Below are positions 1-64,000 of a stretch of DNA of 64,000 bases, piece after piece. Position numbers and translations under genes: made by a program. Origin of the DNA: Urinicoccus massiliensis (lineage in GTDB: Bacteria > Bacillota > Clostridia > Tissierellales > Peptoniphilaceae); the NCBI RefSeq assembly GCF_900120405.1, contig NZ_LT635493.1, positions 1-64,000 on the forward strand, written 5' to 3'. The notes below the pieces were generated by a model. That model made no database searches. It saw nothing but the letters and a program-made list of their open reading frames with translations, and had not been told where the DNA came from. How positions within the stretch are numbered: position 1 is the first letter of the stretch; each line of letters starts with the position of its first letter.

Positions 1-105
1 TGCCCTCATTGATAAATGAAAATACAGACATTGACTACTTAGTGGCATATCCAAAAATAAGTCGCTATCCACTATCTTTAGTGAAAACATTCTTTTATCT
101 GCCAT
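1..105 (-). CDS. Replication-initiator-like protein, N-terminus only (runs off the window)
   Basis: An ATG at 105, preceded by AGGTAGGAGAGC, opens a minus-strand frame that reaches base 1 without a stop (35 residues visible). It starts MADKRMFS and continues with DSDLFLDMPLSSQ and YFHLSMRA. This opening resembles, from memory of the family, phage and plasmid replication-initiation proteins of the replisome-organiser/DnaD type, which begin with a short basic segment and an LDMPLS helix. It lies directly behind a terminator, a layout shared with other core genes of this window. The catalytic or DNA-binding part lies outside, so the assignment rests on the N-terminus alone. Confidence 0.5.
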   Translation of the reverse strand, partial: MADKRMFSLKIVDSDLFLDMPLSSQCLYFHLSMRA

Positions 106-127
106 GCTCTCCTACCTTTCTTCAAAT

Positions 128-159
128 AAAAAAAGACGATAGTTTTTAATTCTACCGCC
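128..159 (-). terminator. Intrinsic terminator in the leader of the replication-like gene
   Basis: On the minus strand GGCGGTAG and CTATCGTC pair (two G-U pairs) around an A/T-rich loop and are followed by seven T. It lies after the DUF1016 gene and only a few bases before the ribosome-binding site of the next gene. Near-identical hairpins occur at 5195-5229 and 9789-9822. Confidence 0.75.
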
Positions 160-176
160 TTGTGTAAGTTCATATT

Positions 177-1250
177 TTATTTTTCTGAATCTAATTCTTT
201 TATAGACTCTTCTATTTCTTCAATAGATGGTAAGCTACTTTTATATTCCTGCTCAAGTAATTTGCTAATTTCATACTTACTTATTCCTATTGGCTGTGAG
301 ATATTTTCAAGCGAATATTCAGCGACTACATTATCTTTATCTCTGCAAATTAGTATTCCTATGGTTTGATTATCACTATTTGATTTCATATTCTTATTTA
401 CAGCTGTTACATAAAAATTGAGTTGTCCTACAAATTCCGGCTTAAATTTCTCTGTCTTTAATTCTACTACAACATAGGAGTGTAGTTTAACATGATAGAA
501 AAGTAAATCTATATAAAAATCACTTTCTCCAACCTTAATATGAACTTGCCTACCGATGTAAGAAAATCCTGTCCCAAGTTCCAAGAGAAAAGAAGTTATT
601 TGATTTACTAATGCTTCTTCCAACTCTCTTTCATCATATTTATCCCTTATTGTTAGAAAATCAAAGTTGTATGGATCTTTTATTGTTTGCTTAGCTAATT
701 CAGATTGGACAGCCGGTAATCTATTATCAAAATTAGTAACTGCATTCCCAACCCTTTTATATAAATCTCCATCAATCTGATGTTCCAAAACCGTCCTGCT
801 CCAACCATTTTCAATAGTCTTATCTATATAAAACAAAGCTTCTTTGACATCTTTACACTTATACATAATCCTTTGATTATGTCCCCAAGGAATACTTTTT
901 ATTCTTCTTTCAACATCCGACAATTGGGTTACAGCTTGTAACCCAATTAGATAATCATTATAAAAGTTATACCAATATCTTATGTGTTTTAAGTTTACGG
1001 CTGAAAATCCTCCCATGTCTGGAAATTCTTTTCTTAAATCACTACTCAATAATTTTAGAAAACTATCACCCCAAGAATATTGCTTTTGTTTTTCAACAAT
1101 TTCTTTCCCCAAGTTCCAATACAAATCAAGCAACTCATAATTAACTTTTACTGCTGCTTTTAATTGACTGCGTCTAACTTTTTCCTTTAAATCTAAAAGT
1201 AATTTTTTATATTCACTATCTCCTATAATAGCTAGATCTTTTTTATCCAT
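177..1250 (-). CDS. DUF1016 (YhcG-type) PDDEXK nuclease family protein
   Basis: The protein has about 357 residues with the two-domain layout of the DUF1016/YhcG family: an N-terminal helical domain (about residues 10-170, with a WNLGKEIVEKQ segment and NLKHIRYW) and a C-terminal PDDEXK nuclease-like domain (about 200-345). The nuclease core is visible as FYIDLLFYH followed by VVELKTEKFKPE, giving the D and ExK residues. Family members are common in phages and mobile elements; a role in DNA metabolism or defence is suspected but no substrate is established. The longest frame begins with GTG at 1259, but ATG at 1250 has GGAG eight bases upstream and is the better start. It stands alone with a terminator behind it. 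Confidence 0.85.
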   Translation of the reverse strand: MDKKDLAIIGDSEYKKLLLDLKEKVRRSQLKAAVKVNYELLDLYWNLGKEIVEKQKQYSWGDSFLKLLSSDLRKEFPDMGGFSAVNLKHIRYWYNFYNDYLIGLQAVTQLSDVERRIKSIPWGHNQRIMYKCKDVKEALFYIDKTIENGWSRTVLEHQIDGDLYKRVGNAVTNFDNRLPAVQSELAKQTIKDPYNFDFLTIRDKYDERELEEALVNQITSFLLELGTGFSYIGRQVHIKVGESDFYIDLLFYHVKLHSYVVVELKTEKFKPEFVGQLNFYVTAVNKNMKSNSDNQTIGILICRDKDNVVAEYSLENISQPIGISKYEISKLLEQEYKSSLPSIEEIEESIKELDSEK

Positions 1251-1259
1251 TCTCATCAC

Positions 1260-1549
1260 TCCAATCTGATTCTTTATTTTATTCTATTTCTTGCACCAAT
1301 GGTGGGAGTTTTAATCTTTTTATCACAATCAGCTTACGGTAAACAAGCTCATTTTATCATTATACATTTAGTTTAATTAATGTGATTATACCAAAAATTT
1401 TAAATCTTTTCTATCTCTCCCTCTCTCTCTTTATCTATATCTATATCTTTCTCTATCTCTATCTCTTGTCGGACATGGGTTGGACTCATTAAGGACAATG
1501 TCCTCTGTTTATTTTGTCTGTATCTTCTTTTTTTCTCTGCCCAGGCTGT
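1260..1549. other. Non-coding stretch with a simple pyrimidine tract
   Basis: I see no gene here. Positions 1411-1467 form a low-complexity tract of CTCT and TATC units on the plus strand. The rest is AT-rich spacer between the DUF1016 gene and a replication-gene remnant. Confidence 0.6.
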
Positions 1550-1848
1550 TTATGATCCGATTAAATTTGGTATTTCAGTTAAATAGTATTCATCATTTTC
1601 TGTTAAAACTTCTAATAAGCCTTGATTGATTAAATAATTTACCGTAACCATTACATCATAGTCTGTTTCATCTATGGTTAGTGCTAACTCTTTTATAAAA
1701 TCACTTTCTACTCCCTCATAATAGAGTTTGCCCTCATCTTTTAGGCTTAGTAATAAAAGTTTGAGGTAGATTATCGTGTAGGTATCTCCTCCCGATATTC
1801 TCCTTAGTCTTTTTATCCTTTTGTCTGTGAAAAATTCTTCTTTTTCAT
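1550..1848 (-). pseudogene. Phage replisome-organiser N-terminal domain remnant, frameshifted
   Basis: An open minus-strand frame reads NEKEEFFTDKRIKRLRRISGG, then DTYTIIYLKLLLLSLK, EGKLYYEGV, IKELALTIDE and NYLINQGLLEVL, ending with TAA at 1550-1552. This is the hallmark of the phage replisome organiser N-terminal domain (TIGR01714 type). A good ribosome-binding site (AAAGGAG, 1854-1860) and ATG (1846-1848) are present but out of frame by one base. One extra A in the A-run just after the ATG would restore MKKEEFFTDKR. The usual WLKL segment at the true N-terminus is missing too, and the frame runs on upstream into a sequence like the C-terminal half of the RepA gene at 34.2 kb. I read it as a decayed fusion or deletion product. 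Confidence 0.7.
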
Positions 1849-1950
1849 TATTGCTCCTTTCTTGATTTTCGATAATCGAAATTCTTGATTTCCGATTTTC
1901 GGAAGTCTTGTTATTATGGGGGTCTAAGGGTGTAACTTTTCGTTACTCCC

Positions 1951-2478
1951 TTAGATTTCTCTGGTCATATCTTTCTTGTTTGGTTTTACTTTTTCTTTTA
2001 CTTTCCTTTTGACTTTTTCTTTTGCCTTATCCTTGTTATTGGATAGGTCTTTGTATTTCTTTATTTGTTTTAGGATACTTTCTTTTTCTTTTTTATTTTC
2101 TTTGGCTATGACTTGTTTAAAGGCATATTCCATTACTTTTATGTCTTTGGCTTGGAAGAATACTTCATAGTTTTGGGTTTCTTTGTTTTTAATTACTGAA
2201 AAGCTTACTCCAAGTTTGTTTAGTTCTTTTTTTAAGTCTTTGAGGTCGCTTTGATCTATGCTTATATTTTCTAGTTGTCCTTTCTTGTATAGGTCTTTTA
2301 TTTTTATTTCATCGCCCATAAGACTTTTTAAGTTTCCATTTGCTTTTTCTAAAGTTTCATTCATCTTTTTTCTTATTTCTTTGTCTAAGTTGATTGATTC
2401 TTTTGCTGCCTTTATTGTGTATGTTATTATGGTTTGTGCTGCTTGACCTGCTTCTTTGCTTATTTCTTCGTTTATCAT
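1951..2478 (-). CDS. PcfB family (DUF3801) conjugation accessory protein
   Basis: 175 residues. The central block (about 55-125: KIKDLYKKGQLENI, then LKKELNKLGVSFSVIK, YEVFFQAKDIKVMEYAFK) is the DUF3801/PcfB signature, followed by a Lys-rich tail. PcfB of pCF10 works with the VirD4-like coupling protein PcfC at the membrane. A second, clearly homologous copy lies at 32557-33042 in a better preserved transfer module, so this one probably comes from another element of the same class. ATG at 2478 is preceded by AAAGGAG. A terminator lies immediately upstream. Confidence 0.8.
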   Translation of the reverse strand: MINEEISKEAGQAAQTIITYTIKAAKESINLDKEIRKKMNETLEKANGNLKSLMGDEIKIKDLYKKGQLENISIDQSDLKDLKKELNKLGVSFSVIKNKETQNYEVFFQAKDIKVMEYAFKQVIAKENKKEKESILKQIKKYKDLSNNKDKAKEKVKRKVKEKVKPNKKDMTREI

Positions 2479-2501
2479 GCTTTATCTCCTTTGTTTGAAT
2501 T

Positions 2502-2544
2502 AAAAAAGGGAAGTATAGGTTTTAATTTTTCTATACTTCCCTTT
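2502..2544 (-). terminator. Intrinsic terminator in the leader of the PcfB gene
   Basis: A perfect 14-bp stem (AAAGGGAAGTATAG with CTATACTTCCCTTT) is followed by T residues on the minus strand. It ends about 14 bases before the AAAGGAG of the PcfB gene, so that gene has no room for a promoter of its own behind it. Confidence 0.85.
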
Positions 2545-2660
2545 GCTTGTTTTTATTTTATTGTTCTTGGTGGTGGAATGCTTATTTTAAATGTTTTTAT
2601 AGCTTACTTAGGTATTTGTACCTTTTATTATTTTAAATAGCTTACAATACCTTTCCACCT

Positions 2661-2834
2661 TTAGTAGTTTATATGTGTTCTTTTGTCTGATAGATAGTTT
2701 TTCATGTTGGAATATATAATCTGCACTTCTTCATTGTTCATCGCTTTTATTTCTTCTGTGCTTTTGTATGTTTTGTATGTTCCATCTTCATTTGCTTATA
2801 TGAGTTCATCTATTATCTCTTGCCTTTTATTCAT
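2661..2834 (-). pseudogene. Small mobile-element protein gene with an in-frame stop
   Basis: GGAGG and ATG at 2834 start MNKRQEIIDELI, then TAA, then the same frame continues ANEDGTYKTYKSTEEIKAM, VQIIYSNMKNYLSDKR and stops at 2661-2663. The continuing frame and the sensible composition after the TAA suggest a roughly 57-residue protein broken by a nonsense mutation. The function is unknown. It lies directly behind the relaxase gene and would have been co-transcribed with it. Confidence 0.5.
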
Positions 2835-2907
2835 CTCTATTACCTCCTAGATCTGCCTTTATTTTCTTGGTCATATTATAGCTTGGATAAGATATTTTTA
2901 CCAGGTC

Positions 2908-4548
2908 TTATCTTTCTTGATCCATTTTCTTGTTTTTCATCATTTCTCTGAATTCATTATCTTTAATAACTTGGTCTTGGAATTTTTTAATCTGTGCTAT
3001 TACACTTGGTTTTTCACCTTGTTTTATAAGCTTATCTATTTCTATGGATAAATCTATGCCAAGTTCTTTGTTTACAAAATCTACTGAATATTTTATATGA
3101 TTAATTTCCTGGTATTCATCTTTTATCTTGTCTTTTTCTTTATTTATTTCTTCAAGATTTGCCATTAAAAGATCTTTTTCTTCATTCCATTTTTTAGGAC
3201 TTAGTTTTTCCTTATCTGATAGGAGTTTTTTTAATTTCCCGCTTACTACCTTATATTGGTCTATGTCTTTCTTATGTTTGTTATAGAATGTGTCTTTTGT
3301 GAATATGTTTTTCTTTTGGTATTCTTCATAAACTCCTTTTTTGGCTTTGTAGATTTCATAGTATAGAATTTTCTTTTCTACATCTTCCATTTCTTTATGG
3401 ATTGTCTTTGCTTTTTTATTTAGTTTGTAACTATTGGACTTTAAAGTTTCTATTTTTATTTGTAACTGACCAATGGTTTCTATGTTATTTTTTCTTAAAT
3501 AACTATATACACTCGTTAGCTTTTTAAAGTCATATTTTTCTTTATTAGTTTTTGCATATCCTTTTAGATATTTACTTTTTTCTTTTTGAATTTCTGAATA
3601 AGTTAATAGATAATTTGTTAGATTGAAAAGTTTAGGGTTGTCTATTACCTTATCTCTTTCTATATCCTTAAATTTTTCATAAGCAGTAGTTAGGTTATCT
3701 AATAAATTTCCTATCCAACCCTTTAATGTTTTTATCTCTTCTTTTATTGTTTTTACAAGGTTATTATATTTTCTTATTTCTCTATTATAGTTTCCCTTGT
3801 CAGTTTCTATTCCCTTTCTTTCCATTGCACTTGCTGCTGATCCTAAATGGATTGTCGGTAGATAATCAGAATTTTGTCTTTTAAAACTCCTATGGTCTAC
3901 TCTTTTTTCTATCTTGTTTTTTGCAAGATATTCATTACAAAGGTCTGAAAAATTTTCTCTCCATTTTTCTACATTGCCTTTATCATTCCAGGTTGTTAGT
4001 TCTACTTTTCTTGTTTTAGGTTTTCCATTTTTGTTTAAAATCTTTTCTCCTTTTTCATCTAGGATATATTCTTTTTTACTTTTTTGCCCCCATGTTCCAT
4101 CTTCATTTATTGGTCTTACTATGGTCATTATATGAGCATGAATGTTTTGATTTCCCTCTCTACTTTCATCATGAATTGCATAATCTACTATCATTCCTTG
4201 TGATGTTAGATTTTCTTTTATAAATCTTTCGACTAGGTTTTTATTTTCACTTAAAGATAATTCTTTTGGTAATCCTATTATGAATTGTCTTGCTAGTTGT
4301 GCATTAGAATTTTTTTCTGCCATTTCTACTTTATTCCATAAGGTCGACCTATCATTAAATTCTTTTGGTATATGATCAGGCAATATTATATTTTTTACTA
4401 ATACTTTTTCTTTTCTTGTATAGTCATGGGTTACTCCGTCCCATTCATTTTTTATTTTTTCTCCACTTATATATGCTGCACTTGCTACTGCACTTTTGCC
4501 TTTTCCTCTTGATATTATGTTTACTGAAAAATGAAAACTGTCTGCCAT
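2908..4548 (-). CDS. MobA/MobL family relaxase
   Basis: About 546 residues. The N-terminal relaxase domain (about 1-230) carries SVNIISRGKGKSAVASAAY, IHDESREGNQNIHAHIM (histidine metal-binding motif) and DHRSFKRQ, all typical of MOBQ/MobL relaxases that nick oriT and covalently pilot one DNA strand. The C-terminal half is a long charged coiled coil. The start is taken at ATG 4548 behind GGAAGTGATAAAA rather than the longer frame at 4557. A candidate oriT lies 270 bp upstream, and a DUF3847 gene precedes it, the same order as in elements 1 and 2. It is only distantly similar to those two MobL proteins, which are close to each other. Confidence 0.9.
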   Translation of the reverse strand: MADSFHFSVNIISRGKGKSAVASAAYISGEKIKNEWDGVTHDYTRKEKVLVKNIILPDHIPKEFNDRSTLWNKVEMAEKNSNAQLARQFIIGLPKELSLSENKNLVERFIKENLTSQGMIVDYAIHDESREGNQNIHAHIMTIVRPINEDGTWGQKSKKEYILDEKGEKILNKNGKPKTRKVELTTWNDKGNVEKWRENFSDLCNEYLAKNKIEKRVDHRSFKRQNSDYLPTIHLGSAASAMERKGIETDKGNYNREIRKYNNLVKTIKEEIKTLKGWIGNLLDNLTTAYEKFKDIERDKVIDNPKLFNLTNYLLTYSEIQKEKSKYLKGYAKTNKEKYDFKKLTSVYSYLRKNNIETIGQLQIKIETLKSNSYKLNKKAKTIHKEMEDVEKKILYYEIYKAKKGVYEEYQKKNIFTKDTFYNKHKKDIDQYKVVSGKLKKLLSDKEKLSPKKWNEEKDLLMANLEEINKEKDKIKDEYQEINHIKYSVDFVNKELGIDLSIEIDKLIKQGEKPSVIAQIKKFQDQVIKDNEFREMMKNKKMDQER

Positions 4549-4645
4549 TTTTATCACTTCCTTTCTTTTTTTGTTGTTTTAGGTGGAGGCTTAATAGATT
4601 TTTTATATCCACTTTGTGAATGAGCGTTTTGAAATGATAGAATAG

Positions 4646-4693
4646 AAAAAGCCGTCTACTGAATTAATTTTTTGTTGTTTCAGTATGTCGGCT
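4646..4693 (-). terminator. Hairpin terminator upstream of the MobL gene
   Basis: The minus strand has AAGCCGACATACTGAA pairing imperfectly with TTCAGTAGACGGCTT, followed by TTTTTC. It lies about 100 bp before the relaxase start, between the oriT region and the gene. Confidence 0.6.
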
Positions 4694-4816
4694 TAATTGT
4701 TTTGTTCATTTCAAATTTTAAAAGTCAAGGGCGAGCCTTAGCGAGTTTATTTACCCTTGATTTTTAAAAAGCGAATGGTTGTTGGTCGCTTCAGGGTTTG
4801 GCTCCGCAAGACGCAA

Positions 4817-4847
4817 GCACCCTTTAGGGTGTATAATTGCGCCCTTA
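4817..4847 (+). other. oriT: Candidate oriT (MOBQ type) for the 2908-4548 relaxase
   Basis: The plus strand has a small inverted repeat CACCC-TTT-AGGGTG, then TATAATTGCG and CCCTTAG. This is the layout of MOBQ nic regions (hairpin, then TGCG|CCCT; the nick is expected about 4841/4842). The same design occurs before both other MobL genes, and each copy sits in a locally GC-richer block. Confidence 0.65.
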
Positions 4848-4882
4848 GAAAATCTAAGGGAGATTTGATTATTTTATTTTCC

Positions 4883-5173
4883 CTAATTTTCTCTCATTAT
4901 TTTTAGTGTTTCTTTAAATTCTTTTGTCTTTGTTGCTTCTTCTAGTAGGATTTTTATTTCTTCATCTGTTAGTTCTTCTGCATTTTCTATAAGGCTTTCT
5001 AAAATTGCTCCTCTTGTTACTAGCCTATGAGTTCTTTCTTTTCTTCTTTTCACTATGTCTTGTTTTAATATCTTCTTTTCTTGATTTTTTAGTTGCCTTA
5101 ATCTTTCTTCTGTATGGTCAATTTTATCTTTTATTTCTTTTGATTCTTTTCTGATTTGTTCTAATTTTTTCAT
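4883..5173 (-). CDS. DUF3847-like small mobilization-linked protein
   Basis: 96 residues, mostly one charged coiled coil (RKESKEIKDKIDHTEERLRQL), then RLVTRGAILESLIENAEELT. It matches in layout the DUF3847 proteins found next to MobL relaxases (also at 21365-21685 and 27328-27648 here). The position next to oriT suggests a relaxosome or regulatory role, which is inference. AAAGGAG lies just upstream of the ATG, and a terminator precedes that. Confidence 0.7.
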   Translation of the reverse strand: MKKLEQIRKESKEIKDKIDHTEERLRQLKNQEKKILKQDIVKRRKERTHRLVTRGAILESLIENAEELTDEEIKILLEEATKTKEFKETLKIMREN

Positions 5174-5194
5174 ACAAAACTCCTTTCTTGTAAT

Positions 5195-5229
5195 AAAAAA
5201 AGACGATAGAGTTTTTAATTTCTATCGCC
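5195..5229 (-). terminator. Intrinsic terminator between the kinase operon and the DUF3847 gene
   Basis: GGCGATAGA and TCTATCGTC pair on the minus strand and are followed by seven T. It closes the ABC/two-component operon and stands in the leader of the DUF3847 gene. Confidence 0.8.
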
Positions 5230-5252
5230 TAGGTTATTTCTCCTATTTATTT

Positions 5253-6329
5253 TTATTTTACACCCTTTTCAATTTTGCAAGCTATAGGTATCTCTATAAA
5301 AAATACTGTATATTGTCCAAACTCACTTGTTGCTCCTATGTCTCCTCCCACATTATTAAGTATTTTTTTTACTATTGATAAGCCTAATCCCATTGATTCT
5401 TTATCAGTCGTCCTAGCTTTATCCACTGTGTACAATGGATTAAATATTTTATCTAATTCAGATTTCTCTATGCCCTTTCCATTGTCTTTAAATTCTATTA
5501 TAACAGTATCTAGGTTTTCTTTTGCAATTATATCAATTTCCAATGGGTTTTCCCCTCTATATTTTATAGAATTTGAAAACAGATTTTCTAATATGATTTC
5601 AAGCATCCTGTCAGATAAACCTATCACTGTACTTTCTTTTATATTATTTTGATAAAATAAATTTTCTATTTCAATTGTAAATGATCTATTTAATTCATCT
5701 ACAATTCTATCTAAAGATTCTCTAGCTTTGATATGATTTATTTTTTTGTCATATATATCAAGTAATGAATAGTCTTTTAGTTGTTTGATTCGATTATTCA
5801 ATTGTTTGATCTTTTTGTTTATTATCCTTATATATTCGTCTTTTTTTTCTTGGCTATCAGCAACTCCGTCACTTATTCCATCTATGTGGGCTTGTATTAC
5901 AGATAAGGGAGTTGATAAATCATGGCTTATAGAGGCTATCAGCTCTTCTCTTTCTTCTTTTGCTTTATTTTCTCTTTCCCTATATGATTTTAAGGACGCT
6001 ACCATTTTATTAAAATTATCTAATAATTCTCCTATTTCATCCACCCTATCATTTTCTATATATAAATCATATTCCCCTTTAGATAGCTTTTTAAAATTAT
6101 CTAGCAAATCATATATAGGCTTTATAATAATCTTATCGACGTAAGCTAAAAATATAGTCGATATAATGACAATTACTATAGCTATTAATATAGAAATTGA
6201 TGTTAAAGATAACAAAAGACTTTTAGGTTCTTTTTCTGGTATTCCTAAGACCAACAAAAATAAAATTGGTATTAGAATGATTGATATGACAAATACTATT
6301 AAGTTTTTTTTAAGTGATTTAGATTTCAA
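5253..6329 (-). CDS. Sensor histidine kinase of an ABC-linked two-component system
   Basis: 358 residues: two membrane segments (about 9-30 and 42-64) with almost no extracellular loop, a HAMP-like linker (about 66-118), a dimerisation/phosphoacceptor motif SHDLSTPL with His136, an N-box (ILENLFSNSIKY), DNGKGIE and a G-box (MGLGLSIVKK). The short sensor resembles kinases that sense through a partner transporter, as in peptide-antibiotic resistance. The start overlaps the end of the response-regulator gene by 11 bases, so the two are translationally coupled. A degenerate copy of its last ~50 codons lies at 11340-11503. Confidence 0.92.
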   Translation of the reverse strand: MKSKSLKKNLIVFVISIILIPILFLLVLGIPEKEPKSLLLSLTSISILIAIVIVIISTIFLAYVDKIIIKPIYDLLDNFKKLSKGEYDLYIENDRVDEIGELLDNFNKMVASLKSYRERENKAKEEREELIASISHDLSTPLSVIQAHIDGISDGVADSQEKKDEYIRIINKKIKQLNNRIKQLKDYSLLDIYDKKINHIKARESLDRIVDELNRSFTIEIENLFYQNNIKESTVIGLSDRMLEIILENLFSNSIKYRGENPLEIDIIAKENLDTVIIEFKDNGKGIEKSELDKIFNPLYTVDKARTTDKESMGLGLSIVKKILNNVGGDIGATSEFGQYTVFFIEIPIACKIEKGVK

Positions 6330-6999
6330 ATTTATAACCTACTCCCCAAACTGTTAATATATACTTTGGATTCTTTGGATTATCTTCGATTTTTTGGCGG
6401 AGTCTGTTTATAGTAACGGTTACAGTATTTAAATCTCCATAACTATCGAAGCCCCAGATTCTCTCATATAGTTGTTCTCGACTAAAAACTTGTTTTGGAT
6501 TTTTAGATAAAAATACCAAAAGTTCAAATTCATTTCTACTTAAGTCAAGATCCCTACCATTTTTTTCTACCTTATATTCTTTAGTATATATTCTGATATT
6601 TTCTATGTCTATTATTTCAAGATTTTCCTTATTGAAAACTTGGCTTCTTCTTAGTTGAGCATTAACTCTTGCAAGTAATTCTCTTGGTCTAAAGGGTTTG
6701 GTAATATAATCATCTGCTCCAAGATTAAGTCCCTTTACCTTATCAAATTCATCAATTTTTGCTGACAGAATCAAAATCGGTATTGTAGATTTTATTCTTA
6801 TATTTTGGCAGATTTCATAACCATTCATACCTGGAAGCATTAAATCTAATATTACTAAGGATGGCTTAAATTTATCAAAAATTTCTATTGCCTTATCACC
6901 TTCTGTACAAATTTCTACCTCATATAGCTCTTTTACTAGATAATCTTTTATTATATTTGCCAAGTCAAGTTCATCTTCTACGATTAAAATTCTACTCAT
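6319..6999 (-). CDS. OmpR-family response regulator
   Basis: 226 residues. The receiver domain (1-115) has the acidic pocket VEDE, phosphoacceptor Asp52 in VILDLMLPG and Lys101 in ITKPF. The winged-helix DNA-binding domain (about 128-226) ends with TVTINRLRQKIE and TVWGVGYKFE. It is expected to control the ABC genes directly upstream in the same operon. It starts just behind the second permease gene and overlaps the kinase gene. Confidence 0.93.
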   Translation of the reverse strand: MSRILIVEDELDLANIIKDYLVKELYEVEICTEGDKAIEIFDKFKPSLVILDLMLPGMNGYEICQNIRIKSTIPILILSAKIDEFDKVKGLNLGADDYITKPFRPRELLARVNAQLRRSQVFNKENLEIIDIENIRIYTKEYKVEKNGRDLDLSRNEFELLVFLSKNPKQVFSREQLYERIWGFDSYGDLNTVTVTINRLRQKIEDNPKNPKYILTVWGVGYKFEI

Positions 7000-7010
7000 C
7001 CTATCTTCTC

Positions 7011-7778
7011 CTATTTTAATATTTCTACCCTTTTAAAATAGGAAATATTGACAAAATATAAGATTAATATACCTATTAAAGATATTGAAATATACAAGCT
7101 AAGTTCAATACCAAATTCCCCTTTGATTAATAGAGATGGTATTTTATAAACATGTCTTACTAAAAATAAATATTTTAATTTTTCAGGACCTATTAAGCTT
7201 AGAATATAATATAAAAATCCCATTCCCATAACACTTGAAGCATTTTTTAAAACAAGACCACCATACACAATAATCATAGCTAAACATATTAGTGGCAAAA
7301 TAATAGAAATTTCACTAAAAAATACACTAACAAAGGCTCTTATTCCCTCTAACTTTACTCCTCCAAGCAAAATAGCTTGCCCATCAGAAATCAAAACTGT
7401 TCCATCATTAAGCATTATTTTTCCAACCAAAAAAGATGAAATTATATCAAAAATCACTAAGGCTATTAGCCACATGATTATAGTTAATATTTTTGCTTTT
7501 ATAAATTTTTTTCGATCTCCATTTACCATTATTGGTAATTTGATAAGACCTTTTTCATACTCTATAGCTGTTAAGTCTGAGGATATATAAATCACAAATA
7601 AGACCAAAAACAAAACTGTATCTGGAACTGAAACTAAGGGCAATGACATCCAATTCATATCTGTATGAATAAATTGATTCGCTTTTATTATATGAGAAAT
7701 TAAAATTATTAGAAAAAATAGATAATAAAATTTATTTTTCCTTTGTTTGTATAACTCAAAATCTATAAACTTTTTCAT
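7011..7778 (-). CDS. Lantibiotic-protection-type ABC permease subunit (second)
   Basis: 255 residues with about six membrane segments (for example 18-32, 53-66, 98-120, 140-175, 188-200, 230-248). The layout with an ATPase, two permeases of about 250 residues and a two-component system is that of self-protection transporters such as NisFEG/MutFEG and related bacitracin exporters, which move peptide antibiotics away from the membrane. The actual substrate cannot be read from the sequence. It is nine bases downstream of the first permease gene. Confidence 0.8.
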   Translation of the reverse strand: MKKFIDFELYKQRKNKFYYLFFLIILISHIIKANQFIHTDMNWMSLPLVSVPDTVLFLVLFVIYISSDLTAIEYEKGLIKLPIMVNGDRKKFIKAKILTIIMWLIALVIFDIISSFLVGKIMLNDGTVLISDGQAILLGGVKLEGIRAFVSVFFSEISIILPLICLAMIIVYGGLVLKNASSVMGMGFLYYILSLIGPEKLKYLFLVRHVYKIPSLLIKGEFGIELSLYISISLIGILILYFVNISYFKRVEILK

Positions 7779-7786
7779 ATCTCACC

Positions 7787-8512
7787 CTAGTATAAAATAT
7801 CTTTCTTTTCTAAATAAATATTGCTTATTATTAAAAATAAAGCTAATAATATCCCGCTTGCTATTATTAGAATACTAATTTCATTAGCAGACACATTTTT
7901 TATCATTGTAAATTTTTCTCCCATACTTGTATTAAAGAAAAATATAAGACCAACAATAGAAATGATATTTGCTAGACTTACATTTTCTATAAATAATCCT
8001 ATTGACATACTTAATAATCCGTAGGTAATTGTTGGAAAAAGAATCTTCCCATAAGTTAAGAATGTATAGATTAAATCACTAGCTTTTGTAAATCCTGGTC
8101 TTATTAAAGATAAATCACTCATATTTTTAAAATATAGGATTCCAAATAAATAGCACAAAAGAACAAAAATTGTAGTTGCCATTATACAAAATATTATAAA
8201 GGCAATTTGTTTGCTGACTAAATTTTTAATTCTTGACGGTTCTTTCAATATGCTCAATTTCATTGTGCCTGCTACTAGGTCCTTAGTTACTAAGGCATTT
8301 GCTAAAATTGGTATAAAAAATATTAATATTTGCATATAAATATCTAAAAGGCTTGCAGGAAAAGTATAAAAACTATCAATATTCCAAACGCCTTCTTTTG
8401 GATCATACATGGTAATATTCATCCAAATCAAAAGTCCAGCTGACAATAAAAATACATATCCTATCTTTGATTTAATAATTTTCTCTAATTCATTAATAAT
8501 TAATGCTTTCAT
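7787..8512 (-). CDS. Lantibiotic-protection-type ABC permease subunit (first)
   Basis: About 241 residues, six predicted membrane segments, with the N-terminal KALIINELEKIIKSK-type cytoplasmic helix that precedes the first segment in ABC-2 permeases. ATG at 8512 behind AGGTGGG is preferred to the upstream GTG. It overlaps the ATPase gene by about 20 bases, indicating coupled translation of the transporter parts. Confidence 0.8.
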   Translation of the reverse strand: MKALIINELEKIIKSKIGYVFLLSAGLLIWMNITMYDPKEGVWNIDSFYTFPASLLDIYMQILIFFIPILANALVTKDLVAGTMKLSILKEPSRIKNLVSKQIAFIIFCIMATTIFVLLCYLFGILYFKNMSDLSLIRPGFTKASDLIYTFLTYGKILFPTITYGLLSMSIGLFIENVSLANIISIVGLIFFFNTSMGEKFTMIKNVSANEISILIIASGILLALFLIISNIYLEKKDILY

Positions 8513-9236
8513 TTTTCCCACCTACTTTATCAAAGAACAGTTCTTCAAGATTAGATACATTATTTCCTGAAACTAATTTTTTTACATCACCTTCTATACA
8601 TAATTTCCCGTCATGTAAAATTCCGACTCTATTGCAAATACCTTCCATTTCATGGAGAAGATGAGATGATATTATAAACGTTTTATTAGAAGTTTTTGCC
8701 AAAGATACTATAAGTTCATTTATATCTCTCATTCCATACGGATCTAGTCCATTTGTAGGTTCATCTAAAATTATTAAATCTGGATTGCCTAATAAGGCAT
8801 TAGCAATGCCAAGTCTTTGTTTCATACCCATGGAGTATGAGGCAAATTTATCTTTGCCTCTATCTTTTAAACCTACTAATTCAAGTAATTTATCAATATC
8901 TTTATCACTTGTACCATCAATTAGTTTTGCCATCAATTTTAAATTTTCATATCCAGATAGATTTTCATAAAACTTAGGAGCTTCTACCATAGCACCTATG
9001 TTTTTAATTGCTTGATCTCTATTTTTTATTACAGATTTTTCATTTATTAAAATTTCTCCAGAATCAGACCTAATTAATGATGTAATCATTCTAATAGTAG
9101 TTGTTTTCCCCTCTCCATTTGCTCCAAGAAAACCATAAACATCTCCTTTAAACACAGTCATATTCAGATCATTTATAATCTTTCTTTTACCATAAGATTT
9201 ACATAAATTTTTTATTTCAAGTACTTTTTCGGACAT
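8493..9236 (-). CDS. Lantibiotic-protection/bacitracin-type ABC transporter ATP-binding protein
   Basis: About 247 residues with Walker A GANGEGKTTT, the signature SYSMGMKQRLGIA, Walker B LIILDEPTNGLDP and the switch His in ISSHLL. This matches ATPases of the BcrA/NisF/MutF class. The start is ATG 9236 behind AAGGAGGAAATT; the longer frame lacks a ribosome-binding site. It is the first gene of an ATPase-permease-permease-regulator-kinase operon running to 5253. Confidence 0.92.
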   Translation of the reverse strand: MSEKVLEIKNLCKSYGKRKIINDLNMTVFKGDVYGFLGANGEGKTTTIRMITSLIRSDSGEILINEKSVIKNRDQAIKNIGAMVEAPKFYENLSGYENLKLMAKLIDGTSDKDIDKLLELVGLKDRGKDKFASYSMGMKQRLGIANALLGNPDLIILDEPTNGLDPYGMRDINELIVSLAKTSNKTFIISSHLLHEMEGICNRVGILHDGKLCIEGDVKKLVSGNNVSNLEELFFDKVGGKNESINY

Positions 9237-9258
9237 AATTTCCTCCTTTGATGATTCT

Positions 9259-9264
9259 ATTATA
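9259..9264 (-). promoter_or_regulatory. -10 element of the 9.2-kb ABC/two-component operon
   Basis: A perfect TATAAT on the minus strand lies 22 bases before the ATPase start. The matching -35 is weak (around TAGTTT/TTTTGT 15-17 bases upstream), as expected for a promoter helped by a response regulator. Confidence 0.5.
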
Positions 9265-9354
9265 AGAGGTAAATATAACAAAACTATAAAAACAACATAA
9301 TTTTTAACTGATAATTGAATAACAATCAGTAATATTATTTTAATTGGTCTTTAA

Positions 9355-9450
9355 ATTTCATATTAATGAATACGAAACTCGTACCATTATCTTCACAAGC
9401 CATAGCTATTGCAATGGCATTATTACAAGTCCTGCTATTGTTATTCTTAA
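9355..9450 (-). pseudogene. Short remnant of a phage portal gene
   Basis: The minus strand reads NNAIAIAMACEDNGTSF, which lines up with KNAIGMAMACEDYGASF of the intact portal gene at 61.3-62.5 kb. The flanks do not continue the match. It shows that portal-type phage DNA once lay between the two cassettes. The match is short, so I keep the confidence moderate. Confidence 0.55.
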
Positions 9451-9477
9451 TAAAAAGATTTGTTTATTTTATTTTTC

Positions 9478-9767
9478 TTAATTTTCTCTCATTATTTTTA
9501 GTGTTTCTTTAAATTCTTTTGTCTTTGTTGCTTCTTCTAGTAGATTTTTATTTCTTCATCTGATATTTCTTCTGCATTTTCTATAAGGCTTTATAAGATT
9601 GCTCCTCTTGTTATTAGCCTATGAGTTCTTTCTTTTCTTTTTTTCACTATGTCTTGTTTTAACATCTTCTTTTCTTGATTTTTTAGTTGCCTTAATCTTT
9701 CTTCTGTATCATCTATTTTATCTTTTATTTCCTTTGATTCTTGTCTTATTTGTTCTAATTTTTTCAT
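9478..9767 (-). pseudogene. Decayed second copy of the DUF3847-like gene
   Basis: This stretch is nearly identical to 4883-5173 over its whole length, including the start region and the terminator leader upstream, but single-base losses (for example one G missing in TTCTAGTAG-ATTTTT near 9540) break the frame. It marks the junction of an older mobilization module, now without its relaxase and oriT. Confidence 0.85.
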
Positions 9768-9788
9768 ATAAAACTCCTTTCTTGTATT

Positions 9789-9822
9789 AAAAAAAGACGA
9801 TAGATTTTAATTTTCTACCGTC
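9789..9822 (-). terminator. Intrinsic terminator behind the BAAT-type hydrolase
   Basis: GACGGTAGA and TCTATCGTC pair on the minus strand, followed by seven T. It is the third copy of the hairpin also found at 128-159 and 5195-5229, again just upstream of a DUF3847-type reading frame. Confidence 0.8.
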
Positions 9823-9843
9823 CTTAAATATCCAAGCATTTTT

Positions 9844-10869
9844 TTATTTATGGTTTTCTTTTAAGAAAGCATCAATAGTTTTTCTTGATTCACTTTCTGC
9901 TTTATCATTGCTTTCAGTTGTCCCACCTGTTGCAATTCTAATTTTTCCTAAATTTAAAACACCATTGCTAGCAAATATATGCCCTGCTCCTTTATATGAA
10001 TAAATCTTTGCCTTAGGGTTTTGTTCTTTTATTTTATTTGCCATAGCAAAACTATCCCACATCAAATCATCCTCGCCCACGATCATCAATATATTTGCCT
10101 CAACATCTTTTATTGGTATTAGTTTTTCTTGGCTTGTTGAGTCTTTTTCTATTGCACTATTATAAGTTTCTTTATAACTAATAGGACTTTTAATAATATT
10201 CGGAACAATAATATTTTTTAAAAATGAGTTAAATGATGATTTTTTTATATCTATATATGGAAGTTCCTTTCCTTTATATGTCCATGATGAACCATAATCT
10301 TTAAAATCTAGACCAGCGAAATTATAAGATGAAGGTGCTATTAAAATCAGATTATCTATTTCAGAATATTTGCTAGCCAAATTAAGGGCATATTCTGCAC
10401 CTTTTGACGCTCCCAAAACGCTTATTGGTTTATTGTCTTTTATATTTTTATTTATATAATTGATAACATCTTCAAATTGTTCTAAAGGGATTTTTCTCAA
10501 AGTTTGTTCTTGGTTTTTCATGCCGAACATAAATAGTGCAAAGGTTTCATATCCCTCTTCAGCCAATCTTTTAGCAGTTTCAAAATTTGGACTTCCCTCA
10601 GAACCTCCAAAACAAATTACAAGACCTTTATGTGATTTTTCCTTAGGTACAAATCTAAAGCCTTGCATCCTACCCTCATCTACATAAGTTACATCAACTC
10701 CGTCAATATCTGTAGGATATAAACTTATATTAGTAACATCATTATAATATTCAGGAGATTTCAAAGCATTGGTATCTTTATACTTATAGTCATTATATAT
10801 TCTAAGAATAAAAACTAAAACTACTAAAATAATAACTATTAAAAAGATTCTAAAAAATATTTTCTTCAT
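9844..10869 (-). CDS. Membrane-anchored alpha/beta hydrolase, BAAT/acyl-CoA thioesterase C-terminal type
   Basis: About 341 residues. A hydrophobic N-terminal segment (about 5-24) anchors or exports the protein. The alpha/beta hydrolase fold shows the nucleophile elbow GASKGAEYA, an acid in VGEDDLMWDS and the catalytic His in GAGHIF, the triad of the bile-acid-CoA acyltransferase/acyl-CoA thioester hydrolase C-terminal family. The substrate is unknown. ATG 10869 behind GAGGTGGAATAAA is preferred; the upstream ATG at 10884 lies inside that ribosome-binding region. It looks like cargo between a zinc-ribbon gene and a remnant mobilization module. Confidence 0.8.
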   Translation of the reverse strand: MKKIFFRIFLIVIILVVLVFILRIYNDYKYKDTNALKSPEYYNDVTNISLYPTDIDGVDVTYVDEGRMQGFRFVPKEKSHKGLVICFGGSEGSPNFETAKRLAEEGYETFALFMFGMKNQEQTLRKIPLEQFEDVINYINKNIKDNKPISVLGASKGAEYALNLASKYSEIDNLILIAPSSYNFAGLDFKDYGSSWTYKGKELPYIDIKKSSFNSFLKNIIVPNIIKSPISYKETYNSAIEKDSTSQEKLIPIKDVEANILMIVGEDDLMWDSFAMANKIKEQNPKAKIYSYKGAGHIFASNGVLNLGKIRIATGGTTESNDKAESESRKTIDAFLKENHK

Positions 10870-10870
10870 T

Positions 10871-10978
10871 TTATTCCACCTCATTTCTATGAATTTCTAT
10901 AACATCTTCAATTCTGCAATCCAATGCCAGGCAAATCTTTTCTAATGACTCTAAGTTCACATAAGAATTTTTGCAAAT
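10871..10978 (-). pseudogene. C-terminal remnant of a small XRE-family (HTH_26-like) regulator
   Basis: The open minus-strand frame reads KNSYVNLESLEKICLALDC and RIEDVIEIHRNEVE, then TAA at 10871-10873. LESLEKICLALDC-IEDVIE is the typical last helices of short Cro/CI-type repressors that follow conjugative-element operons. The helix-turn-helix itself is absent. Confidence 0.65.
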
Positions 10979-10982
10979 TTAA

Positions 10983-11204
10983 TTAAATTTCATCATATTT
11001 CTTTTTTAATTTATCCATGTAGTCAAGGTCAATCCACTCCTCGCTAAAACCACAGGCAGTACAAATATACCTATCAACAGACACTGCCGACATAATTGTA
11101 TGCCCAGTCATAATATTATTTCCAGTTCCATAAGCTCCAGCAGATCCTGGCACAAATAAAATATCACTTCCTCCACACTTTGGGCATTTTCTCGTATTTT
11201 TCAT
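10983..11204 (-). CDS. Small double zinc-ribbon protein
   Basis: 73 residues with two CxxC pairs, CPKCGG (about 8-13) and CTACGF (about 48-53), which probably bind one zinc ion, separated by a Gly/Ala/Thr-rich linker. A ribosome-binding site AAAGGAG precedes the ATG. Function unknown; it may be hydrolase-linked cargo. Confidence 0.65.
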   Translation of the reverse strand: MKNTRKCPKCGGSDILFVPGSAGAYGTGNNIMTGHTIMSAVSVDRYICTACGFSEEWIDLDYMDKLKKKYDEI

Positions 11205-11339
11205 AAATTCTCCTTTTTTAATTCTTCCTTACTTTCATAATACCTCATATGCCAACCTCCGTGGTTTGTATATAGATATTATACCAAAAATATTTTTATC
11301 CTAACGTTAATTCATAATATTGTAATCAAACTGTTCCTG

Positions 11340-11503
11340 TTTATTTTTATTTTACAGCCTTTTCAATTTTGCAAACTATAGATATCTCTACAAAAAATAC
11401 TGTATATTGTCCAAACTCAATTCTTACTACGATGTTCCCCCCACATTATTAAGTATTTTTTTACTATTGATAAGCCTAATACCATTTATTCTTTATAACA
11501 GGA
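11340..11503 (-). pseudogene. Duplicated 3' end of a histidine-kinase gene
   Basis: The stretch matches the 3' end of the kinase gene at about 5250-5410 over its whole length, with scattered substitutions and indels: LGLSIVKK, NNVGG, EFGQYTVFFVEI and CKIEK are still readable on the minus strand. The body of that kinase is missing; instead an unrelated kinase (11515-12957) abuts it, as if one cassette had replaced another up to this point. Confidence 0.8.
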
Positions 11504-11514
11504 AAATGTATCGC

Positions 11515-12957
11515 TTATATTGAGTTTGAAGCCTTAGCTTTTTTAACTACTGGAATTATAACTTGTACACAGGCATATCCCTCTGGAGTGTTAGATAGAT
11601 ATAGTTCTCCACCATTTTCTCGTATTACTCTTGCTGTGAAATACAATCCGACACCTTTTATATTTTGTGTGTAATTCTTTTTTTCAGAAAAGCCTTTGTC
11701 AGTTGCGTGGACTAAGGCAGCATCTGAAAAATGTGATCCAGAATTTGTGATTTTGTATTCGGCTTTCCCGTTTGAAACGATAAATGTTAGATGAATTGAT
11801 TGGGGTGAATGACCATGCTCACAGGCATTAAGAATAATATTAGTTAAGGCTTGATGAATTGCACTTTCCTCTGTGGTTGTATAATCATCTGTATCTTGAA
11901 ATTGGCTTTTCCACTCATTCCCATATTGCTCACTTAATATATGTCCTTCTTGATTTATTTTGAGATTTAAACTATCTAATGGCAATGGTTCCTTGACAAG
12001 TTGGTCGTTATTTTCATTACTAAGTTGTAGTTGCAATCTATCTGCTACCTCTTCCAATCGATTCAAATTAAAAATAATGGATTCGGTATATTTCAATAGA
12101 TTTTCATTCATTTTTTCTTTATCATCGTCAGATAGGAATAGAGTTAATTGACTAAGATCTTCTTTCATAAACTCAGCATTTGCACGAGCAACGGTCAACG
12201 GAGAACGATAATCATGTAGCATTTGGGTTGTTTGTTCTCTTATTTTATGCTCACTATTCCAAAGTTCTTCTAATGTTGCTTTTAGATCAACACGCATGTG
12301 GTCCATAAGGTTCCCTAGCTCTCTAAACTCTGATATTGATAGGGAGGAAGGGACAGGTATATTTAGATCTCCATTTCCTATGGAAACAAGAGCTTTTTGT
12401 AGCGGTAATACATCTTTATAAATATGTCTGGTAACAGACTTTGCAAACCACATGGTTGGAATAAGAAGCGTAAGAGCAATTATGAAAATAAAAAGTGATT
12501 CTACTCTTGGAAGATGTGCATTTGCCCAATCTGAAGAATATAACACACCTATCCTGTATTTAAATACGCAGACTCTATTATTGTATACAACCTTTGAAAA
12601 ATAGCCTTTAGAAAAAGGGATTTGTTTTCCATCTAAATAGTCTAAAGCATTCTCTTGATCCTCTATCTTCATATTTGAATTAATAACTTCATTTTCATTA
12701 TTTAGCTGAATGTAGCCAATATTATCAGGTACCCAAGTTGAGTTGAAATTTTGGCTAGAAATGATTTTTTCCCTTAAGATTTCAACTTGTTTTTCTTCGT
12801 GGTTGGCAAAAGTATATAAATCATGTCTAACTCCATAGTGGAAACCGATAACCAATAAAAGAAAAAGAAAACAAATTATACCTATGAACACTAAGGAATA
12901 TATAGATAATATTTTCCTTAGTGTATTTTTCTTAGAATATATATTTTTTATTCCCAT
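11515..12957 (-). CDS. Sensor histidine kinase of the second lantibiotic-protection cassette
   Basis: About 480 residues: a membrane segment at about 20-45, an extracytoplasmic sensor of roughly 110 residues, a second segment (about 150-170), HAMP, the phosphoacceptor motif LHDYRSPLTVARA, an N-box (LTNIILNACEHG) and a G-box (IKGVGLYFTARVI). The larger sensor domain suggests direct ligand sensing, unlike the kinase at 5253. ATG 12957 overlaps the stop of the response-regulator gene. Confidence 0.88.
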   Translation of the reverse strand: MGIKNIYSKKNTLRKILSIYSLVFIGIICFLFLLLVIGFHYGVRHDLYTFANHEEKQVEILREKIISSQNFNSTWVPDNIGYIQLNNENEVINSNMKIEDQENALDYLDGKQIPFSKGYFSKVVYNNRVCVFKYRIGVLYSSDWANAHLPRVESLFIFIIALTLLIPTMWFAKSVTRHIYKDVLPLQKALVSIGNGDLNIPVPSSLSISEFRELGNLMDHMRVDLKATLEELWNSEHKIREQTTQMLHDYRSPLTVARANAEFMKEDLSQLTLFLSDDDKEKMNENLLKYTESIIFNLNRLEEVADRLQLQLSNENNDQLVKEPLPLDSLNLKINQEGHILSEQYGNEWKSQFQDTDDYTTTEESAIHQALTNIILNACEHGHSPQSIHLTFIVSNGKAEYKITNSGSHFSDAALVHATDKGFSEKKNYTQNIKGVGLYFTARVIRENGGELYLSNTPEGYACVQVIIPVVKKAKASNSI

Positions 12958-13610
12958 TTGTAACCGACTCCCCAAATTGTTTTAATTGGATCAAGTTGAT
13001 AAGTTGAAAATTTTTTTCTGATATTTTTTATATGTTCAACTATAGCTGCAGACTCAGATTCTGTCCAAAATCCACCGACTTGTTCGAGAATATGTTCTCG
13101 TGAAAAAACTTGTCCCTTATGTCTAGCTAAGAGTTCGCAAATTTCATATTCCATTTTTGTGAACTTGATAGTTTCTCCCTTTATTTGTATTTCTTTGGCA
13201 TTCAAGAGAAAACGAATATCTCCAAAAGATAGGTAAGAATGATGAACACGCTCTTCCCTTCTTAGATGTGCTTTTACTCGACTGACTAATTCCAATGGTG
13301 TGAAAGGCTTGCGAATGTAATCGTCCCCGCCAAGCGCTAATCCCTCAGCGACATCTGCTTCTTTGGATTTGGCTGTAAGAAATAATATTGGACAATCTAC
13401 TTTTTCACGGACATTTCTGCAAAGTTCAAAGCCATCTATATCGGGCATCATCACATCGAAAATCATCAAATCAAATTGATCGAGAGATAAACTTAAAGTT
13501 TCTTTTGCTGAGGCACAAGTATATACAGAGAATTGAGCACGCTTTAAACTTGTTTCAATAACAGATCTAATTTGCTCATCGTCATCAACTACAAGTATGT
13601 TTTGACCCAT
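12948..13610 (-). CDS. OmpR-family response regulator of the second cassette
   Basis: About 220 residues: receiver with VVDDDEQ, Asp52 in IFDVMMPD and the Lys in IRKPF; a winged-helix output domain ending TIWGVGYKWE. It starts at ATG 13610 behind AGGAGAGGTGAATAT; the longer frame has no ribosome-binding site. It probably controls the transporter genes 13735-15933, from which it is separated by 125 bp. Confidence 0.9.
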   Translation of the reverse strand: MGQNILVVDDDEQIRSVIETSLKRAQFSVYTCASAKETLSLSLDQFDLMIFDVMMPDIDGFELCRNVREKVDCPILFLTAKSKEADVAEGLALGGDDYIRKPFTPLELVSRVKAHLRREERVHHSYLSFGDIRFLLNAKEIQIKGETIKFTKMEYEICELLARHKGQVFSREHILEQVGGFWTESESAAIVEHIKNIRKKFSTYQLDPIKTIWGVGYKWE

Positions 13611-13734
13611 ATATTCACCTCTCCTTTCATTAAATCTAGTCTGAGCCAAAAAGAGTACTTATATTATTAGAGCACTCTTAACATTCAAAATCATAGTATG
13701 ATATGGAGATCTTGAACTTTTAAATAATTTAATA

Positions 13735-14475
13735 TTATTCATCACTATTATCGGCTCTACCATCCCATTTATTAAACCATATAGGAATTAAAGTAACAAG
13801 TGCAATGGTTACTATGATACATATCAATAGACCATATCTCAGCTCAGCTGCAATCTTAAGAATATAATCTGTATGAAAAGTATCTAGAATCATTAGAGAT
13901 GAAAATCTAGCTGCCCATGTTGGCGGAAGGTAATACCAAAACTTATCCAAAAGTCCAGTACATCCTAAAGCCCCAACAAGAATAAAAATTACTCCAGAAC
14001 CTATTGACCATGACGTACCAAATTTAAAAGCGATAAATAGATGGATAGAAACTAGGCAAATAAGTGGAATAAGCATAAGAATAGTAGCCAAGACGTAGGA
14101 TATGGTAAGCATCTTTCCATATAGCAAAGCAAATCCAGCAACAGCTATGATCAAACTAAGACCTGTCATAATAACCAATAAAATAACAAGTGATATTAGC
14201 ATTTGAATTCTTGATTTTCCAACACATAAAATATTAAAAGAAGAACCCGCACGTTGTTCCTGCTGAACAATACCAGTACACAACATGACAACCAAGCAAT
14301 CCATAAATAAGGATAAGGCTTGAAAAAATCCAGATATATTTTGTTCAATACTCCATGAAGAAACGGAATAATAAGAGATAAAAAGTCCTACACAAATAAT
14401 TGGCCAAAGAATGGTTATATAAAATAGCGGACTTTTTACTATTTTATAAATATGCGAATGTAAACATTTCAACAT
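13735..14475 (-). CDS. Lantibiotic-protection ABC permease, MutG-like
   Basis: About 246 residues, six membrane segments, in third position of an ATPase-permease-permease operon. The N-terminus (KCLHSHIYKIVKSPLFYITILWP) fits the MutG/SpaG class. Start ATG 14475 behind GAGGTGATTTTG. The MutG name is by family layout, not by a known substrate. Confidence 0.8.
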   Translation of the reverse strand: MLKCLHSHIYKIVKSPLFYITILWPIICVGLFISYYSVSSWSIEQNISGFFQALSLFMDCLVVMLCTGIVQQEQRAGSSFNILCVGKSRIQMLISLVILLVIMTGLSLIIAVAGFALLYGKMLTISYVLATILMLIPLICLVSIHLFIAFKFGTSWSIGSGVIFILVGALGCTGLLDKFWYYLPPTWAARFSSLMILDTFHTDYILKIAAELRYGLLICIIVTIALVTLIPIWFNKWDGRADNSDE

Positions 14476-14480
14476 CAAAA

Positions 14481-15230
14481 TCACCTCGCTTCTGATTTTT
14501 TATAAAGGGTGGTGGAAACAATGGACAAAACCATCGTTAGTACCACAGATGCAACAATTGCAATTAAAACATCATAAGATTGTGTATAAATCAAATCTTC
14601 TTCAACAGGCAAACCATTAGGTAAAAGCCCTAAAATAGAAATCATGGAACGATTTACCCATGCCCATGGGCAAAACATCCAATATGGTTTTAGTGCTAAA
14701 AACACACCTGAAAAAGAAATAGCTAAATTTACCAATACCGAAAAGATCACCCCTAATTTTTTTGAAAGTATAAAGCTAAAAGGGATTTGCCACATGGTTG
14801 TAATAAACACGACTATAATCCCTAAAAATATCGAAGCAATACTTAATTGCTTAATTTGATTAATTCCAAACAAACTAAAAATAAATGGAATACAAACCAC
14901 AGCAACACTTAATAGAAAACAGGAAAGAAGAGCATATCCTAATACAACCAAAAGTTTAGAGCTCCATATTTTTCCTTGAGAAACAGGTAGACAACGGATT
15001 GCACGAAGTCCGTGCTTTCCGTTATCTATATTAACAGCTGTTGCACTGATCAATGCGAATGTAGCAGGTAAAAAAACTACATAGTACCAGTTGAATAAAT
15101 TCAAGGAAAAATAACCTTGTTGAACAATAGCCATTAGTGCTAAGCAAAGAGGGCTAGCAATAGCAATTCTTCTCGTTGCAGTTCTTTTTGTTTTCAAGAA
15201 TTCGGCCATTAATATATTTGAATTACTCAT
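14481..15230 (-). CDS. Lantibiotic-protection ABC permease, MutE-like
   Basis: About 249 residues with six membrane segments and the opening MAEFLKTKRTATRRIAIASPL, a form typical of MutE/SpaE permeases. It overlaps the ATPase gene by a few bases and is followed closely by the MutG-like gene. Confidence 0.82.
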   Translation of the reverse strand: MSNSNILMAEFLKTKRTATRRIAIASPLCLALMAIVQQGYFSLNLFNWYYVVFLPATFALISATAVNIDNGKHGLRAIRCLPVSQGKIWSSKLLVVLGYALLSCFLLSVAVVCIPFIFSLFGINQIKQLSIASIFLGIIVVFITTMWQIPFSFILSKKLGVIFSVLVNLAISFSGVFLALKPYWMFCPWAWVNRSMISILGLLPNGLPVEEDLIYTQSYDVLIAIVASVVLTMVLSIVSTTLYKKSEAR

Positions 15231-15933
15231 TGAAGCCTCCTTGCTGATTACTAACAACTTTCATGAAAAGTTGCTCCAAATCCATTTTTGAATCAAATGC
15301 ACCTTGATAACCTAAATGTCCTGATGCAATGATTCCAATATGATCTGCAATATGTTCGACTTCAGATAAAATATGAGAAGACAGAATTACAGTAGTTCCT
15401 TGTTGTGAAAAACCTCTAATAAGTTCTCTCAATTCCTTTATTGCAATGGGATCAAGACCATTAGTTGGTTCATCTAGAATTAAAAGTTTTGGATTACTAA
15501 GTAAAGCCAAAGCAATTCCTAATCTCTGCTTCATTCCCATTGAAAATTGTCCAGTACGTTTTTTACCTGTATTAGTAAGACCTACAATTTGTAAAACTTC
15601 TTGAATTCGCTCTTCTTCAATCCCTAAAGCTATTGATCGTACACGACAATTTTCATAGGCAGTTAAGTTTGGATATAGTGGTGCATTTTCAATCAATGCA
15701 CCAATTTCAGAGAGATTTGAACGATCCCAAGGATTATTATTGAATATGATTTCACCAGATGTAGGCGTAATCATACCGCAAATCATCTTGAGAAGAGTAG
15801 ACTTTCCGGCTCCGTTTGGTCCCAATAATCCATAAATTTTTCCTCTTGGAACATTGATATTAACGCAGTCCACCGCTTTTTGTTTCCCGAACTGCTTTGA
15901 TAGATTTCTAGTTTGTAATATAAAATCATCCAT
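15223..15933 (-). CDS. Lantibiotic-protection ABC ATP-binding protein, MutF-like
   Basis: 236 residues: Walker A LGPNGAGKSTLL, signature QFSMGMKQRLGIALAL, Walker B LLILDEPTNGLDP, switch His in LSSHILSEVEHIAD. With the two permeases it forms a self-protection type exporter. AAGGAGG precedes the ATG. The operon starts here, about 210 bp inside the element-3 recombinase stop. Confidence 0.92.
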   Translation of the reverse strand: MDDFILQTRNLSKQFGKQKAVDCVNINVPRGKIYGLLGPNGAGKSTLLKMICGMITPTSGEIIFNNNPWDRSNLSEIGALIENAPLYPNLTAYENCRVRSIALGIEEERIQEVLQIVGLTNTGKKRTGQFSMGMKQRLGIALALLSNPKLLILDEPTNGLDPIAIKELRELIRGFSQQGTTVILSSHILSEVEHIADHIGIIASGHLGYQGAFDSKMDLEQLFMKVVSNQQGGFNE

Positions 15934-16141
15934 AGTATATTTTCCTCCTTATCATTTCTTTACGTATGTAATTTTAGGAGAAAAAAATAAGGAAATTATA
16001 AGGATTTAAGAATTTCCATAGTAGGTAGTAAGTGAGCCTTTTATTTTTCGACATATAATCATCATATAAACTATATAGTAAACGTATCACTTTTAATCTT
16101 CTCATAATAGCTGACTAATATACCTATTTTTTTCTAAACCT

Positions 16142-17947
<1,806 letters not shown>

Positions 17948-18020
17948 TCAATAAAAAAAGAATTAAGAAGTACATATTTCACTAAAATAGTGATTAAGTG
18001 TTCTCCTTAATTCTATTACT

Positions 18021-18022
18021 CC
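18021..18022 (-). other. Left junction (att core) of element 3 in virD4
   Basis: On the minus strand virD4 reads AAACTTGCAGCAGG (K-L-A-A-G) and then leaves the family consensus (AAGKTAKS). The shared feature with the other two junctions is the GG pair of the Gly codon. The matching right junction is not recognisable in this window. Confidence 0.6.
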
Positions 18023-18450
18023 TGCTGCAAGTTTGTATTTCTTATATTGTTTTACTGCGAAATGGTTTGGCTTTTCTTTTTCTAATGCTTCAAACATATA
18101 GTCTACTGCATTTTTAAAATTTTCATCTTCTTCTCTTACCTCACTTGCATCTATCATAGCAAGTAGAGTTGTAAAGTTCTGTTCTTCTTTAGGAGCTTCA
18201 TAAAAAATATATCCAATTAAGGCTGTATAGTAGAGTTTTTCAGCTTTTACCCAGAAATCCTCAGTTGATTTTTCTCCTTCTCCCTTAGTATTTGCAATTA
18301 TTGTTTGTACTAATTTCAAAATATCTTTTTCACTTTTCAAGTATGCAAAGGGATTATATCTCATGGATTTTTTAAAGTTTATTGTATTTAGTATTTTTAT
18401 CTCATATCCATTTCTTTCCAACATTTTTCCGCATTCCAAGACTAATGTTC
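18022..18450 (-). pseudogene. virD4/TraG coupling protein, third fragment
   Basis: The frame reads KGTLVLECGKMLERNGYEI, SMRYNPFAYLKSEKDILKLV, KGEGEKSTEDFWVKAEKLYYTAL and KQYKKYKLAAG, the region after Walker A in PcfC/VirD4-type coupling ATPases. It is cut at both ends by mobile elements: element 2 on the N-terminal side (at KG-T) and element 3 on the C-terminal side (at AAG). The remaining codons belong to element 3. The Walker B half is absent from the window, so no working coupling protein can be made. Confidence 0.88.
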
Positions 18451-18497
18451 CTTTTGGGAAGATTTGTCAAGGACATAAACAAAATTTCTTTGACAAA

Positions 18498-18663
18498 TTT
18501 ATATCTTTTCTGTTTCTCTCTTGATTAACTTCAGTATTTTATCCTTGTATGTTTCTCCTGTACCTTGTTTGAAATGTAGGTTTACAGTATATTTTGTCTT
18601 CCCAATATCCATTATTAACTGTTTATTGGGTGGTGCTTGTATTTCTCTTTTTTCTTCTTTCAT
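18498..18663 (-). CDS. tnpW: TnpW family small transposon protein
   Basis: About 54 residues (end position may be off by one): MKEEKREIQAPPNKQL, IGKTKYTVNLHFKQ, ETYKDKILKLIKRE. The core GKT-Y-V-xHF ... KDKIL-LI-RE is that of TnpW (PF14202), first named in Tn4451-type elements; function unproven. AAAGGAGG precedes the ATG. It is the last gene before the right end of element 2. A homologue with a longer acidic N-terminus lies at 29324-29515 in element 1, but next to the recombinase. Confidence 0.75.
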
Positions 18664-18691
18664 AAGTCCTCCTTTCCGATTTTAGACAAAG

Positions 18692-18723
18692 AAAAAACAG
18701 TAAACCTTTTTCAATTTACTGTT
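18692..18723 (-). terminator. Terminator behind the element-2 methyltransferase, in the tnpW leader
   Basis: AACAGTAAA and TTTACTGTT form a stem followed by TTTTC on the minus strand. Copies occur at 21718-21750, 24667-24699 and 27684-27714. Confidence 0.8.
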
Positions 18724-18771
18724 CTGTGTTAGTTTTTATTAAATTGTTAGTTATACAAACTGTGGTTTGCT

Positions 18772-19590
18772 TTAATCTTTACTAAAAACAAGAATCTTCT
18801 GCGTAATCTTCCTCGCAATCGGAAGCCAGTCGATTAGCTTTAATGTAGGCATAAGAACACGCATACCACGTAATATGTTGTCATCTTTAATCTTATGAAA
18901 CCCCTGAGCAATGTTCTTTATATCATCAAAGCTGTCTGCACCGAAAACGAATCTGGCTCCGGTTTGCTGAATGGATTTTTCAACCCCTTCTCGTTTTACC
19001 CACATCTTTGCAATACATTCCATTATGACCGTAGCGGTGTCAAAGTTTTTATGAATGATAGAAAGTATCTTGGCATTTTCTTCGGTAGTGAGATACATTG
19101 ACAGTCCTTCTATAATAAAAAGTACATTCTCTCTGTTTTTTACTTCCTTGAACCAATTTGGATCCAAAGCAGACGCACTGATAGATGAAACCCTCCCGCT
19201 TTCTAAAAAAATCTGATCTCTGAGTTTTATAACTTCAGGCAGATCCAGATTATACCAAGTGATAGTACCATTATCCACACGATAAAATCTTGTGTCCAGT
19301 CCACAGGCAATGTTCACTATTGTAGCAGTCGGGTTTCGCCCAATAAATTCTTTGACCAGTTCGTCAAAGACGAGTGTACGTGCGATTACACCACTACTCA
19401 TGGTGCGATCTTTTGATGCAGTTGAAAAGTCATAATCAATCTTATTTACAAGTTCTACTGCTTTTGCATCATAGAATTTATGCTTCTTTCTCTGTGAATA
19501 CTCTGCACGTGCATAAAAACTTTGAAGCATGGTTTCTGCAGTGCCGTTCAAAACAGGTTTTATTTTCTCTTGCATTTCTATTTTCCCCAA
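18772..19590 (-). CDS. SAM-dependent methyltransferase, leucine-carboxyl-methyltransferase (TcmP/PPM1) family
   Basis: 272 residues. SAM-binding motif I reads VNIACGLDTRFYRV, followed by the acidic WYNLDLPEVIKLRDQ and FIIEGLSMYLTTEEN, all characteristic of the LCM-type O-methyltransferase family, which methylates carboxyl or hydroxyl groups of small molecules. The substrate here is unknown. The frame begins at a TTG behind GGAGG; ATG at 19575 is an alternative. It sits between MobL and the right end, exactly where element 1 carries a different member of the same family. Confidence 0.82.
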   Translation of the reverse strand: MGKIEMQEKIKPVLNGTAETMLQSFYARAEYSQRKKHKFYDAKAVELVNKIDYDFSTASKDRTMSSGVIARTLVFDELVKEFIGRNPTATIVNIACGLDTRFYRVDNGTITWYNLDLPEVIKLRDQIFLESGRVSSISASALDPNWFKEVKNRENVLFIIEGLSMYLTTEENAKILSIIHKNFDTATVIMECIAKMWVKREGVEKSIQQTGARFVFGADSFDDIKNIAQGFHKIKDDNILRGMRVLMPTLKLIDWLPIARKITQKILVFSKD

Positions 19591-19661
19591 ATGTAAACGC
19601 CTCCTTCAAATTTTATTTTTTGTCTTCACTAGTTAATATTATATACTTTTTTTACTTAGTT

Positions 19662-21122
19662 TTATAGGTCTAACTCATTCCTCTTTACCTGTGATAGTCG
19701 CTTTTCGTGTCCCTCTAATTGCTCTATACAGGTCTTAACTTTTTCTGCTTGTTCAACTTCTTCTCGTATTTCTAATATTTGACTATATAGGCTCTTTTTC
19801 TCTTTCTTCAAAGTGCTAACTTCTGATTTCCATTTACTGATGGCTAAGGTCTTACTTTCTCCTAAATGCTCTTTCAGATGTTTCTTGGCACTTTCAAATA
19901 AAATGAGTTCTGCCGTATGCTCGTTATAAAAATCTTCCTGTTTGCTTTTCTTTGTCTTGATATAGGCTTTGTAGGTATCCTTGTACTTCAAATATTTTTC
20001 TGACTGGTCTATGAGTTGTGTTTTTTCATCAATCTTCTTCTCGGTATCTTTTAAGGCTCTTGTGGTCTTATAGTTCTTATCTCGTAAGTTTGTAATGCTC
20101 TCTTTTAATTGATTGATACTTGTAATGTTTTTCTCTTTGAGTAGCTGATAACTTCCAATATATTTTTCTAAGTCTGTATTATTCTTATCTGTATTTTTAC
20201 GGATAAGATTTTCCAAAACTGATAGCAGATTTTCTTTGGGTGGGAGGGTTGACTTTGTATTTTCATGTTCTCTTTTTTCTTCTTTTCCTATTCCTCTTAT
20301 CCAATTTAGCAATGCTTTTATTCTTCTTGAAATTTCTCTTAAAATCATATTTTGATGTTTGATTTCTCTATTGATATTTCCTCTGTCTGTAGCTATGCCT
20401 CTCTTCTCCATTTGGGTTGATGATACTCCTAAATGAATGGTCGGTATTTGTTCTATACCTTGTCTTTGATAAGAGCGGTGATCCACCTTATCCTGTATGC
20501 TATTTTCTTCAAGATATTTATTTGTAATGTCTGCCCATGCTTTTCGCCATTCTTCTGCTTTGTCTTGCTCATTCCAATCTGTTGTATTGATCTTTCTTGT
20601 TTTGTAATTACCATTTTTTAGTTTTACTTTTTCGCCATTTTCATCAAGGATATATTCCTTTTTTGATTTTGCTCCCCATGTTGTATCTTCATTTAGTGGT
20701 CGCATAGTAAGTAAGATATGGCAATGTGGGTTTCCATCATTTTTATCATGTAGAGCAATATCAGCACACATACCTACTTTTACAAAATTCTCTTTTACAT
20801 ATTCTCGTACAAGATTTATTTGTTTTTCTCTGTCTAATTCTTTAGGCAAAGCAACTTCAATTTCTCTTGCAAGTTGGGAATTTTTACTCTTTTCTATTTT
20901 CTCAACACTGTTCCATAAGATAGAACGGTTTACAAATTCCTGTGGTGCATTTTGTGGTAAAAGAATTTCTGTATGGGCTATTCCACCTTTTCTTGTAAAG
21001 TCATGGACTATACCGTCATATTCGTTTTTTATCTTTTCGCCGCTTCGATAGGCGGAAGCTGCTACTGCACTTTTGCCTTTGCCTCTTGAAATAATCTTTA
21101 TGCAAAGATGATATATCGCCAT
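19662..21122 (-). CDS. MobA/MobL family relaxase of element 2
   Basis: About 486 residues: IKIISRGKGKSAVAASAYRSG, the metal-binding IALHDKNDGNPHCHILLTM (three His), DHRSYQRQGIEQIPTIHLG, then a long coiled coil from about 240 to the end. It is closely similar throughout to the MobL at 25626-27086, which shows that elements 1 and 2 share a recent mobilization core. Start ATG 21122 behind AAAGGAGG. Confidence 0.93.
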   Translation of the reverse strand: MAIYHLCIKIISRGKGKSAVAASAYRSGEKIKNEYDGIVHDFTRKGGIAHTEILLPQNAPQEFVNRSILWNSVEKIEKSKNSQLAREIEVALPKELDREKQINLVREYVKENFVKVGMCADIALHDKNDGNPHCHILLTMRPLNEDTTWGAKSKKEYILDENGEKVKLKNGNYKTRKINTTDWNEQDKAEEWRKAWADITNKYLEENSIQDKVDHRSYQRQGIEQIPTIHLGVSSTQMEKRGIATDRGNINREIKHQNMILREISRRIKALLNWIRGIGKEEKREHENTKSTLPPKENLLSVLENLIRKNTDKNNTDLEKYIGSYQLLKEKNITSINQLKESITNLRDKNYKTTRALKDTEKKIDEKTQLIDQSEKYLKYKDTYKAYIKTKKSKQEDFYNEHTAELILFESAKKHLKEHLGESKTLAISKWKSEVSTLKKEKKSLYSQILEIREEVEQAEKVKTCIEQLEGHEKRLSQVKRNELDL

Positions 21123-21182
21123 AAGAAAAAACCTCCTTTCCATTTTTCGGTATGGTTATGGTGGCGATAGATAAGACTTCCT

Positions 21183-21213
21183 AAAAAAATCGGATAGCTT
21201 TTTATCCGATTTC
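21183..21213 (-). terminator. Terminator between oriT and MobL in element 2
   Basis: AATCGGATA pairs with TATCCGATT, followed by a run of T on the minus strand; the same hairpin is at 27146-27175 in element 1. Confidence 0.8.
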
Positions 21214-21323
21214 TTTTGGGAAGTACACAAGGGGTAGGAAATGTATTTCCGTAGGGGAGTGTAGCTCCCCTGTATCAGCGTTAGCTGATATGCCCTCTGC
21301 TAAGAGCCTTCGGAGAACGCACG

Positions 21324-21353
21324 CACCTGTTAAGGTGTATATGTGCGCCCTTG
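21324..21353 (+). other. oriT: Candidate oriT (MOBQ type) of element 2
   Basis: Inverted repeat CACCT-GTTA-AGGTG, then TATATGTGCG and CCCTTG on the plus strand; the nick is expected near 21347/21348. The same sequence is present in element 1 at 27286-27316. Confidence 0.75.
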
Positions 21354-21364
21354 TAAACAAGGGA

Positions 21365-21685
21365 CTATTCCTCTGTTTCCATTACTTCCTCTTGTATTTC
21401 TGTAATTTTGTTTTCGCTTTGTTCTCGCTTCTCAATAATTTTTAGGATTTTTTGATTGACTGCTTCTTTGATATTTGGGAATGTAATTAGCTGATAAAAT
21501 TCATCTTTGGTAAAATCCTTGCTTTCGTTAAAGATACTTTCAAAAACTGCTCCTTTTTCATAAAGCCTTTTATCTCTTTTCTTTCGTTCTTCCTGTTTCT
21601 GCTGACTGATGAGTTTTTTTCTTTTGTTTTGTAACTGCTTGATTTCTTCTTCTGCCATTAAAATTTTTTCGTCTATGTTTTTCAT
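21365..21685 (-). CDS. DUF3847 protein of element 2
   Basis: 106 residues: a basic coiled coil (EEIKQLQNKRKKLISQQKQEERKKRDKR), then YEKGAVFESIFNESKDFTKDEFYQLI and an acidic tail. It lies between a terminator and oriT, the same place as in element 1, with which it shares most of its N-terminal half. A relaxosome or regulatory role is inference. Confidence 0.78.
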   Translation of the reverse strand: MKNIDEKILMAEEEIKQLQNKRKKLISQQKQEERKKRDKRLYEKGAVFESIFNESKDFTKDEFYQLITFPNIKEAVNQKILKIIEKREQSENKITEIQEEVMETEE

Positions 21686-21717
21686 CTTCTGTTTTCCTTT
21701 CTTTATGTTTTGAGCAA

Positions 21718-21750
21718 AGAAAAAACAGTAAACCGATTTGATTTACTGTT
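21718..21750 (-). terminator. Terminator behind the hydrolase, in the DUF3847 leader of element 2
   Basis: AACAGTAAA with TTTACTGTT and following T residues on the minus strand, about 30 bases before the DUF3847 start codon. Confidence 0.78.
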
Positions 21751-21816
21751 TCGTAAGCTGCTATACTATTGTTTCTATTTAATTATTTCATTTCGACAAA
21801 CTGGAATTTGTCTGTC

Positions 21817-22569
21817 TCAAAACAATTCGTTTATCATTGTCACAAATAAATCCGGTTTCAATAAAACAAGACCTGCATGCCCCAGTTTAGGCAAAACCTT
21901 GAATTCTGTTTGCGGAAAATGCTGATTCATGTAGGCGATATCAAGTTTTCGCTCCTTTTCTTCGCCATCGGCATACCAGTAATGCATTTGCGTATCGACC
22001 TTCGGAATGGGCTGTGGAATCTTATAGTTGTTGCATGAGTCAAAAGTTCTCCATAACGTTTTTCTACTGGAGCACTTCAAAACATCTGCAACATATTGAA
22101 GATCTTCCTTCGAATATTCATCGGTAGCAAAAGCCTTCTCAAGCAAGCGCACTCCACCTGTCCTGCCCAGCATCACCATGAGATAGTCTCTCAAGGCGAT
22201 AAAGCGTGTGACAAGCCATGGTAGCTGATATGGTGTAATGCCTCCGTCCATAATGCAGTGTCTGATTGGAATAAGTTGTCCAAGCGTTACCATTAAAGCA
22301 ACGGAGCCGCCCATCGAGCACCCATATACTGCATACAATTCGGCAATCTCTTCAGCCTGAAGCCACTCATTCAATTCGGCAGCGATCTTCTCAATGCTTG
22401 TAAAGTCACTTTCATCCTCAGAATCATATCCGGGAAGAGCCGGAATAATCAGATGATATTTGTTTTTGAGAAGCGGAATTAAATGTTCAAAATAATCCCA
22501 TCTTACAACAGAAGGATGTATCAGCAGAATTGCTTGTTCATTACCTTTTCCAAATTCATGTATATTCAT
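21817..22569 (-). CDS. Alpha/beta hydrolase (cargo of element 2)
   Basis: About 250 residues with the nucleophile elbow YGCSMGGSVAL, an acidic residue in HYWYADGEE and the catalytic His in PKLGHAGL: a complete soluble alpha/beta hydrolase without signal peptide. The gene has visibly higher GC and different codon use than its neighbours, which suggests recent acquisition from another lineage. ATG 22569 starts MNIHEFGKGNE; the frame can be extended by eight codons. Substrate unknown. Confidence 0.8.
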   Translation of the reverse strand: MNIHEFGKGNEQAILLIHPSVVRWDYFEHLIPLLKNKYHLIIPALPGYDSEDESDFTSIEKIAAELNEWLQAEEIAELYAVYGCSMGGSVALMVTLGQLIPIRHCIMDGGITPYQLPWLVTRFIALRDYLMVMLGRTGGVRLLEKAFATDEYSKEDLQYVADVLKCSSRKTLWRTFDSCNNYKIPQPIPKVDTQMHYWYADGEEKERKLDIAYMNQHFPQTEFKVLPKLGHAGLVLLKPDLFVTMINELF

Positions 22570-22637
22570 TAGTCTAATCCATCCTGTGTACAAATTCTAA
22601 TTTTTCTCTCTAAATAATTAACAATATTATACCATTT

Positions 22638-24308
22638 TTAAGCCATTTTTTCTATATCGGCTTTTTGTGGTACTTGACAGTTGCCTATAAAGTTAAAATA
22701 CACATCAACTTGTTGTTTTCTATCTTTTCCTTTTCTTCCCCCTGTGGCTTCATGGACTACAACTTTTTCTATATACTCATTTATCATTGGTACTGTCAGT
22801 TCTTCAATATCGGTATATTTTTCTATCATCTTTAAGAATTTATCAGTATCAACTTTTCTCTGATGATAACTTTCTATTTCATCTTCAAAATACTGTATTT
22901 GATTTTCTAAGTCTTGTTGCTCCGTATCATAGGTATTAAATAATCTATCAAAGTGTTTTACAGGAATTTTTCCAAGTGCGTGGTCTTCATATAGCTTTGT
23001 AATAAGGGTTGTTAATTCTGCATTTCTTGATGACAGTTTCTCTAACTTTTCTTTATCCCCTTGATACTTTTCTTCTCTTTTTTCATCGGACAATTTGTTC
23101 ATCACTTTTAGAAATTCTTGTTTATCTTCTTTGGCAAAGTCTGTGATTTCTTTAATTGATTTCAAGAGAATTTCATTCACTGTCTTTACTTTGATGTAGT
23201 GCATACTGCAAGTGCCTTTTCTGTGTCTGTAATGTTGGCACACAAAACAATAATCACAATCGTATTTCTTTTCTTTATGTTCTGCCGGCTCTCTGTAACT
23301 TAACTTTCCTCCACAATCAGAACAGATTAAAAGTCCTGTAAATGGGTGGGAGGTTGTACCATACTTTGGGCTTCTTCTTACTGTTTTTCTTAACCTTTGA
23401 GCATTATTCCATGTTTCTTCGTCAATAATCGCTTCATGGGTGTTTTTGAAGATAATGAGTTCATCTGCTTTCGCCTTTCTGCGTTTCTTGGTTTTGTAGT
23501 CTACACTAATTGTCTTTCCCAATACAGTATGTCCCATATATTCTTGCTTTTCTAAGATATAGCTTACTGTGGTTGGTGTCCAAAAATATGGGTCTTCTAT
23601 TCCTCTTTTCTTGGAGCTGTGGTTATTTTCAGGATAGTGTATTTCTGCATAGGCTGATGGAATAAGGACTTTATCTTTGGTTAGTATATCTGCTATCTGA
23701 GTTACTCCATATCCCTCTATTACAAGCCTATAAATGCGTTTTACGACCTTTGAACTCTCTTTATCGACAAGTAGCTCCTGTTTGTTCTTAGGGTTTCTAT
23801 AATAGCCGTATGGAACGCTGGGTGATACTCTTTTACCCTCTTCCATTCTTGCTCTAAAGATGGATTGTATTTTTCTTGAGGTATCTCTTGCATACCATTC
23901 ATTCATAATATTTAGAAATGGGGTAAAGTCGCTTTCTGCTTGTTTTTCGCTATCTATTCCGTTATTGATGGCAATAAATCTTACTCCCTTTTCTTTGAAA
24001 AGTATTTCGGTATAAAAACCTACTTTGAGGTAATCTCTGCCAAACCTGCTCATATCTTTTACTATCACAGTAGATACTTTGTTTTCTTCTACTGCTTTTA
24101 TCATCTTTTGAAATCCCTCTCTATCAAAGGTCGTTCCGCTTACTCCATCATCGGTATAGTGATAGATATTTACAAAACCGTTTCTTTTCGCATAGCTTTC
24201 AAGCAGCTGTTTTTGATTGGTGATGGAATTGCTTTCTCCTTGCATTTCATCATCACGACTTAAACGCTCATAAAGTGCCGTTTGTCCTGTTCTTTTCGTA
24301 TTTGACAT
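22638..24308 (-). CDS. Large serine recombinase of element 2 (TnpX-like)
   Basis: 556 residues: catalytic domain with [18 protein letters not shown] and [15 protein letters not shown], recombinase domain (about 165-300), zinc ribbon (LICSDCGGKL, CDYCFVCQHY), coiled coil and a C-terminal domain ending IGNCQVPQKADIEK. It begins 56 bases from the left junction, so its promoter must come from virD4 transcription or from the circular joint. Confidence 0.93.
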   Translation of the reverse strand: MSNTKRTGQTALYERLSRDDEMQGESNSITNQKQLLESYAKRNGFVNIYHYTDDGVSGTTFDREGFQKMIKAVEENKVSTVIVKDMSRFGRDYLKVGFYTEILFKEKGVRFIAINNGIDSEKQAESDFTPFLNIMNEWYARDTSRKIQSIFRARMEEGKRVSPSVPYGYYRNPKNKQELLVDKESSKVVKRIYRLVIEGYGVTQIADILTKDKVLIPSAYAEIHYPENNHSSKKRGIEDPYFWTPTTVSYILEKQEYMGHTVLGKTISVDYKTKKRRKAKADELIIFKNTHEAIIDEETWNNAQRLRKTVRRSPKYGTTSHPFTGLLICSDCGGKLSYREPAEHKEKKYDCDYCFVCQHYRHRKGTCSMHYIKVKTVNEILLKSIKEITDFAKEDKQEFLKVMNKLSDEKREEKYQGDKEKLEKLSSRNAELTTLITKLYEDHALGKIPVKHFDRLFNTYDTEQQDLENQIQYFEDEIESYHQRKVDTDKFLKMIEKYTDIEELTVPMINEYIEKVVVHEATGGRKGKDRKQQVDVYFNFIGNCQVPQKADIEKMA

Positions 24309-24364
24309 GAGAATTACCTCCTTTCCAAGTTTTTATTATTTTCTCTGTCCCTAAGAGGTTAATC

Positions 24365-24591
24365 CTTTAGGATCTGTTACTACATAGGAAGAGTGCATTT
24401 GCATTAGATTTGGCTTTACATAAAATCTTGTTTTACCTGATCCAGAACCACCTATTACTAATACATTTTTATTTCTAGCATATTTAGGATTTCTGGGTCT
24501 TGAGTTCATTGTTAGTCTTTCGGTATTAGTTATTAGAACATTGTTTTCAAACTTAGGATCAATGTATGGAGCAATATCCTTACTTTCTCCC
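24365..24591 (-). pseudogene. virD4/TraG coupling protein, second fragment (Walker A)
   Basis: The frame reads WGESKDIAPYIDPKFENN, RLTMNSRPRNPKYARNKN, VLVIGGSGSGKTRFYVKPN and MQMHSSYVVTDPKG. It contains the nucleotide-binding GGSGSGKT and the DPKG motif and fills exactly the gap between the N-terminal fragment (ending GSARWG) and the third fragment (beginning KGTLVLE). It is flanked by elements 1 and 2. Confidence 0.92.
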
Positions 24592-24666
24592 CAGGAAGCG
24601 TTTTGTCAAGTATCTTTTTATATTTATGGACGCTTTTTCTATAAAGAATTTTAACTTTTAGACAAG

Positions 24667-24699
24667 AAAAAAACAGTAAACCTTTTTTGATTTACTGTT
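24667..24699 (-). terminator. Terminator behind the element-1 methyltransferase
   Basis: AACAGTAAA and TTTACTGTT with seven T on the minus strand, close to the right end of element 1. In element 2 the same position is followed by tnpW; here only about 75 bp remain to the junction. Confidence 0.8.
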
Positions 24700-24740
24700 T
24701 TGCTGTTAGCTTTATTAAAATTTATTAGTTAGATATTGGG

Positions 24741-25544
24741 TTAGAAACTCAAATGTATAATTTTTGTTCTGTTTAACTTATCCGCAAAATACATATATAT
24801 TCTTGTTTTTAATTTCAATCTCTTACAATGCTTTAATGCTCCATCAAAAAAGCCTGTAACTTCTACTAACCCTGTATTCGTGCAGCTTGCAAATTCTTTT
24901 GGGTCATCTACGCTAAAATACATTTGTGCGTCTTCATTTCCCGTTTGTTTTACATATTTATTTGCAAGCTCTAATCCCTTGGAATTTGTTGCGTCAAATA
25001 TCAATTCTCCGTTAGGAATCAATGATTTCATGCCCTTAATCATATCTACAATTTTTTCTTTATCAAAATATTGATATACTCCTGCAACTACAATCATTGT
25101 CGGCAAAGAAGTATCTATTTCTTTTATCCAATCAAGAGTAAACATATCCCCTGCTATCAATCTTTCATTATCGGCATTTCCTAATACTTTTTTTCTTAGT
25201 ATTATGACATCCGGCAAATCGATTTGATAGAAATTAACTTTAACATTTTTTATGCGATTATATGCTGTTTCCAATCCTGCACCTAAAAAGACAATATTAC
25301 ATTCATTGTTTTTTTCGATGAAACTAATAATTTTTTTGTCCATCGTTTGTTGTCTGCAAACACTTGCCATATAAAAATATTCAGTAGTATTACTTTCTAT
25401 ACTGTTTGTGGGTATATGTTGTTTTAAGGATAATGCTTTTTCATCATAAAAAAAATCAGGAAATTTTTCAGACGCATAAACTCTTGCTATAAGAGGAATA
25501 TATAGAGTATCTGCAACACCACTAAGCAACTCATTTTTGTTCAT
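24741..25544 (-). CDS. SAM-dependent methyltransferase, LCM family (cargo of element 1)
   Basis: About 267 residues. Motif I reads CNIVFLGAGLETAYNRI, followed by FYQIDLPDVIILRKKV and VVAGVYQYFDKEKIVDMI, the LCM/TcmP-type arrangement. It is clearly diverged from the methyltransferase of element 2 but has the same fold, position and orientation, so the slot seems to be kept for this enzyme class. ATG 25544 or 25550 behind AAAGGAGG. Confidence 0.78.
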   Translation of the reverse strand: MNKNELLSGVADTLYIPLIARVYASEKFPDFFYDEKALSLKQHIPTNSIESNTTEYFYMASVCRQQTMDKKIISFIEKNNECNIVFLGAGLETAYNRIKNVKVNFYQIDLPDVIILRKKVLGNADNERLIAGDMFTLDWIKEIDTSLPTMIVVAGVYQYFDKEKIVDMIKGMKSLIPNGELIFDATNSKGLELANKYVKQTGNEDAQMYFSVDDPKEFASCTNTGLVEVTGFFDGALKHCKRLKLKTRIYMYFADKLNRTKIIHLSF

Positions 25545-25625
25545 CTCCATGTCCCTCCTTTCTCATTTTATTTTGCAAGTTATGTGAAACTAATTATTTT
25601 CATTATACCACTTTCCCACTTAGTT

Positions 25626-27086
25626 TTATAGGTCTAACTCGTTCTGCTTTGCCTGTGATAGTTGCTTTTCTTGTACCTGTAATTGCTCTATACAAACCTT
25701 AAATTTTTCTGCCTGTTCTACTTCTTCTCGTATCTCTAATATTTGATTATATAGGCTCTTTTTCTCTTTCTTCAAAGTAGCAAGTTCTGATTTCCATTTG
25801 CTGATGGCTAAGGTCTTACTTTCTCCTAAATGCTCTTTCAGATGTTTCTTTGCACTTTCAAATAAAATAAGTTCTGCTGTATGCTCGTTATAAAAATCTT
25901 CCTGTTTGCTTTTCTTTGTCTTGGTATAGGCTTTGTAGGTGTCCTTATACTTCAAATATTTTTCTGATTGGTCGATGAGTTGTGTTTTTTCATCAATCTT
26001 TTTCTCAGTATCTTTTAAGGCTCTTGTGGTCTTGTAATTCTTATCTCGTAAATTAGTAATGCTTTCTTTTAGTTCAGATAATGAATTGATGTTTTTCTCT
26101 TTTAGTAATTGACAACTCTCAATATATTTTTCCAAGTCTGCATTGTTGTTATCTGCATTTTTACGAATAAGCTTTTCAAAGATGAATAACAGGTTCTCTT
26201 TGGGTGGGAGGGTGGATTTTGTATTTTCTTTTTCTGTTTTTTCTTCTTTTCCAATTCCTCTTATCCAATTTAGTAATGCCTTTATTCTTCTTGAGATTTC
26301 TCTTAAAATCGAATTTTGATGTTTGATTTCTCTGTTGATATTTCCTCTGTCTGTGGCTATGCCTTTCTTCTCCATTTGTGTTGCTGATACTCCTAAATGA
26401 ATGGTTGGGATTTGCTCTATACCCTGTCTTTGATAAGAACGGTGATCTACTTTGTCCTGTATACTATTTTCTTCAAGATATTTGTTTGTAATGTCTGCCC
26501 ATGCTTTTCTCCACTCTTCCGCTTTGTCTTGCTCGTTCCAATCGGTTGTATTTATTTTTCTTGTTTTGTAATTACCATTTTTTAGTTTTACTTTTTCGCC
26601 ATTTTTATCAAGGACATATTCCTTTTTTGATTTTGCTCCCCATGTTTTATCTTCATTTAGTGGTCGCATGGTTAGTAGGATATGACAATGTGGGTTTCCG
26701 TCATTTTTATCATGTAAGGCAATATCTGCACACATACCGACATCTACAAAATTTTCTTTCACATAGTTCCTTACAAGTTCAATCTGTTTTTCCCTGTCTA
26801 ATTCTTTAGGCAATGCAATTTCAATTTCTCTTGCAAGTTGAGAATTTTTACTCTTTTCTATTTTTTCAACACTGTTCCATAATGTTCCTCTATCTGAAAA
26901 TTCCTGTGGTGCATTTTGTGGTAAAAGAATTTCTGTATGGGCTATTCCACCTTTTCTTGTAAAGTCATGGACTATGCCGTCATATTCGTTTTTTATCTTT
27001 TCGCCACTTCGATAGGCGGAAGCTGCTACTGCACTTTTGCCTTTGCCTCTTGAAATAATCTTTATGCAAAGATGATATATCGCCAT
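25626..27086 (-). CDS. MobA/MobL family relaxase of element 1
   Basis: About 486 residues; IKIISRGKGKSAVAASAYRSG, IALHDKNDGNPHCHILLTM, DHRSYQRQGIEQIP and the C-terminal coiled coil are the same as in the element-2 relaxase, with scattered substitutions mostly in the coiled coil. Start ATG 27086 behind AAAGGAGG. It is expected to nick the oriT at 27286-27316 and move element 1 with the help of a conjugative element. Confidence 0.93.
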   Translation of the reverse strand: MAIYHLCIKIISRGKGKSAVAASAYRSGEKIKNEYDGIVHDFTRKGGIAHTEILLPQNAPQEFSDRGTLWNSVEKIEKSKNSQLAREIEIALPKELDREKQIELVRNYVKENFVDVGMCADIALHDKNDGNPHCHILLTMRPLNEDKTWGAKSKKEYVLDKNGEKVKLKNGNYKTRKINTTDWNEQDKAEEWRKAWADITNKYLEENSIQDKVDHRSYQRQGIEQIPTIHLGVSATQMEKKGIATDRGNINREIKHQNSILREISRRIKALLNWIRGIGKEEKTEKENTKSTLPPKENLLFIFEKLIRKNADNNNADLEKYIESCQLLKEKNINSLSELKESITNLRDKNYKTTRALKDTEKKIDEKTQLIDQSEKYLKYKDTYKAYTKTKKSKQEDFYNEHTAELILFESAKKHLKEHLGESKTLAISKWKSELATLKKEKKSLYNQILEIREEVEQAEKFKVCIEQLQVQEKQLSQAKQNELDL

Positions 27087-27145
27087 AGTCAAAAACCTCC
27101 TTTCGTTTTTCTGATACGTTGATGTGGCGATAGATAAGACTTCCT

Positions 27146-27175
27146 AAAAAAATCGGATAGCTTTATATCCGATTT
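27146..27175 (-). terminator. Terminator between oriT and MobL in element 1
   Basis: AATCGGATA with TATCCGATT followed by seven T on the minus strand; identical in position to 21183-21213. Confidence 0.82.
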
Positions 27176-27285
27176 CTTTTGGGAAGTACACAAGGGGTAG
27201 GAAATTTATTTCCGTAGGGGAATGTAGTTCCCCTGTATCAGCGTTAGCTGATATGCCCTCTGCTAAGAGCCTTCGGAGAACGCAC

Positions 27286-27316
27286 GCACCTGTTAAGGTG
27301 TATATGTGCGCCCTTG
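27286..27316 (+). other. oriT: Candidate oriT (MOBQ type) of element 1
   Basis: CACCT-GTTA-AGGTG inverted repeat followed by TATATGTGCG and CCCTTG; nick expected near 27310/27311. The surrounding ~150 bp (27180-27330) are nearly identical to 21215-21365 and GC-richer than the genes, as expected for a functional non-coding site. Confidence 0.75.
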
Positions 27317-27327
27317 TAAACAAGGGA

Positions 27328-27648
27328 CTATTCTTCGATGTCCGTTTCGTCCTCTTGGTTTTCTATATTTTGATTTTCTGTTTCTTCTCTGCTTTCTATA
27401 ATTTTTAGTATTTTGATATTGGCTTCTTCTTTACGAATTAGAGATGTGATTAACTGATAAAATTCATCTTTGGTTAAATTTTTACTTTCGGTAAAGATAC
27501 TTTCAAAGACTGCTCCTTTTTCATATATCCTTTTATCTCTCTTTTTTCTTTCTTCCTGTTTCTGCTGACTGATGAGCTTTTTTCTTTTGTTTTGTAACTG
27601 CTTGATTTCTTCATCTGCCATTAAGATTTTTTCTTCTATGTTCTTCAT
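27328..27648 (-). CDS. DUF3847 protein of element 1
   Basis: 106 residues, basic coiled coil then YEKGAVFESIFTESKNLTKDEFYQLI and an acidic tail (ENQEDETDIEE). Homologous over most of its length to the element-2 protein; the last 35 residues differ. It lies between the cargo terminator and oriT. Confidence 0.78.
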   Translation of the reverse strand: MKNIEEKILMADEEIKQLQNKRKKLISQQKQEERKKRDKRIYEKGAVFESIFTESKNLTKDEFYQLITSLIRKEEANIKILKIIESREETENQNIENQEDETDIEE

Positions 27649-27683
27649 TTTCTCATTTCCTCCCTTTCTAATTTTGAGTAAAG

Positions 27684-27714
27684 AAAAACAGTAAACCTTT
27701 TTTGATTTACTGTT
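27684..27714 (-). terminator. Terminator behind the ABC-F gene, in the DUF3847 leader of element 1
   Basis: AACAGTAAA with TTTACTGTT and a T run on the minus strand; the downstream gene starts about 36 bases later with no space for a separate promoter. Confidence 0.8.
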
Positions 27715-27755
27715 TCTGTGTTAGTTTTTTTCTAAACTTTGATTTTTTATTTCAT

Positions 27756-29234
27756 TTATAATTGTATGATTTTATTGGCTATATCTTCCACAAATCTCTT
27801 ATCGTGTTCCACAAATATGAGTGTAGGCTTTGCTTCTTTTATAATTTCCTCAATCTGTATTCTTGATATTACATCTATATAATTCATTGGTTCATCCCAA
27901 ACAAATATATGAGCTGGCATTGACAAACTTACAGCAATTAAAACTTTCTTTTTTTGTCCATCACTATAGTTTTTCATATCCATTTCAAATAATTCTCTTG
28001 CAAAATCTAATTTCCTAAGAATTGTTTTGCACAATGTTTCATCAACACCTTGCTTATGAATATACTCATTTAGGCTTCCTGTCAAATTAGATGTATCTTG
28101 AGGGATATACGATATTTCCAAATCACTTGCTGATTTTATTTCACCAATATACTCATGATGTAACCCTAACAAAATTTTAATCAAGGTTGATTTTCCACTA
28201 CCATTTTGACCATATATAGCCACTATATCACCTTGTTTTATCTCGAAACTTACATTACTTAATATCTGTCTTTCTCCATAGATTGATGATAAATTGCTAA
28301 CCGATATTAGAGAATTTTTATGATGGCGTAATGGATGTAATAATAGATTTTCTTTTGTTTCAATATCTTTTAGTAAACTCTGTTTTTCTTCTATTGCCTT
28401 GTTTTGTCTATTTTCTAAATTCTTTGACTTCTTCATCATCTTGGCTGACTGATGACCTATATGACCTTTGTCAGGTTTTACGCCTGATACTTTTACACCA
28501 TTTTTAGTATTTTCAATTTTATCAGACCAAATTTGACTTTGTCTTGCTGCTTCTTTTAATCGTTTAATATCTTTTCTTAATTTCTCATTTTGACTGATTT
28601 CAAACTGGTCTTTCATCACTTTATTTTCATACCATGATGTAAAATTTCCTGATTGGACATCAATAGAATTTCGGTTAATAGAAATAACATGATTGATACA
28701 ACCATCTAAAAAATCCCTATCATGAGATATAAGCAAAAATCCCTTTTTACTTTTCAGATATTCACTTACAGCTTTTCTTCCGTTCATATCTAAATGGTTT
28801 GTTGGTTCGTCAATAAGTAAAAATCCATCTTCCTTTGTAAATAAAATAGATAAAAGGATTTTTGTTTGCTCTCCTTTAGAGAGTGTTTCAAACTTTCTAT
28901 AAAGGAGATTTTCATCTACATTTAGTAAGTTAAGTTCTTTAAATAATTTCCATTCTTCCTCATCTGATATTAGTTCTTTATATAACTCAATTCCCAATTT
29001 TGAGGTATCACTTATATTGGGTGGAAACTTAATAAAGTCAACACTTTTACTAATTTTTCCTTTGTAAACTTCTTGGTTTAGAAGTAGCTTGAATAAAGTT
29101 GATTTTCCAATTCCGTTTCTTCCTATTAGCCCTGTTTTCCAGTTCGTATCAAATGAAAATGATACATTATCAAATATAGGTTTTACATATCCATAATATG
29201 AGAAAGTGAGGTTTTCAATTTTAATTAGCGACAT
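27756..29234 (-). CDS. ABC-F ribosome-protection-type protein, Lsa-like
   Basis: 492 residues, two ATP-binding domains in one chain and no membrane segments. Domain 1 has Walker A GRNGIGKSTLF, signature LSKGEQTKILL and LLIDEPTNHLD; domain 2 has GQNGSGKSTLI, the signature YSDGQKKKVLIA and VWDEPMNYIDV. The interdomain linker (about 215-300) is Lys-rich, as in antibiotic-resistance ABC-F proteins. Length and motifs fit the Lsa group, which protects ribosomes against lincosamides, pleuromutilins and streptogramin A. That phenotype is inference from the family. It is cargo between tnpW and DUF3847. Confidence 0.82.
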   Translation of the reverse strand: MSLIKIENLTFSYYGYVKPIFDNVSFSFDTNWKTGLIGRNGIGKSTLFKLLLNQEVYKGKISKSVDFIKFPPNISDTSKLGIELYKELISDEEEWKLFKELNLLNVDENLLYRKFETLSKGEQTKILLSILFTKEDGFLLIDEPTNHLDMNGRKAVSEYLKSKKGFLLISHDRDFLDGCINHVISINRNSIDVQSGNFTSWYENKVMKDQFEISQNEKLRKDIKRLKEAARQSQIWSDKIENTKNGVKVSGVKPDKGHIGHQSAKMMKKSKNLENRQNKAIEEKQSLLKDIETKENLLLHPLRHHKNSLISVSNLSSIYGERQILSNVSFEIKQGDIVAIYGQNGSGKSTLIKILLGLHHEYIGEIKSASDLEISYIPQDTSNLTGSLNEYIHKQGVDETLCKTILRKLDFARELFEMDMKNYSDGQKKKVLIAVSLSMPAHIFVWDEPMNYIDVISRIQIEEIIKEAKPTLIFVEHDKRFVEDIANKIIQL

Positions 29235-29323
29235 AAAAACACCCCCTCACAAGCCTATTTTATTTATCATTATATCATTTTTTAGGCATTTTTTCTACTG
29301 CCAGATTTCTCACTTACTAGCTA

Positions 29324-29515
29324 CTATTTATCCTTTGAGTGTATTACCTTAAACAGCTTATCTTGAAATGTTTCCTTGCTCTTTTTGTCAAAATATATCT
29401 CTGTTACAAAAGTCTTTCCATTTATCTTTTTTGTAAGAATGCCGTCAGGCTTTTGGGATTCTTCTTGTTCTTCTTCGTGTGTTTCGTTTACTTGAGTGTT
29501 CGTATTTTCTGCCAT
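29324..29515 (-). CDS. tnpW: TnpW family small transposon protein of element 1
   Basis: 63 residues: an acidic N-terminus, then LTKKINGKTFVTEIYFDKK, ETFQDKLFKVI. The GKT...KDKL core matches TnpW. It follows the recombinase directly, separated by a terminator that ends about 10 bases before its AAAGGAGG. Confidence 0.68.
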   Translation of the reverse strand: MAENTNTQVNETHEEEQEESQKPDGILTKKINGKTFVTEIYFDKKSKETFQDKLFKVIHSKDK

Positions 29516-29539
29516 TTAGTTCCTCCTTTCGACTTGCAC

Positions 29540-29569
29540 AAAAAAAGATTTCCTGTAATTAGGAAATCT
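29540..29569 (-). terminator. Terminator behind the element-1 recombinase, in the tnpW leader
   Basis: AGATTTCCT pairs with AGGAAATCT and is followed by seven T on the minus strand, 27 bases after the recombinase stop codon. Confidence 0.85.
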
Positions 29570-29595
29570 ATTTTGCGATTGGTTGATATTTAGTT

Positions 29596-31434
29596 TTAAG
29601 TTGTTGCCTGTAACTTCTTTTTTGCTCTGTATTCTCTTGCTTTTAATTTCTCATACTCTCGGCACTTTTCAAGATTTTTGGCTCTGTATGCTTTAGAATA
29701 TGCCCTATGATAAGCTCGTGATTTTTCTTTCTTTGCTTCTTCTATTTCTTCCCTCATCTGTAGCATTTCTTGTTCTGTCGGCTCTATCTGTTTTGTAAGT
29801 TCATTTTCAAATTTTCCGATATAGTTAAAATAAACCTCTATTCGTTGAACTACATATTTTGCTCTTTTTACATCTCTTTCATGCACTACGATTTTACTGA
29901 TAAACTCATTGATAATGGTAGGGGTAAGTTCTTCAAAGTTGGAATAGCTTTCTGCAAGTCTGATAAATTTCTTTGCTCTTTGGTTTGCATTTTCACATTC
30001 GGATAAGCGTTCTTTGATTTCTTCTTTTTCTGCTTTTAAGGTGTAGTATTCTTCTGCATACTTTCTTGATAACTGTTCATAGCGTTCTGTATCCATATTT
30101 CCAAGTGCATTATCTTCATAGAGTTTATTCATCACTCTTTCTATCTGTTCCATTCGATCTGTGATTTGTGGCATACGCTTTTGATTTTTCTTGAATTCTT
30201 CGGTCTGTTCTTTATACAGACTCCCTTTTACAAGTTTCTCAAATTCTGCTTTGTTTTCCAAAGAATACTGTGCTATCTTTCGCAAGACTTCTGCGATATT
30301 TTCCATAACCTCATCAACATCAATGCGGTGTGGGGAGTTGCATTTGGGGTGCTTTGCTTTCCCTTTGGCATATTCACTGCAATAGGTTACATGCTGTACT
30401 CTTCCATTTTTGTGTATGGTGCGAATGTGCATTTTTGTTCCGCAATCTTTACAGTACATCAAGCCTGAAAGTGCGTGAATTTCTCCATCTCCGTTTGGTC
30501 TTTTTACAGGTGCATTTTTTAACATACGCTCTACATTTTCAAAGGTAGTTCTATCTATTATTGGCTCATGCACATTTTCTGTTATTTGCCATTTGCTTTT
30601 ATCTACATAATGGTTTCTCTTATCTCTGTAATGCTTTTCGGTCTTAAAATTGACTACATCACCACAATACTCTTGTCTTTTCAGTATGCGTGTTAGAGTT
30701 GCTTTGTTCCAGTTATATCTGTTTTCTTCATTTAGTGGTTTGTTTTTTGCTGTTCCTCTGTTTTGCTGTTTCATATAAAAGGTTGGAGTTAGTATTTCTT
30801 TTTCTTTCAGGTAAACAGCTATCTGATTTCTGTTTTTCCCCTCCATAAATAGCCTAAAAATGAGTTTTACAACTTCGGCAGCTTCTTTATCGACGATCCA
30901 ATAATCTTTGTTCTCAGGGTCTTTTATATAGCCGTATGGGGCTTCTGTTGCGACAGGCTTTCCGTCTGCTCCTTTGGTCTTAATTCCTGTCTTTACTTTC
31001 TTGCTGATGTCTCTTGCATACCACTCTGACATGATGTTGATAAAGGGAGCAAATTCCAATGTATTTTGGTCTATGCTATCTATACCGTTGTTGATGGCGA
31101 TAAAGCGTACATTGTTTCTTCGAAATATCTCCATAGCGTTTCCGACTTGAAGATAATCTCTTCCCCATCTTGTCATATCTTTCATGATGACAATACCGAT
31201 TTTGCCTTGTTCTACATCGTTTATCATCTGTGTATAGGCTGAACGGTCAAAGAACCTACCGCTTTCGTCATCATCGATATAGTGGCGAATGTTTATCAGC
31301 TTTTTATCTCTTGCATACCTTTCTAAAAAGGCTTTTTGATTTACAATACTATTACTCTCGCCACCGTCTCTATCTTCATCACCAACTGAAAGGCGGGAGT
31401 ATAGTGCTGTAATTTTATTGTGATATTCTATCAT
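29596..31434 (-). CDS. Large serine recombinase of element 1 (TnpX-like)
   Basis: 612 residues: catalytic domain with ALYSRLSVGDEDRDGGES and MKDMTRWGRDYLQVG, recombinase domain (about 175-320), zinc ribbon (MYCKDCGTKMHIRT), coiled coil, and an unusual C-terminal tail of about 50 residues rich in Lys, Arg and Tyr (AYHRAYSKAYRAKN, CREYEKLKAREYRAKKK) that may add DNA contacts. It starts 61 bases inside the left junction. Confidence 0.93.
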   Translation of the reverse strand: MIEYHNKITALYSRLSVGDEDRDGGESNSIVNQKAFLERYARDKKLINIRHYIDDDESGRFFDRSAYTQMINDVEQGKIGIVIMKDMTRWGRDYLQVGNAMEIFRRNNVRFIAINNGIDSIDQNTLEFAPFINIMSEWYARDISKKVKTGIKTKGADGKPVATEAPYGYIKDPENKDYWIVDKEAAEVVKLIFRLFMEGKNRNQIAVYLKEKEILTPTFYMKQQNRGTAKNKPLNEENRYNWNKATLTRILKRQEYCGDVVNFKTEKHYRDKRNHYVDKSKWQITENVHEPIIDRTTFENVERMLKNAPVKRPNGDGEIHALSGLMYCKDCGTKMHIRTIHKNGRVQHVTYCSEYAKGKAKHPKCNSPHRIDVDEVMENIAEVLRKIAQYSLENKAEFEKLVKGSLYKEQTEEFKKNQKRMPQITDRMEQIERVMNKLYEDNALGNMDTERYEQLSRKYAEEYYTLKAEKEEIKERLSECENANQRAKKFIRLAESYSNFEELTPTIINEFISKIVVHERDVKRAKYVVQRIEVYFNYIGKFENELTKQIEPTEQEMLQMREEIEEAKKEKSRAYHRAYSKAYRAKNLEKCREYEKLKAREYRAKKKLQATT

Positions 31435-31495
31435 GGCATTATCCTCCTTTTCTCGTGTCTATATATCACTCCTGTTCAGTTAATATTATGCAACC

Positions 31496-31833
31496 CATCT
31501 TGCAGATCCATATTCCTTACCTTGCCTATATTTCTTTTTGTTTTTACCTTTGCTGTAAACAATTAACTTAACAAGACCAGCAACTGAAATACCTACTAAC
31601 AAGTCCCTTGGATTAAGGCTTGGTATATAAGATAAAGTTCCTATATCAGAAATTCCCACCATTAATCTATCAATAATATCTCCTCCTACATAAGAATTGA
31701 TGTGCTTAGAAAAGATATTTCCAATGTAGAAGAATGATAGATAGGGAATGTTTGATAATATAAATTTCTTTGGGTTGTCTATTTTAATTAGGTTTTTAAT
31801 ATCAGAAAGAATGGCTTCTAATACCTTATTCAT
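31496..31833 (-). pseudogene. virD4/TraG coupling protein, N-terminal fragment
   Basis: MNKVLEAILSDIKNLI, a membrane segment (about 25-45), a second one (LLVGISVAGLVKLIVY), then KKKYRQGKEYGSARWG, the classic junction between membrane anchor and ATPase domain of VirD4/PcfC. Element 1 enters at the Trp-Gly. ATG 31833 overlaps the antirepressor stop; GTG 31848 is the longest option. The fragment could still make an N-terminal membrane peptide ending in WVA. Confidence 0.88.
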
Positions 31834-32560
31834 CGTAGAAACCTTCACTATCTAATAAAATTAGTAGGTAGTGTCTTCCCTTTGGTGTTATTAATGTTTG
31901 TATTCCTACAAGTGTACCTAGTGGATCAATCCATTCTTTTACTTCAAAATATCCCTTGTTCTTATCTGCATAAGGTAAGAGTTTCTTTTTCTTATCTCTG
32001 TAAATTAATCCCTTATCCATTAGAAAACTTATAAATTGATTTTGTGGTATTCCTAACTCTTTGGCAGTATTTCTAAAGTTTGTAAGTAGGTTATAATCTA
32101 CTAATTTGTCATAATAATCTGCCTTTGGTCTTAATTCTTCAATTTCTTCTTCTCTTTCAGCAATAATTCTATTGGCTACAAGAATTGCATCTGCAAGTAG
32201 ATCTTCATTAGTTTTCTTTTCTTGCCCTACTATATATCCTCCGTTTTTTCTAATACTTGGTAAGACTTCTCTAGTTACCCAAGCTTTGAATATTTTTGCT
32301 TGTGGTAGTTTTGATGAGAGGATAAGTGAATACAATCCTGATTCGTTAATTATTGAAATATTCTGTATTCCTCCAGGGGTGTTCCATTTCGTTACACCCT
32401 TATCTTCTTCGTCTACATGGTCATAAATAGCTTTTCTGGGATTGACATATCCTAGCATAGTTGCTACTTCATTTGCTATAAAGAAAAACTCACCATCTTT
32501 TTCAATAACAGTGAGTTTCCCAAAATTCTTATTTTCAAATGTTTTTAGATTACTTATCAT
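31826..32560 (-). CDS. Phage-type antirepressor (BRO-N and KilAC domains)
   Basis: 244 residues: BRO-N domain (about 1-110, FIANEVATMLGYVNPRKAI, ESGLYSLILSSKLPQAKIFKAWV, VLPSIRKNGGYIV), a short coiled coil, then KilAC (about 150-244, TAKELGIPQNQFISFLMDKGLIYRD, ITPKGRHYL). Such proteins relieve repression in phages and often sit in conjugative modules. It overlaps the PcfB gene by 4 bases, so it belongs to the same operon. Confidence 0.9.
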   Translation of the reverse strand: MISNLKTFENKNFGKLTVIEKDGEFFFIANEVATMLGYVNPRKAIYDHVDEEDKGVTKWNTPGGIQNISIINESGLYSLILSSKLPQAKIFKAWVTREVLPSIRKNGGYIVGQEKKTNEDLLADAILVANRIIAEREEEIEELRPKADYYDKLVDYNLLTNFRNTAKELGIPQNQFISFLMDKGLIYRDKKKKLLPYADKNKGYFEVKEWIDPLGTLVGIQTLITPKGRHYLLILLDSEGFYDE

Positions 32561-33042
32561 AAGCTTTGCTCCTTATGTTTATTTTTAACTTTATCTTTAC
32601 TAATGGTGTCCTTAGCCATATCTTTAAACTTATTTATAGTCTTCGTTATTGAATCTTTTCTATCGGCCTTTTTTTCAGAAGCCTTAACTGCTTTTTTAAA
32701 GGCGTGTTCCATTACTTTTATATCCTTAGATTGAAAAAACACAGAGTGGTTACCAGTTTCCTTATCTTTCATAACAGAAAACTTCACTCCGTGTTTGTTT
32801 AAAATTTTCTTTAATTCTTTTAACTCAGGATCTTTTAGATTAATTTCTTCTAACTGTCCCTTTTTAACCATATCTTTTAGTTTTACTTCTTCTCCATTAT
32901 TTTTTATTACATTTTTCAAGCCTCCTTGATCTTCTATTTGCTTGTGAACTTTCTTTAAGGCATCAAGAATTGCTTTACTTGTTGCTTTTGCAAGCCTTAC
33001 TTCAAGGTTAAGACTCGACCTAGATACTTCTTCATTAATCAT
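32557..33042 (-). CDS. PcfB family (DUF3801) conjugation accessory protein
   Basis: 161 residues: VKLKDMVKKGQLEEI, LKKILNKHGVKFSVMK and HSVFFQSKDIKVMEHAFKKAVK, followed by a Lys-rich tail. It is homologous to the protein at 1951-2478. The order PcfB, antirepressor, VirD4 is the expected setting, since PcfB-type proteins assist the coupling protein. It overlaps both neighbours by a few bases. Confidence 0.85.
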   Translation of the reverse strand: MINEEVSRSSLNLEVRLAKATSKAILDALKKVHKQIEDQGGLKNVIKNNGEEVKLKDMVKKGQLEEINLKDPELKELKKILNKHGVKFSVMKDKETGNHSVFFQSKDIKVMEHAFKKAVKASEKKADRKDSITKTINKFKDMAKDTISKDKVKNKHKEQSL

Positions 33043-33862
33043 CTATTCCACCTCCATATAAAAGTAACTCTTTGTATTTTCTTAACTTCTCTTGATGGAT
33101 TTTTCTTCTAAAATCTTCTCCCGTAACTTTAACTGGTATTGTCATTTCAAGTATTCTTGAATATATCCTCTGATACTCAAGTTCAATATTAGGATTTTGA
33201 ATAATTTCCAATGATAAGTTTGTAGTAAAAATTGTCGGCCTACCTTTTAAGTATCTTGAGTTTATAATGTTATATACTTGTTCTCTTGCATAAGATGTAT
33301 CCCTTTCAATTCCAAGATCATCTAAAATTAACAACGGAATGTTTGATAGGTTATCTATAATTTCATTTGAATCTAGCTTAAATGCTGATTTTTGTATTTG
33401 ATTTATAACCTGAGATAAATTCATAATCTTAACTTTAACTTGTTCTCTTTCAATTAATTCATTTGCAATAGAACAAGCAAGATAAGTCTTTCCACTGCCA
33501 ACATCTCCATGAAATAAAAGTCCAACATTGTCTTCCTTCATTTGTTCAAAACTTTTAGCATAATTGTAAGCAACCTTGTAAGCTTGACCTTTTTCATTTA
33601 AGAATCTCTCAAAATTATATTGGTGTTGGAGTGGCGATGAGAAACAATCTCTTTTTAGCGATGATATTTTCATCAGTCTTTCTCTTTCTTCATTTTCCTT
33701 ATCTCTTTTTATTTCACATTCACATTTAATTCTGGGAATAAACTTTGTAAATCCAAGGTCAAGTAATTCTCCATCGACTCTTTTACCACATAGCTTGCAA
33801 TAGATATGTCCATTTCTTTCAACATCATTTTCTCTTAATACAAAATCTTTTAAGTTCTTCAT
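33035..33862 (-). CDS. DnaC/IstB-like ATP-binding helicase loader
   Basis: 275 residues: an N-terminal zinc-binding part (Cys22, Cys25, Cys47, Cys49) and an AAA+ domain with Walker A GDVGSGKT (about 119-126), Walker B LLILDDLG (Asp181-182) and sensor 1 IFTTNLS. It would load the replicative helicase at the element's origin together with RepA, whose gene it overlaps by 4 bases. Confidence 0.9.
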   Translation of the reverse strand: MKNLKDFVLRENDVERNGHIYCKLCGKRVDGELLDLGFTKFIPRIKCECEIKRDKENEERERLMKISSLKRDCFSSPLQHQYNFERFLNEKGQAYKVAYNYAKSFEQMKEDNVGLLFHGDVGSGKTYLACSIANELIEREQVKVKIMNLSQVINQIQKSAFKLDSNEIIDNLSNIPLLILDDLGIERDTSYAREQVYNIINSRYLKGRPTIFTTNLSLEIIQNPNIELEYQRIYSRILEMTIPVKVTGEDFRRKIHQEKLRKYKELLLYGGGIDD

Positions 33863-34632
33863 AAACTCTCTCCTATATCGTAATTCATTTTCCTTGTTGT
33901 ATTATCATTAATGTTTTTTGCCTGATCATTAAGATACCAATTGATTATCGTTGCCTTGTGATCTTGATACTCTCTGTTATTTGCTTTCATATATGACGAC
34001 AACCTATCAATGTAGTCACTAATTCTACTTCCTAACTCATTTGTTAAGTCCTTGTATTCTTCATCAGTCAAAAATATATTTTTATATATTCCATAAGGCT
34101 TTTGCCCTTTACTAAAATTATTCTTTCTTAACTCATTATTACTAATATTGTTATAGTTACCTTCCGATTTTCGAAAATCTTGACTTTCGATATTCGAATC
34201 TCTTGAATTTCGATTATCGAACTTCTGGAATTTTGTTTTTCGAACTTCTTGATTTTTTAATTCCATATTATTAAATATGCTCATAAAGTCTTTAACATAA
34301 ATTCTGTTAGGCTTTCCAAGTCCTTGCCTTTTCTTTTCAATCAGTCCTATTCCTGACTTAATATCAAGTTCGGCTATTAATTTATTTGCTTTTTCACTTG
34401 CACAATTAAATTGATCTTTTATACTTTCAATTGTGTAATAAATAAAGACTTTTCCATCTTCATCTATCCAACCATTTCTATATGAAAGACCCATTCGATT
34501 AAGCATATATGAATACAAAACTTTAGCTTCAATAGAAATACTCTCAAAAATTTCATCTTCCATTAATACCATAGGTAACCTAATGAAGTTATACATCTCA
34601 GATTGCCTATTATAAAAATAATCAAAATTCAT
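33859..34632 (-). CDS. repA: Replication initiator protein A (RepA_N)
   Basis: 257 residues. The N-terminal RepA_N domain (about 1-120) reads YNFIRLPMVLMEDEIFE, SIEAKVLYSYMLNRMGLS, EDGKVFIYYTIESI and LIEKKRQGLGKPNRIYVK. The middle is a low-complexity Ser/Arg/Asn stretch, and a C-terminal DnaD-like helix bundle follows (ELGSRISDYIDRLSSYMK). It would bind the element's origin and recruit the DnaC-like loader. AAAGGAGGCAGGG lies before the ATG, with a terminator just upstream. Confidence 0.9.
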   Translation of the reverse strand: MNFDYFYNRQSEMYNFIRLPMVLMEDEIFESISIEAKVLYSYMLNRMGLSYRNGWIDEDGKVFIYYTIESIKDQFNCASEKANKLIAELDIKSGIGLIEKKRQGLGKPNRIYVKDFMSIFNNMELKNQEVRKTKFQKFDNRNSRDSNIESQDFRKSEGNYNNISNNELRKNNFSKGQKPYGIYKNIFLTDEEYKDLTNELGSRISDYIDRLSSYMKANNREYQDHKATIINWYLNDQAKNINDNTTRKMNYDIGESL

Positions 34633-34654
34633 CCCTGCCTCCTTTCTTCGAAAT

Positions 34655-34686
34655 AAAAAAAGAGCAGCCTTATTTAAGCTACTCTT
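34655..34686 (-). terminator. Terminator in the leader of repA
   Basis: AGAGTAGC and GCTGCTCT pair (one G-U) around TTAAATAAG and are followed by seven T on the minus strand, about 10 bases before the repA ribosome-binding site. Confidence 0.8.
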
Positions 34687-34737
34687 GTAGAAAGTATAAA
34701 ATGGGTTTTTTCTTATTATATTTTTCTTTGTGTCTCC

Positions 34738-34986
34738 TCATACCAGTTGCAAAACTACTCTTACGTCCATGTAGTTTTTTTGAGTCTTTTTGACGTATCC
34801 TTCTTCATCTTTATCAAAGACAAAATGCTTATAAAACTGCTTAAAATGCAGGATTTCTAAATTTATATCTTTTGTATCAACGCTATAGCTTCCACATGGC
34901 TTGAGTGGTCTGTATGGATAAAATTTGAGATTTTTCAAAAGCCTCGTATGTGGGAATATATCTATGATATAAATTCCTTCTCTCAT
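34738..34986 (-). CDS. Hypothetical protein upstream of repA
   Basis: 82 residues, rich in aromatic residues (YIIDIFPHTRLLKNLKFYPYRPLKP, then FKQFYKHFVFDK), no membrane segment. I do not recognise it. It lies in the control region between the sigma-like gene and repA, on the same strand. It could be a real small gene or the remnant of a longer one. Confidence 0.4.
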   Translation of the reverse strand: MREGIYIIDIFPHTRLLKNLKFYPYRPLKPCGSYSVDTKDINLEILHFKQFYKHFVFDKDEEGYVKKTQKNYMDVRVVLQLV

Positions 34987-35074
34987 TACATAATATACTA
35001 TTAATAAGCAAAGAAAAATAGCCCTATATCACCTTTACTTTATAATGGAAAATCTGCCCTTATCTACAAGTCGA

Positions 35075-35490
35075 TTATCTTAAAAAATCTTCTAATAACA
35101 ACTTCAGTTTTTTCAATATATTATTCTTACGCCATTGTATAGCTTGATAACTCACTTTCTTTATTCTTGTAATACTCGAAAGAATTTCATCCTGAAAGTA
35201 CAAACGCTCAATGATGCCCCTTTCTTCTGCATTGAGTCTTGAAATTGTATTTCTGACTGCTTCAATCATCATCTGTGTTTCAACAATCTTTTCTACATCA
35301 ACACTTTCATCAACAATATTATCTACAAAATGTCCGTCATGATCCAATGATGAAAAAAGAGCAAGTGGTTTTTTCTTTCCACCTGCTCCAAATACTTTTC
35401 GTGTTCTCTTTCTCGCCAGTAGACTTTATAAATATCTTCACTGACTTTGACCTTTTGTCCGTTGATATAAAGGTAATATTTTTTTGGCAT
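35075..35490 (-). pseudogene. Sigma-70-like regulator of a conjugative element, split by a frameshift
   Basis: Frame 1 starts MPKKYYLYINGQKVKVSEDI behind GGAGGAAGCATAT and runs to KNHLLFFHHW, then stops at 35323. Frame 2 continues DHDGHFVDNIVDESVDVEK, SRLNAEERGIIERLYF and ends at 35075. One extra T in the six-T run at about 35354-35359 would join them as LLFFSSLDHDGHFVDN, which is how I know these short sigma-like proteins to read. It could be a true mutation, a sequencing error in a homopolymer, or transcriptional slippage. The C-terminal region-4 helix-turn-helix (SSITRIKKVSYQAIQWRKN) is intact. Confidence 0.75.
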
Positions 35491-35529
35491 ATATGCTTCC
35501 TCCATTTCTTTTTGTCTGCGTTTTAAAAC

Positions 35530-35580
35530 AAAAAAAGGAGGACTCCTGCACCTTGGCATAAGAAGTCCTCTAAAACGAAA
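35530..35580 (-). terminator. Terminator in the leader of the sigma-like gene
   Basis: GAGGACTTCT and AGGAGTCCTC pair with one mismatch on the minus strand and are followed by seven T, about 40 bases before the gene start. Confidence 0.75.
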
Positions 35581-35614
35581 GAAACTTGTTCTTCCTTTAA
35601 TTATATTTAATTGT

Positions 35615-35716
35615 TTAGACGAGCATATGGAAAGACAAACAGCTATAAAGCTTATAGGAAAAAGGACTATTTTTATTGTGGTTTATTCTTTCAAATAAAT
35701 ATATAGACTTTTCCAT
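35615..35716 (-). CDS. Small ORF (33 residues) with a good ribosome-binding site
   Basis: TGGAGGGATAGAA precedes ATG 35716; the peptide begins MEKSIYLFERINHNKN and ends FHMLV. It has no recognised family. It stands between the MATE gene and the sigma-like gene and could be a leader peptide or the start of a truncated gene. Confidence 0.3.
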   Translation of the reverse strand: MEKSIYLFERINHNKNSPFSYKLYSCLSFHMLV

Positions 35717-35801
35717 TTCTATCCCTCCATTTTATAGCTAACTATTTTCCATAAATTAAGTCCTTCTAATGTTTCAAATTCTAAACACCTAATAAGAAAT
35801 T

Positions 35802-37154
35802 TTACGCTTGAACTTTTTCTTTCCCCATTTTATTCAGTTCCCCAATCATCATGAAAACGCCAACAACAATCATAATGAAATCAACAAGTGGCTGTGTAAA
35901 CCAAACAGCTTTTACTCCAAATATCATTGGCAATAAAATCATGGCAGGAACAAACAAAAACAGTTGTCTAAGCATTACGATTATCCCAGCTTTCTTTCCG
36001 TTTCCGATTGATTGGAAGAAAGTAACAGTCATAACCATTACTCCATACAAAATAAATACGGAATAGAACAATCTAAAGTTTCCAACACCCTGTGCAATGA
36101 TGTTTGCTTCTACACCGAATAAAGATAGTATTTGACTTGAAAGCAATAAAGACGGAATCCAAAAGATTGCTGCAAGAACTAAACCGCCAATAGAAAAGAC
36201 CTTCATAGCCTGTCTTACTCTGTCATACTGCTTTGCTCCAAAGTTTGTTCCAACAACAGGTTGTAAGCCTTGACTCATTCCCCAAAGAGGAATAAATGAA
36301 AAGGCATATACACGAAGTGATGCCGCCATCAAAATTCCATTGGTATCTCCGCCATACTTAAATGCCATTTTATAGAGCATAGTCTGTTGAATCATAAACA
36401 AAAGCTGCATCATCATAGCGGATGAACCGACAGAAAACATTTCTTTTTTAATTCCCGCATCAGACTTTATCTTATGGATTTTAACAACTTTACTCTTTTT
36501 CAAGAAATAATGTAGTGTTGCCACTGCCTGAACAAATTGTGCTGTGATGGTTGCAAGGGCAGCACCTTCAATCGCATATTCACCCATAACTGTCATTAAA
36601 ATCGGATCAAGAATGATATTCAGTAATGCTCCAAGTCCCATAATCGTCATAGCTTTTTTCATCAGTCCTTCGCCACGCATAACCATGTTTGCGGACTGTG
36701 TGAAGTTTACAAATAGAGAACCTATAAAAATTACTCTAAGGTATCTAATACCATAGGCTTTGATTTCACCCGTTGCACCGACCATATCTAAAAAATGCGG
36801 AGCAAGAAGTATTCCTCCAACTGTAATAATTACAGAGAAGAAAATCACCCAATAGATTAGGTTACCCATAATTTTATCTACAGTTTTTTGATCCCCTTTA
36901 CCGATTGCTCTTGAAAGTACAGATGCAGAACCTACACCAAGTAAAGTTGAAACACCGCTGTTGAAAAAGGTAAGTGGCATTGCGACACCACAGGCAGTCA
37001 TTGCTGTCTGTCCTATAATTTTCCCTGCAAATATTCCGTCCATTAACGGATACAGACCGATAACAATCATTCCGATAACTGCCGGAATAGATAACTGAAA
37101 GAGTAAATCTATCGGTCTTTTTGTTAATAATTGTTCTTTCATATCTTGTTTCAT
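35802..37154 (-). CDS. MATE family efflux transporter
   Basis: 450 residues with twelve predicted membrane segments in two homologous halves; the opening LTKRPIDLLFQLSIPAVIGMIV and FNSGVSTLLGVGSASVLSRAIGKGD are typical of MATE/NorM-type antiporters. It is the last gene of the transporter operon starting at 43452, 26 bp behind the second ABC gene. Export of a drug or metabolite linked to the ECF/ABC import system is possible but not shown. Confidence 0.88.
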   Translation of the reverse strand: MKQDMKEQLLTKRPIDLLFQLSIPAVIGMIVIGLYPLMDGIFAGKIIGQTAMTACGVAMPLTFFNSGVSTLLGVGSASVLSRAIGKGDQKTVDKIMGNLIYWVIFFSVIITVGGILLAPHFLDMVGATGEIKAYGIRYLRVIFIGSLFVNFTQSANMVMRGEGLMKKAMTIMGLGALLNIILDPILMTVMGEYAIEGAALATITAQFVQAVATLHYFLKKSKVVKIHKIKSDAGIKKEMFSVGSSAMMMQLLFMIQQTMLYKMAFKYGGDTNGILMAASLRVYAFSFIPLWGMSQGLQPVVGTNFGAKQYDRVRQAMKVFSIGGLVLAAIFWIPSLLLSSQILSLFGVEANIIAQGVGNFRLFYSVFILYGVMVMTVTFFQSIGNGKKAGIIVMLRQLFLFVPAMILLPMIFGVKAVWFTQPLVDFIMIVVGVFMMIGELNKMGKEKVQA

Positions 37155-37180
37155 TGCCTTCTCCTCTCTTAGACCAATTT

Positions 37181-38926
37181 TTATATAATTTTTAGTCCTT
37201 TATTTTTTTCTTGGAGCTCTACCATATTTTTATAAATCCCATTTAAAGCAATTAGCTCATTATGGGTTCCTTGTTCTGCAATATTCCCTTCCTTGATTAC
37301 AATAATACTATCGGCATCTCTAATAGTATTTAATCTATGGGCGATAACTAATAATGTTTTATTCTTTACCAATTCACTGATTGCTTCCTGTATATAGCTT
37401 TCATTGTCCACATCAACACTTGCTGTTGCCTCGTCAAGAATTACAATAGGAGCATCTTTTAATATGCAGCGAGCAATAGAAATTCTTTGTTTTTCACCAC
37501 CGGATAGAGTTGCTCCGCCTTCTCCAATCATTGTGTCAAATCCATCAGGAAGTGCCATAATAAAATCATAGCATCTTGCTTTTTTTGCAGCTTCTATAAC
37601 TTCTTCTTTCGTCGCATTTTCTTTCCCCATGGCAATATTGTTAAAAATCGTATCTTGAAACAAATACACTCTCTGGAAAACCATACTAATTTCCGACATC
37701 AATTCAGATAGCGAAACATCCTTTATATTCACCCCTCTAATCAAAATTTCACCGGAGTCTACATCCCAAAATCTTGCCAAAAGATTTGCTACTGTAGATT
37801 TTCCTCCTCCGGACTGTCCAACTAAAGCTGTCATTGTATTCTTTTTCATTTCAAAATTCATATCATGCAAAACCTCTTTTTCTCCATAAGAAAATTTCAC
37901 ATGATTAAAACTAATTTCCGGCTCACCAAACTTAGCCTTTAAGAGATGTTTTTTACCTGTATCCTCTAGTTCTGTTTCATTTAATACTTCTTCAATACGA
38001 TCTAAAGCAGCATTCATAACTGTTAGCCTGCTTGCTTCTCCATAAAGAGTTTTTAATGGACTGAATAAGTCAAATACAAATAGTATCAGTCCTAACACAT
38101 AAGGAAGTTTCAACATTCCTTGTAAATGAAGATACAAAGCAAGTGCCAAAATAAAAGTAATTCCGATACCATAAATAATGTTCAATCCGCTTGTCCAAGG
38201 TGTCATCTTCTTTTCAAACTTTATAGAAGTGTCTCTTGATGAAGCAAAGCTATCTGTAAGAGCCTTTGAATTGTCTCCTAAAAGGTTATAGCTTTTGATT
38301 ACACTAATTCCTTCTGCAAATGACAAAACTGCATCTGTTAGCTTCTCTCCTTGCTCTTGCCTGATAACAGCTTCAGATAAAGACATTTTATTCATTCTGC
38401 TTGCAAGTAATGTTGCTATTAGAGTTACACACACAGACACAAGACCTATTCTATAATCTAAAACAAACATGAATATAGTAAGCACAACGGTTGAAAGCAC
38501 ATAACTCATCATATTAGCTATGGTGCTCATGGATACTTCCTCAATGAATGACATATCTGAACTTAAAACAGAATTGATTTTTCCTAAATTTCCTGATGTG
38601 AAATATCCCATAGGAAGTTTTCTAAGGTGATTTCCAAGCTCCATCCTTTTATCTGCAAAAATCAGAAAGCCAGCAGCACTTTGCAATTTATCGCTTAAAA
38701 AATGAACCAATGCCTGTACCAACACTACCAAACCAAGTCCTATTCCTACATACAAGAATGTTTTCGGTGATATTGTCTTTTCATAAAATCCTATCAATAC
38801 AGTAAATGCAATAAAAATAGGCATTTTACTTAAAACAGATTCAATAAAGGCAAAAACAAATGCCCCTTTAATTCTATTTTTATACTTTCCTGACAAGTTT
38901 AAAATTCTTGATATTAGTTTAAACAT
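37181..38926 (-). CDS. ABC half-transporter, exporter fold (second of pair)
   Basis: 581 residues: membrane domain with six segments (about 15-310) fused to an ATPase with Walker A GQSGGGKSTVANLL, signature LSGGEKQRISIA, Walker B IVILDEATASVD and the switch His in AHRL. It overlaps the partner gene by 8 bases, so the two form a heterodimer. Pairs of this kind (YbtPQ/IrtAB-like) next to iron-chelate genes act as importers despite the exporter fold, but the direction here is unknown. Confidence 0.88.
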   Translation of the reverse strand: MFKLISRILNLSGKYKNRIKGAFVFAFIESVLSKMPIFIAFTVLIGFYEKTISPKTFLYVGIGLGLVVLVQALVHFLSDKLQSAAGFLIFADKRMELGNHLRKLPMGYFTSGNLGKINSVLSSDMSFIEEVSMSTIANMMSYVLSTVVLTIFMFVLDYRIGLVSVCVTLIATLLASRMNKMSLSEAVIRQEQGEKLTDAVLSFAEGISVIKSYNLLGDNSKALTDSFASSRDTSIKFEKKMTPWTSGLNIIYGIGITFILALALYLHLQGMLKLPYVLGLILFVFDLFSPLKTLYGEASRLTVMNAALDRIEEVLNETELEDTGKKHLLKAKFGEPEISFNHVKFSYGEKEVLHDMNFEMKKNTMTALVGQSGGGKSTVANLLARFWDVDSGEILIRGVNIKDVSLSELMSEISMVFQRVYLFQDTIFNNIAMGKENATKEEVIEAAKKARCYDFIMALPDGFDTMIGEGGATLSGGEKQRISIARCILKDAPIVILDEATASVDVDNESYIQEAISELVKNKTLLVIAHRLNTIRDADSIIVIKEGNIAEQGTHNELIALNGIYKNMVELQEKNKGLKII

Positions 38927-40712
38927 TCATTTCACCTTCCTTTCTGCTGATTTTCCAATCTTTACTAAATAGTGTCGCATCCCATAATTTACGGTAGTCT
39001 GCTGATGATTCTAACAAGTCATTATGTTTTCCATTTGCAACTAAACGACCATGATTCATTACCAATATTTGGTCTGCATCTACAATTGCCGGAAGTTTAT
39101 GAGCAATTACAATCAATGTTTTTCCTTTTACAAGTTCACGAATAGCTGCTTCCATTTTTTCTTCATTTTCCGGATCTGCGTAGGCTGTTGCCTCATCAAG
39201 TACAACAATCGGAGCATTTTTCAAAATAGCTCTCGCTAATGATATTCTTTGCCTTTCTCCACCTGATAACATCTTTCCTGCCTCGCCAGCCAAAGAGTAA
39301 ATACCATTTGGGAGCTTATCTAAAAATTCCATACACTGAGCTTTCTTTGCAGCTTCTATCACTTCTTCATCGGTAGCTGACAAATTTCCGATACGAATAT
39401 TTTCTAAGAGTGAAGTATTAAATAAATATTGGTCTTGAGACACATAAGAAATCTCTTTATTCAGTGCCTTAAGACTCATATCCTGTAAATTTTGTCCTCC
39501 AATGCTAATACTTCCCTCTAAAACATCATAGTAATGAATTAAGAGTTTCGCTAAGGTGCTTTTACCTGAGCCTGATTCTCCAACAATGGCTGTCTTTTCT
39601 CCAACTTTTGCTGTAAAGCTCACATTATGAATCACATTTTTAATGTATGTTTCAGGTTGTCCATTCTCTCCCATCTTGCTTAGTTGATAACCAAATGTAA
39701 CATTGTCATAGGAAATAGTATGATCTATACCTTTAAACTTGTTTTCACCTTGTTTTAATGGTTCTATATTTAAAGCATCTTCCAATGCAGATATTTTATA
39801 ATTAAGCTGTGGCATCGTTGGTAAAAATCCCAAAGCCTTTAAGAGTGGTAAGCCAATACTCAAAGATAGGCATAATACCAATATCAAATCAGAAAGACTA
39901 ACATAGCCCATGTAAGCAAAGTAACCTCCAAGCGGCAATGTTAATATAATCGTGCATGGAAGTAAGGCACTGTATAATGCCATCCATGGCCATGCAGTCT
40001 TATACCAAGCGAGTGCATAATCTCTATAATCTCCAACATCTTTAGAAAATCTTTTATATGATTCCGTTTGCTTGTTAAACACTTTTACTACTTCCATACC
40101 ATTCACATATTCAATAATGGTATTATTCATTTTTCCACTCGCCATATAATATGGTCCCATTTTTTTCATTCCTGCGGAATACATAATCATCATAGCGACA
40201 ATGCTTAGTGGAATGGATGCAAAAGACATAAGTGCCAGTCTCCAATCAACGAAAAACATTGCAATATATACCATTACAGGCACAATTAAATTGGCAATTC
40301 CTTCAGGCAATGAGTGTGCCAAAAGAACTTCCAAACTACCAATATCATCTACAAACATCTTTTTAATAGCACCTGTTCCCTTTTCTTCAATAGCTCCTAA
40401 GGGAAGATTCTCCATCTTTTTTTGTAGAGATGTTCTAAGTCCAAATAATGTGTTATATGCTGCCTTATGGGACATATTAAGACCCAAACCACCTAATAAT
40501 GCTTGCAAAACCAAACATATCAAAATACCGGCAAGCAAAATAACTAACCTTGTGAATTCCAAATTTTGTCCTAAAATCAAGGAATTTATAATCTGATAAG
40601 CAAATAGAAATGGCACAACTCCCATAATGACACTTAATAGCATAATAAAACTCGCTAAATGTATTGTTTTCTTATGCGAACCAGCATACTCAAAAACCTT
40701 ATTTAACATCAT
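38919..40712 (-). CDS. ABC half-transporter, exporter fold (first of pair)
   Basis: 597 residues: membrane domain (about 15-310), then an ATPase with GESGSGKSTLAKLL, LSGGERQRISLA, IVVLDEATAYADPE and AHKL in place of the usual AHRL. DEATAYADPE instead of DEATSALD is the form I know from YbtP/IrtA-type siderophore transporters. It overlaps the ECF ATPase gene by 14 bases. Confidence 0.88.
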   Translation of the reverse strand: MMLNKVFEYAGSHKKTIHLASFIMLLSVIMGVVPFLFAYQIINSLILGQNLEFTRLVILLAGILICLVLQALLGGLGLNMSHKAAYNTLFGLRTSLQKKMENLPLGAIEEKGTGAIKKMFVDDIGSLEVLLAHSLPEGIANLIVPVMVYIAMFFVDWRLALMSFASIPLSIVAMMIMYSAGMKKMGPYYMASGKMNNTIIEYVNGMEVVKVFNKQTESYKRFSKDVGDYRDYALAWYKTAWPWMALYSALLPCTIILTLPLGGYFAYMGYVSLSDLILVLCLSLSIGLPLLKALGFLPTMPQLNYKISALEDALNIEPLKQGENKFKGIDHTISYDNVTFGYQLSKMGENGQPETYIKNVIHNVSFTAKVGEKTAIVGESGSGKSTLAKLLIHYYDVLEGSISIGGQNLQDMSLKALNKEISYVSQDQYLFNTSLLENIRIGNLSATDEEVIEAAKKAQCMEFLDKLPNGIYSLAGEAGKMLSGGERQRISLARAILKNAPIVVLDEATAYADPENEEKMEAAIRELVKGKTLIVIAHKLPAIVDADQILVMNHGRLVANGKHNDLLESSADYRKLWDATLFSKDWKISRKEGEMNV

Positions 40713-42168
40713 TCTCCTCCTTCAATAAATTTCCTTTTTTATCCATAAAATTCATGATTAACGCTTCATTTCCCTTTACAGATATTTTTTTATAACCATT
40801 ATCACCGAGCATTAAGACGGAATGACAGGTTTTAAATAACAGTTCTAAATCATGAGTAATTATTATAATTGGAATCTCCTTTGCTTTTTCTGTAATTAAA
40901 TCGGACATAATTTTCATACTTTTATAATCAAGTCCCGATGTTGGTTCATCCAAAATTATCAGCTTACGACCGGATAAAAATGAAGTAATAATTGCCAGTC
41001 GTTGTTTTTGTCCACCGGATAGTTTCTGCGGATGATTGGTTTTTTTATGCCACAGGTTTGTATCTTTCAGATATTCTCGTATCTTTTCTAAATCATTTTC
41101 CGAGTTTTTATCTTTACAAAATATCAACTCATTTTCTACTGTGTCTAAAAAAATCTGAGCATCTACATCTTGTAACACGCAATATGAATTTCTAAGTCTT
41201 TCTCTTTGTTTCTGTCCATAGCTGACATCCAAATATTTTTCAGATAAACCACATAATGCTTTTGCCAAAGTACTTTTCCCAATACCATTAGAACCAATCA
41301 CTCCCATTATTTCGCTTTCTCCAAGCTCAAAAGTTAATTCTTCTATCAAAGTTCTTTTGCCTTGATGAATGCAGGCTTTATTTACTTTGATACAGCTTTT
41401 AGCCACAATAGGTTCTTTTTCTGATATCAATTCTCTTTCATTAAGTGTCCTTAACTCAAGTTCCTTACATTTATCATTACTAAGACTACCATTCGGAAAA
41501 ACATCACATATTGTACCGTCTTTTATATAAATCAATCTGCTAAAAATCTCTTTTAAATAATAGAGCCTATGTTCCGCTATAATTATTGTCTTTCCCATCG
41601 TCTTCAATCTGATAAGTATTTCACTGAAATGTTTTATACTATCGTAATCAAGGCTACTTGAAGGTTCATCGAAAAAGATAATGTCTGTATCATAAATAAG
41701 TGTTCCTGCTATCGCCACCTTTTGCCTTTCTCCCCCTGATAATTCAAAAATGGATTTTTTGCTAATATGATTTATTCCTAACAAGTCCATTGCTTTTTCA
41801 ACTTTTTCTTTTAGGGTGTCCCTGTCTAATCCCAAATTTTCACCTACTAAAGCAATTTCATCTTCAACTACATCACAAAAAAATTGATCCTTAGGATTTT
41901 GAAATACATTGCCAATATATTTAGCTAACTCTCCCTTTTTATAAGTAGTTATATCCTTCCCTAAAATCTTAATTTCGCCGTCCAAATCACCGTCATAAAA
42001 TGACGGAATAAGCCCGTTTAGTAGTCTTAAAAGTGTCGTTTTTCCGCATCCTGAAAGACCTGTTAAGACTATAATTTCGCCTTTCTTTACAGACATTTTT
42101 AAATCTTTCAAAATCAAATCTTCTCCATAATGAAAGGATTTGATTTCTGCCTCTAAAATATTTTCCAT
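40699..42168 (-). CDS. Energy-coupling factor ATPase, fused A1-A2 (two ATPase domains)
   Basis: 489 residues with two ATP-binding domains in tandem: TGLSGCGKTTLLRLL, ELSGGERQKVAIAG, DIIFFDEPSSSLD, then GSNGIGKSTLAKAL, KLSGGQKQRLAII, IILDEPTSGLD. This is the fused EcfA form that drives a group I/II ECF module with its own T and S components. It overlaps ecfT by 16 bases. Confidence 0.9.
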   Translation of the reverse strand: MENILEAEIKSFHYGEDLILKDLKMSVKKGEIIVLTGLSGCGKTTLLRLLNGLIPSFYDGDLDGEIKILGKDITTYKKGELAKYIGNVFQNPKDQFFCDVVEDEIALVGENLGLDRDTLKEKVEKAMDLLGINHISKKSIFELSGGERQKVAIAGTLIYDTDIIFFDEPSSSLDYDSIKHFSEILIRLKTMGKTIIIAEHRLYYLKEIFSRLIYIKDGTICDVFPNGSLSNDKCKELELRTLNERELISEKEPIVAKSCIKVNKACIHQGKRTLIEELTFELGESEIMGVIGSNGIGKSTLAKALCGLSEKYLDVSYGQKQRERLRNSYCVLQDVDAQIFLDTVENELIFCKDKNSENDLEKIREYLKDTNLWHKKTNHPQKLSGGQKQRLAIITSFLSGRKLIILDEPTSGLDYKSMKIMSDLITEKAKEIPIIIITHDLELLFKTCHSVLMLGDNGYKKISVKGNEALIMNFMDKKGNLLKEENDVK

Positions 42169-42866
42169 AAACTCGCCCCCAACAAAATCATTCCTCCGAT
42201 CATCATTGCTATATCAATAAATGTAAATCTCACCTCATGAAAACTTGTTTTTTGTCCATCATATTCAATACCTTTTGATATGATTGAACAAGTTAAGGTA
42301 TCGCTTATATCTATGCACTTATACATAAGAGGAACAAAATATAATTCAAATGTTTTAATTGGTTTGAAAATACTTGCTTTAAATCCTCTAATTTTCATGC
42401 CATTGTTTATTTCCTTCATCCTAATAGAGATTTCCGGAATAAAACGAAAGAATACTGTAATTCCTATCCCTATTCCACCATCAATTCCAATTTTTCTAAA
42501 TGCAGCCATTAGATGCGAAGAACTATATGAGGACAGAACTTTTCCCAAAATGAAAAGTGGAGCAAATTTCAACACTATAAGTAGCATTGTATATATAGAA
42601 CCAACCAAAACATTTCCTAAGTGTGGTTTCAGCAAATAAATAAGCCCCCATACTATAAGCAATGAACATATCGTTCTAAATGCCTTTCTTATAGAAAATA
42701 AGAATAATAGTCCTAAGACAAAAATAAGGGAAAATAAATATTGTGATTGCTCTCCAACAGTTAGAATAACTGAAAATAGTAAAATCAACCCAACTATAGT
42801 AAGCGGGTTGATTTTATCTGATAGTTGGTATTCGTTTATATTATTTTTTTCACCTTTACAAAACAC
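42153..42866 (-). CDS. Energy-coupling factor T component
   Basis: About 238 residues, four to six membrane segments and the coupling helices with FFRFIPEISIRMKEINNGMKIRG and FVPLMYKCIDISDTL, where the Arg-Gly motif contacts the ATPases. The start is uncertain: GTG 42866 overlaps the S-component stop and follows CAGGAAG. An in-frame ATA with AAAGGTGA upstream (about 42845) is where an ATG would be expected. Confidence 0.85.
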   Translation of the reverse strand: MFCKGEKNNINEYQLSDKINPLTIVGLILLFSVILTVGEQSQYLFSLIFVLGLLFLFSIRKAFRTICSLLIVWGLIYLLKPHLGNVLVGSIYTMLLIVLKFAPLFILGKVLSSYSSSHLMAAFRKIGIDGGIGIGITVFFRFIPEISIRMKEINNGMKIRGFKASIFKPIKTFELYFVPLMYKCIDISDTLTCSIISKGIEYDGQKTSFHEVRFTFIDIAMMIGGMILLGASLWKIF

Positions 42867-43452
42867 TTTTTTTCTTCCTGTTGCTAAAGAATTTGTTGTA
42901 AATATATGTTCCAAAATTAGCACCAATAATTGATGCAACGATTGCGATCACTACGCAAATTGCAATGTTTTTAGGGGTGTAAAAATTATAAAGAAATGTT
43001 GCATAGTCTGTTGTAAACATCTTAGGGAATTGTTTTGTAAGACCTTCTACACCAAATACGAATGTGAAATACATCGCATGAAGCGAATATATAAACATAC
43101 CAGCACCAAAACCAAGACCTACTTTCATAGTTTTGTCTGAGTAATTTTCCTTTTTACCAATCACAAGCTCTGCTAATATTCCTGCAATTGCACAAACTAC
43201 TATTACAGGCCACATTCCCATAAGAGCATAGAACACGCCGAGTAATAAGAAATATAAGAATGCTGTTCCTCTTTGTGCGACTTGTTTACACATTATTACA
43301 AAAACTGGCGCGGCAATTATTGTTGGAAGTGCCGATGATAAATACAAACTCGGAATCATTCCAAACGATCCTGTCAAAAGTCCCAATCCCATTGTTAATA
43401 CAAAACCAATAACAGAAAATACTGCTATTTTTACAATACTTTTTAAATTCAT
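42856..43452 (-). CDS. ECF transporter S component, Trep_Strep type
   Basis: About 198 residues, six membrane segments (for example 7-27, 36-55, 60-95, 110-130, 160-185) with the GLLTGSFGMIPSLYLSSALPTIIAAPVF stretch of the MptD/Trep_Strep (TIGR02185) family of substrate-binding S components. The ligand is not known from sequence; haem or another tetrapyrrole/iron chelate is my guess from related ECF systems. ATG 43452 behind AAGGAGGAG. First gene of the operon. Confidence 0.82.
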   Translation of the reverse strand: MNLKSIVKIAVFSVIGFVLTMGLGLLTGSFGMIPSLYLSSALPTIIAAPVFVIMCKQVAQRGTAFLYFLLLGVFYALMGMWPVIVVCAIAGILAELVIGKKENYSDKTMKVGLGFGAGMFIYSLHAMYFTFVFGVEGLTKQFPKMFTTDYATFLYNFYTPKNIAICVVIAIVASIIGANFGTYIYNKFFSNRKKKSVL

Positions 43453-43534
43453 TTTTCTCCTCCTTGAATACATATAATATTTTTTATCTGCTTATAAAAC
43501 AGCATGTTGCCAATTTATATAAAATTAAATCTTT

Positions 43535-43553
43535 AATATAACTAAGTTATATT
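43535..43553. promoter_or_regulatory. 19-bp palindromic operator in the transporter-operon promoter
   Basis: AATATAACT-A-AGTTATATT is a perfect inverted repeat (9-bp arms). On the minus strand it lies between TTGCAT (-35) and TATTAA (-10), 17 bp apart, about 85 bp before the S-component start. It matches the site at 44234-44252 in 18 of 19 positions when read on the other strand. Confidence 0.8.
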
Positions 43554-43574
43554 TGATGCAAAAATTTTTCCATT

Positions 43575-44213
43575 TTACAAACCTCGTATTTTGCCCCATC
43601 CTTCATTAAAGAATTTTGAAATTAGTTTGGCATTTAATTCTACTTCTTCTCTGCTTTTAGAATGAACAGCAACTTCAGATAAAGCATAATAATATGCATG
43701 GTTAATTAAGTGAATTCCCATATCGGTTATTACACTACCGACACCATCTTCACCATAAATCATGCTTAATATTTTGATGTGATTTTTATCTTCTATTTCC
43801 ACGAGTTCATCTAAAAAATTACTGTATTTTGTTCCATAAGAACCAAACACTAATAACTCAAATGCATCTTTATTTTCAAAAAAATACAAGACCATCTTAA
43901 CAGCACCATGTGCTTTAGAGTCTAAAATTTTATAAATGGTTTCTTTCCCAAGTGGAACTTCCTTTTTATATGTCTCAAAACTCTCATCCTCATACATAGC
44001 ATAGTATTTTCGTATTTGGCTTACAATCGGCTCAACTAACTCAGAAAAAAGTGCTTCCTTATCCTCAAAATGACCATAAAACGCCCCAGTAGTAACACCT
44101 GCTTCTTTGCAAATAGCTCTTAAATTTGCCTTTTCAAATCCTTGTTCTTTGAAAATTTTCTTACCGCTATTAAGAATCCTATTATGAGTTACTTCATAAT
44201 CTCCGTTTGCCAC
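43575..44213 (-). CDS. TetR family repressor of the ECF/ABC/MATE operon
   Basis: About 212 residues: helix-turn-helix (about 10-55) with ILNSGKKIFKEQGFEKANL and AICKEAGVTTGAFYGHFEDKEAL, then a variable ligand domain. Start GTG 44213 behind AAAGGAGG; the longer frame lacks a ribosome-binding site. It is transcribed in the same direction as the transporter operon but from its own promoter, and twin palindromes point to repression of both units. Confidence 0.9.
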   Translation of the reverse strand: MANGDYEVTHNRILNSGKKIFKEQGFEKANLRAICKEAGVTTGAFYGHFEDKEALFSELVEPIVSQIRKYYAMYEDESFETYKKEVPLGKETIYKILDSKAHGAVKMVLYFFENKDAFELLVFGSYGTKYSNFLDELVEIEDKNHIKILSMIYGEDGVGSVITDMGIHLINHAYYYALSEVAVHSKSREEVELNAKLISKFFNEGWGKIRGL

Positions 44214-44233
44214 GATTTGCCCTCCTTTCTTCA

Positions 44234-44279
44234 AATATAACTTAGTTACATTGTAGCACATGTTATATTTGAAAGTCAA
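44234..44279 (-). promoter_or_regulatory. tetR promoter with operator copy
   Basis: TTGACT (44274-44279) and TACAAT (44250-44255) are 18 bp apart on the minus strand. A 19-bp near-palindrome at 44234-44252, AATATAACTTAGTTACATT on the plus strand, covers the -10 edge and transcription start, giving autorepression. An additional half site ATATAAC (about 44263-44269) lies between the two hexamers. Confidence 0.78.
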
Positions 44280-44284
44280 AATAT

Positions 44285-45850
44285 TTATACACATACATTG
44301 ACTTCAACTCCTGACTTGAGCACTATCTTTAGTTCCTCATCATATACAACTACCTTATCTACAAGTTTCCTTACCAAGTCTTCATCATAGCTTTCTATTT
44401 CTAATTCTTGATTGTCTAAAAACTCTTCTAATTCCTTTAGCCTGCTTTGTTCATTCTTCTCTTCTGCAATACTCAGGAGTATCTTTTCTTTCTCATTTCT
44501 TAATTCTTCTACCCTTTTTGCGAGGTCTGTGAAGTCTTTTTTGGCATTAGCTACTTTTAAAAGTTCTTCTTGAACTTTTAGCATTTCTTGGTCTATTTCT
44601 TTGATTCTGCTACTTCCATTACCTGTGATGGCTTTTTCTATATTCTCTTTTATTATTTCTTCTAATTCACTACTTTCCGATATAAGCTGATTGATGGCTT
44701 CTACGACTGCTTCTTGTAGATCAGTCTCTTTTATGGTTCTTGCTTCACATGCTTCTGGTCCATGGGTTACTCTTGTACAACACCTCCAAACGGTATATTT
44801 CTTTCCCCTGTTGTTCCAAGCAATTCTCCTGTAAATATCCCCACATTTAGAGCAGTAGACAATACTTGAAAGGGCGTATTTGCTGGAATAAATTCTTCTT
44901 TTTCCTTTGCCACTTACCATATTAGATCGTCTGTACATTTCTTCTCCAACTCGCATGAAGATTTCTTTTGGTATGATGGCTTCATGGCTATTTTCTACAT
45001 AATATTGAGGTGCTATTCCATCATTTTTAACTCTCTTCTTATTTAGAAAATCTACGGTGTATGTTTTTTGTAAGAGGGCATCCCCCATATATTTCTCATT
45101 AGTTAATATTTGATTGAGGTTCGATACATGCCACTTCTTATTTCCTGCTCCATTTACTATCTTGTCTTTTTCAAGTCCTACCTTTATATCTCGTAGGCTT
45201 GCTCCTTCCAAGTATTCTCTGTAGATCCTTTTTATAATTTTTGCTTCTTCAGGAACTATGACAAGTTTTCCGTCTTCGTCTTTTGTGTAGCCTAAGAACC
45301 TATTATGGTTTACCTGGACTTGACCTTGTTGAAATCTATATTGAAAGCCTAACTTCACATTTTGTGATAAAGACTGGCTTTCCTGTTGAGCAAGAGATGC
45401 CATAATGGTAAGGAGGACTTCCCCCTTGGCATCCATGGTGTTGATGTTTTCTTTTTCAAAGTAAACTGGTATGTTGTTTTCTTTTAGCTTACGAATGTAC
45501 TTTAAGCAGTCTAGCGTATTTCTGGCAAACCTCGATATGGACTTCGTGATGATGTAGTCGATGTTTCCTTTCATGGCTTCTTCTATCATTTTATTAAAGC
45601 CAGCTCTTTTCTTGGTATAAGTTCCACTGATTCCTTCATCAGAAAAAACTCCCGCAAATTCCCAATCTGGATTTTTCTTAATATAATTTGTGTAATGGTC
45701 TACTTGAGTGTCATAAGAAGTTGCCTGTTCATCGCTATCTGTTGATACCCTCGCATAGGCTGCTACTCTTAGTTTCTTTTTTTCTGATTCCTTGATTGAG
45801 TTTCCCTTTTTCTTTTTCGCTGGTATGACTATGACCTTACTATTCATCAT
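44285..45850 (-). CDS. Serine recombinase C of the prophage triple-recombinase operon
   Basis: 521 residues: catalytic domain with [36 protein letters not shown] and [13 protein letters not shown], recombinase domain (about 165-280), zinc ribbon ([24 protein letters not shown]), coiled coil (about 380-460). It is complete. It overlaps the 138-residue gene upstream by 11 bases. Its stop codon lies only about six bases before the tetR -35, so the prophage attachment end must be at or inside this gene end. Confidence 0.92.
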
Positions 45851-46256
45851 CTATCACCTCGATTAACCTATACTTATAACTTGCTCTCTCAAAAGGATCT
45901 AGTGGCAAGGTCCCTTCTTTCTTATATCTAAACTTACAAGGAACTTTAATAATCTCTTCTTCTTTTTCCCAAACTCGTCCCATAGCTAATGCCCTTTCCT
46001 TTAACATTTGGCCTGCCTTTTCAAAGCTTTCTCTATCTATTATCTTAGGATAGATTTCATTTCCTAAATACTTTTTATTGGTAAGGATTCTTTTTACACT
46101 GGAGCTGTTTTTCTTCACACCTACAAGGTCTGCCGATTTTATAAGGGCATTGCCAGCAAGATAGTTTTTAAAGATTTTTCTTATATTCTCCGCTTCTTTT
46201 TCTTGAACTTCTACTCTTCCGTCTCTTATGGTATAGCCATAGCATAGTCTAGACAT
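45840..46256 (-). CDS. Recombinase-domain protein without catalytic domain
   Basis: 138 residues. [38 protein letters not shown] and [20 protein letters not shown] match the central recombinase (DNA-binding) domain of large serine recombinases (PF07508-like), but there is no N-terminal resolvase domain with its serine and no zinc ribbon. Both ends overlap complete recombinase genes, so it is a stable operon member rather than a broken gene. It may act as DNA-binding partner or directionality factor. Confidence 0.75.
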
Positions 46257-47811
46257 CTTCTTTCACTTCCTCTCTTAATACAAGTCCACACTTTAAATGA
46301 AAATCAAGAGTCTCTCTATTGACAACCTGTATGTGGGCAATGATTTCTTCAAACAAGTCATCTTCAAAGTGATCTATCATTTCACTTTTATCTAAGATTC
46401 CTATTAGCTTTTCAAGCTCTCTTATTTCTTCATCATTTCCAAGGATGGCTTTTTTGCTTCTCTCTTTTTCCATAAGTAGGTTTCTTTCTTCGCTTGAAAT
46501 TTCACTGCTTTCTTTTGTATAAATACTTGCATCTAAAACTCCCGAAGTTATTAGTTTGTTTAGGACCTCTTTTCTTTCCTTTAGTTGTTCTAGACTTTCT
46601 TCTATTTTATTTATCTTCTCAACTTCTTCCTTGCTGTCCACTCTCTTTAAGGATTCTAAGAGTGGTGTAAGGATGCTATCTTTTCTAAAGATTAGCTTAT
46701 TGACTAAAGTTACAAAAGCTAGTCTAATGTCCTTATCTTTAATAAACTTCATGGAGCACTTATTGATATCTTTTAGATGTTCACTACAAGTCCAGGCTAT
46801 ATATTTATCTTTGCCATTATAGTGATGTCTTCTCTTAAAGCTTGAACCACACTCGCCACACTTGATTTTCCCCGATAGGCTATATCTATTTTGATATCTT
46901 TTAGTGTCTTTTCCGTTTCCTTTTGCTATAGCCCTTATCTTTATTAGGTCTTGAACTTTCTCAAAGTCCTCTCTACTTACAATGGCTTCATGGTTGTCTA
47001 TTATTTTATACTGGTCTTCTTCTCCCTTATTTTTATGCCTCTTGTAAGTATCGTCTGTATAGGTCTTTTGGTAGATGACATCGCCTATATATTTTTCATT
47101 TTTTAAGATTCCATTTATAGTCGACCCATGCCAGTTTGATCCTTTTTGCCCTTTAATCTTTCTTTTATTTAAGTCTTCTGCTATTTTGTGCGTTCCCTTA
47201 CCTGAAAGATACTTTTCAAATATTTCTTTTATTATTTTTCCTTCTTCTTCATTCACTACCATCTTTCCATCTATATTCTCATAGCCATAGGGTGGGCTTG
47301 ATATAATAAAAGTTCCATTTTGAAATCTTTTCTTTATGGACCATTTGTTATTTTCTGAAATAGACCTGGACTCACTTTCTGCAAGGGATGAAAGTATGGA
47401 TAACATCAACTCACTTTCCATGGTTCTTGTATCAATGTTTTCTTTTTCAAAATAGATACCAATGTTTAAGTCAAGGAGTCTTCTTACGATTTCCAAACAA
47501 TCTGTCGTGTTTCTTGCAAGCCTTGAGATGGATTTAGTTAGGATAAAGTCTATTTTTCCGTCTTCACAGTCATTTAACATTTTTAGAAGTCCATCCCTGC
47601 ATTCTTTCTTTGTTCCAGTGATGCCTTCGTCAAAATATAAACCTGCAAAAGCATATGACTTGTTCTCAGATATAATCTTTTCGTAGTGTGCTTTTTGTGT
47701 TTTAAGGCTTACAAGCTGAGCTTCCTCATCTGTCGATACTCTTGCATAGGCAGCAACTCTTAATATGGATCCTTCTTTTTGATTCGCTTCTATTTTTGTT
47801 ATCTTTTTCAT
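46249..47811 (-). CDS. Serine recombinase A of the prophage triple-recombinase operon
   Basis: 520 residues: [19 protein letters not shown] (catalytic Ser), FDEGITGTKKECRDG, TKSISRLARNTTDCL, recombinase domain, zinc ribbon (IKCGECGSSFKRR, CSEHLKDINKC), coiled coil and an oligomerisation tail. Complete. It is similar in layout to recombinase C but not a duplicate. It starts 60 bp behind the small gene at 47871. Confidence 0.92.
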   Translation of the reverse strand: MKKITKIEANQKEGSILRVAAYARVSTDEEAQLVSLKTQKAHYEKIISENKSYAFAGLYFDEGITGTKKECRDGLLKMLNDCEDGKIDFILTKSISRLARNTTDCLEIVRRLLDLNIGIYFEKENIDTRTMESELMLSILSSLAESESRSISENNKWSIKKRFQNGTFIISSPPYGYENIDGKMVVNEEEGKIIKEIFEKYLSGKGTHKIAEDLNKRKIKGQKGSNWHGSTINGILKNEKYIGDVIYQKTYTDDTYKRHKNKGEEDQYKIIDNHEAIVSREDFEKVQDLIKIRAIAKGNGKDTKRYQNRYSLSGKIKCGECGSSFKRRHHYNGKDKYIAWTCSEHLKDINKCSMKFIKDKDIRLAFVTLVNKLIFRKDSILTPLLESLKRVDSKEEVEKINKIEESLEQLKERKEVLNKLITSGVLDASIYTKESSEISSEERNLLMEKERSKKAILGNDEEIRELEKLIGILDKSEMIDHFEDDLFEEIIAHIQVVNRETLDFHLKCGLVLREEVKEDV

Positions 47812-47870
47812 TGTCTCACCTCTCTTTCTCTTAGTGCTATATTCCCGTACAAATGAGTATATATCAAGTC

Positions 47871-48080
47871 TTATAGCAATAATTCTGAAAGAATAGGTTT
47901 GAATTTTTTAATGTTTTCTCTCCTAATTTTTCTATATTCTTCAAGGCTAATTTCATCTAAAAGAAAAAGATCCTGGATAAACTTATCCGATAGATAAAAG
48001 TTAAGCTCTGCCTTTAAATCTCTTTCAGTGTATTCAGTTTTTATAACTTCTTTTTCACCTTCAAACTTTTGTACTCTCAT
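47871..48080 (-). CDS. Small SHOCT-like protein ahead of the recombinases
   Basis: 69 residues ending YLSDKFIQDLFLLDEISLEEYRKIRREN, which resembles the SHOCT domain (a short helical hairpin common at protein ends in phages). It precedes serine-recombinase operons in similar prophages. Role unknown; a regulatory or directionality role is guesswork. Confidence 0.55.
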   Translation of the reverse strand: MRVQKFEGEKEVIKTEYTERDLKAELNFYLSDKFIQDLFLLDEISLEEYRKIRRENIKKFKPILSELLL

Positions 48081-48232
48081 ACTTCACCTCCTATATCACA
48101 GGCTAAGAAATTAAGGCTATTTTTAACCTTAATTTTCTTTCCTCTATATTCCTTAGGACAAAGAGAGTGTTTTTGAGTAATATTAAGGTCTTAATATATG
48201 CCATAAGAAATACTGAAATAGGATGGTAAAAT

Positions 48233-48276
48233 AAAAAAAGGCTTAATGGATTTCTAATTTAAAAATCCATTAAGCC
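48233..48276 (-). terminator. Strong terminator behind the prophage lysis genes
   Basis: A perfect 14-bp stem (GGCTTAATGGATTT with AAATCCATTAAGCC) is followed by seven T on the minus strand, 12 bases after the amidase stop. It separates the late operon from the recombinase operon. Confidence 0.92.
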
Positions 48277-48288
48277 ATAATCATTTTA

Positions 48289-49098
48289 TTAAACTAATTG
48301 ATTCACTCTTCTCTGAATAGCATAATAATCATATCCAGCTTGAGTTAATCTCCTTTTTCTTTCTTCTCCATTCCCCCATTTTCCACTTATAACTTCTCTT
48401 GCTAAATCATCGATTGACTTCCCAACTGGATATACTATCTTACCATTAGCATCGAATACTTTTAATCTAAATCTATAGGCACATCTTTTAGCATTCTCTA
48501 AATTCTTAAATGCACCTTTCTGACTTTTTACATCAGACCAGGATTTTCTAACTCTGTATAGTCCACCTGTTGGTTTACCAATAGTATTATTTCCTCTTAG
48601 TCTTTTATTGACTTCTCTTGCAATATATGGGAACTTACTACCAAGATAGGGTCCTGGACAATTAGTACTTTTATACCACTCGTGTTTTTGAAGGACACCA
48701 TCCTTACCTCCAGTGTAGGTGCAAGGATAGATTCCATTTCTTCTGCAGATGTCTGTAACTAAATCAATTAGTCTATTTAAAACGTAATCAGAAACTAACC
48801 ACTGAGGACCTCTCGTAGAGTTCCCTACTTCAATTGTGACTGCTCGGTTGTCACACCAGGAAGATGAGGTTGTCCACGCTCTGTTAGATTCATCAACTCC
48901 TAAAACAATGACTCCATCGGATCCTAAGTTATAGTTAGCTGATGCTCGTCTTGACCTTGGCACAAATACTCCAGCAAGATTTCTACCATTTATAACTCCA
49001 GCAGCATGGTGGATTGCTATTTTGGTAATCTTTTGATTTCTTCTTCCACTATGGTTAGGTGATAGAATTCTTGCTTGTACTAATGGACTATTACTCAT
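48289..49098 (-). CDS. Phage endolysin: N-acetylmuramoyl-L-alanine amidase with Cpl-7-type wall-binding domain
   Basis: 269 residues. Amidase_2 domain (about 15-165): zinc ligands in IAIHHAAG and CPGP, and the helper HEWYKSTNCPG. A SPOR-like linker follows (YRVRKSWSDVKSQKGAFKN, ENAKRCAYRFRLKVFD), then a C-terminal CW_7/Cpl-7 repeat (SIDDLAREVISGKWGNGEE, RLTQAGYDYYAIQRRVN), which binds peptidoglycan muropeptides independent of choline. No signal peptide, so release depends on the holin directly upstream. Confidence 0.9.
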   Translation of the reverse strand: MSNSPLVQARILSPNHSGRRNQKITKIAIHHAAGVINGRNLAGVFVPRSRRASANYNLGSDGVIVLGVDESNRAWTTSSSWCDNRAVTIEVGNSTRGPQWLVSDYVLNRLIDLVTDICRRNGIYPCTYTGGKDGVLQKHEWYKSTNCPGPYLGSKFPYIAREVNKRLRGNNTIGKPTGGLYRVRKSWSDVKSQKGAFKNLENAKRCAYRFRLKVFDANGKIVYPVGKSIDDLAREVISGKWGNGEERKRRLTQAGYDYYAIQRRVNQLV

Positions 49099-49500
49099 TT
49101 ATTTTTCCTCCTTGAATTGTTCTAATACTCTTTTTAATTTTTCTGGTACTGGCAAACCTAAAGCTACAGAGTTTTCTAAGATAGAAAGCCCTTCATTTGC
49201 TATATAAAAAAAGATGATGGCTGTTCTTATCATTGTTCCATCACCTTTAATTAAATTTACATCACATAGGTTTGCGATACCTACAACTATAAAAATCATA
49301 ATCTTTTTAGCTATTCCTTTAAATCCTATGGATGAGGATAGCTTTCTTTCTACGCCCGCTCTTAAAACACCCGTCAAATAGTCGGCTATTACAAAAGCAA
49401 GTAGTGTGTAAATAAAAGCATCTACACTTCCAAGATAAAATCCCAACCATCCTCCGATCGCTGTAAAACATACTTTTAGTATTTCAAAGAATTTGTTCAT
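49099..49500 (-). CDS. Phage holin, phi LC3/holin_4 family
   Basis: 133 residues with three membrane segments (about 7-25, 30-46, 66-80) and the family motif ADYLTGVLRAGVERKLSSSIGF. It ends one base before the amidase start. It forms the membrane lesion that lets the amidase reach the wall. Confidence 0.9.
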   Translation of the reverse strand: MNKFFEILKVCFTAIGGWLGFYLGSVDAFIYTLLAFVIADYLTGVLRAGVERKLSSSIGFKGIAKKIMIFIVVGIANLCDVNLIKGDGTMIRTAIIFFYIANEGLSILENSVALGLPVPEKLKRVLEQFKEEK

Positions 49501-49501
49501 T

Positions 49502-50878
49502 TTATTCCTCCTCAGTTAATGTATAAGTTATTTTCATTGTCTTATCTGCTGTTTTTAATATTGGACTTGATAGGTTATTAATTGTTCCAAGATACGGAGT
49601 GTGCAAATATAAATTCTTATAGAGATTTCCTCTAAAAGCCCCATATCCAACCCTAAACGGCCCTAATTCAATTGATGGAGTCATCATGTCATAAAAAGTT
49701 GCATTGCTCGTTTGAATTATATTATCGTCTCTATCAATCACAAATTTATATCCAAGTATATAGTCACCCCATTCATAAATTCCTAAACTTGTACTTTCTC
49801 CAGATGTGTATTTCATTTCAAAATCAACGGCTATTTCTGAAACATCAACTGGATTATTAGCATTAATTTTATAGATTTTATTACAGTCAGTATCAGGGAC
49901 ATATAGATATCCATTCTTTAGCAAGCTATAACCATTTTTATAGGCACTATTAGAACTTGATGGGTATGATCCAATTCTATAGAGCCTAATATTATTTAAT
50001 TTCCAATGATCTATCTTATAGCTACAATCATCCTTTTTTATCTTTATCCTGTTTAAGTCAGTATAATTGTTTTCAAGATTTCTTATGAAGCCATAGTAAT
50101 AGCCATCTTTACCATCAAAAAACCCCGATTCATACCAGTCATACGTTCCGATATTTTTATAAAAATCCTCTATAGAGATTGTCGTCTTTTCTATATTTTG
50201 AGGAGCATTTTTATAAATTGGATCATTTAATCCAAGACTGGTTAATGATTCTTGCATTTTTAATATTTCTAATGTTTTGTTTTCCAATGGCCAAATAGAA
50301 GTAATTGTATTATGGACAGCATCAGCTTCTACCATACCTACGTAAACTCTCAAAATTTCATTATCTATGGATGTATAGGTGTAATTTAACCTTAAGCAAG
50401 CCTGCCTGCCATAAGCATCTCCATAAAAATATCTCCCTCCTCTATAATGAGTTAGTGCAAGAGCAGATATTCTTCCATTGGCTTGCGATGTTGAGAAATC
50501 CCATACAAATTTATATCCGTTTTCTATAGGAGTAGATTCAGTTAAATTGGCAGAGCCTCTTTTTGGTGCATCTGTTGAATTAACATCATTCGATGCATAT
50601 CCAATTATCTTATTATTTGCAGGTGCTATATATTTATTTGAATCTTCATCGAGAGGAGCTTCAAATAATAAAATACCCCCATAACACTTATTTGCTATTG
50701 GGAATATTTCTTCCTTGTATTCCTCTGCATTGGTTTTAAATATCGGATACATAAGCCCTGATGGATTCAGTCTTAATAAATCTGGGACTGCATTAGTTAT
50801 TAGGTTTTCATCTTCATAAATCTCCTTCTTATTTGTCCTCACATCAGTTAGTTCAATGACTGATTTACCCTTAAGCAT
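49502..50878 (-). CDS. Phage tail-tip/receptor-binding-region structural protein
   Basis: 458 residues, no membrane segment, rich in aromatic and Asn/Gly residues with repeated beta-strand pattern. The N-terminus (SVIELTDVRTNKKEIYEDENLITNAV) is one I know from uncharacterised baseplate or fibre genes of clostridial prophages. Placed between the large tail protein and the holin, it most likely mediates host contact. Overlaps the upstream gene by 8 bases. Confidence 0.65.
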   Translation of the reverse strand: MLKGKSVIELTDVRTNKKEIYEDENLITNAVPDLLRLNPSGLMYPIFKTNAEEYKEEIFPIANKCYGGILLFEAPLDEDSNKYIAPANNKIIGYASNDVNSTDAPKRGSANLTESTPIENGYKFVWDFSTSQANGRISALALTHYRGGRYFYGDAYGRQACLRLNYTYTSIDNEILRVYVGMVEADAVHNTITSIWPLENKTLEILKMQESLTSLGLNDPIYKNAPQNIEKTTISIEDFYKNIGTYDWYESGFFDGKDGYYYGFIRNLENNYTDLNRIKIKKDDCSYKIDHWKLNNIRLYRIGSYPSSSNSAYKNGYSLLKNGYLYVPDTDCNKIYKINANNPVDVSEIAVDFEMKYTSGESTSLGIYEWGDYILGYKFVIDRDDNIIQTSNATFYDMMTPSIELGPFRVGYGAFRGNLYKNLYLHTPYLGTINNLSSPILKTADKTMKITYTLTEEE

Positions 50879-52736
50879 TTCCTTCCTCCTTATCTTTAAA
50901 TTCTGTAGTAATTTCTTCCTTATATTTTTCTAGCATCAATCCTTGATATTTAAATCTTCCTACCTTTTCATTAAAAACTAGTGGCCTTGGGACTTGTCTT
51001 TCTACTTTGTATTCAGCCTTCAATTTCCTAAGCACAAATGAATGACTAAGTTCTATTCTCTTCCAAGATTCATCAATCTTAAGCTTTCCATCCCAAGCCT
51101 CTGTAGAACCTAAGGATTGACCAGAGATAGCAGCGATAGCATTGTCTTTTCCAATCATTGCTTGACCAGACTCAAGCCTAATTAATACCGAGAAGTTGTT
51201 CATCGTCTTTTCTTGAAGTTTGGTTAATGGATAAAAAAGATTTAGAATGTGGTCACCACTGAGGTAGGTTTCTTTTGGAATGTGATGCTCTATTTTCGTA
51301 TCATTAAAAACATAAGTAATAACTAGCCTTGTTGGTATTTCTATGTTTTCAATAAAGTCTAATTCTTCTACTTCCTCTTTTTCTTCATACTTTGGAGGAT
51401 CATAGGATTTTCCATCTTTATTTAAAACCTCTACTTGTTTCTTGAACTTTCTGGATATCTTTCTTGTTTTTTCTTCAGTATCACAAATTATATTTAACAA
51501 GATAGAGGCATTAAAAATTGCCTCCGTTTCTTTATTGGAGGCAAATTCTATACGAATTATTGGTGTATCCGTTGTGGAAAGATTAAAGGCAGAATAGTTT
51601 GAGTAGGCATGAACTACTAATTTTTCAGATTCAATTTGATTTAACAGTCCTACTATATTCTTATCATTCTTACTCTTAGCTTTAGATAAATATGGATTCT
51701 TACCTACGCCAAGAATTCTATGCTTGCTATTTATTTTATATTCTATGTCAGTGATAAGGCCTTCAATCTTTTCTTCTTCGTAAGAAATAGCTATCCTATC
51801 TCCTACATCAAGACTTGGATCTCCTATAGTTACCATGTCAAAAGGTGTGTGATGAATCTTACAAATTTCTGTTAATAGGCCTTCACACATTCTTTTTCTT
51901 TTTTCTGGAAGTCCTAATTGCATAAGTGGATTTATTCCAAGATTCATAGTTAGTCCATCGTCATTTTCTAAAGAGTAGTATTCAGCTATTTTAGTCTTTG
52001 CATTTGTTGAGTTGATGGCTGTATATCTTGTCTTAAAATCTGATATTGATGAAGAAAATCTTTCTCTTGTTTTAATTTCAGTTGATATGTTTCCTGCATA
52101 CTTTCTTAAAATTAATTTTCCATCACGACTAATCCCAGCAAAAGCGCCAAGGGTAGATGCTATATAGTGAATAAAGTCCCTGTAAGTTTCTATATCATGG
52201 TCTTGATAAATCGCCAAAACTTCCTCACCATTAACAAAAGCTTTCACGTCATCTTCTGTCATGCCTAGTTCTACCTTGCACTTCTCACATGAAAAACTTA
52301 GTAATTCAAAAGCTGTACCAAAGGTATCTGTAACTGGAAAATTCTTATCAAACCTAAGCATATAGTCATAGCCTTTTAGTTCTAAAATCTTCTTAGACCT
52401 ATTCGCTTCAGTGACATCAAATATTCCCATCGGTATGGTTTCTATCTTTTTGCTTTCTAATTCTTGATGGTAAAAAAGTTCTAGCTTTGAATCCTCTAAA
52501 GAATACCTATCTATATTTGAAAAAAGGCTGATTCCAAACTCTCCAGCATAAACTGTACCTATTTCAAGTTCAGAAGATCCAGAGCATGAACGATGAATGT
52601 ATCCAGACCCTTTAAGAATATCTTTATTTGTAAATGGAATAATGATTTCATCTTTTAAGATGATATTCCCCGTCCAGTAAAATTTACGAGAATTCTTTTT
52701 GATTGCTTTTTTATATTCATTGCTTGTTGGATACAT
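50871..52736 (-). CDS. Phage tail-associated (Tal/prophage endopeptidase-like) protein
   Basis: About 621 residues. It starts at ATG 52736, sharing one base with the previous stop (TGATG), with GGAGG upstream; the longer frame is spurious. N-terminal domain YPTSNEYKKAIKKNSRKFYWTG and SGYIHRSCSGSSELEIGTVYAGEF resembles the phage minor structural protein family that forms the baseplate hub. No peptidase motif is evident. Confidence 0.75.
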   Translation of the reverse strand: MYPTSNEYKKAIKKNSRKFYWTGNIILKDEIIIPFTNKDILKGSGYIHRSCSGSSELEIGTVYAGEFGISLFSNIDRYSLEDSKLELFYHQELESKKIETIPMGIFDVTEANRSKKILELKGYDYMLRFDKNFPVTDTFGTAFELLSFSCEKCKVELGMTEDDVKAFVNGEEVLAIYQDHDIETYRDFIHYIASTLGAFAGISRDGKLILRKYAGNISTEIKTRERFSSSISDFKTRYTAINSTNAKTKIAEYYSLENDDGLTMNLGINPLMQLGLPEKRKRMCEGLLTEICKIHHTPFDMVTIGDPSLDVGDRIAISYEEEKIEGLITDIEYKINSKHRILGVGKNPYLSKAKSKNDKNIVGLLNQIESEKLVVHAYSNYSAFNLSTTDTPIIRIEFASNKETEAIFNASILLNIICDTEEKTRKISRKFKKQVEVLNKDGKSYDPPKYEEKEEVEELDFIENIEIPTRLVITYVFNDTKIEHHIPKETYLSGDHILNLFYPLTKLQEKTMNNFSVLIRLESGQAMIGKDNAIAAISGQSLGSTEAWDGKLKIDESWKRIELSHSFVLRKLKAEYKVERQVPRPLVFNEKVGRFKYQGLMLEKYKEEITTEFKDKEEGNA

Positions 52737-53098
52737 CAATACTCCTCCAATGAAAAAGATACTTCCCACAATCCTTTATAAGAAGTATCTTTTATTAGTT
52801 TGACTTGAAACTTGTCTATATACATTTGTGTCTCTTTTAGTTCCAACGTTTCTGTATCTAGGTATTTAACTTTAAGATTAGGCTTATTAGCAAGAGCACT
52901 CAATATCTTCACAAGCTTAGGACTACAAGAAAAACCTACAGAAATACTTGCTACTTTATTTCTAACGATATCTCTCTGAATAGTACCTGCCTCTGTTTCT
53001 CCTCCAGTATCTGACTCTATATCTCTAAACTCCAAATCATAAGAATTTGGTAGAGGTAGGTCTACTCCTTCAATAATTAAATATGATTGATATTTCAT
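52736..53098 (-). CDS. Small phage tail protein (possibly DUF6711 type)
   Basis: 120 residues, beta-rich: YLIIEGVDLPLPNSYDLEF, RDIVRNKVASISVGFSC, YKGLWEVSFSLEEY. The SISVGFSCSP block and size fit a distal-tail accessory protein encoded after the tape measure. Start and stop each share one base with the neighbouring genes, so it is translationally coupled on both sides. Confidence 0.6.
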   Translation of the reverse strand: MKYQSYLIIEGVDLPLPNSYDLEFRDIESDTGGETEAGTIQRDIVRNKVASISVGFSCSPKLVKILSALANKPNLKVKYLDTETLELKETQMYIDKFQVKLIKDTSYKGLWEVSFSLEEY

Positions 53099-53181
53099 TA
53101 TACGACTACACCTCCATTCACTGCGTCGCTTTGCTCCTTGTTCATGGGGTGAGACTGCATCTGACCTACCAACAAAATCAT
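53098..53181 (-). CDS. Small coupled ORF after the tape measure (27 residues)
   Basis: ATG 53181 opens MILLVGQMQSHPMNKEQSDA and ends NGGVVV; its TAA overlaps the ATG of the next gene (TAATG). No clear ribosome-binding site is present, so it may be a translational bridge from the tape-measure stop (53200) to the next gene. Confidence 0.4.
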   Translation of the reverse strand: MILLVGQMQSHPMNKEQSDAVNGGVVV

Positions 53182-53199
53182 AGATTTTGGGTTAGGTCA

Positions 53200-56100
53200 T
53201 TATCTACCTCCACTCCTTAAATTCTTACGCATAGATGCATTGACAATAACTTCATCAAGGAGAGTCCCTCCAAGATAAACTGGTATAACTATATCTCCAG
53301 AATTTTCCGATTTTAAATTGATGTTTGCAAGTGCATCAGATATTTGCCTTCCTATATCAATTCCATTTACAGCAGATTCTTTATCAAATCCAGCCATACC
53401 TACAGCTGATATATTAGGACTTAAAACCATATCGCTTGCTACATTCTTCATTGAAGATTGAACTAATCTCCTACTCTTTTCAATTCCTTTTGATAAGCCT
53501 TGCATGAAGTCTGGCATCCAAGATTCATAGTCAGTAAGTGGGCCAACATCTGGAACTGAAAAGTGTAGGTAAGATCTAATAGTTGATGCTACATTAGATA
53601 CAGCAGATGTCACATTGCTAATTGCACTTCTAATCCCTCTAGCAATTCCGTTAATCATATCGGCTCCCCATGTATAAGCTTGGGATGCCAAATTCTTAAT
53701 GTGATTAACTGCATTATTAAATCCATTTCTAATGCTAGATAAAATATTCGACATACTAGAAGAAATAGCTGACTTCATCGAATTAAAGGCAGATGTGACT
53801 GCTGACTTCGCAGTATTCACTGCAGATGAAATAGTCGACTTTATGGAATTCCAAGCAGATGAAACAAAGGTCTTAATATTATTCATTGTTGATGAGATAA
53901 AAGTCTTTATCCCATTCCAGATTGATTCAAGGACTGTCTTGATAGAAGTCAATATAGTTTCAATAGTCGTTTTTATATTGGTCCAGGATGTGGATATAAA
54001 TGTTCCAATGGCAGTAATGACTGTTGTTAAAAACTCTTTTAGTCCATTCCAAATAGTCTCTATTTTTACTTTAATTGCATCAAGAACTGTTGAAATTAAA
54101 GTCTTAATACCTTCCCAAGTAGTCTTGATAAACTCTCCAACTGCTGTAAATACTTCTGTAGTTGTAGTTGAAATAGCTGTCCATATATTGGTAAAAGTAG
54201 TTTGAATTCCCGTCCAGAGGCTCGTAAAGAATTCTCCTAAACTTTGCCACAGACTCTTTGATCCCTCAATAAAGGTATTCCAAGATTCAGTTAGAAAAGT
54301 TGTTATAGATGCCCATATACTGTTCCACTCTTCAGAAAGTCCATTCCATAGATTGGCAAAGAAGTCCTTGATGCCTTTCCAAGTAGTTTTAACTCCTTCA
54401 ATAAATCCAGACCAAAATTCTGATAGAAAACTTGTGATTTCAGTCCAGGTGCTTGTCCATGAATCTGATATTCCTTGCCATAAGTTTACGAAGAATTCTT
54501 TTATTCCATTCCAAATAGCAACTGTTGATTCTTTTATTGTTTCCCATATGGAGATGACTCCTTCTCTAAACCAGTCGCACTTCTTCCATAAAAGAACAAG
54601 TCCAGCTATTACAGCACCAATAGCAATAGGGACAATACCTATAGCTGATACTACTGCAGTGATTGCTGGAATAAGTGTACCTGTAAATATTCTTACTATC
54701 TTAGTTATTCCTCCTACTATTAGAGGCCCTTTGGTCATTATAGTTCCTATTGACCAGACAAGCTTTCCTATAATCATAAGAACTGGACCAAGAGCAGCTA
54801 TAAAAAGACCAATACCTGCAATAATACCTTTTACTGGACCTGGAAGTGCATTAAGTCCATTTACCATTTTTGTTAATATATCTACTGCTTTTCTAACAGC
54901 AGGCATCAAAAGTTCTCCAAAAGATATGGCTAATTCTTCTAAGGCAGATTGTAGGATCTTTAATTGACCAGCTAGGTTATCCTGCATAGTAGCAGCCATT
55001 TTTTCTGCTGTTCCATCTGCGTTATAGATGGCATCACTCAAACTGTTATAGTCTTTCTCACTGGCATTTATAATTGCCAACATTCCAGACATGGCATTTT
55101 TACCAAATATCATGGATGCTGCTTGTGCTTTTTGAGTTCCATCTAAATTAGCAAAGGCAACTCTAAAGGTGCTTAGAGTTTCATCAAGTGAAAGGCCCTG
55201 TACATCTTCAATAGATAATCCCAACATGGACATTCCATTAATAACTTCTTTAGTTGGTGATGCGAGTCTTGTTAGTCCAGACCTTAAAGCTGTCCCTGCT
55301 TGTGAACCCTTTATTCCTGAATTTGCCATTAGACCTATAGCTACTGCAGTATCTTCAACTGAATATCCAAGGGCACCAGCAATAGGAGCTGCATATTTAA
55401 AGGTCTCACCCATTAATGAAACATTTGTATTGGCATTAGATGATGCGGCAGCAAGAACATCAGCAAAGTGAGAAGAGTCTTCAGCTTTTAAACCAAAGGC
55501 TGTAAGGGCATCTGTGACAATATCAGAAGTAGTTGCTAAATCCTCACCACTGGCTGCAGCAAGGTTCATAATTCCTTCAATACCACCAATCATGTCCTTA
55601 CTTTTCCAACCAGCCATGGCCATATAATTCATAGCCTCTGCCGCTTCAGATGCTGAGAACTTGGTCTTGGCTCCCATTTCACGGGCCTTTTCCCTTAGGG
55701 CATCAAAGTCGGACCCTGTTGCACCAGATACTGCTTTTACCTTTGACATGCCAGAATCAAAATCTGATGCAGTCTTTACAGCTGCTACTCCAAGACCTGC
55801 TACTGCAAGAGATACTGGCATCATTTTTCTTCCCACGTTTTCTATATTTTGCCCTGTGTTTTGCCATTTTTCTCCAGTAATAGCTATGTTTTGAAGAGTC
55901 TGATTTGTGGTTGCCCCTTGTCTTTCTAGAGACTTTAGGGCTTGTTCTGTTTCAATAATTTCACGTTTAAGGGCATCATATTGCTCTTGGGAAATCTTTC
56001 CTTCTGCAAGAGCCTGTTCAGCTTGTTTCTGTGCCTCTTTTAAAGATGTTAATTTGTTCTTTGTTTCTTCTAAGGTCTGACCTAATAGCTTATGCTTTTG

Positions 56101-56265
56101 GGAGATAAGTTCTGTATTTCCAGGGTCAAGTTTAAGAAGTTTGTTAACATCACGAAGTTCAGATTGAGTATGTTTAATCTCCGTATTTACTTGTTTTAGT
56201 GCAGTCTGTAATTTGGTAGTATCCCCACCAATCTCAACAGTTATCCCTTTTATTCTATTTGCCAA
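53200..56265 (-). CDS. Phage tail tape measure protein (TP901 family)
   Basis: 1021 residues, start TTG 56265 behind GAGGAGGTGAGATA. An N-terminal coiled coil (about 20-125) is followed by the TP901 tape-measure core (about 155-470, ASDFDSGMSKVKAVSGATG, TKFSASEAAEAMNYMAMAGW), a hydrophobic segment (about 480-560), then a long stretch of repeats with regularly spaced Trp (WNGIKEFFVNLW, WKGIKDFFANLW, WNGLKEF). Length sets tail length. The strong repeats produce large open shadow frames on the other strand. Confidence 0.93.
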   Translation of the reverse strand: MANRIKGITVEIGGDTTKLQTALKQVNTEIKHTQSELRDVNKLLKLDPGNTELISQKHKLLGQTLEETKNKLTSLKEAQKQAEQALAEGKISQEQYDALKREIIETEQALKSLERQGATTNQTLQNIAITGEKWQNTGQNIENVGRKMMPVSLAVAGLGVAAVKTASDFDSGMSKVKAVSGATGSDFDALREKAREMGAKTKFSASEAAEAMNYMAMAGWKSKDMIGGIEGIMNLAAASGEDLATTSDIVTDALTAFGLKAEDSSHFADVLAAASSNANTNVSLMGETFKYAAPIAGALGYSVEDTAVAIGLMANSGIKGSQAGTALRSGLTRLASPTKEVINGMSMLGLSIEDVQGLSLDETLSTFRVAFANLDGTQKAQAASMIFGKNAMSGMLAIINASEKDYNSLSDAIYNADGTAEKMAATMQDNLAGQLKILQSALEELAISFGELLMPAVRKAVDILTKMVNGLNALPGPVKGIIAGIGLFIAALGPVLMIIGKLVWSIGTIMTKGPLIVGGITKIVRIFTGTLIPAITAVVSAIGIVPIAIGAVIAGLVLLWKKCDWFREGVISIWETIKESTVAIWNGIKEFFVNLWQGISDSWTSTWTEITSFLSEFWSGFIEGVKTTWKGIKDFFANLWNGLSEEWNSIWASITTFLTESWNTFIEGSKSLWQSLGEFFTSLWTGIQTTFTNIWTAISTTTTEVFTAVGEFIKTTWEGIKTLISTVLDAIKVKIETIWNGLKEFLTTVITAIGTFISTSWTNIKTTIETILTSIKTVLESIWNGIKTFISSTMNNIKTFVSSAWNSIKSTISSAVNTAKSAVTSAFNSMKSAISSSMSNILSSIRNGFNNAVNHIKNLASQAYTWGADMINGIARGIRSAISNVTSAVSNVASTIRSYLHFSVPDVGPLTDYESWMPDFMQGLSKGIEKSRRLVQSSMKNVASDMVLSPNISAVGMAGFDKESAVNGIDIGRQISDALANINLKSENSGDIVIPVYLGGTLLDEVIVNASMRKNLRSGGR

Positions 56266-56307
56266 TATCTCACCTCCTCTTTAGAGATATATTTATCAGT
56301 GTTTTTA

Positions 56308-56354
56308 TTGATGTTTTTATCAATTTTTGCTATACTTATCTTGAGGTGATAAGT
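56308..56354 (+). promoter_or_regulatory. Promoter and operator of the toxin-antitoxin pair
   Basis: TTGATG (56308-56313), 17 bp, TATACT (56331-56336) on the plus strand, against the direction of the tail operon. ACTTATC (56334-56340) and GATAAGT (56348-56354) form a perfect 7-bp inverted repeat spanning the -10 edge and the ribosome-binding site (GAGGTG), the expected place for antitoxin autorepression. Confidence 0.75.
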
Positions 56355-56678
56355 ATGAATTTTGTAAAAGAATTATCCAATAAGACTGTATCCATTTCTG
56401 AATTTAATCGAGGCCTAGCTGGACGTATTTTCGATGATGTCAAAGTGAACGGTTCTAAGGTCGTATTAAAGAACAACACTCCTGAGTGCATTCTTCTTTC
56501 CCCTGATGAATATACGAAACTCATTGATGAGCTCGAAGATGCAAGAGATCTTATGCTTGCCAATACAAGGATGTCATCAATGGATAAATCCGATTTAATT
56601 TCTCAAGGTGAATTTGAAAAAGCCTTCCATATCGATTTAAATGAAGTCTCTCCTCTTGATGAGGACGAAATCGAATGA
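56355..56678 (+). CDS. Phd/YefM-family antitoxin
   Basis: 107 residues from ATG 56355 (GAGGTG upstream); the longer frame lacks a ribosome-binding site. VSISEFNRGLAGRIFDDV, GSKVVLKNNTPECILLSPDEY is the Phd/YefM DNA-binding fold; the acidic C-terminus (EVSPLDEDEIE) should wrap the toxin. It overlaps the toxin gene by 4 bases (ATGA). Confidence 0.88.
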   Translation: MNFVKELSNKTVSISEFNRGLAGRIFDDVKVNGSKVVLKNNTPECILLSPDEYTKLIDELEDARDLMLANTRMSSMDKSDLISQGEFEKAFHIDLNEVSPLDEDEIE

Positions 56679-57004
56679 ACTATAAACTATCCTTTATAAA
56701 AGAAGCCATCCAAGACTATCAAGCCTTAGATGGATCTCAAAGAAAAATTGTCGATAAAGCACTTAAGAGGATCTTAATAAATCCTCTTCCTAATACTGAA
56801 GGTGGCTATGGCAAGCCTCTTTCTAACCTTTCTGATTCTAAGCTTGCTGGTCTTATGAAAATTAAACTTAAGAGTTCAGGTCTTAGAATCGTTTATAAAT
56901 TGGAAAAATCAGATGATGAAGTTCTTGTCATTATTATCGGTGCAAGAGCGGAATCCAAAGTCTATAAAGATGCTGAAAAAAGAGTAGCTAAACTTGAAGA
57001 TTAA
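56675..57004 (+). CDS. RelE/ParE-family toxin
   Basis: 109 residues: YKLSFIKEAIQDYQALDGSQ, then LKRILINPLPNTEGGYGKPL, GLMKIKLKSSGLRIVYKLE and VLVIIIGARAESKVYKDAEKR, a full RelE/ParE fold with the basic residues used in ribosome-bound mRNA cleavage (Lys/Arg in KIKL and RIVYK). It is the only gene pair on the plus strand in the phage late region; its TAA shares bases with the stop of gpGT on the other strand (TTAA, 57001-57004). Confidence 0.88.
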   Translation: MNYKLSFIKEAIQDYQALDGSQRKIVDKALKRILINPLPNTEGGYGKPLSNLSDSKLAGLMKIKLKSSGLRIVYKLEKSDDEVLVIIIGARAESKVYKDAEKRVAKLED

Positions 57005-57182
57005 AATTTATCAAAGTCTTCTTGTGTAGCTACTTCTTTGTATTTATAGTCGTCATTATTCTTTTCTGTGAACATATCATTTACAAGTCCAATCGTTAGT
57101 AGGGATAAATCAGAAACAGAAAGACCAAGTTCCACTGCCCTTAGTAAAAACAAGGGTGTAGTCATTGGTCTTTCTGTTGGTC
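57001..57182 (-). CDS. gpT-like extension of the tail assembly chaperone (reached by -1 frameshift)
   Basis: This frame has no start of its own. It continues after the eight-A run CCTAAAAAAAAG at the end of the gpG-like gene: a -1 slip reads PKKKVRPTERPM, then FLLRAVELGLSVSDLS, IGLVNDMFTEKNNDDY and ends at TAA 57001-57003. VSDLSLLTIGLVNDM is the typical gpT-type helix. Together with gpG it makes a protein of about 178 residues that helps load tail protein onto the tape measure. Confidence 0.85.
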
Positions 57183-57539
57183 TTACTTTTTTTTAGGAAC
57201 TTCTTCCGATTTTATATTAAGTCCCCACAACTCAATTAGTTGAGGTAGAATTTGGTAAATTGAAAAGGTTGAGAAATTATCCAACCATTCTTCTGGACTA
57301 TCTGGCACAGATTTATCCCCATGCTTTGCCATTACATAGGCTATATTTTCAAATAGTTCTAATGAGCCTATATCAAGATTAGATTTATCTTCATCGTTTT
57401 TCTTCATGGACTTTTCTAGTTCCATTAAGTCTTTAAAGATATCCCTTCCAAATTTAAGCCTATAGATTCTTGGGATAGCTGCTGATGCACGGAAAACAAC
57501 TTCTTGGCCATCGATTTGAATTTTCTTGGTTAGTGCCAT
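57183..57539 (-). CDS. Tail assembly chaperone, gpG-like
   Basis: 118 residues: KKIQIDGQEVVFRASAAIPR, YRLKFGRDIFKDLMELEKSM, FENIAYVMAKHGDKS, ILPQLIELWGLN, ending VPKKK. This is the gp13/gpG-like chaperone of Gram-positive siphophages. It ends with the slippery A-run that gives the longer gpGT form. It follows the major tail gene directly. Confidence 0.88.
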   Translation of the reverse strand: MALTKKIQIDGQEVVFRASAAIPRIYRLKFGRDIFKDLMELEKSMKKNDEDKSNLDIGSLELFENIAYVMAKHGDKSVPDSPEEWLDNFSTFSIYQILPQLIELWGLNIKSEEVPKKK

Positions 57540-57541
57540 AT

Positions 57542-58138
57542 TTATTTACCTCCAACACTTGCTCTTGAAGGTGTTACTGTAGTTTCTGTTGGCATATAGA
57601 CTGACTTATACCAACCATCATAAGTTTCCTTTGTAGTCTCTTCACCTGTTCTAGCCTTTACATTTCCATTTGGAAGTGGTCTTGCTTGAATAGATAAGGT
57701 TTCTGGTTGAACTTCTCTTGATTCTTCATTAGTCTCTCCTTCAAGGGTTGGTCTTGCTGCTGAGCAGTTATACATGACATGACGGATTTTCTTTTGGTCT
57801 CCATCAAACTCAAAAAGAAGTGCGAAGTTTGCAGTTTCAGAATTTGAAGACTCAATAAGAACTTTATTTGAATCTGATTTTTCCATCAAAACATCCGTCC
57901 TAAAAGATTCTGGAATAAGAGCGATTTCTAAATCTCCATCATATCCCATATTGTTTGAAATAGTGTAGTATTCAATTCCATCTGCATAAAAGCTTTCAGG
58001 CTCTCCATTAGGATCCAATGAAATTGAAACAGCACCAGGCATTGGCACTGGTGTTTTATATTTAATAACGCCCTCTTCAGCTTTATCGAAGAGAGCGTAG
58101 TGAACATTACAAATATTAAATTTAACTTTATTAGCCAT
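57542..58138 (-). CDS. Major tail protein (phi13 type)
   Basis: 198 residues: VKFNICNVHYALFDKAEEG, MPGAVSISLDPNGEPESFYADG, DGDLEIALIPESFRTDVL, HVMYNCSAARPTLEGETN. The tube-forming fold of the phi13/TIGR01603 family is readily recognised. It overlaps the upstream gene by 8 bases. Confidence 0.9.
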   Translation of the reverse strand: MANKVKFNICNVHYALFDKAEEGVIKYKTPVPMPGAVSISLDPNGEPESFYADGIEYYTISNNMGYDGDLEIALIPESFRTDVLMEKSDSNKVLIESSNSETANFALLFEFDGDQKKIRHVMYNCSAARPTLEGETNEESREVQPETLSIQARPLPNGNVKARTGEETTKETYDGWYKSVYMPTETTVTPSRASVGGK

Positions 58139-58457
58139 TTTTTACCTCCATAGTAAATTCATAGAGAACTTCATAAAGTCTTTCTGATTCAATCCAAACT
58201 TCAGATTTTTCATAATAGATTTTTTCTCTATCAAGTATCTCTTCTATTTTTTCTTCTAATTTTAAATCTTTCTTATCAGTGTAAAGTTCTAAGTCTATCT
58301 GGGTGTTCTTATAGAAAACTACTCCATCTGCACCAAAGTGTTTATTCTTTGGGAATAGATAGACCATAAATGGTGGGTCTGGACTTTCTCCCTCAGCAAA
58401 GTGCGAGTATGCAAATGGAAGTCCTATCTTTTCAATTATTTTTAATAGCCTATCCAT
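58131..58457 (-). CDS. Tail completion/terminator-type protein
   Basis: 108 residues, FAYSHFAEGESPDPPFMVYLFPKN and DLELYTDKKDLKLEEKIEEIL, the pattern of the small proteins between HK97 gp10 and the major tail protein that close the tail tube (gp17/DUF3168-like group). Assigned mainly by position and size. Confidence 0.65.
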   Translation of the reverse strand: MDRLLKIIEKIGLPFAYSHFAEGESPDPPFMVYLFPKNKHFGADGVVFYKNTQIDLELYTDKKDLKLEEKIEEILDREKIYYEKSEVWIESERLYEVLYEFTMEVKNG

Positions 58458-58830
58458 CTTGTAATTTCCTCATTATATTTTCTTCCAATTCTCTTACTCC
58501 TTTCTCTTCAGCTGGTCCAATGTGTGGCTTAGCAGATACTCTTCCTCCCTGCCTAAGAACATGGCCTTTCTCAAGTAAATGAGCCAGTTGATATCTATTC
58601 CTTGAGTGAACTACGAGTTCTATTGAGTTTGAAGTTTCTTTCATAGTTTTGACAGACCAAGACTTAGAATATTTCTTTGTTTCTCCTACAGGTGCATTTT
58701 CTTGTATATCTTTTCTAATATTGCTACCAGCTTTTTTGACTTCCTTTTTGACTTCATCTGTTGCCATATCAGAATATTCTTCTAAGCCTTTCATTATTTC
58801 ACTGGCGAGGTTTTCAATTTTTACATTCAT
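58450..58830 (-). CDS. HK97 gp10-like tail-component/head-tail protein
   Basis: 126 residues: a helical start (IMKGLEEYSDMATDEVKKEVKKAG), SKSWSVKTMKET, VVHSRNRYQLAHLLEKGHVLRQGG and AKPHIGPAEE, the hallmark order of HK97 gp10 family proteins. Overlaps both neighbours by a few bases. Confidence 0.88.
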   Translation of the reverse strand: MNVKIENLASEIMKGLEEYSDMATDEVKKEVKKAGSNIRKDIQENAPVGETKKYSKSWSVKTMKETSNSIELVVHSRNRYQLAHLLEKGHVLRQGGRVSAKPHIGPAEEKGVRELEENIMRKLQDG

Positions 58831-59159
58831 CTACTCACCTTCCTACACCTAAACTTTATAAATCTATTTTTATAGTTCATAAAGTCATTTGAGATGATGT
58901 TGTACTTTTCATCATCAAATAGAATTCTGTATTCTGAAGTATTAATGTTCTTTAGACTATTTTGAAATCTTACAGTAAAAGAAATATCTGACCTGTCTAC
59001 TTCCATCCCAAGAAAAACTTCTTCTCCCTTACCTTGAAAAGATATATAGGCTGAAGTTTTCAGATAATCTATCCATACTGATTTATGGTTACCAATTCCA
59101 TCTACCTCAACATTTTTCTTTTGAAAGGTTATTTTTCTATTTAAATCCGATATCTTCAC
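58827..59159 (-). CDS. Head closure/head-tail adaptor protein
   Basis: 110 residues: DLNRKITFQKKNVEVDGIGNH, VWIDYLKTSAYISFQGKGEE, FDDEKYNIISNDFMNYKNRF. It matches the SPP1 gp16-like head-tail adaptor family. The start and stop touch the adjoining genes. Confidence 0.88.
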   Translation of the reverse strand: MKISDLNRKITFQKKNVEVDGIGNHKSVWIDYLKTSAYISFQGKGEEVFLGMEVDRSDISFTVRFQNSLKNINTSEYRILFDDEKYNIISNDFMNYKNRFIKFRCRKVSR

Positions 59160-59431
59160 TAAAACTCAGCCTTTCTCATTCCAAACAATAAAGCCCTTAG
59201 AGTTAAGTTTAGTTCAGAATAGTCTGCCTCTTCTCGGTGTTCATAAAGATAAGCGGTCATATATAAGACGGCTATCTTTCCATTTGGATTTTTAGAAAGA
59301 TCTTCTTCACTATCAACCCTTGCTACATCCATGGAGTGCTTTATTGATGATTGGATGAGAGAATTAATCATCTCATCCTCATCATCAAAATCCACCCTTA
59401 AATAGGACTTTGCCTCCTCAAGAGTAATCAT
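59159..59431 (-). CDS. Head-tail connector protein (gp6-like)
   Basis: 90 residues: LEEAKSYLRVDFDDEDEMINSLIQSS, then VARVDSEEDLS, AVLYMTAYLYEHREEAD. The opening LEEAKxYLRVDxDDED is the signature of HK97 gp6-type connectors. Confidence 0.92.
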   Translation of the reverse strand: MITLEEAKSYLRVDFDDEDEMINSLIQSSIKHSMDVARVDSEEDLSKNPNGKIAVLYMTAYLYEHREEADYSELNLTLRALLFGMRKAEF

Positions 59432-59441
59432 AATTTACTCC

Positions 59442-60632
59442 TTAGGCAGTAGCACCGATTTTTAAAAGTTTAACTGCTTCTCTTAAAACTAAAATTCCAT
59501 CTACTCTTTCTTTACCTAAGAAACCAACCATGCCATTACCAGCAAATAGTTCCTTTAAGTCTTGGAAAGACCTATTTCCTCTATCTCCAATCTTGTAGTA
59601 AGAAAAATCGCCAAATGCTACTGCCAATTTTCCTTTTTCAGCTTTTGGAGCAAAGGCTGATGTATAAGCAGGATAACCTAAAAGTCTATCTGGTTCTCCA
59701 TCTTTAAGTGATGGTTGCCAAATATATGCACCATTAACATCTTTAAGCTTTCTAATCTGAGCAACTGTTGCATCATTTAAAATGAAATCTGCTCTCTTTC
59801 TATAAGGTCTGTCTAAAGAGTAAACTAAATCAATGAGTTCATCTGCAGTAATTGTTTGAGCCTTTGTTGTTACCCCAAGTTCTCCACCTTTTTTAGAGTC
59901 AAAAATTCCTGTAGGTTTATTTACTCCATCTCCATTTAAGAAAGCGTCCTCTTCAGCATTTGCTAACGCTCTAGTAAATTCTTCAGTGATGTATTTTTCT
60001 AAATTAAAGGCTGAATCATATAAAAGTTCTTCAGTAACTTTAATTCCAACGTGGAGTTTGTGTGCATCAAGAGATACTTGATCGAATGTGCCATCTCCAA
60101 ATGTAAGTTGGCCACCTTCTTCTACCCATAGGGCTGCTGGTTTTGTAGCTGCAATGTTAATTTTATGAAGTCCAGAAGTTTGAACTTTTGTAGCTAATTT
60201 TCTTACAATATTTTCATCTTCAAGACCATTTACAATATCTGCTTCCATTTCTTCAGGAACTAAATATCCACCACTTTCATCTGTACCGACTTTTAATTCA
60301 TTGGAAATATCTCTAAAGTTAGTTCTTAATGCTTTCATCATAGATTTCTTATAGACATTTCTTGCTCTCATTGGTTTTTCTTCTTCATTAAAAGTAGCAG
60401 GTTCATTTGTTAATGCTTGACTAGTAGGTTTTTCTAAAGTTTTATCCATTTCTTCTTCCCTCTTCTTTCTTTCAATTTCACGAGTATAATTCTCGATAGT
60501 TCTTTCCATCTCTTCATATGTCTTAAAGTCTTCATCAGACATTAGACCATTTTCATCTTTCTTAGATTCGGCAAATGCCTTTGCCTCGTCCCAAGCCTTA
60601 GTTCTCTTTTCCATTAGTTCTTTAATATTCAT
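59442..60632 (-). CDS. Phage major capsid protein (HK97 family)
   Basis: About 396 residues, start ATG 60632 behind GGAGGTAATT. A helical N-terminal delta/scaffold region (about 1-105, MNIKELMEKRTKAWDEAKAF) is expected to be cleaved by the ClpP-type protease. The mature HK97 fold follows (MMKALRTNFRDISNELKVGT, ESGGYLVPEEMEADIV, VEEGGQLTFGDGTFDQVSL, ANAEEDAFLNGDG). Confidence 0.95.
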   Translation of the reverse strand: MNIKELMEKRTKAWDEAKAFAESKKDENGLMSDEDFKTYEEMERTIENYTREIERKKREEEMDKTLEKPTSQALTNEPATFNEEEKPMRARNVYKKSMMKALRTNFRDISNELKVGTDESGGYLVPEEMEADIVNGLEDENIVRKLATKVQTSGLHKINIAATKPAALWVEEGGQLTFGDGTFDQVSLDAHKLHVGIKVTEELLYDSAFNLEKYITEEFTRALANAEEDAFLNGDGVNKPTGIFDSKKGGELGVTTKAQTITADELIDLVYSLDRPYRKRADFILNDATVAQIRKLKDVNGAYIWQPSLKDGEPDRLLGYPAYTSAFAPKAEKGKLAVAFGDFSYYKIGDRGNRSFQDLKELFAGNGMVGFLGKERVDGILVLREAVKLLKIGATA

Positions 60633-60634
60633 AA

Positions 60635-61321
60635 TTACCTCCAAGTGTTTTTAATTTTGTTTAATCTTTCTTCTACTTCGCTCATTGAATGAGTCCTTAC
60701 CTCTTTATTTATCTTTGTTAAAAGTGAGTTTGTAACTGCTCGTCTTGAGAAGACCATGTTCGTAACTTTTTCATCTTTTCTTTTATCAGTGAGAGTTCCA
60801 TCGCAAAAGCCCATCTCAATAGCCTTGTTCTTATCAAACCAAGTCTCCCCGTCCATTAGATTTGAAATCTCTTCTCTGGATAAACCTGTCTTAATCTCAT
60901 AAGCATTGATGATTGATTCCTTAACTTCCTTTAACATATCTATAGCTTTTTGCATTTCTTTCGAGTCACCAATAGCTACAGTTAAAGGGTTGTGAATCAT
61001 CATTAATGATGTAGGACTCATCAATACTTCAGTTCCTGCCATAGCAATGACCGATGCTGCTGATGCTGCAAGCCCATCTATCTTAATGGTCACATTTCCC
61101 TTGTGTTCTAAAAGCATGGTGTAAATTCTTGATGCTGCAATACAATCTCCACCAGGGGAGTTGATCCACACAGTTATATCTCCACTTTTGTTTTTTAATT
61201 CTTCAAAAAAGAGCCTTGGTGTGATTTCATCATCAAACCAAGACTCTTCTGCTATAACTCCATCTATATAGAGTTCATTTGAATTCTTATTCCAATTCCA
61301 AAATATTCTATTATTCTTCAT
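60635..61321 (-). CDS. ClpP-like phage head maturation protease
   Basis: 228 residues: WINSPGGDCIAASRIY, DGLAASAASVIAMAG (nucleophile Ser87 by analogy with ClpP), SLMMIHNPLTVAIGD (His110) and EISNLMDGETWFDKNKAIEMG. The phage form of ClpP/S49-type protease, which trims the scaffold part of the capsid protein. It overlaps the portal gene end by 11 bases. Confidence 0.92.
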   Translation of the reverse strand: MKNNRIFWNWNKNSNELYIDGVIAEESWFDDEITPRLFFEELKNKSGDITVWINSPGGDCIAASRIYTMLLEHKGNVTIKIDGLAASAASVIAMAGTEVLMSPTSLMMIHNPLTVAIGDSKEMQKAIDMLKEVKESIINAYEIKTGLSREEISNLMDGETWFDKNKAIEMGFCDGTLTDKRKDEKVTNMVFSRRAVTNSLLTKINKEVRTHSMSEVEERLNKIKNTWR

Positions 61322-62549
61322 TAGGACTTATTTCTTCTCCTTTCTGCTGATAAAAACTACCTGCTTTATCAAGTGGTAGCATATTTCCATTTACAAGGTA
61401 TAAGTCACCACCTTCTTCAGCTGAAATCCTATCAAGATTTTCTAATTCTCTTATGTCATTTGCACTCATCCACCCATTCTGTCTTCCTACTGCATAACCA
61501 TTCATTCTTGATTCATAGTCTCCTCTTAGAAGTCCATCAAGATTAAATTTAATAAAGTAGTTTTCTTTTTCTTTTTTTGTTAATAGTGCTCTTTCCAAGG
61601 ATTGCTCCCAACGAACAATCCAAGGATCAAGAGTGTATTTAACAAATTCAAGTGACTGTTGTTCTATATTTGAAAATGATGACTTCTCCAAGTCGCCAAT
61701 CATATGAGGTGGTATTCTAAATATCCTTGCTATCTCATTTAACTGAAACTTTCTAGTTTCCAAAAACTGGGCCTCACTTGGTGCTATGGCTATAGGTTGA
61801 TACTTCATCCCTTCTTCAAGTACAGCCACTTTGTTGGCGTTCTTAGGTCCCTGAAAGGCAGCATTCCATGACGCTCTAACTCTTTCTGGGTCTTTAATAA
61901 TACCTGGATGCTCTAAAACTCCACCTGGTTGTGCTCCATTTTGAAAGAATGACGCTCCGTAATCTTCACAAGCCATAGCCATACCAATAGCATTCTTAGC
62001 CATTGTAATTGGCGAGTATCCAATAAGGCCATCAAAACCAAGTCCAGGTATATGAAGGACATCTTCTTTTAAAAGATAAACTTCTTCTGATTTATGATTG
62101 TATTTATAGAAGATTTCTCCATCTTCACTTCTCATTACAGTCATCTTATTTGGCATTAATGGGTAGAGTCCAATAACTTCATTTCTTCCATTACGTATTA
62201 TCTGAGAATAGGCATTCCCCCACAAAAGAAGGTGAGTCATTAATGTTTCCCTAAATACAAATGAAGTCATCTCTGTATTTGGTTCATCGTGCAAAAGAAA
62301 ATATATGACGTGGTCTTTTGCTTTTTCTTTTGAGTTTGAGTCTCCTCTTTTATATAGATGAAGAGGAAGTCCTGCTAAGGTTTCAGCAAGAACCCTCACG
62401 CATGAATAAACTGCCGTCATCTGCATGGCAGTAAATTCGTTTACATTCCTGCCTGCTGTTGTTCTCCCAAATAAAAAAGACGATGAAGATATCCTCTCCC
62501 CGTCTTTAGGTTTGTCTCTCGACTTAAATATTAAATTTAAAATGTTTAT
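61311..62549 (-). CDS. Phage portal protein, natural start codon changed to ATA
   Basis: 412 residues if read from ATA 62549, where AAGGAGG lies seven bases upstream and the frame reads (I)NILNLIFKSRDKPKDGERI, TTAGRNVNEF. An ATG exists only at 62426 (MQMTAVYSCVRVLAETLAGL), without a ribosome-binding site and inside the conserved domain. Portal motifs: MTHLLLWGNAY, MACEDYGASFFQNGAQPGG, FRIPPHMIGDLEKSSFSNIE. It forms the dodecameric DNA gate of the capsid. The start-codon change would strongly lower its synthesis. Confidence 0.9.
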   Translation of the reverse strand: MNILNLIFKSRDKPKDGERISSSSFLFGRTTAGRNVNEFTAMQMTAVYSCVRVLAETLAGLPLHLYKRGDSNSKEKAKDHVIYFLLHDEPNTEMTSFVFRETLMTHLLLWGNAYSQIIRNGRNEVIGLYPLMPNKMTVMRSEDGEIFYKYNHKSEEVYLLKEDVLHIPGLGFDGLIGYSPITMAKNAIGMAMACEDYGASFFQNGAQPGGVLEHPGIIKDPERVRASWNAAFQGPKNANKVAVLEEGMKYQPIAIAPSEAQFLETRKFQLNEIARIFRIPPHMIGDLEKSSFSNIEQQSLEFVKYTLDPWIVRWEQSLERALLTKKEKENYFIKFNLDGLLRGDYESRMNGYAVGRQNGWMSANDIRELENLDRISAEEGGDLYLVNGNMLPLDKAGSFYQQKGEEISPNEE

Positions 62550-62563
62550 ATTACCACCTCCTT

Positions 62564-62602
62564 AAAAGTAGGTATGAAAAAAGCACCTACTTTTGTAGAT
62601 GC
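62564..62602 (-). terminator. Terminator with an overlapping alternative hairpin in the portal leader
   Basis: On the minus strand GCATCTAC-AAAA-GTAGGTGC is followed by six T, a terminator behind the Fic gene. The same 3' arm (AAAAGTAGGT) is perfectly complementary to ACCTACTTTT just downstream (62564-62573 with 62585-62594), giving a second hairpin that would break the terminator and bury the T-run. It ends at the portal ribosome-binding site. Confidence 0.75.
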
Positions 62603-62610
62603 TAATAGCT

Positions 62611-63654
62611 TTAAAATTTAATATACTTAGTTGCTCTACCGCTACCTAATTGTTTAATTAAGCCACTGTCTTTTAATTCTTTTAATGCTCTTTCTATAGT
62701 TCTTTGAGAAATGTCTGGGCAAAGTACTACTATATCTGATTTAGATAATGGTTCTAAGGAATTATCAAATATCTTCATCACTCTATCTGAAGAAGTTATA
62801 GATTTTTCTGCTATTAGTTTAAATCTTTCATCACACTGGCTATATGCTTTGTAGATGACCGAAAGCATATATCTTATAAATGGTAATTCATCACTCGTAC
62901 CGTCATGCCAATCTTCACTTGAAGCTTGCAATTCTTCATAGTAAATATCTTTTGTCTCTTCAATAATCATTTCTAGTGAAATATATTTTCCTACAAAAAA
63001 TCCATTTTTATAGAGTAGTAGCAGCGTTAATAGCCTTGACATTCTACCATTTCCATCAGCGAATGGATGGATACATAAAAAATCATGAATCACAGTTGGT
63101 ATTAGAAGTAATGGCGGGATTTCTAAACTAACAGCTTCATTATAAGCCTCAATCATTCTATCAATATATATTTCTGTTTCAAAAGCTGATACAGGCTGAA
63201 ATCTTACTTTTTTCTGACCAAGGGAATTTACTTCAACGATGCTATTATCCATTGTTTTAAATTTTCCTTTATGGCTTTCCCCTGAATAAGAATAAAGCCT
63301 ATTGTGTAGGGTCAAAATATTGTTTTTTGTGAATTCTATATTGTCATAGTTTTCATGAATGATATCTAAAACTTCTCTGTAACCATATATTTCTTCTTCA
63401 TTTCTATTCTTAGGTTCACTTTTTTTATTCATCAACTCTTCTAGTCTGGTATCATTTGTTGAAATACCTTCTATTGCATTAGATGATTTAGTGGACTGAA
63501 TTTTTGCAACCTCTATCATTTTATCGAGAACATCGGAAAAATTAGCTACGTATAGCTCCTGTTTTCCTTTATATTCATAGATCTTTGATATTAAATCATA
63601 CATTTTTGCAGGTATATTTAAATTTAAAAGCTTTGAATAATTAAATTCTCTCAT
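62611..63654 (-). CDS. Fic family AMP-transferase-type protein with C-terminal winged helix
   Basis: 347 residues. The Fic active-site motif HPFADGNGRMSR (His196) is complete. An N-terminal inhibitory helix SNAIEG (about 58-63) fits the (S/T)xxxE(G/N) rule of class II Fic proteins. The C-terminal 65 residues (LSKSDIVVLCPDISQRTIERALKEL, then GLIKQLGSGRATKYIKF) form a winged helix. Such proteins typically transfer AMP from ATP to target proteins; the target here is unknown. It interrupts the usual terL-portal order as a self-contained gene with its own promoter and terminator. Confidence 0.9.
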   Translation of the reverse strand: MREFNYSKLLNLNIPAKMYDLISKIYEYKGKQELYVANFSDVLDKMIEVAKIQSTKSSNAIEGISTNDTRLEELMNKKSEPKNRNEEEIYGYREVLDIIHENYDNIEFTKNNILTLHNRLYSYSGESHKGKFKTMDNSIVEVNSLGQKKVRFQPVSAFETEIYIDRMIEAYNEAVSLEIPPLLLIPTVIHDFLCIHPFADGNGRMSRLLTLLLLYKNGFFVGKYISLEMIIEETKDIYYEELQASSEDWHDGTSDELPFIRYMLSVIYKAYSQCDERFKLIAEKSITSSDRVMKIFDNSLEPLSKSDIVVLCPDISQRTIERALKELKDSGLIKQLGSGRATKYIKF

Positions 63655-63673
63655 GTTCTATCACCACCTTCCT

Positions 63674-63730
63674 CGCCATTATATCGTATATGGCGTATAT
63701 AAATCAATGCTGGCGAGATTAATTTCGCCA
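63674..63730 (-). promoter_or_regulatory. Promoter and operator-like repeats of the Fic gene
   Basis: TTGATT (63702-63707), 18 bp, TATAAT (63678-63683) on the minus strand. Two inverted repeats with the same TGGCG half-site flank it: CGCCA/TGGCG (63674-63678 and 63691-63695) over the -10, and TGGCGA/TCGCCA (63711-63716 and 63725-63730) just upstream of the -35. The Fic winged helix is the obvious candidate to bind them. Confidence 0.72.
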
Positions 63731-63770
63731 TTTTAATAGATTTGGCTATGATAAAGCAAAAATAGCGAGA

Positions 63771-64000
63771 TTAAAATACAATCAGACCCCTGTCGTCATA
63801 AACAGATTCACTTGTATCATTACCACACCTTATAGCCCTGTCAAGTGCCATAATTGTAGCAATAACCCCATCAATCTTTTCTGTAGACTTTTCCTTATCT
63901 GCCTTAATGTTTCCAGCGGGATCAGTTCGTATGAAGATATTATCCATCATCCACCTTAGTACTGGATGACCCCCATGGGCTATTTTTCTTTCAAGGGTTA
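63771..64000 (-). CDS. Terminase large subunit, C-terminal end (runs off the window)
   Basis: 76 codons are visible, ending with TAA at 63771. The frame reads LERKIAHGGHPVLRWMMDN, IRTDPAGNIKADKEKSTEKID, VIATIMALDRAIRCG and SVYDDRGLIVF, the well-known C-terminus of phage large terminase (nuclease domain end). It would be the DNA-packaging motor; its upstream part and TerS lie outside. Confidence 0.92.
   Translation of the reverse strand, partial: TLERKIAHGGHPVLRWMMDNIFIRTDPAGNIKADKEKSTEKIDGVIATIMALDRAIRCGNDTSESVYDDRGLIVF

What the first reader, a model, noticed from the sequence alone, without database searches (positions are those of the whole stretch)
62611..63730. Self-regulated Fic gene wedged between terL and portal
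Seen: class II Fic protein with complete HPFADGNGRMSR motif, inhibitory SNAIEG helix and a C-terminal winged helix. It has its own TTGATT-18-TATAAT promoter bracketed by two TGGCG palindromes and its own terminator. Inference: a moron gene expressed in the lysogen, with autorepression; it could serve superinfection exclusion or host fitness.
Basis: partly seen in the sequence, partly recalled or inferred. Interest (0 to 1): 0.55.

Follow-up and report, generated by a model that had tools for sequence, protein, structure and literature searches.

The report
Phage Fic enzyme reading its promoter
A prophage carries, in a spot where related phages swap in different extra genes, a protein-modifying Fic enzyme that very probably also switches down its own gene, and across its relatives the DNA address it reads and the part of the protein that reads it have changed together.

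Summary
Window 62611-63654(-) encodes a class II Fic protein with a C-terminal winged helix between terL and portal of a Peptoniphilus-like prophage.

Moron status was tested. In 31 loci with portal >=90% identical, the terL-portal slot is empty in 3, holds this Fic in 3 (two of them the window's own phage) and nine other cargos in 25. The 'own terminator' belongs to the slot: 15 of 31 have it, behind several cargos.

The palindromes are a tandemly repeated 52-bp promoter/operator unit. Homologs 45-50% identical keep its position over the -10 but use other half-sites (CCCTTA, CGCTTA, CCTAA...). On a catalytic-domain tree, half-site changes coincide with changes in the recognition helix: of 2135 residue/base pairs only 318/col7, 321/col5 and 322/col8 pass Bonferroni; under a branch-weighted null they still lead their columns, but none passes it. 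This supports binding to its own promoter.

Fic autorepression is known (CccR); the diversified operator code was not found in print. Function is unproven; anti-phage defence is the leading guess. Expression in the lysogen was not testable.

The parts
62611..63654 (-). Fic gene, 347 aa, class II Fic with C-terminal winged helix
63466..63483 (-). inhibitory helix motif SNAIEG (residues 58-63)
   Evidence: translation; S58, N59, I61, E62, G63 invariant in 25 aligned sequences
63034..63069 (-). FIC motif HPFADGNGRMSR (residues 196-207)
62668..62706 (-). recognition helix (residues 317-329), holding specificity positions 318, 321, 322 and possibly 325
   Evidence: AF2 helix 317-329; co-change test
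62617..62658 (-). wing (strands 333-336 and 343-346); residue 335 co-changes weakly with DNA column 6
63667..63718 (-). proximal 52-bp promoter/operator unit: half-sites TCTCGCCA 63711-63718, TACGCCA 63691-63697, TGGCGAGG 63671-63678; -35 TTGATT 63702-63707; -10 TATAAT 63678-63683
   Evidence: conserved position in homologs
63719..63770 (-). distal, partly diverged copy of the same unit: half-sites TCTCGCTA 63763-63770, ATAGCCA 63743-63749, TGGCGAAA 63723-63730; weak -35 TTGCTT 63754-63759 and -10 TAAAAT 63730-63735
62582..62603 (-). intrinsic terminator belonging to the slot boundary (shared by several unrelated cargos)
63771..63998 (-). 3' end of terL (runs off the window); left wall of the slot
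61311..62549 (-). portal gene; right wall of the slot; probable AUA start at 62547-62549 (the listed ATG ORF starts at 62426)
   Evidence: start judged by eye

Best explanation
It is a moron: an accessory gene swapped in and out of a variable slot between terL and portal. The product is an autoinhibited class II Fic enzyme (predicted AMP-transferase) fused to a winged helix. As a dimer or higher oligomer it binds half-sites about 20 bp apart that straddle the spacer and -10 of its own promoter, and represses it, keeping the enzyme scarce in the lysogen. Each lineage of the family uses its own half-site word, read by residues 318, 321, 322 and possibly 325 of the recognition helix. Shown here: gene, slot, operator architecture, co-change of helix and operator. 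Inferred: binding, repression, AMPylation, and a role as an anti-phage or anti-competitor effector released when repression or autoinhibition fails.
For: Slot: of 31 loci from close phages (26 distinct gap sequences; some loci may be one phage in two collections) 28 carry a cargo, 10 kinds in all; 3 are empty with a 137-bp gap. Operator: of 100 non-identical upstreams, 80 have a palindrome with >=7 of 8 paired positions against about 12 per 100 in dinucleotide shuffles; 54 of the 80 are centred 1-2 bp before the -10. Half-site ladder at -53, -33(rev), -20, 0, +20(rev), +40(rev) against a background of about 0.2 per position, 104 sequences. Co-change on the catalytic-domain tree: 318/col7 4e-8, 322/col8 7e-6, 321/col5 1.4e-5, the only 3 of 2135 tests under Bonferroni. 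Under a branch-weighted null (20000 draws) they remain first for their columns, p 5e-5, 1.5e-4 and 5e-5, where 5e-5 is the floor of the simulation. R318 goes with C in 16 of 16 sequences, R322 with C in 21 of 22, G322 with A in 39 of 39; E321 with C in 88 of 96, other residues there in 0 of 8 (the two arms weighted half each). 318/321/322/325 are spaced i, i+3, i+4, i+7 in the modelled helix. In the own genome exact CGCCA-N12-TGGCGA occurs 3 times, two of them at the two Fic copies. Precedent: CccR autorepresses through palindromes near -35/-10 (PMC9755527, passages).
Against: No binding, expression or enzyme data. Under the branch-weighted null no pair passes Bonferroni. Raw mutual information put a catalytic-domain column (126) marginally above the best helix column at one redundancy cut and several catalytic columns above the helix at the other, and a partial Mantel test ranked catalytic windows above the helix; I read both as shared ancestry, which the tree-based test handles better. 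In the strict subset (79 sequences) 318/col7 is not among the top five, and in two subsets residue 20 does slightly better than 322 for col8. Among the most distant pairs (catalytic identity <0.62, n 15) helix match predicts the operator only modestly, 0.72 against 0.56. 42 of 175 homologs show fewer than 7 of 10 paired positions at the fixed geometry, some of them real but with two unlike half-sites. The promoter pattern alone is at chance level in this AT-rich DNA.
Confidence: 0.75

Rival explanations
1. The palindromes are bound by another factor (phage or host), and the Fic winged helix has a different job, such as placing the enzyme near nucleoid proteins.
For: CbFic2, a Fic with a C-terminal winged helix, binds random DNA with nanomolar affinity (PMC10628234, passages).
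Against: The half-site changes with the protein's own recognition helix on several branches of the tree; a foreign factor would not predict this. The operator travels with the gene across genera.
Confidence: 0.08
2. The gene is a toxin-antitoxin type module whose antitoxin is a small neighbour, as with EcSofic and AS1.
For: EcSofic is held by a 47-aa protein encoded downstream (PMC12249575, passages).
Against: Only 116 bp lie between the terL stop and the Fic start and 61 bp between the Fic stop and the likely portal start, less than a 47-aa gene needs; a gene overlapping its neighbours was not excluded. The inhibitory helix is already inside the protein.
Confidence: 0.07
3. The gene is mainly a transcription factor with a relict enzyme, acting on other phage or host promoters.
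For: One further exact operator in the own genome lies about 95 bp upstream of a KilA-N gene in a mobile element.
Against: FIC motif and inhibitory helix are invariant in 25 aligned sequences apart from A60 and A199. The KilA-N operator lacks a good -35/-10 by eye and looks like a relic. Away from the Fic promoter the window has only matches with one or more mismatches.
Confidence: 0.1

Closest known systems
CccR of Yersinia pseudotuberculosis (class II Fic with C-terminal HTH, autorepressor, T6SS effector)
   Same: Class II Fic, C-terminal HTH, inverted repeat near -35/-10 of its own promoter (PMC9755527, passages)
   Different: CccR footprint is 10-bp arms with a 26-bp spacer; here arms are 12-13 bp apart in a repeated ladder with a lineage-specific word. 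Structure 7xux, which I take to be CccR (recalled), matches the model at 19% identity, TM 0.54. FtsZ targeting and secretion not tested here.
SoFic / EcSofic
   Same: Fic domain, C-terminal winged helix in the SoFic crystal (passage), PADLOC SoFic hit E 4e-38
   Different: NCBIfam SoFic equivalog 43.6 bits against a cut-off of 550; no room in the flanking gaps for an AS1-like gene; DNA binding of SoFic not shown (PMC10628234, passage)
Fic protein of Bordetella bronchiseptica, PDB 8uqu
   Same: Closest solved structure: E 8e-79 by sequence over residues 23-346, 38% identity, TM 0.92 by target length
   Different: The entry title speaks of the N-terminal domain only; no paper naming 8UQU in the library searched
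SPP1 ORFs 3-5, morons between gene 2 and gene 6 (terL and portal)
   Same: Same genomic slot used for accessory genes (PMC6316719, passages)
   Different: Virulent phage; its ORFs were not compared with these cargos
LacI family recognition code
   Same: Local operators analysed against amino acids of the repressors (PMC2978694, title and start of abstract in the search listing)
   Different: Not Fic enzymes

Membership tests
Class II Fic AMP-transferase | FIC motif HxFx(D/E)GNGRxxR (recalled form) | tested here: met
   HPFADGNGRMSR, residues 196-207
Class II Fic AMP-transferase | (S/T)xxxE(G/N) inhibitory helix N-terminal to the motif | tested here: met
   SNAIEG residues 58-63 at the end of helix 40-62
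Class II Fic AMP-transferase | transfers AMP to a target | not testable with these tools
   needs biochemistry
CccR-like autorepressing Fic | C-terminal DNA-binding HTH | tested here: met
   Pfam DIP2311-like_C 6e-5, below cut-off; AF2 winged helix
CccR-like autorepressing Fic | inverted repeat over its own promoter | tested here: met
CccR-like autorepressing Fic | 10-bp arms separated by 26 bp | tested here: not met
   arms 12-13 bp apart, ladder of ~20-bp steps
CccR-like autorepressing Fic | binds and represses | not testable with these tools
   co-change of helix and operator only
SoFic anti-phage system | NCBIfam SoFic equivalog above cut-off | tested here: not met
   43.6 vs 550 bits; PADLOC SoFic E 4e-38
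SoFic anti-phage system | protects against phage | not testable with these tools
   needs phage challenge
Phage moron | present or absent in otherwise closely related phages | tested here: met
   of 31 loci 3 have it, 3 are empty, 25 hold another cargo
Phage moron | own promoter | tested here: met
   conserved promoter in homologs
Phage moron | own terminator | tested here: not met
   terminator shared with other cargos, 15 of 31
Phage moron | transcribed in the lysogen | not testable with these tools
   no transcript data
Type II toxin-antitoxin pair | adjacent antitoxin gene | tested here: not met
   flanking gaps of 116 and 61 bp are too short for a 47-aa gene

The most novel reading that the evidence does not exclude
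The operator word acts as a compatibility type. A resident Fic represses an incoming element's Fic only if both use the same word; an element with another word expresses its Fic freely on entry, a burst of a protein-modifying effector that harms the cell or the resident phage. The moron would then carry a second, phage-repressor-like immunity system separate from the lysogeny repressor, with diversification of the word driven by it. Not excluded: co-resident Fic copies use different words in 6 of 7 genomes, but about 85% is expected by chance.
Probability: 0.12. Interest if true: 0.8.

Novelty: new variant of a known kind. Interest (0 to 1): 0.6.

Why it matters
The CccR paper (passage) says class II Fic proteins are about 80% of all Fic proteins and that nearly nothing is known of their functions and control. 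Here the family's DNA-binding half gets a readable code: from the recognition helix one can predict the operator, and so propose which Fic proteins regulate themselves and which promoters they touch. It also gives a natural series of related winged helices with differing specificity, and shows a phage slot, used from Peptoniphilus to Streptococcus phages, in which two different Fic types, toxin-antitoxin pairs and an abortive-infection gene replace one another: a good place to look for new anti-phage genes.

Tried and rejected
Raw mutual information and partial Mantel for helix-operator covariation: dominated by clade structure; catalytic columns rank as high or higher. Kept as adverse results; the tree-based co-change test was devised after seeing them.

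KilA-N site as a trans target: the operator-like stretch is kept in 8 near-identical copies of one mobile element (protein 98-100% identical; 3 of the 8 have one altered half-site), so it counts as one event; by eye it has no good -35/-10 and is not seen upstream of KilA-N homologs of 90% identity or less. Read as a relic; not settled.

Selection for different codes in one genome: 6 of 7 differ, but the chance expectation is about 85%; no support.

Small antitoxin next to Fic: no room in the flanking gaps. tRNA genes: none in the window.

Print searches: 'Fic protein' + 'inverted repeat' + 'own promoter' and 'Fic family protein' + phage + transcriptional regulator + AMPylation + operator each gave only the CccR paper; Fic + winged helix + autoregulation + AMPylation gave one 2009 paper, not opened. 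'Fic domain' with specificity/operator/recognition helix, two terms enough: 453 papers, 12 listed, none of the 12 with 'Fic domain'. Slot search: 24 papers, 15 listed, two searched for passages. Fic/prophage/superinfection/defence: 102 papers, 12 listed, none of the 12 with 'Fic family protein'. So 'not found in print' means: not in this open-access PMC library by these searches.

Rows dropped: the 104-sequence set leaves out operators with <6 of 10 paired positions, promoter score <8.5, or <5 of 6 paired core positions, and proteins >=95% identical in the catalytic part, from 175 with an operator call; rebuilt it with a slightly different residue range and got 103.

Full report
What is there. 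The window is the first 64 kb of contig 13 of a 2.09-Mb genome. Its best matches for Fic are Peptoniphilus raoultii (100%) and P. grossensis (99.7%) and two IMG/VR contigs (100%). The Fic gene (62611-63654, minus) sits between terL and an HK97-type portal gene on the same strand as the head genes. It has a complete FIC motif, the class II inhibitory helix and a C-terminal winged helix. The closest solved relative is a Bordetella bronchiseptica Fic, 8uqu. A second copy, 79% identical, lies elsewhere on the same contig; its neighbours did not look phage-like by eye (no family search made).

A swap slot. I compared the terL-portal gap in loci fetched by the portal protein. There are 31 loci with portal >=90% identical and terL found. 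Two of them are the window's phage itself; the 31 hold 26 distinct gap sequences, so some may be one phage in two collections. The gap is 137 bp and empty in 3. It holds this Fic in 3, another Fic with an N-terminal HTH_17 (below cut-off) in 3, a DUF3800 gene on the other strand in 7 (shortened in 2), a SnoaL-like protein (below cut-off) in 4, a 170-aa protein in 3, and five further cargos in 8. PADLOC matches the other Fic (PDC-S04, 1e-41) and one small cargo (PDC-S57, 2e-12); the remaining 7 of 9 scanned gave nothing better than E 0.0097. In more distant phages (portal about 70-75%) the gap is again short (about 120-190 bp) or holds, among others, an Abi_2/AbiD gene (L201), a HigBA-like pair (my label; HTH_3/Peptidase_M78 and a sub-threshold YoeB match, L204), RelB/ParE (L178), a PemK-like toxin (L228) and an aminoglycoside-adenylyltransferase-like gene (L196) (a chosen part of these cargos was scanned, and most of those, 7 of 10, have no PADLOC match below 1e-3). 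In Streptococcus phages Javan422, Javan191 and Javan105 the slot holds an HTH_17-Fic, RelB/ParE and a MerR-TipAS gene. SPP1 has morons (ORFs 3-5) in the corresponding place. So the moron reading stands, and the slot rather than the gene is the constant. This Fic family itself lies between terL and portal in 11 loci, about 7 distinct phages, of those fetched by the Fic protein. In Allofustis the terL is 88%, portal 74% and Fic 77% identical; in three metagenome phages (L007/L008, L009, L017) terL is about 80-84% and Fic only about 46%, with another operator word.

The terminator. AGCATCTAC...GTAGGTGCT-T6 at 62582-62603 also closes other cargos: 15 of 31 close loci have it, 12 of them with another cargo than this Fic, and so does the Allofustis phage. 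The empty slots lack it. It belongs to the slot boundary, not to Fic. Since 32 bp separate it from the likely portal start, portal transcription from further upstream would have to pass it; how is unknown.

The operator. The promoter region is a tandem repeat of 52 bp starting right after the terL stop: each unit has half-sites forward, forward, reverse, and a -35/-10 pair; in L002 the two copies agree at 32 of 52 positions. In the window the distal -35 is TTGCTT. Seven loci whose slot now holds DUF3800 keep the distal operator, which suggests that Fic was once there.

Architecture kept, word changed. Most homologs 69-91% identical, from Anaerococcus, Fenollaria, Ezakiella, Falseniella, Granulicatella, Lachnoanaerobaculum and others, keep nearly the same sequence; two of those shown (L028, L068) keep only the proximal part. 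Homologs at 45-50% keep the architecture with other words. Of 100 non-identical upstreams, 80 have >=7 of 8 paired positions in their best palindrome against about 12 in shuffles, and 54 of the 80 are centred within 1-2 bp before the -10. In a larger set 133 of 175 have >=7 of 10 paired positions at that fixed geometry, chosen as the best of several promoter candidates and three centres, without a shuffle control for that step. Extra half-sites fall at about +40 (45 of 104), -20 (49), -33 (36) and -53 bp (28) from the left half-site (neighbouring positions added).

The code. For 104 non-redundant homologs I built a tree from the catalytic part (residues 1-285, not the winged helix), mapped changes of seven half-site columns and all protein columns by parsimony, and asked which coincide. 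Of 2135 pairs three pass Bonferroni: residue 318 with column 7 (7 of 9 DNA changes), 322 with column 8 (5 of 5) and 321 with column 5 (all 3 changes of that residue). With branches drawn in proportion to their catalytic changes, the three have p 5e-5 (the floor of 20000 draws), 1.5e-4 and 5e-5, so none passes Bonferroni there, but each leads its column; next are wing residue 335 with column 6 (3e-4) and catalytic residue 112 with column 6 (1e-3). Leaving out the window's own clade keeps them first for columns 5, 7 and 8; the strict subset loses 318/column 7, and in two subsets residue 20 is slightly better than 322 for column 8. Arginine at 322 goes with C in 21 of 22 cases and glycine with A in 39 of 39; arginine at 318 with C in 16 of 16; no protein lacking E321 has C at column 5 (0 of 8), against 88 of 96 with it. 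Among pairs 60-70% identical in the catalytic part, operator identity rises from 0.29 with no shared helix residue (of five; 33 pairs) to 0.95 with all five (22 pairs); below 50% identity the trend is weaker (0.44, 0.33, 0.44, 0.56 for 0 to 3 shared). Residues were chosen, so it is illustration, not an independent test. Two simpler statistics did not single out the helix; shared ancestry confounds them.

Mechanism. Most likely the protein binds its own promoter through the winged helix and represses it, as CccR does. Half-sites about two helical turns apart lie on one face of the DNA; the repeated ladder suggests more than one dimer. What the enzyme modifies, and for what, cannot be read from sequence. 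A defence role is the leading guess because Sofic defends (abstract passage) and the slot's other cargos include toxin and abortive-infection genes. I give that role about 0.4, binding and repression about 0.85, moron status about 0.95.

Novelty. Fic autorepression is known for CccR; morons between terL and portal are known for SPP1. Not found in the searches made: an operator code for Fic proteins, its diversification, or this family's autoregulation.

Noticed in passing
window 62547-62549 and the same place in the close phages (L001, L134-L155, L214-L221, L225): The portal gene seems to start at AUA: 7 nt after GGAGG the codon ATA stands in all 27 distinct close sequences printed, empty slots included, while most portals about 74% identical have ATG there (read by eye). 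A conserved AUA start would be unusual.
   Followed up: partly
L136, L139, L150, L155, L215, L216, L220 (terL-portal gap): Loci with DUF3800 in the slot keep the distal Fic operator without a Fic gene: a relic or a solo operator.
   Followed up: partly
L423 3273-3295 (own genome, contig 12, 803772-803794): A third exact Fic-type operator about 95 bp upstream of a KilA-N gene (Pfam), beside two genes that look like serine recombinases by eye; the near-identical element occurs in several other genomes.
   Followed up: partly
window 56259-57004 (+): A pair that looks like antitoxin and ParE-like toxin on the strand opposite to the late genes, next to the tape-measure-like gene: a second accessory insertion (the ParE match is below cut-off, the antitoxin was not searched).
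   Followed up: no
L214-L220 (relatives of the own family): Portal genes 96-98% identical occur in seven other genera of the host family, a prophage type that seems to move between genera.
   Followed up: no
own genome C4:567-650 and C12:673561-673656, and single places in G043, G046, G055, G060: Short matches (58-89%) to only the first 26-35 residues of the portal ORF, in small open frames; cause unknown.
   Followed up: no
L466 685-1578 (Streptococcus phage Javan422); L467 956-1288 (Javan191): Annotated 'Huntingtin interacting protein E-like' is an HTH_17-Fic protein in the same terL-portal slot; the 'death on curing protein' of Javan191 is ParE-like by Pfam.
   Followed up: yes
L470-L481: Six genomes with two Fic copies of this family have two different operator words; the own genome has the same word twice.
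   Followed up: partly
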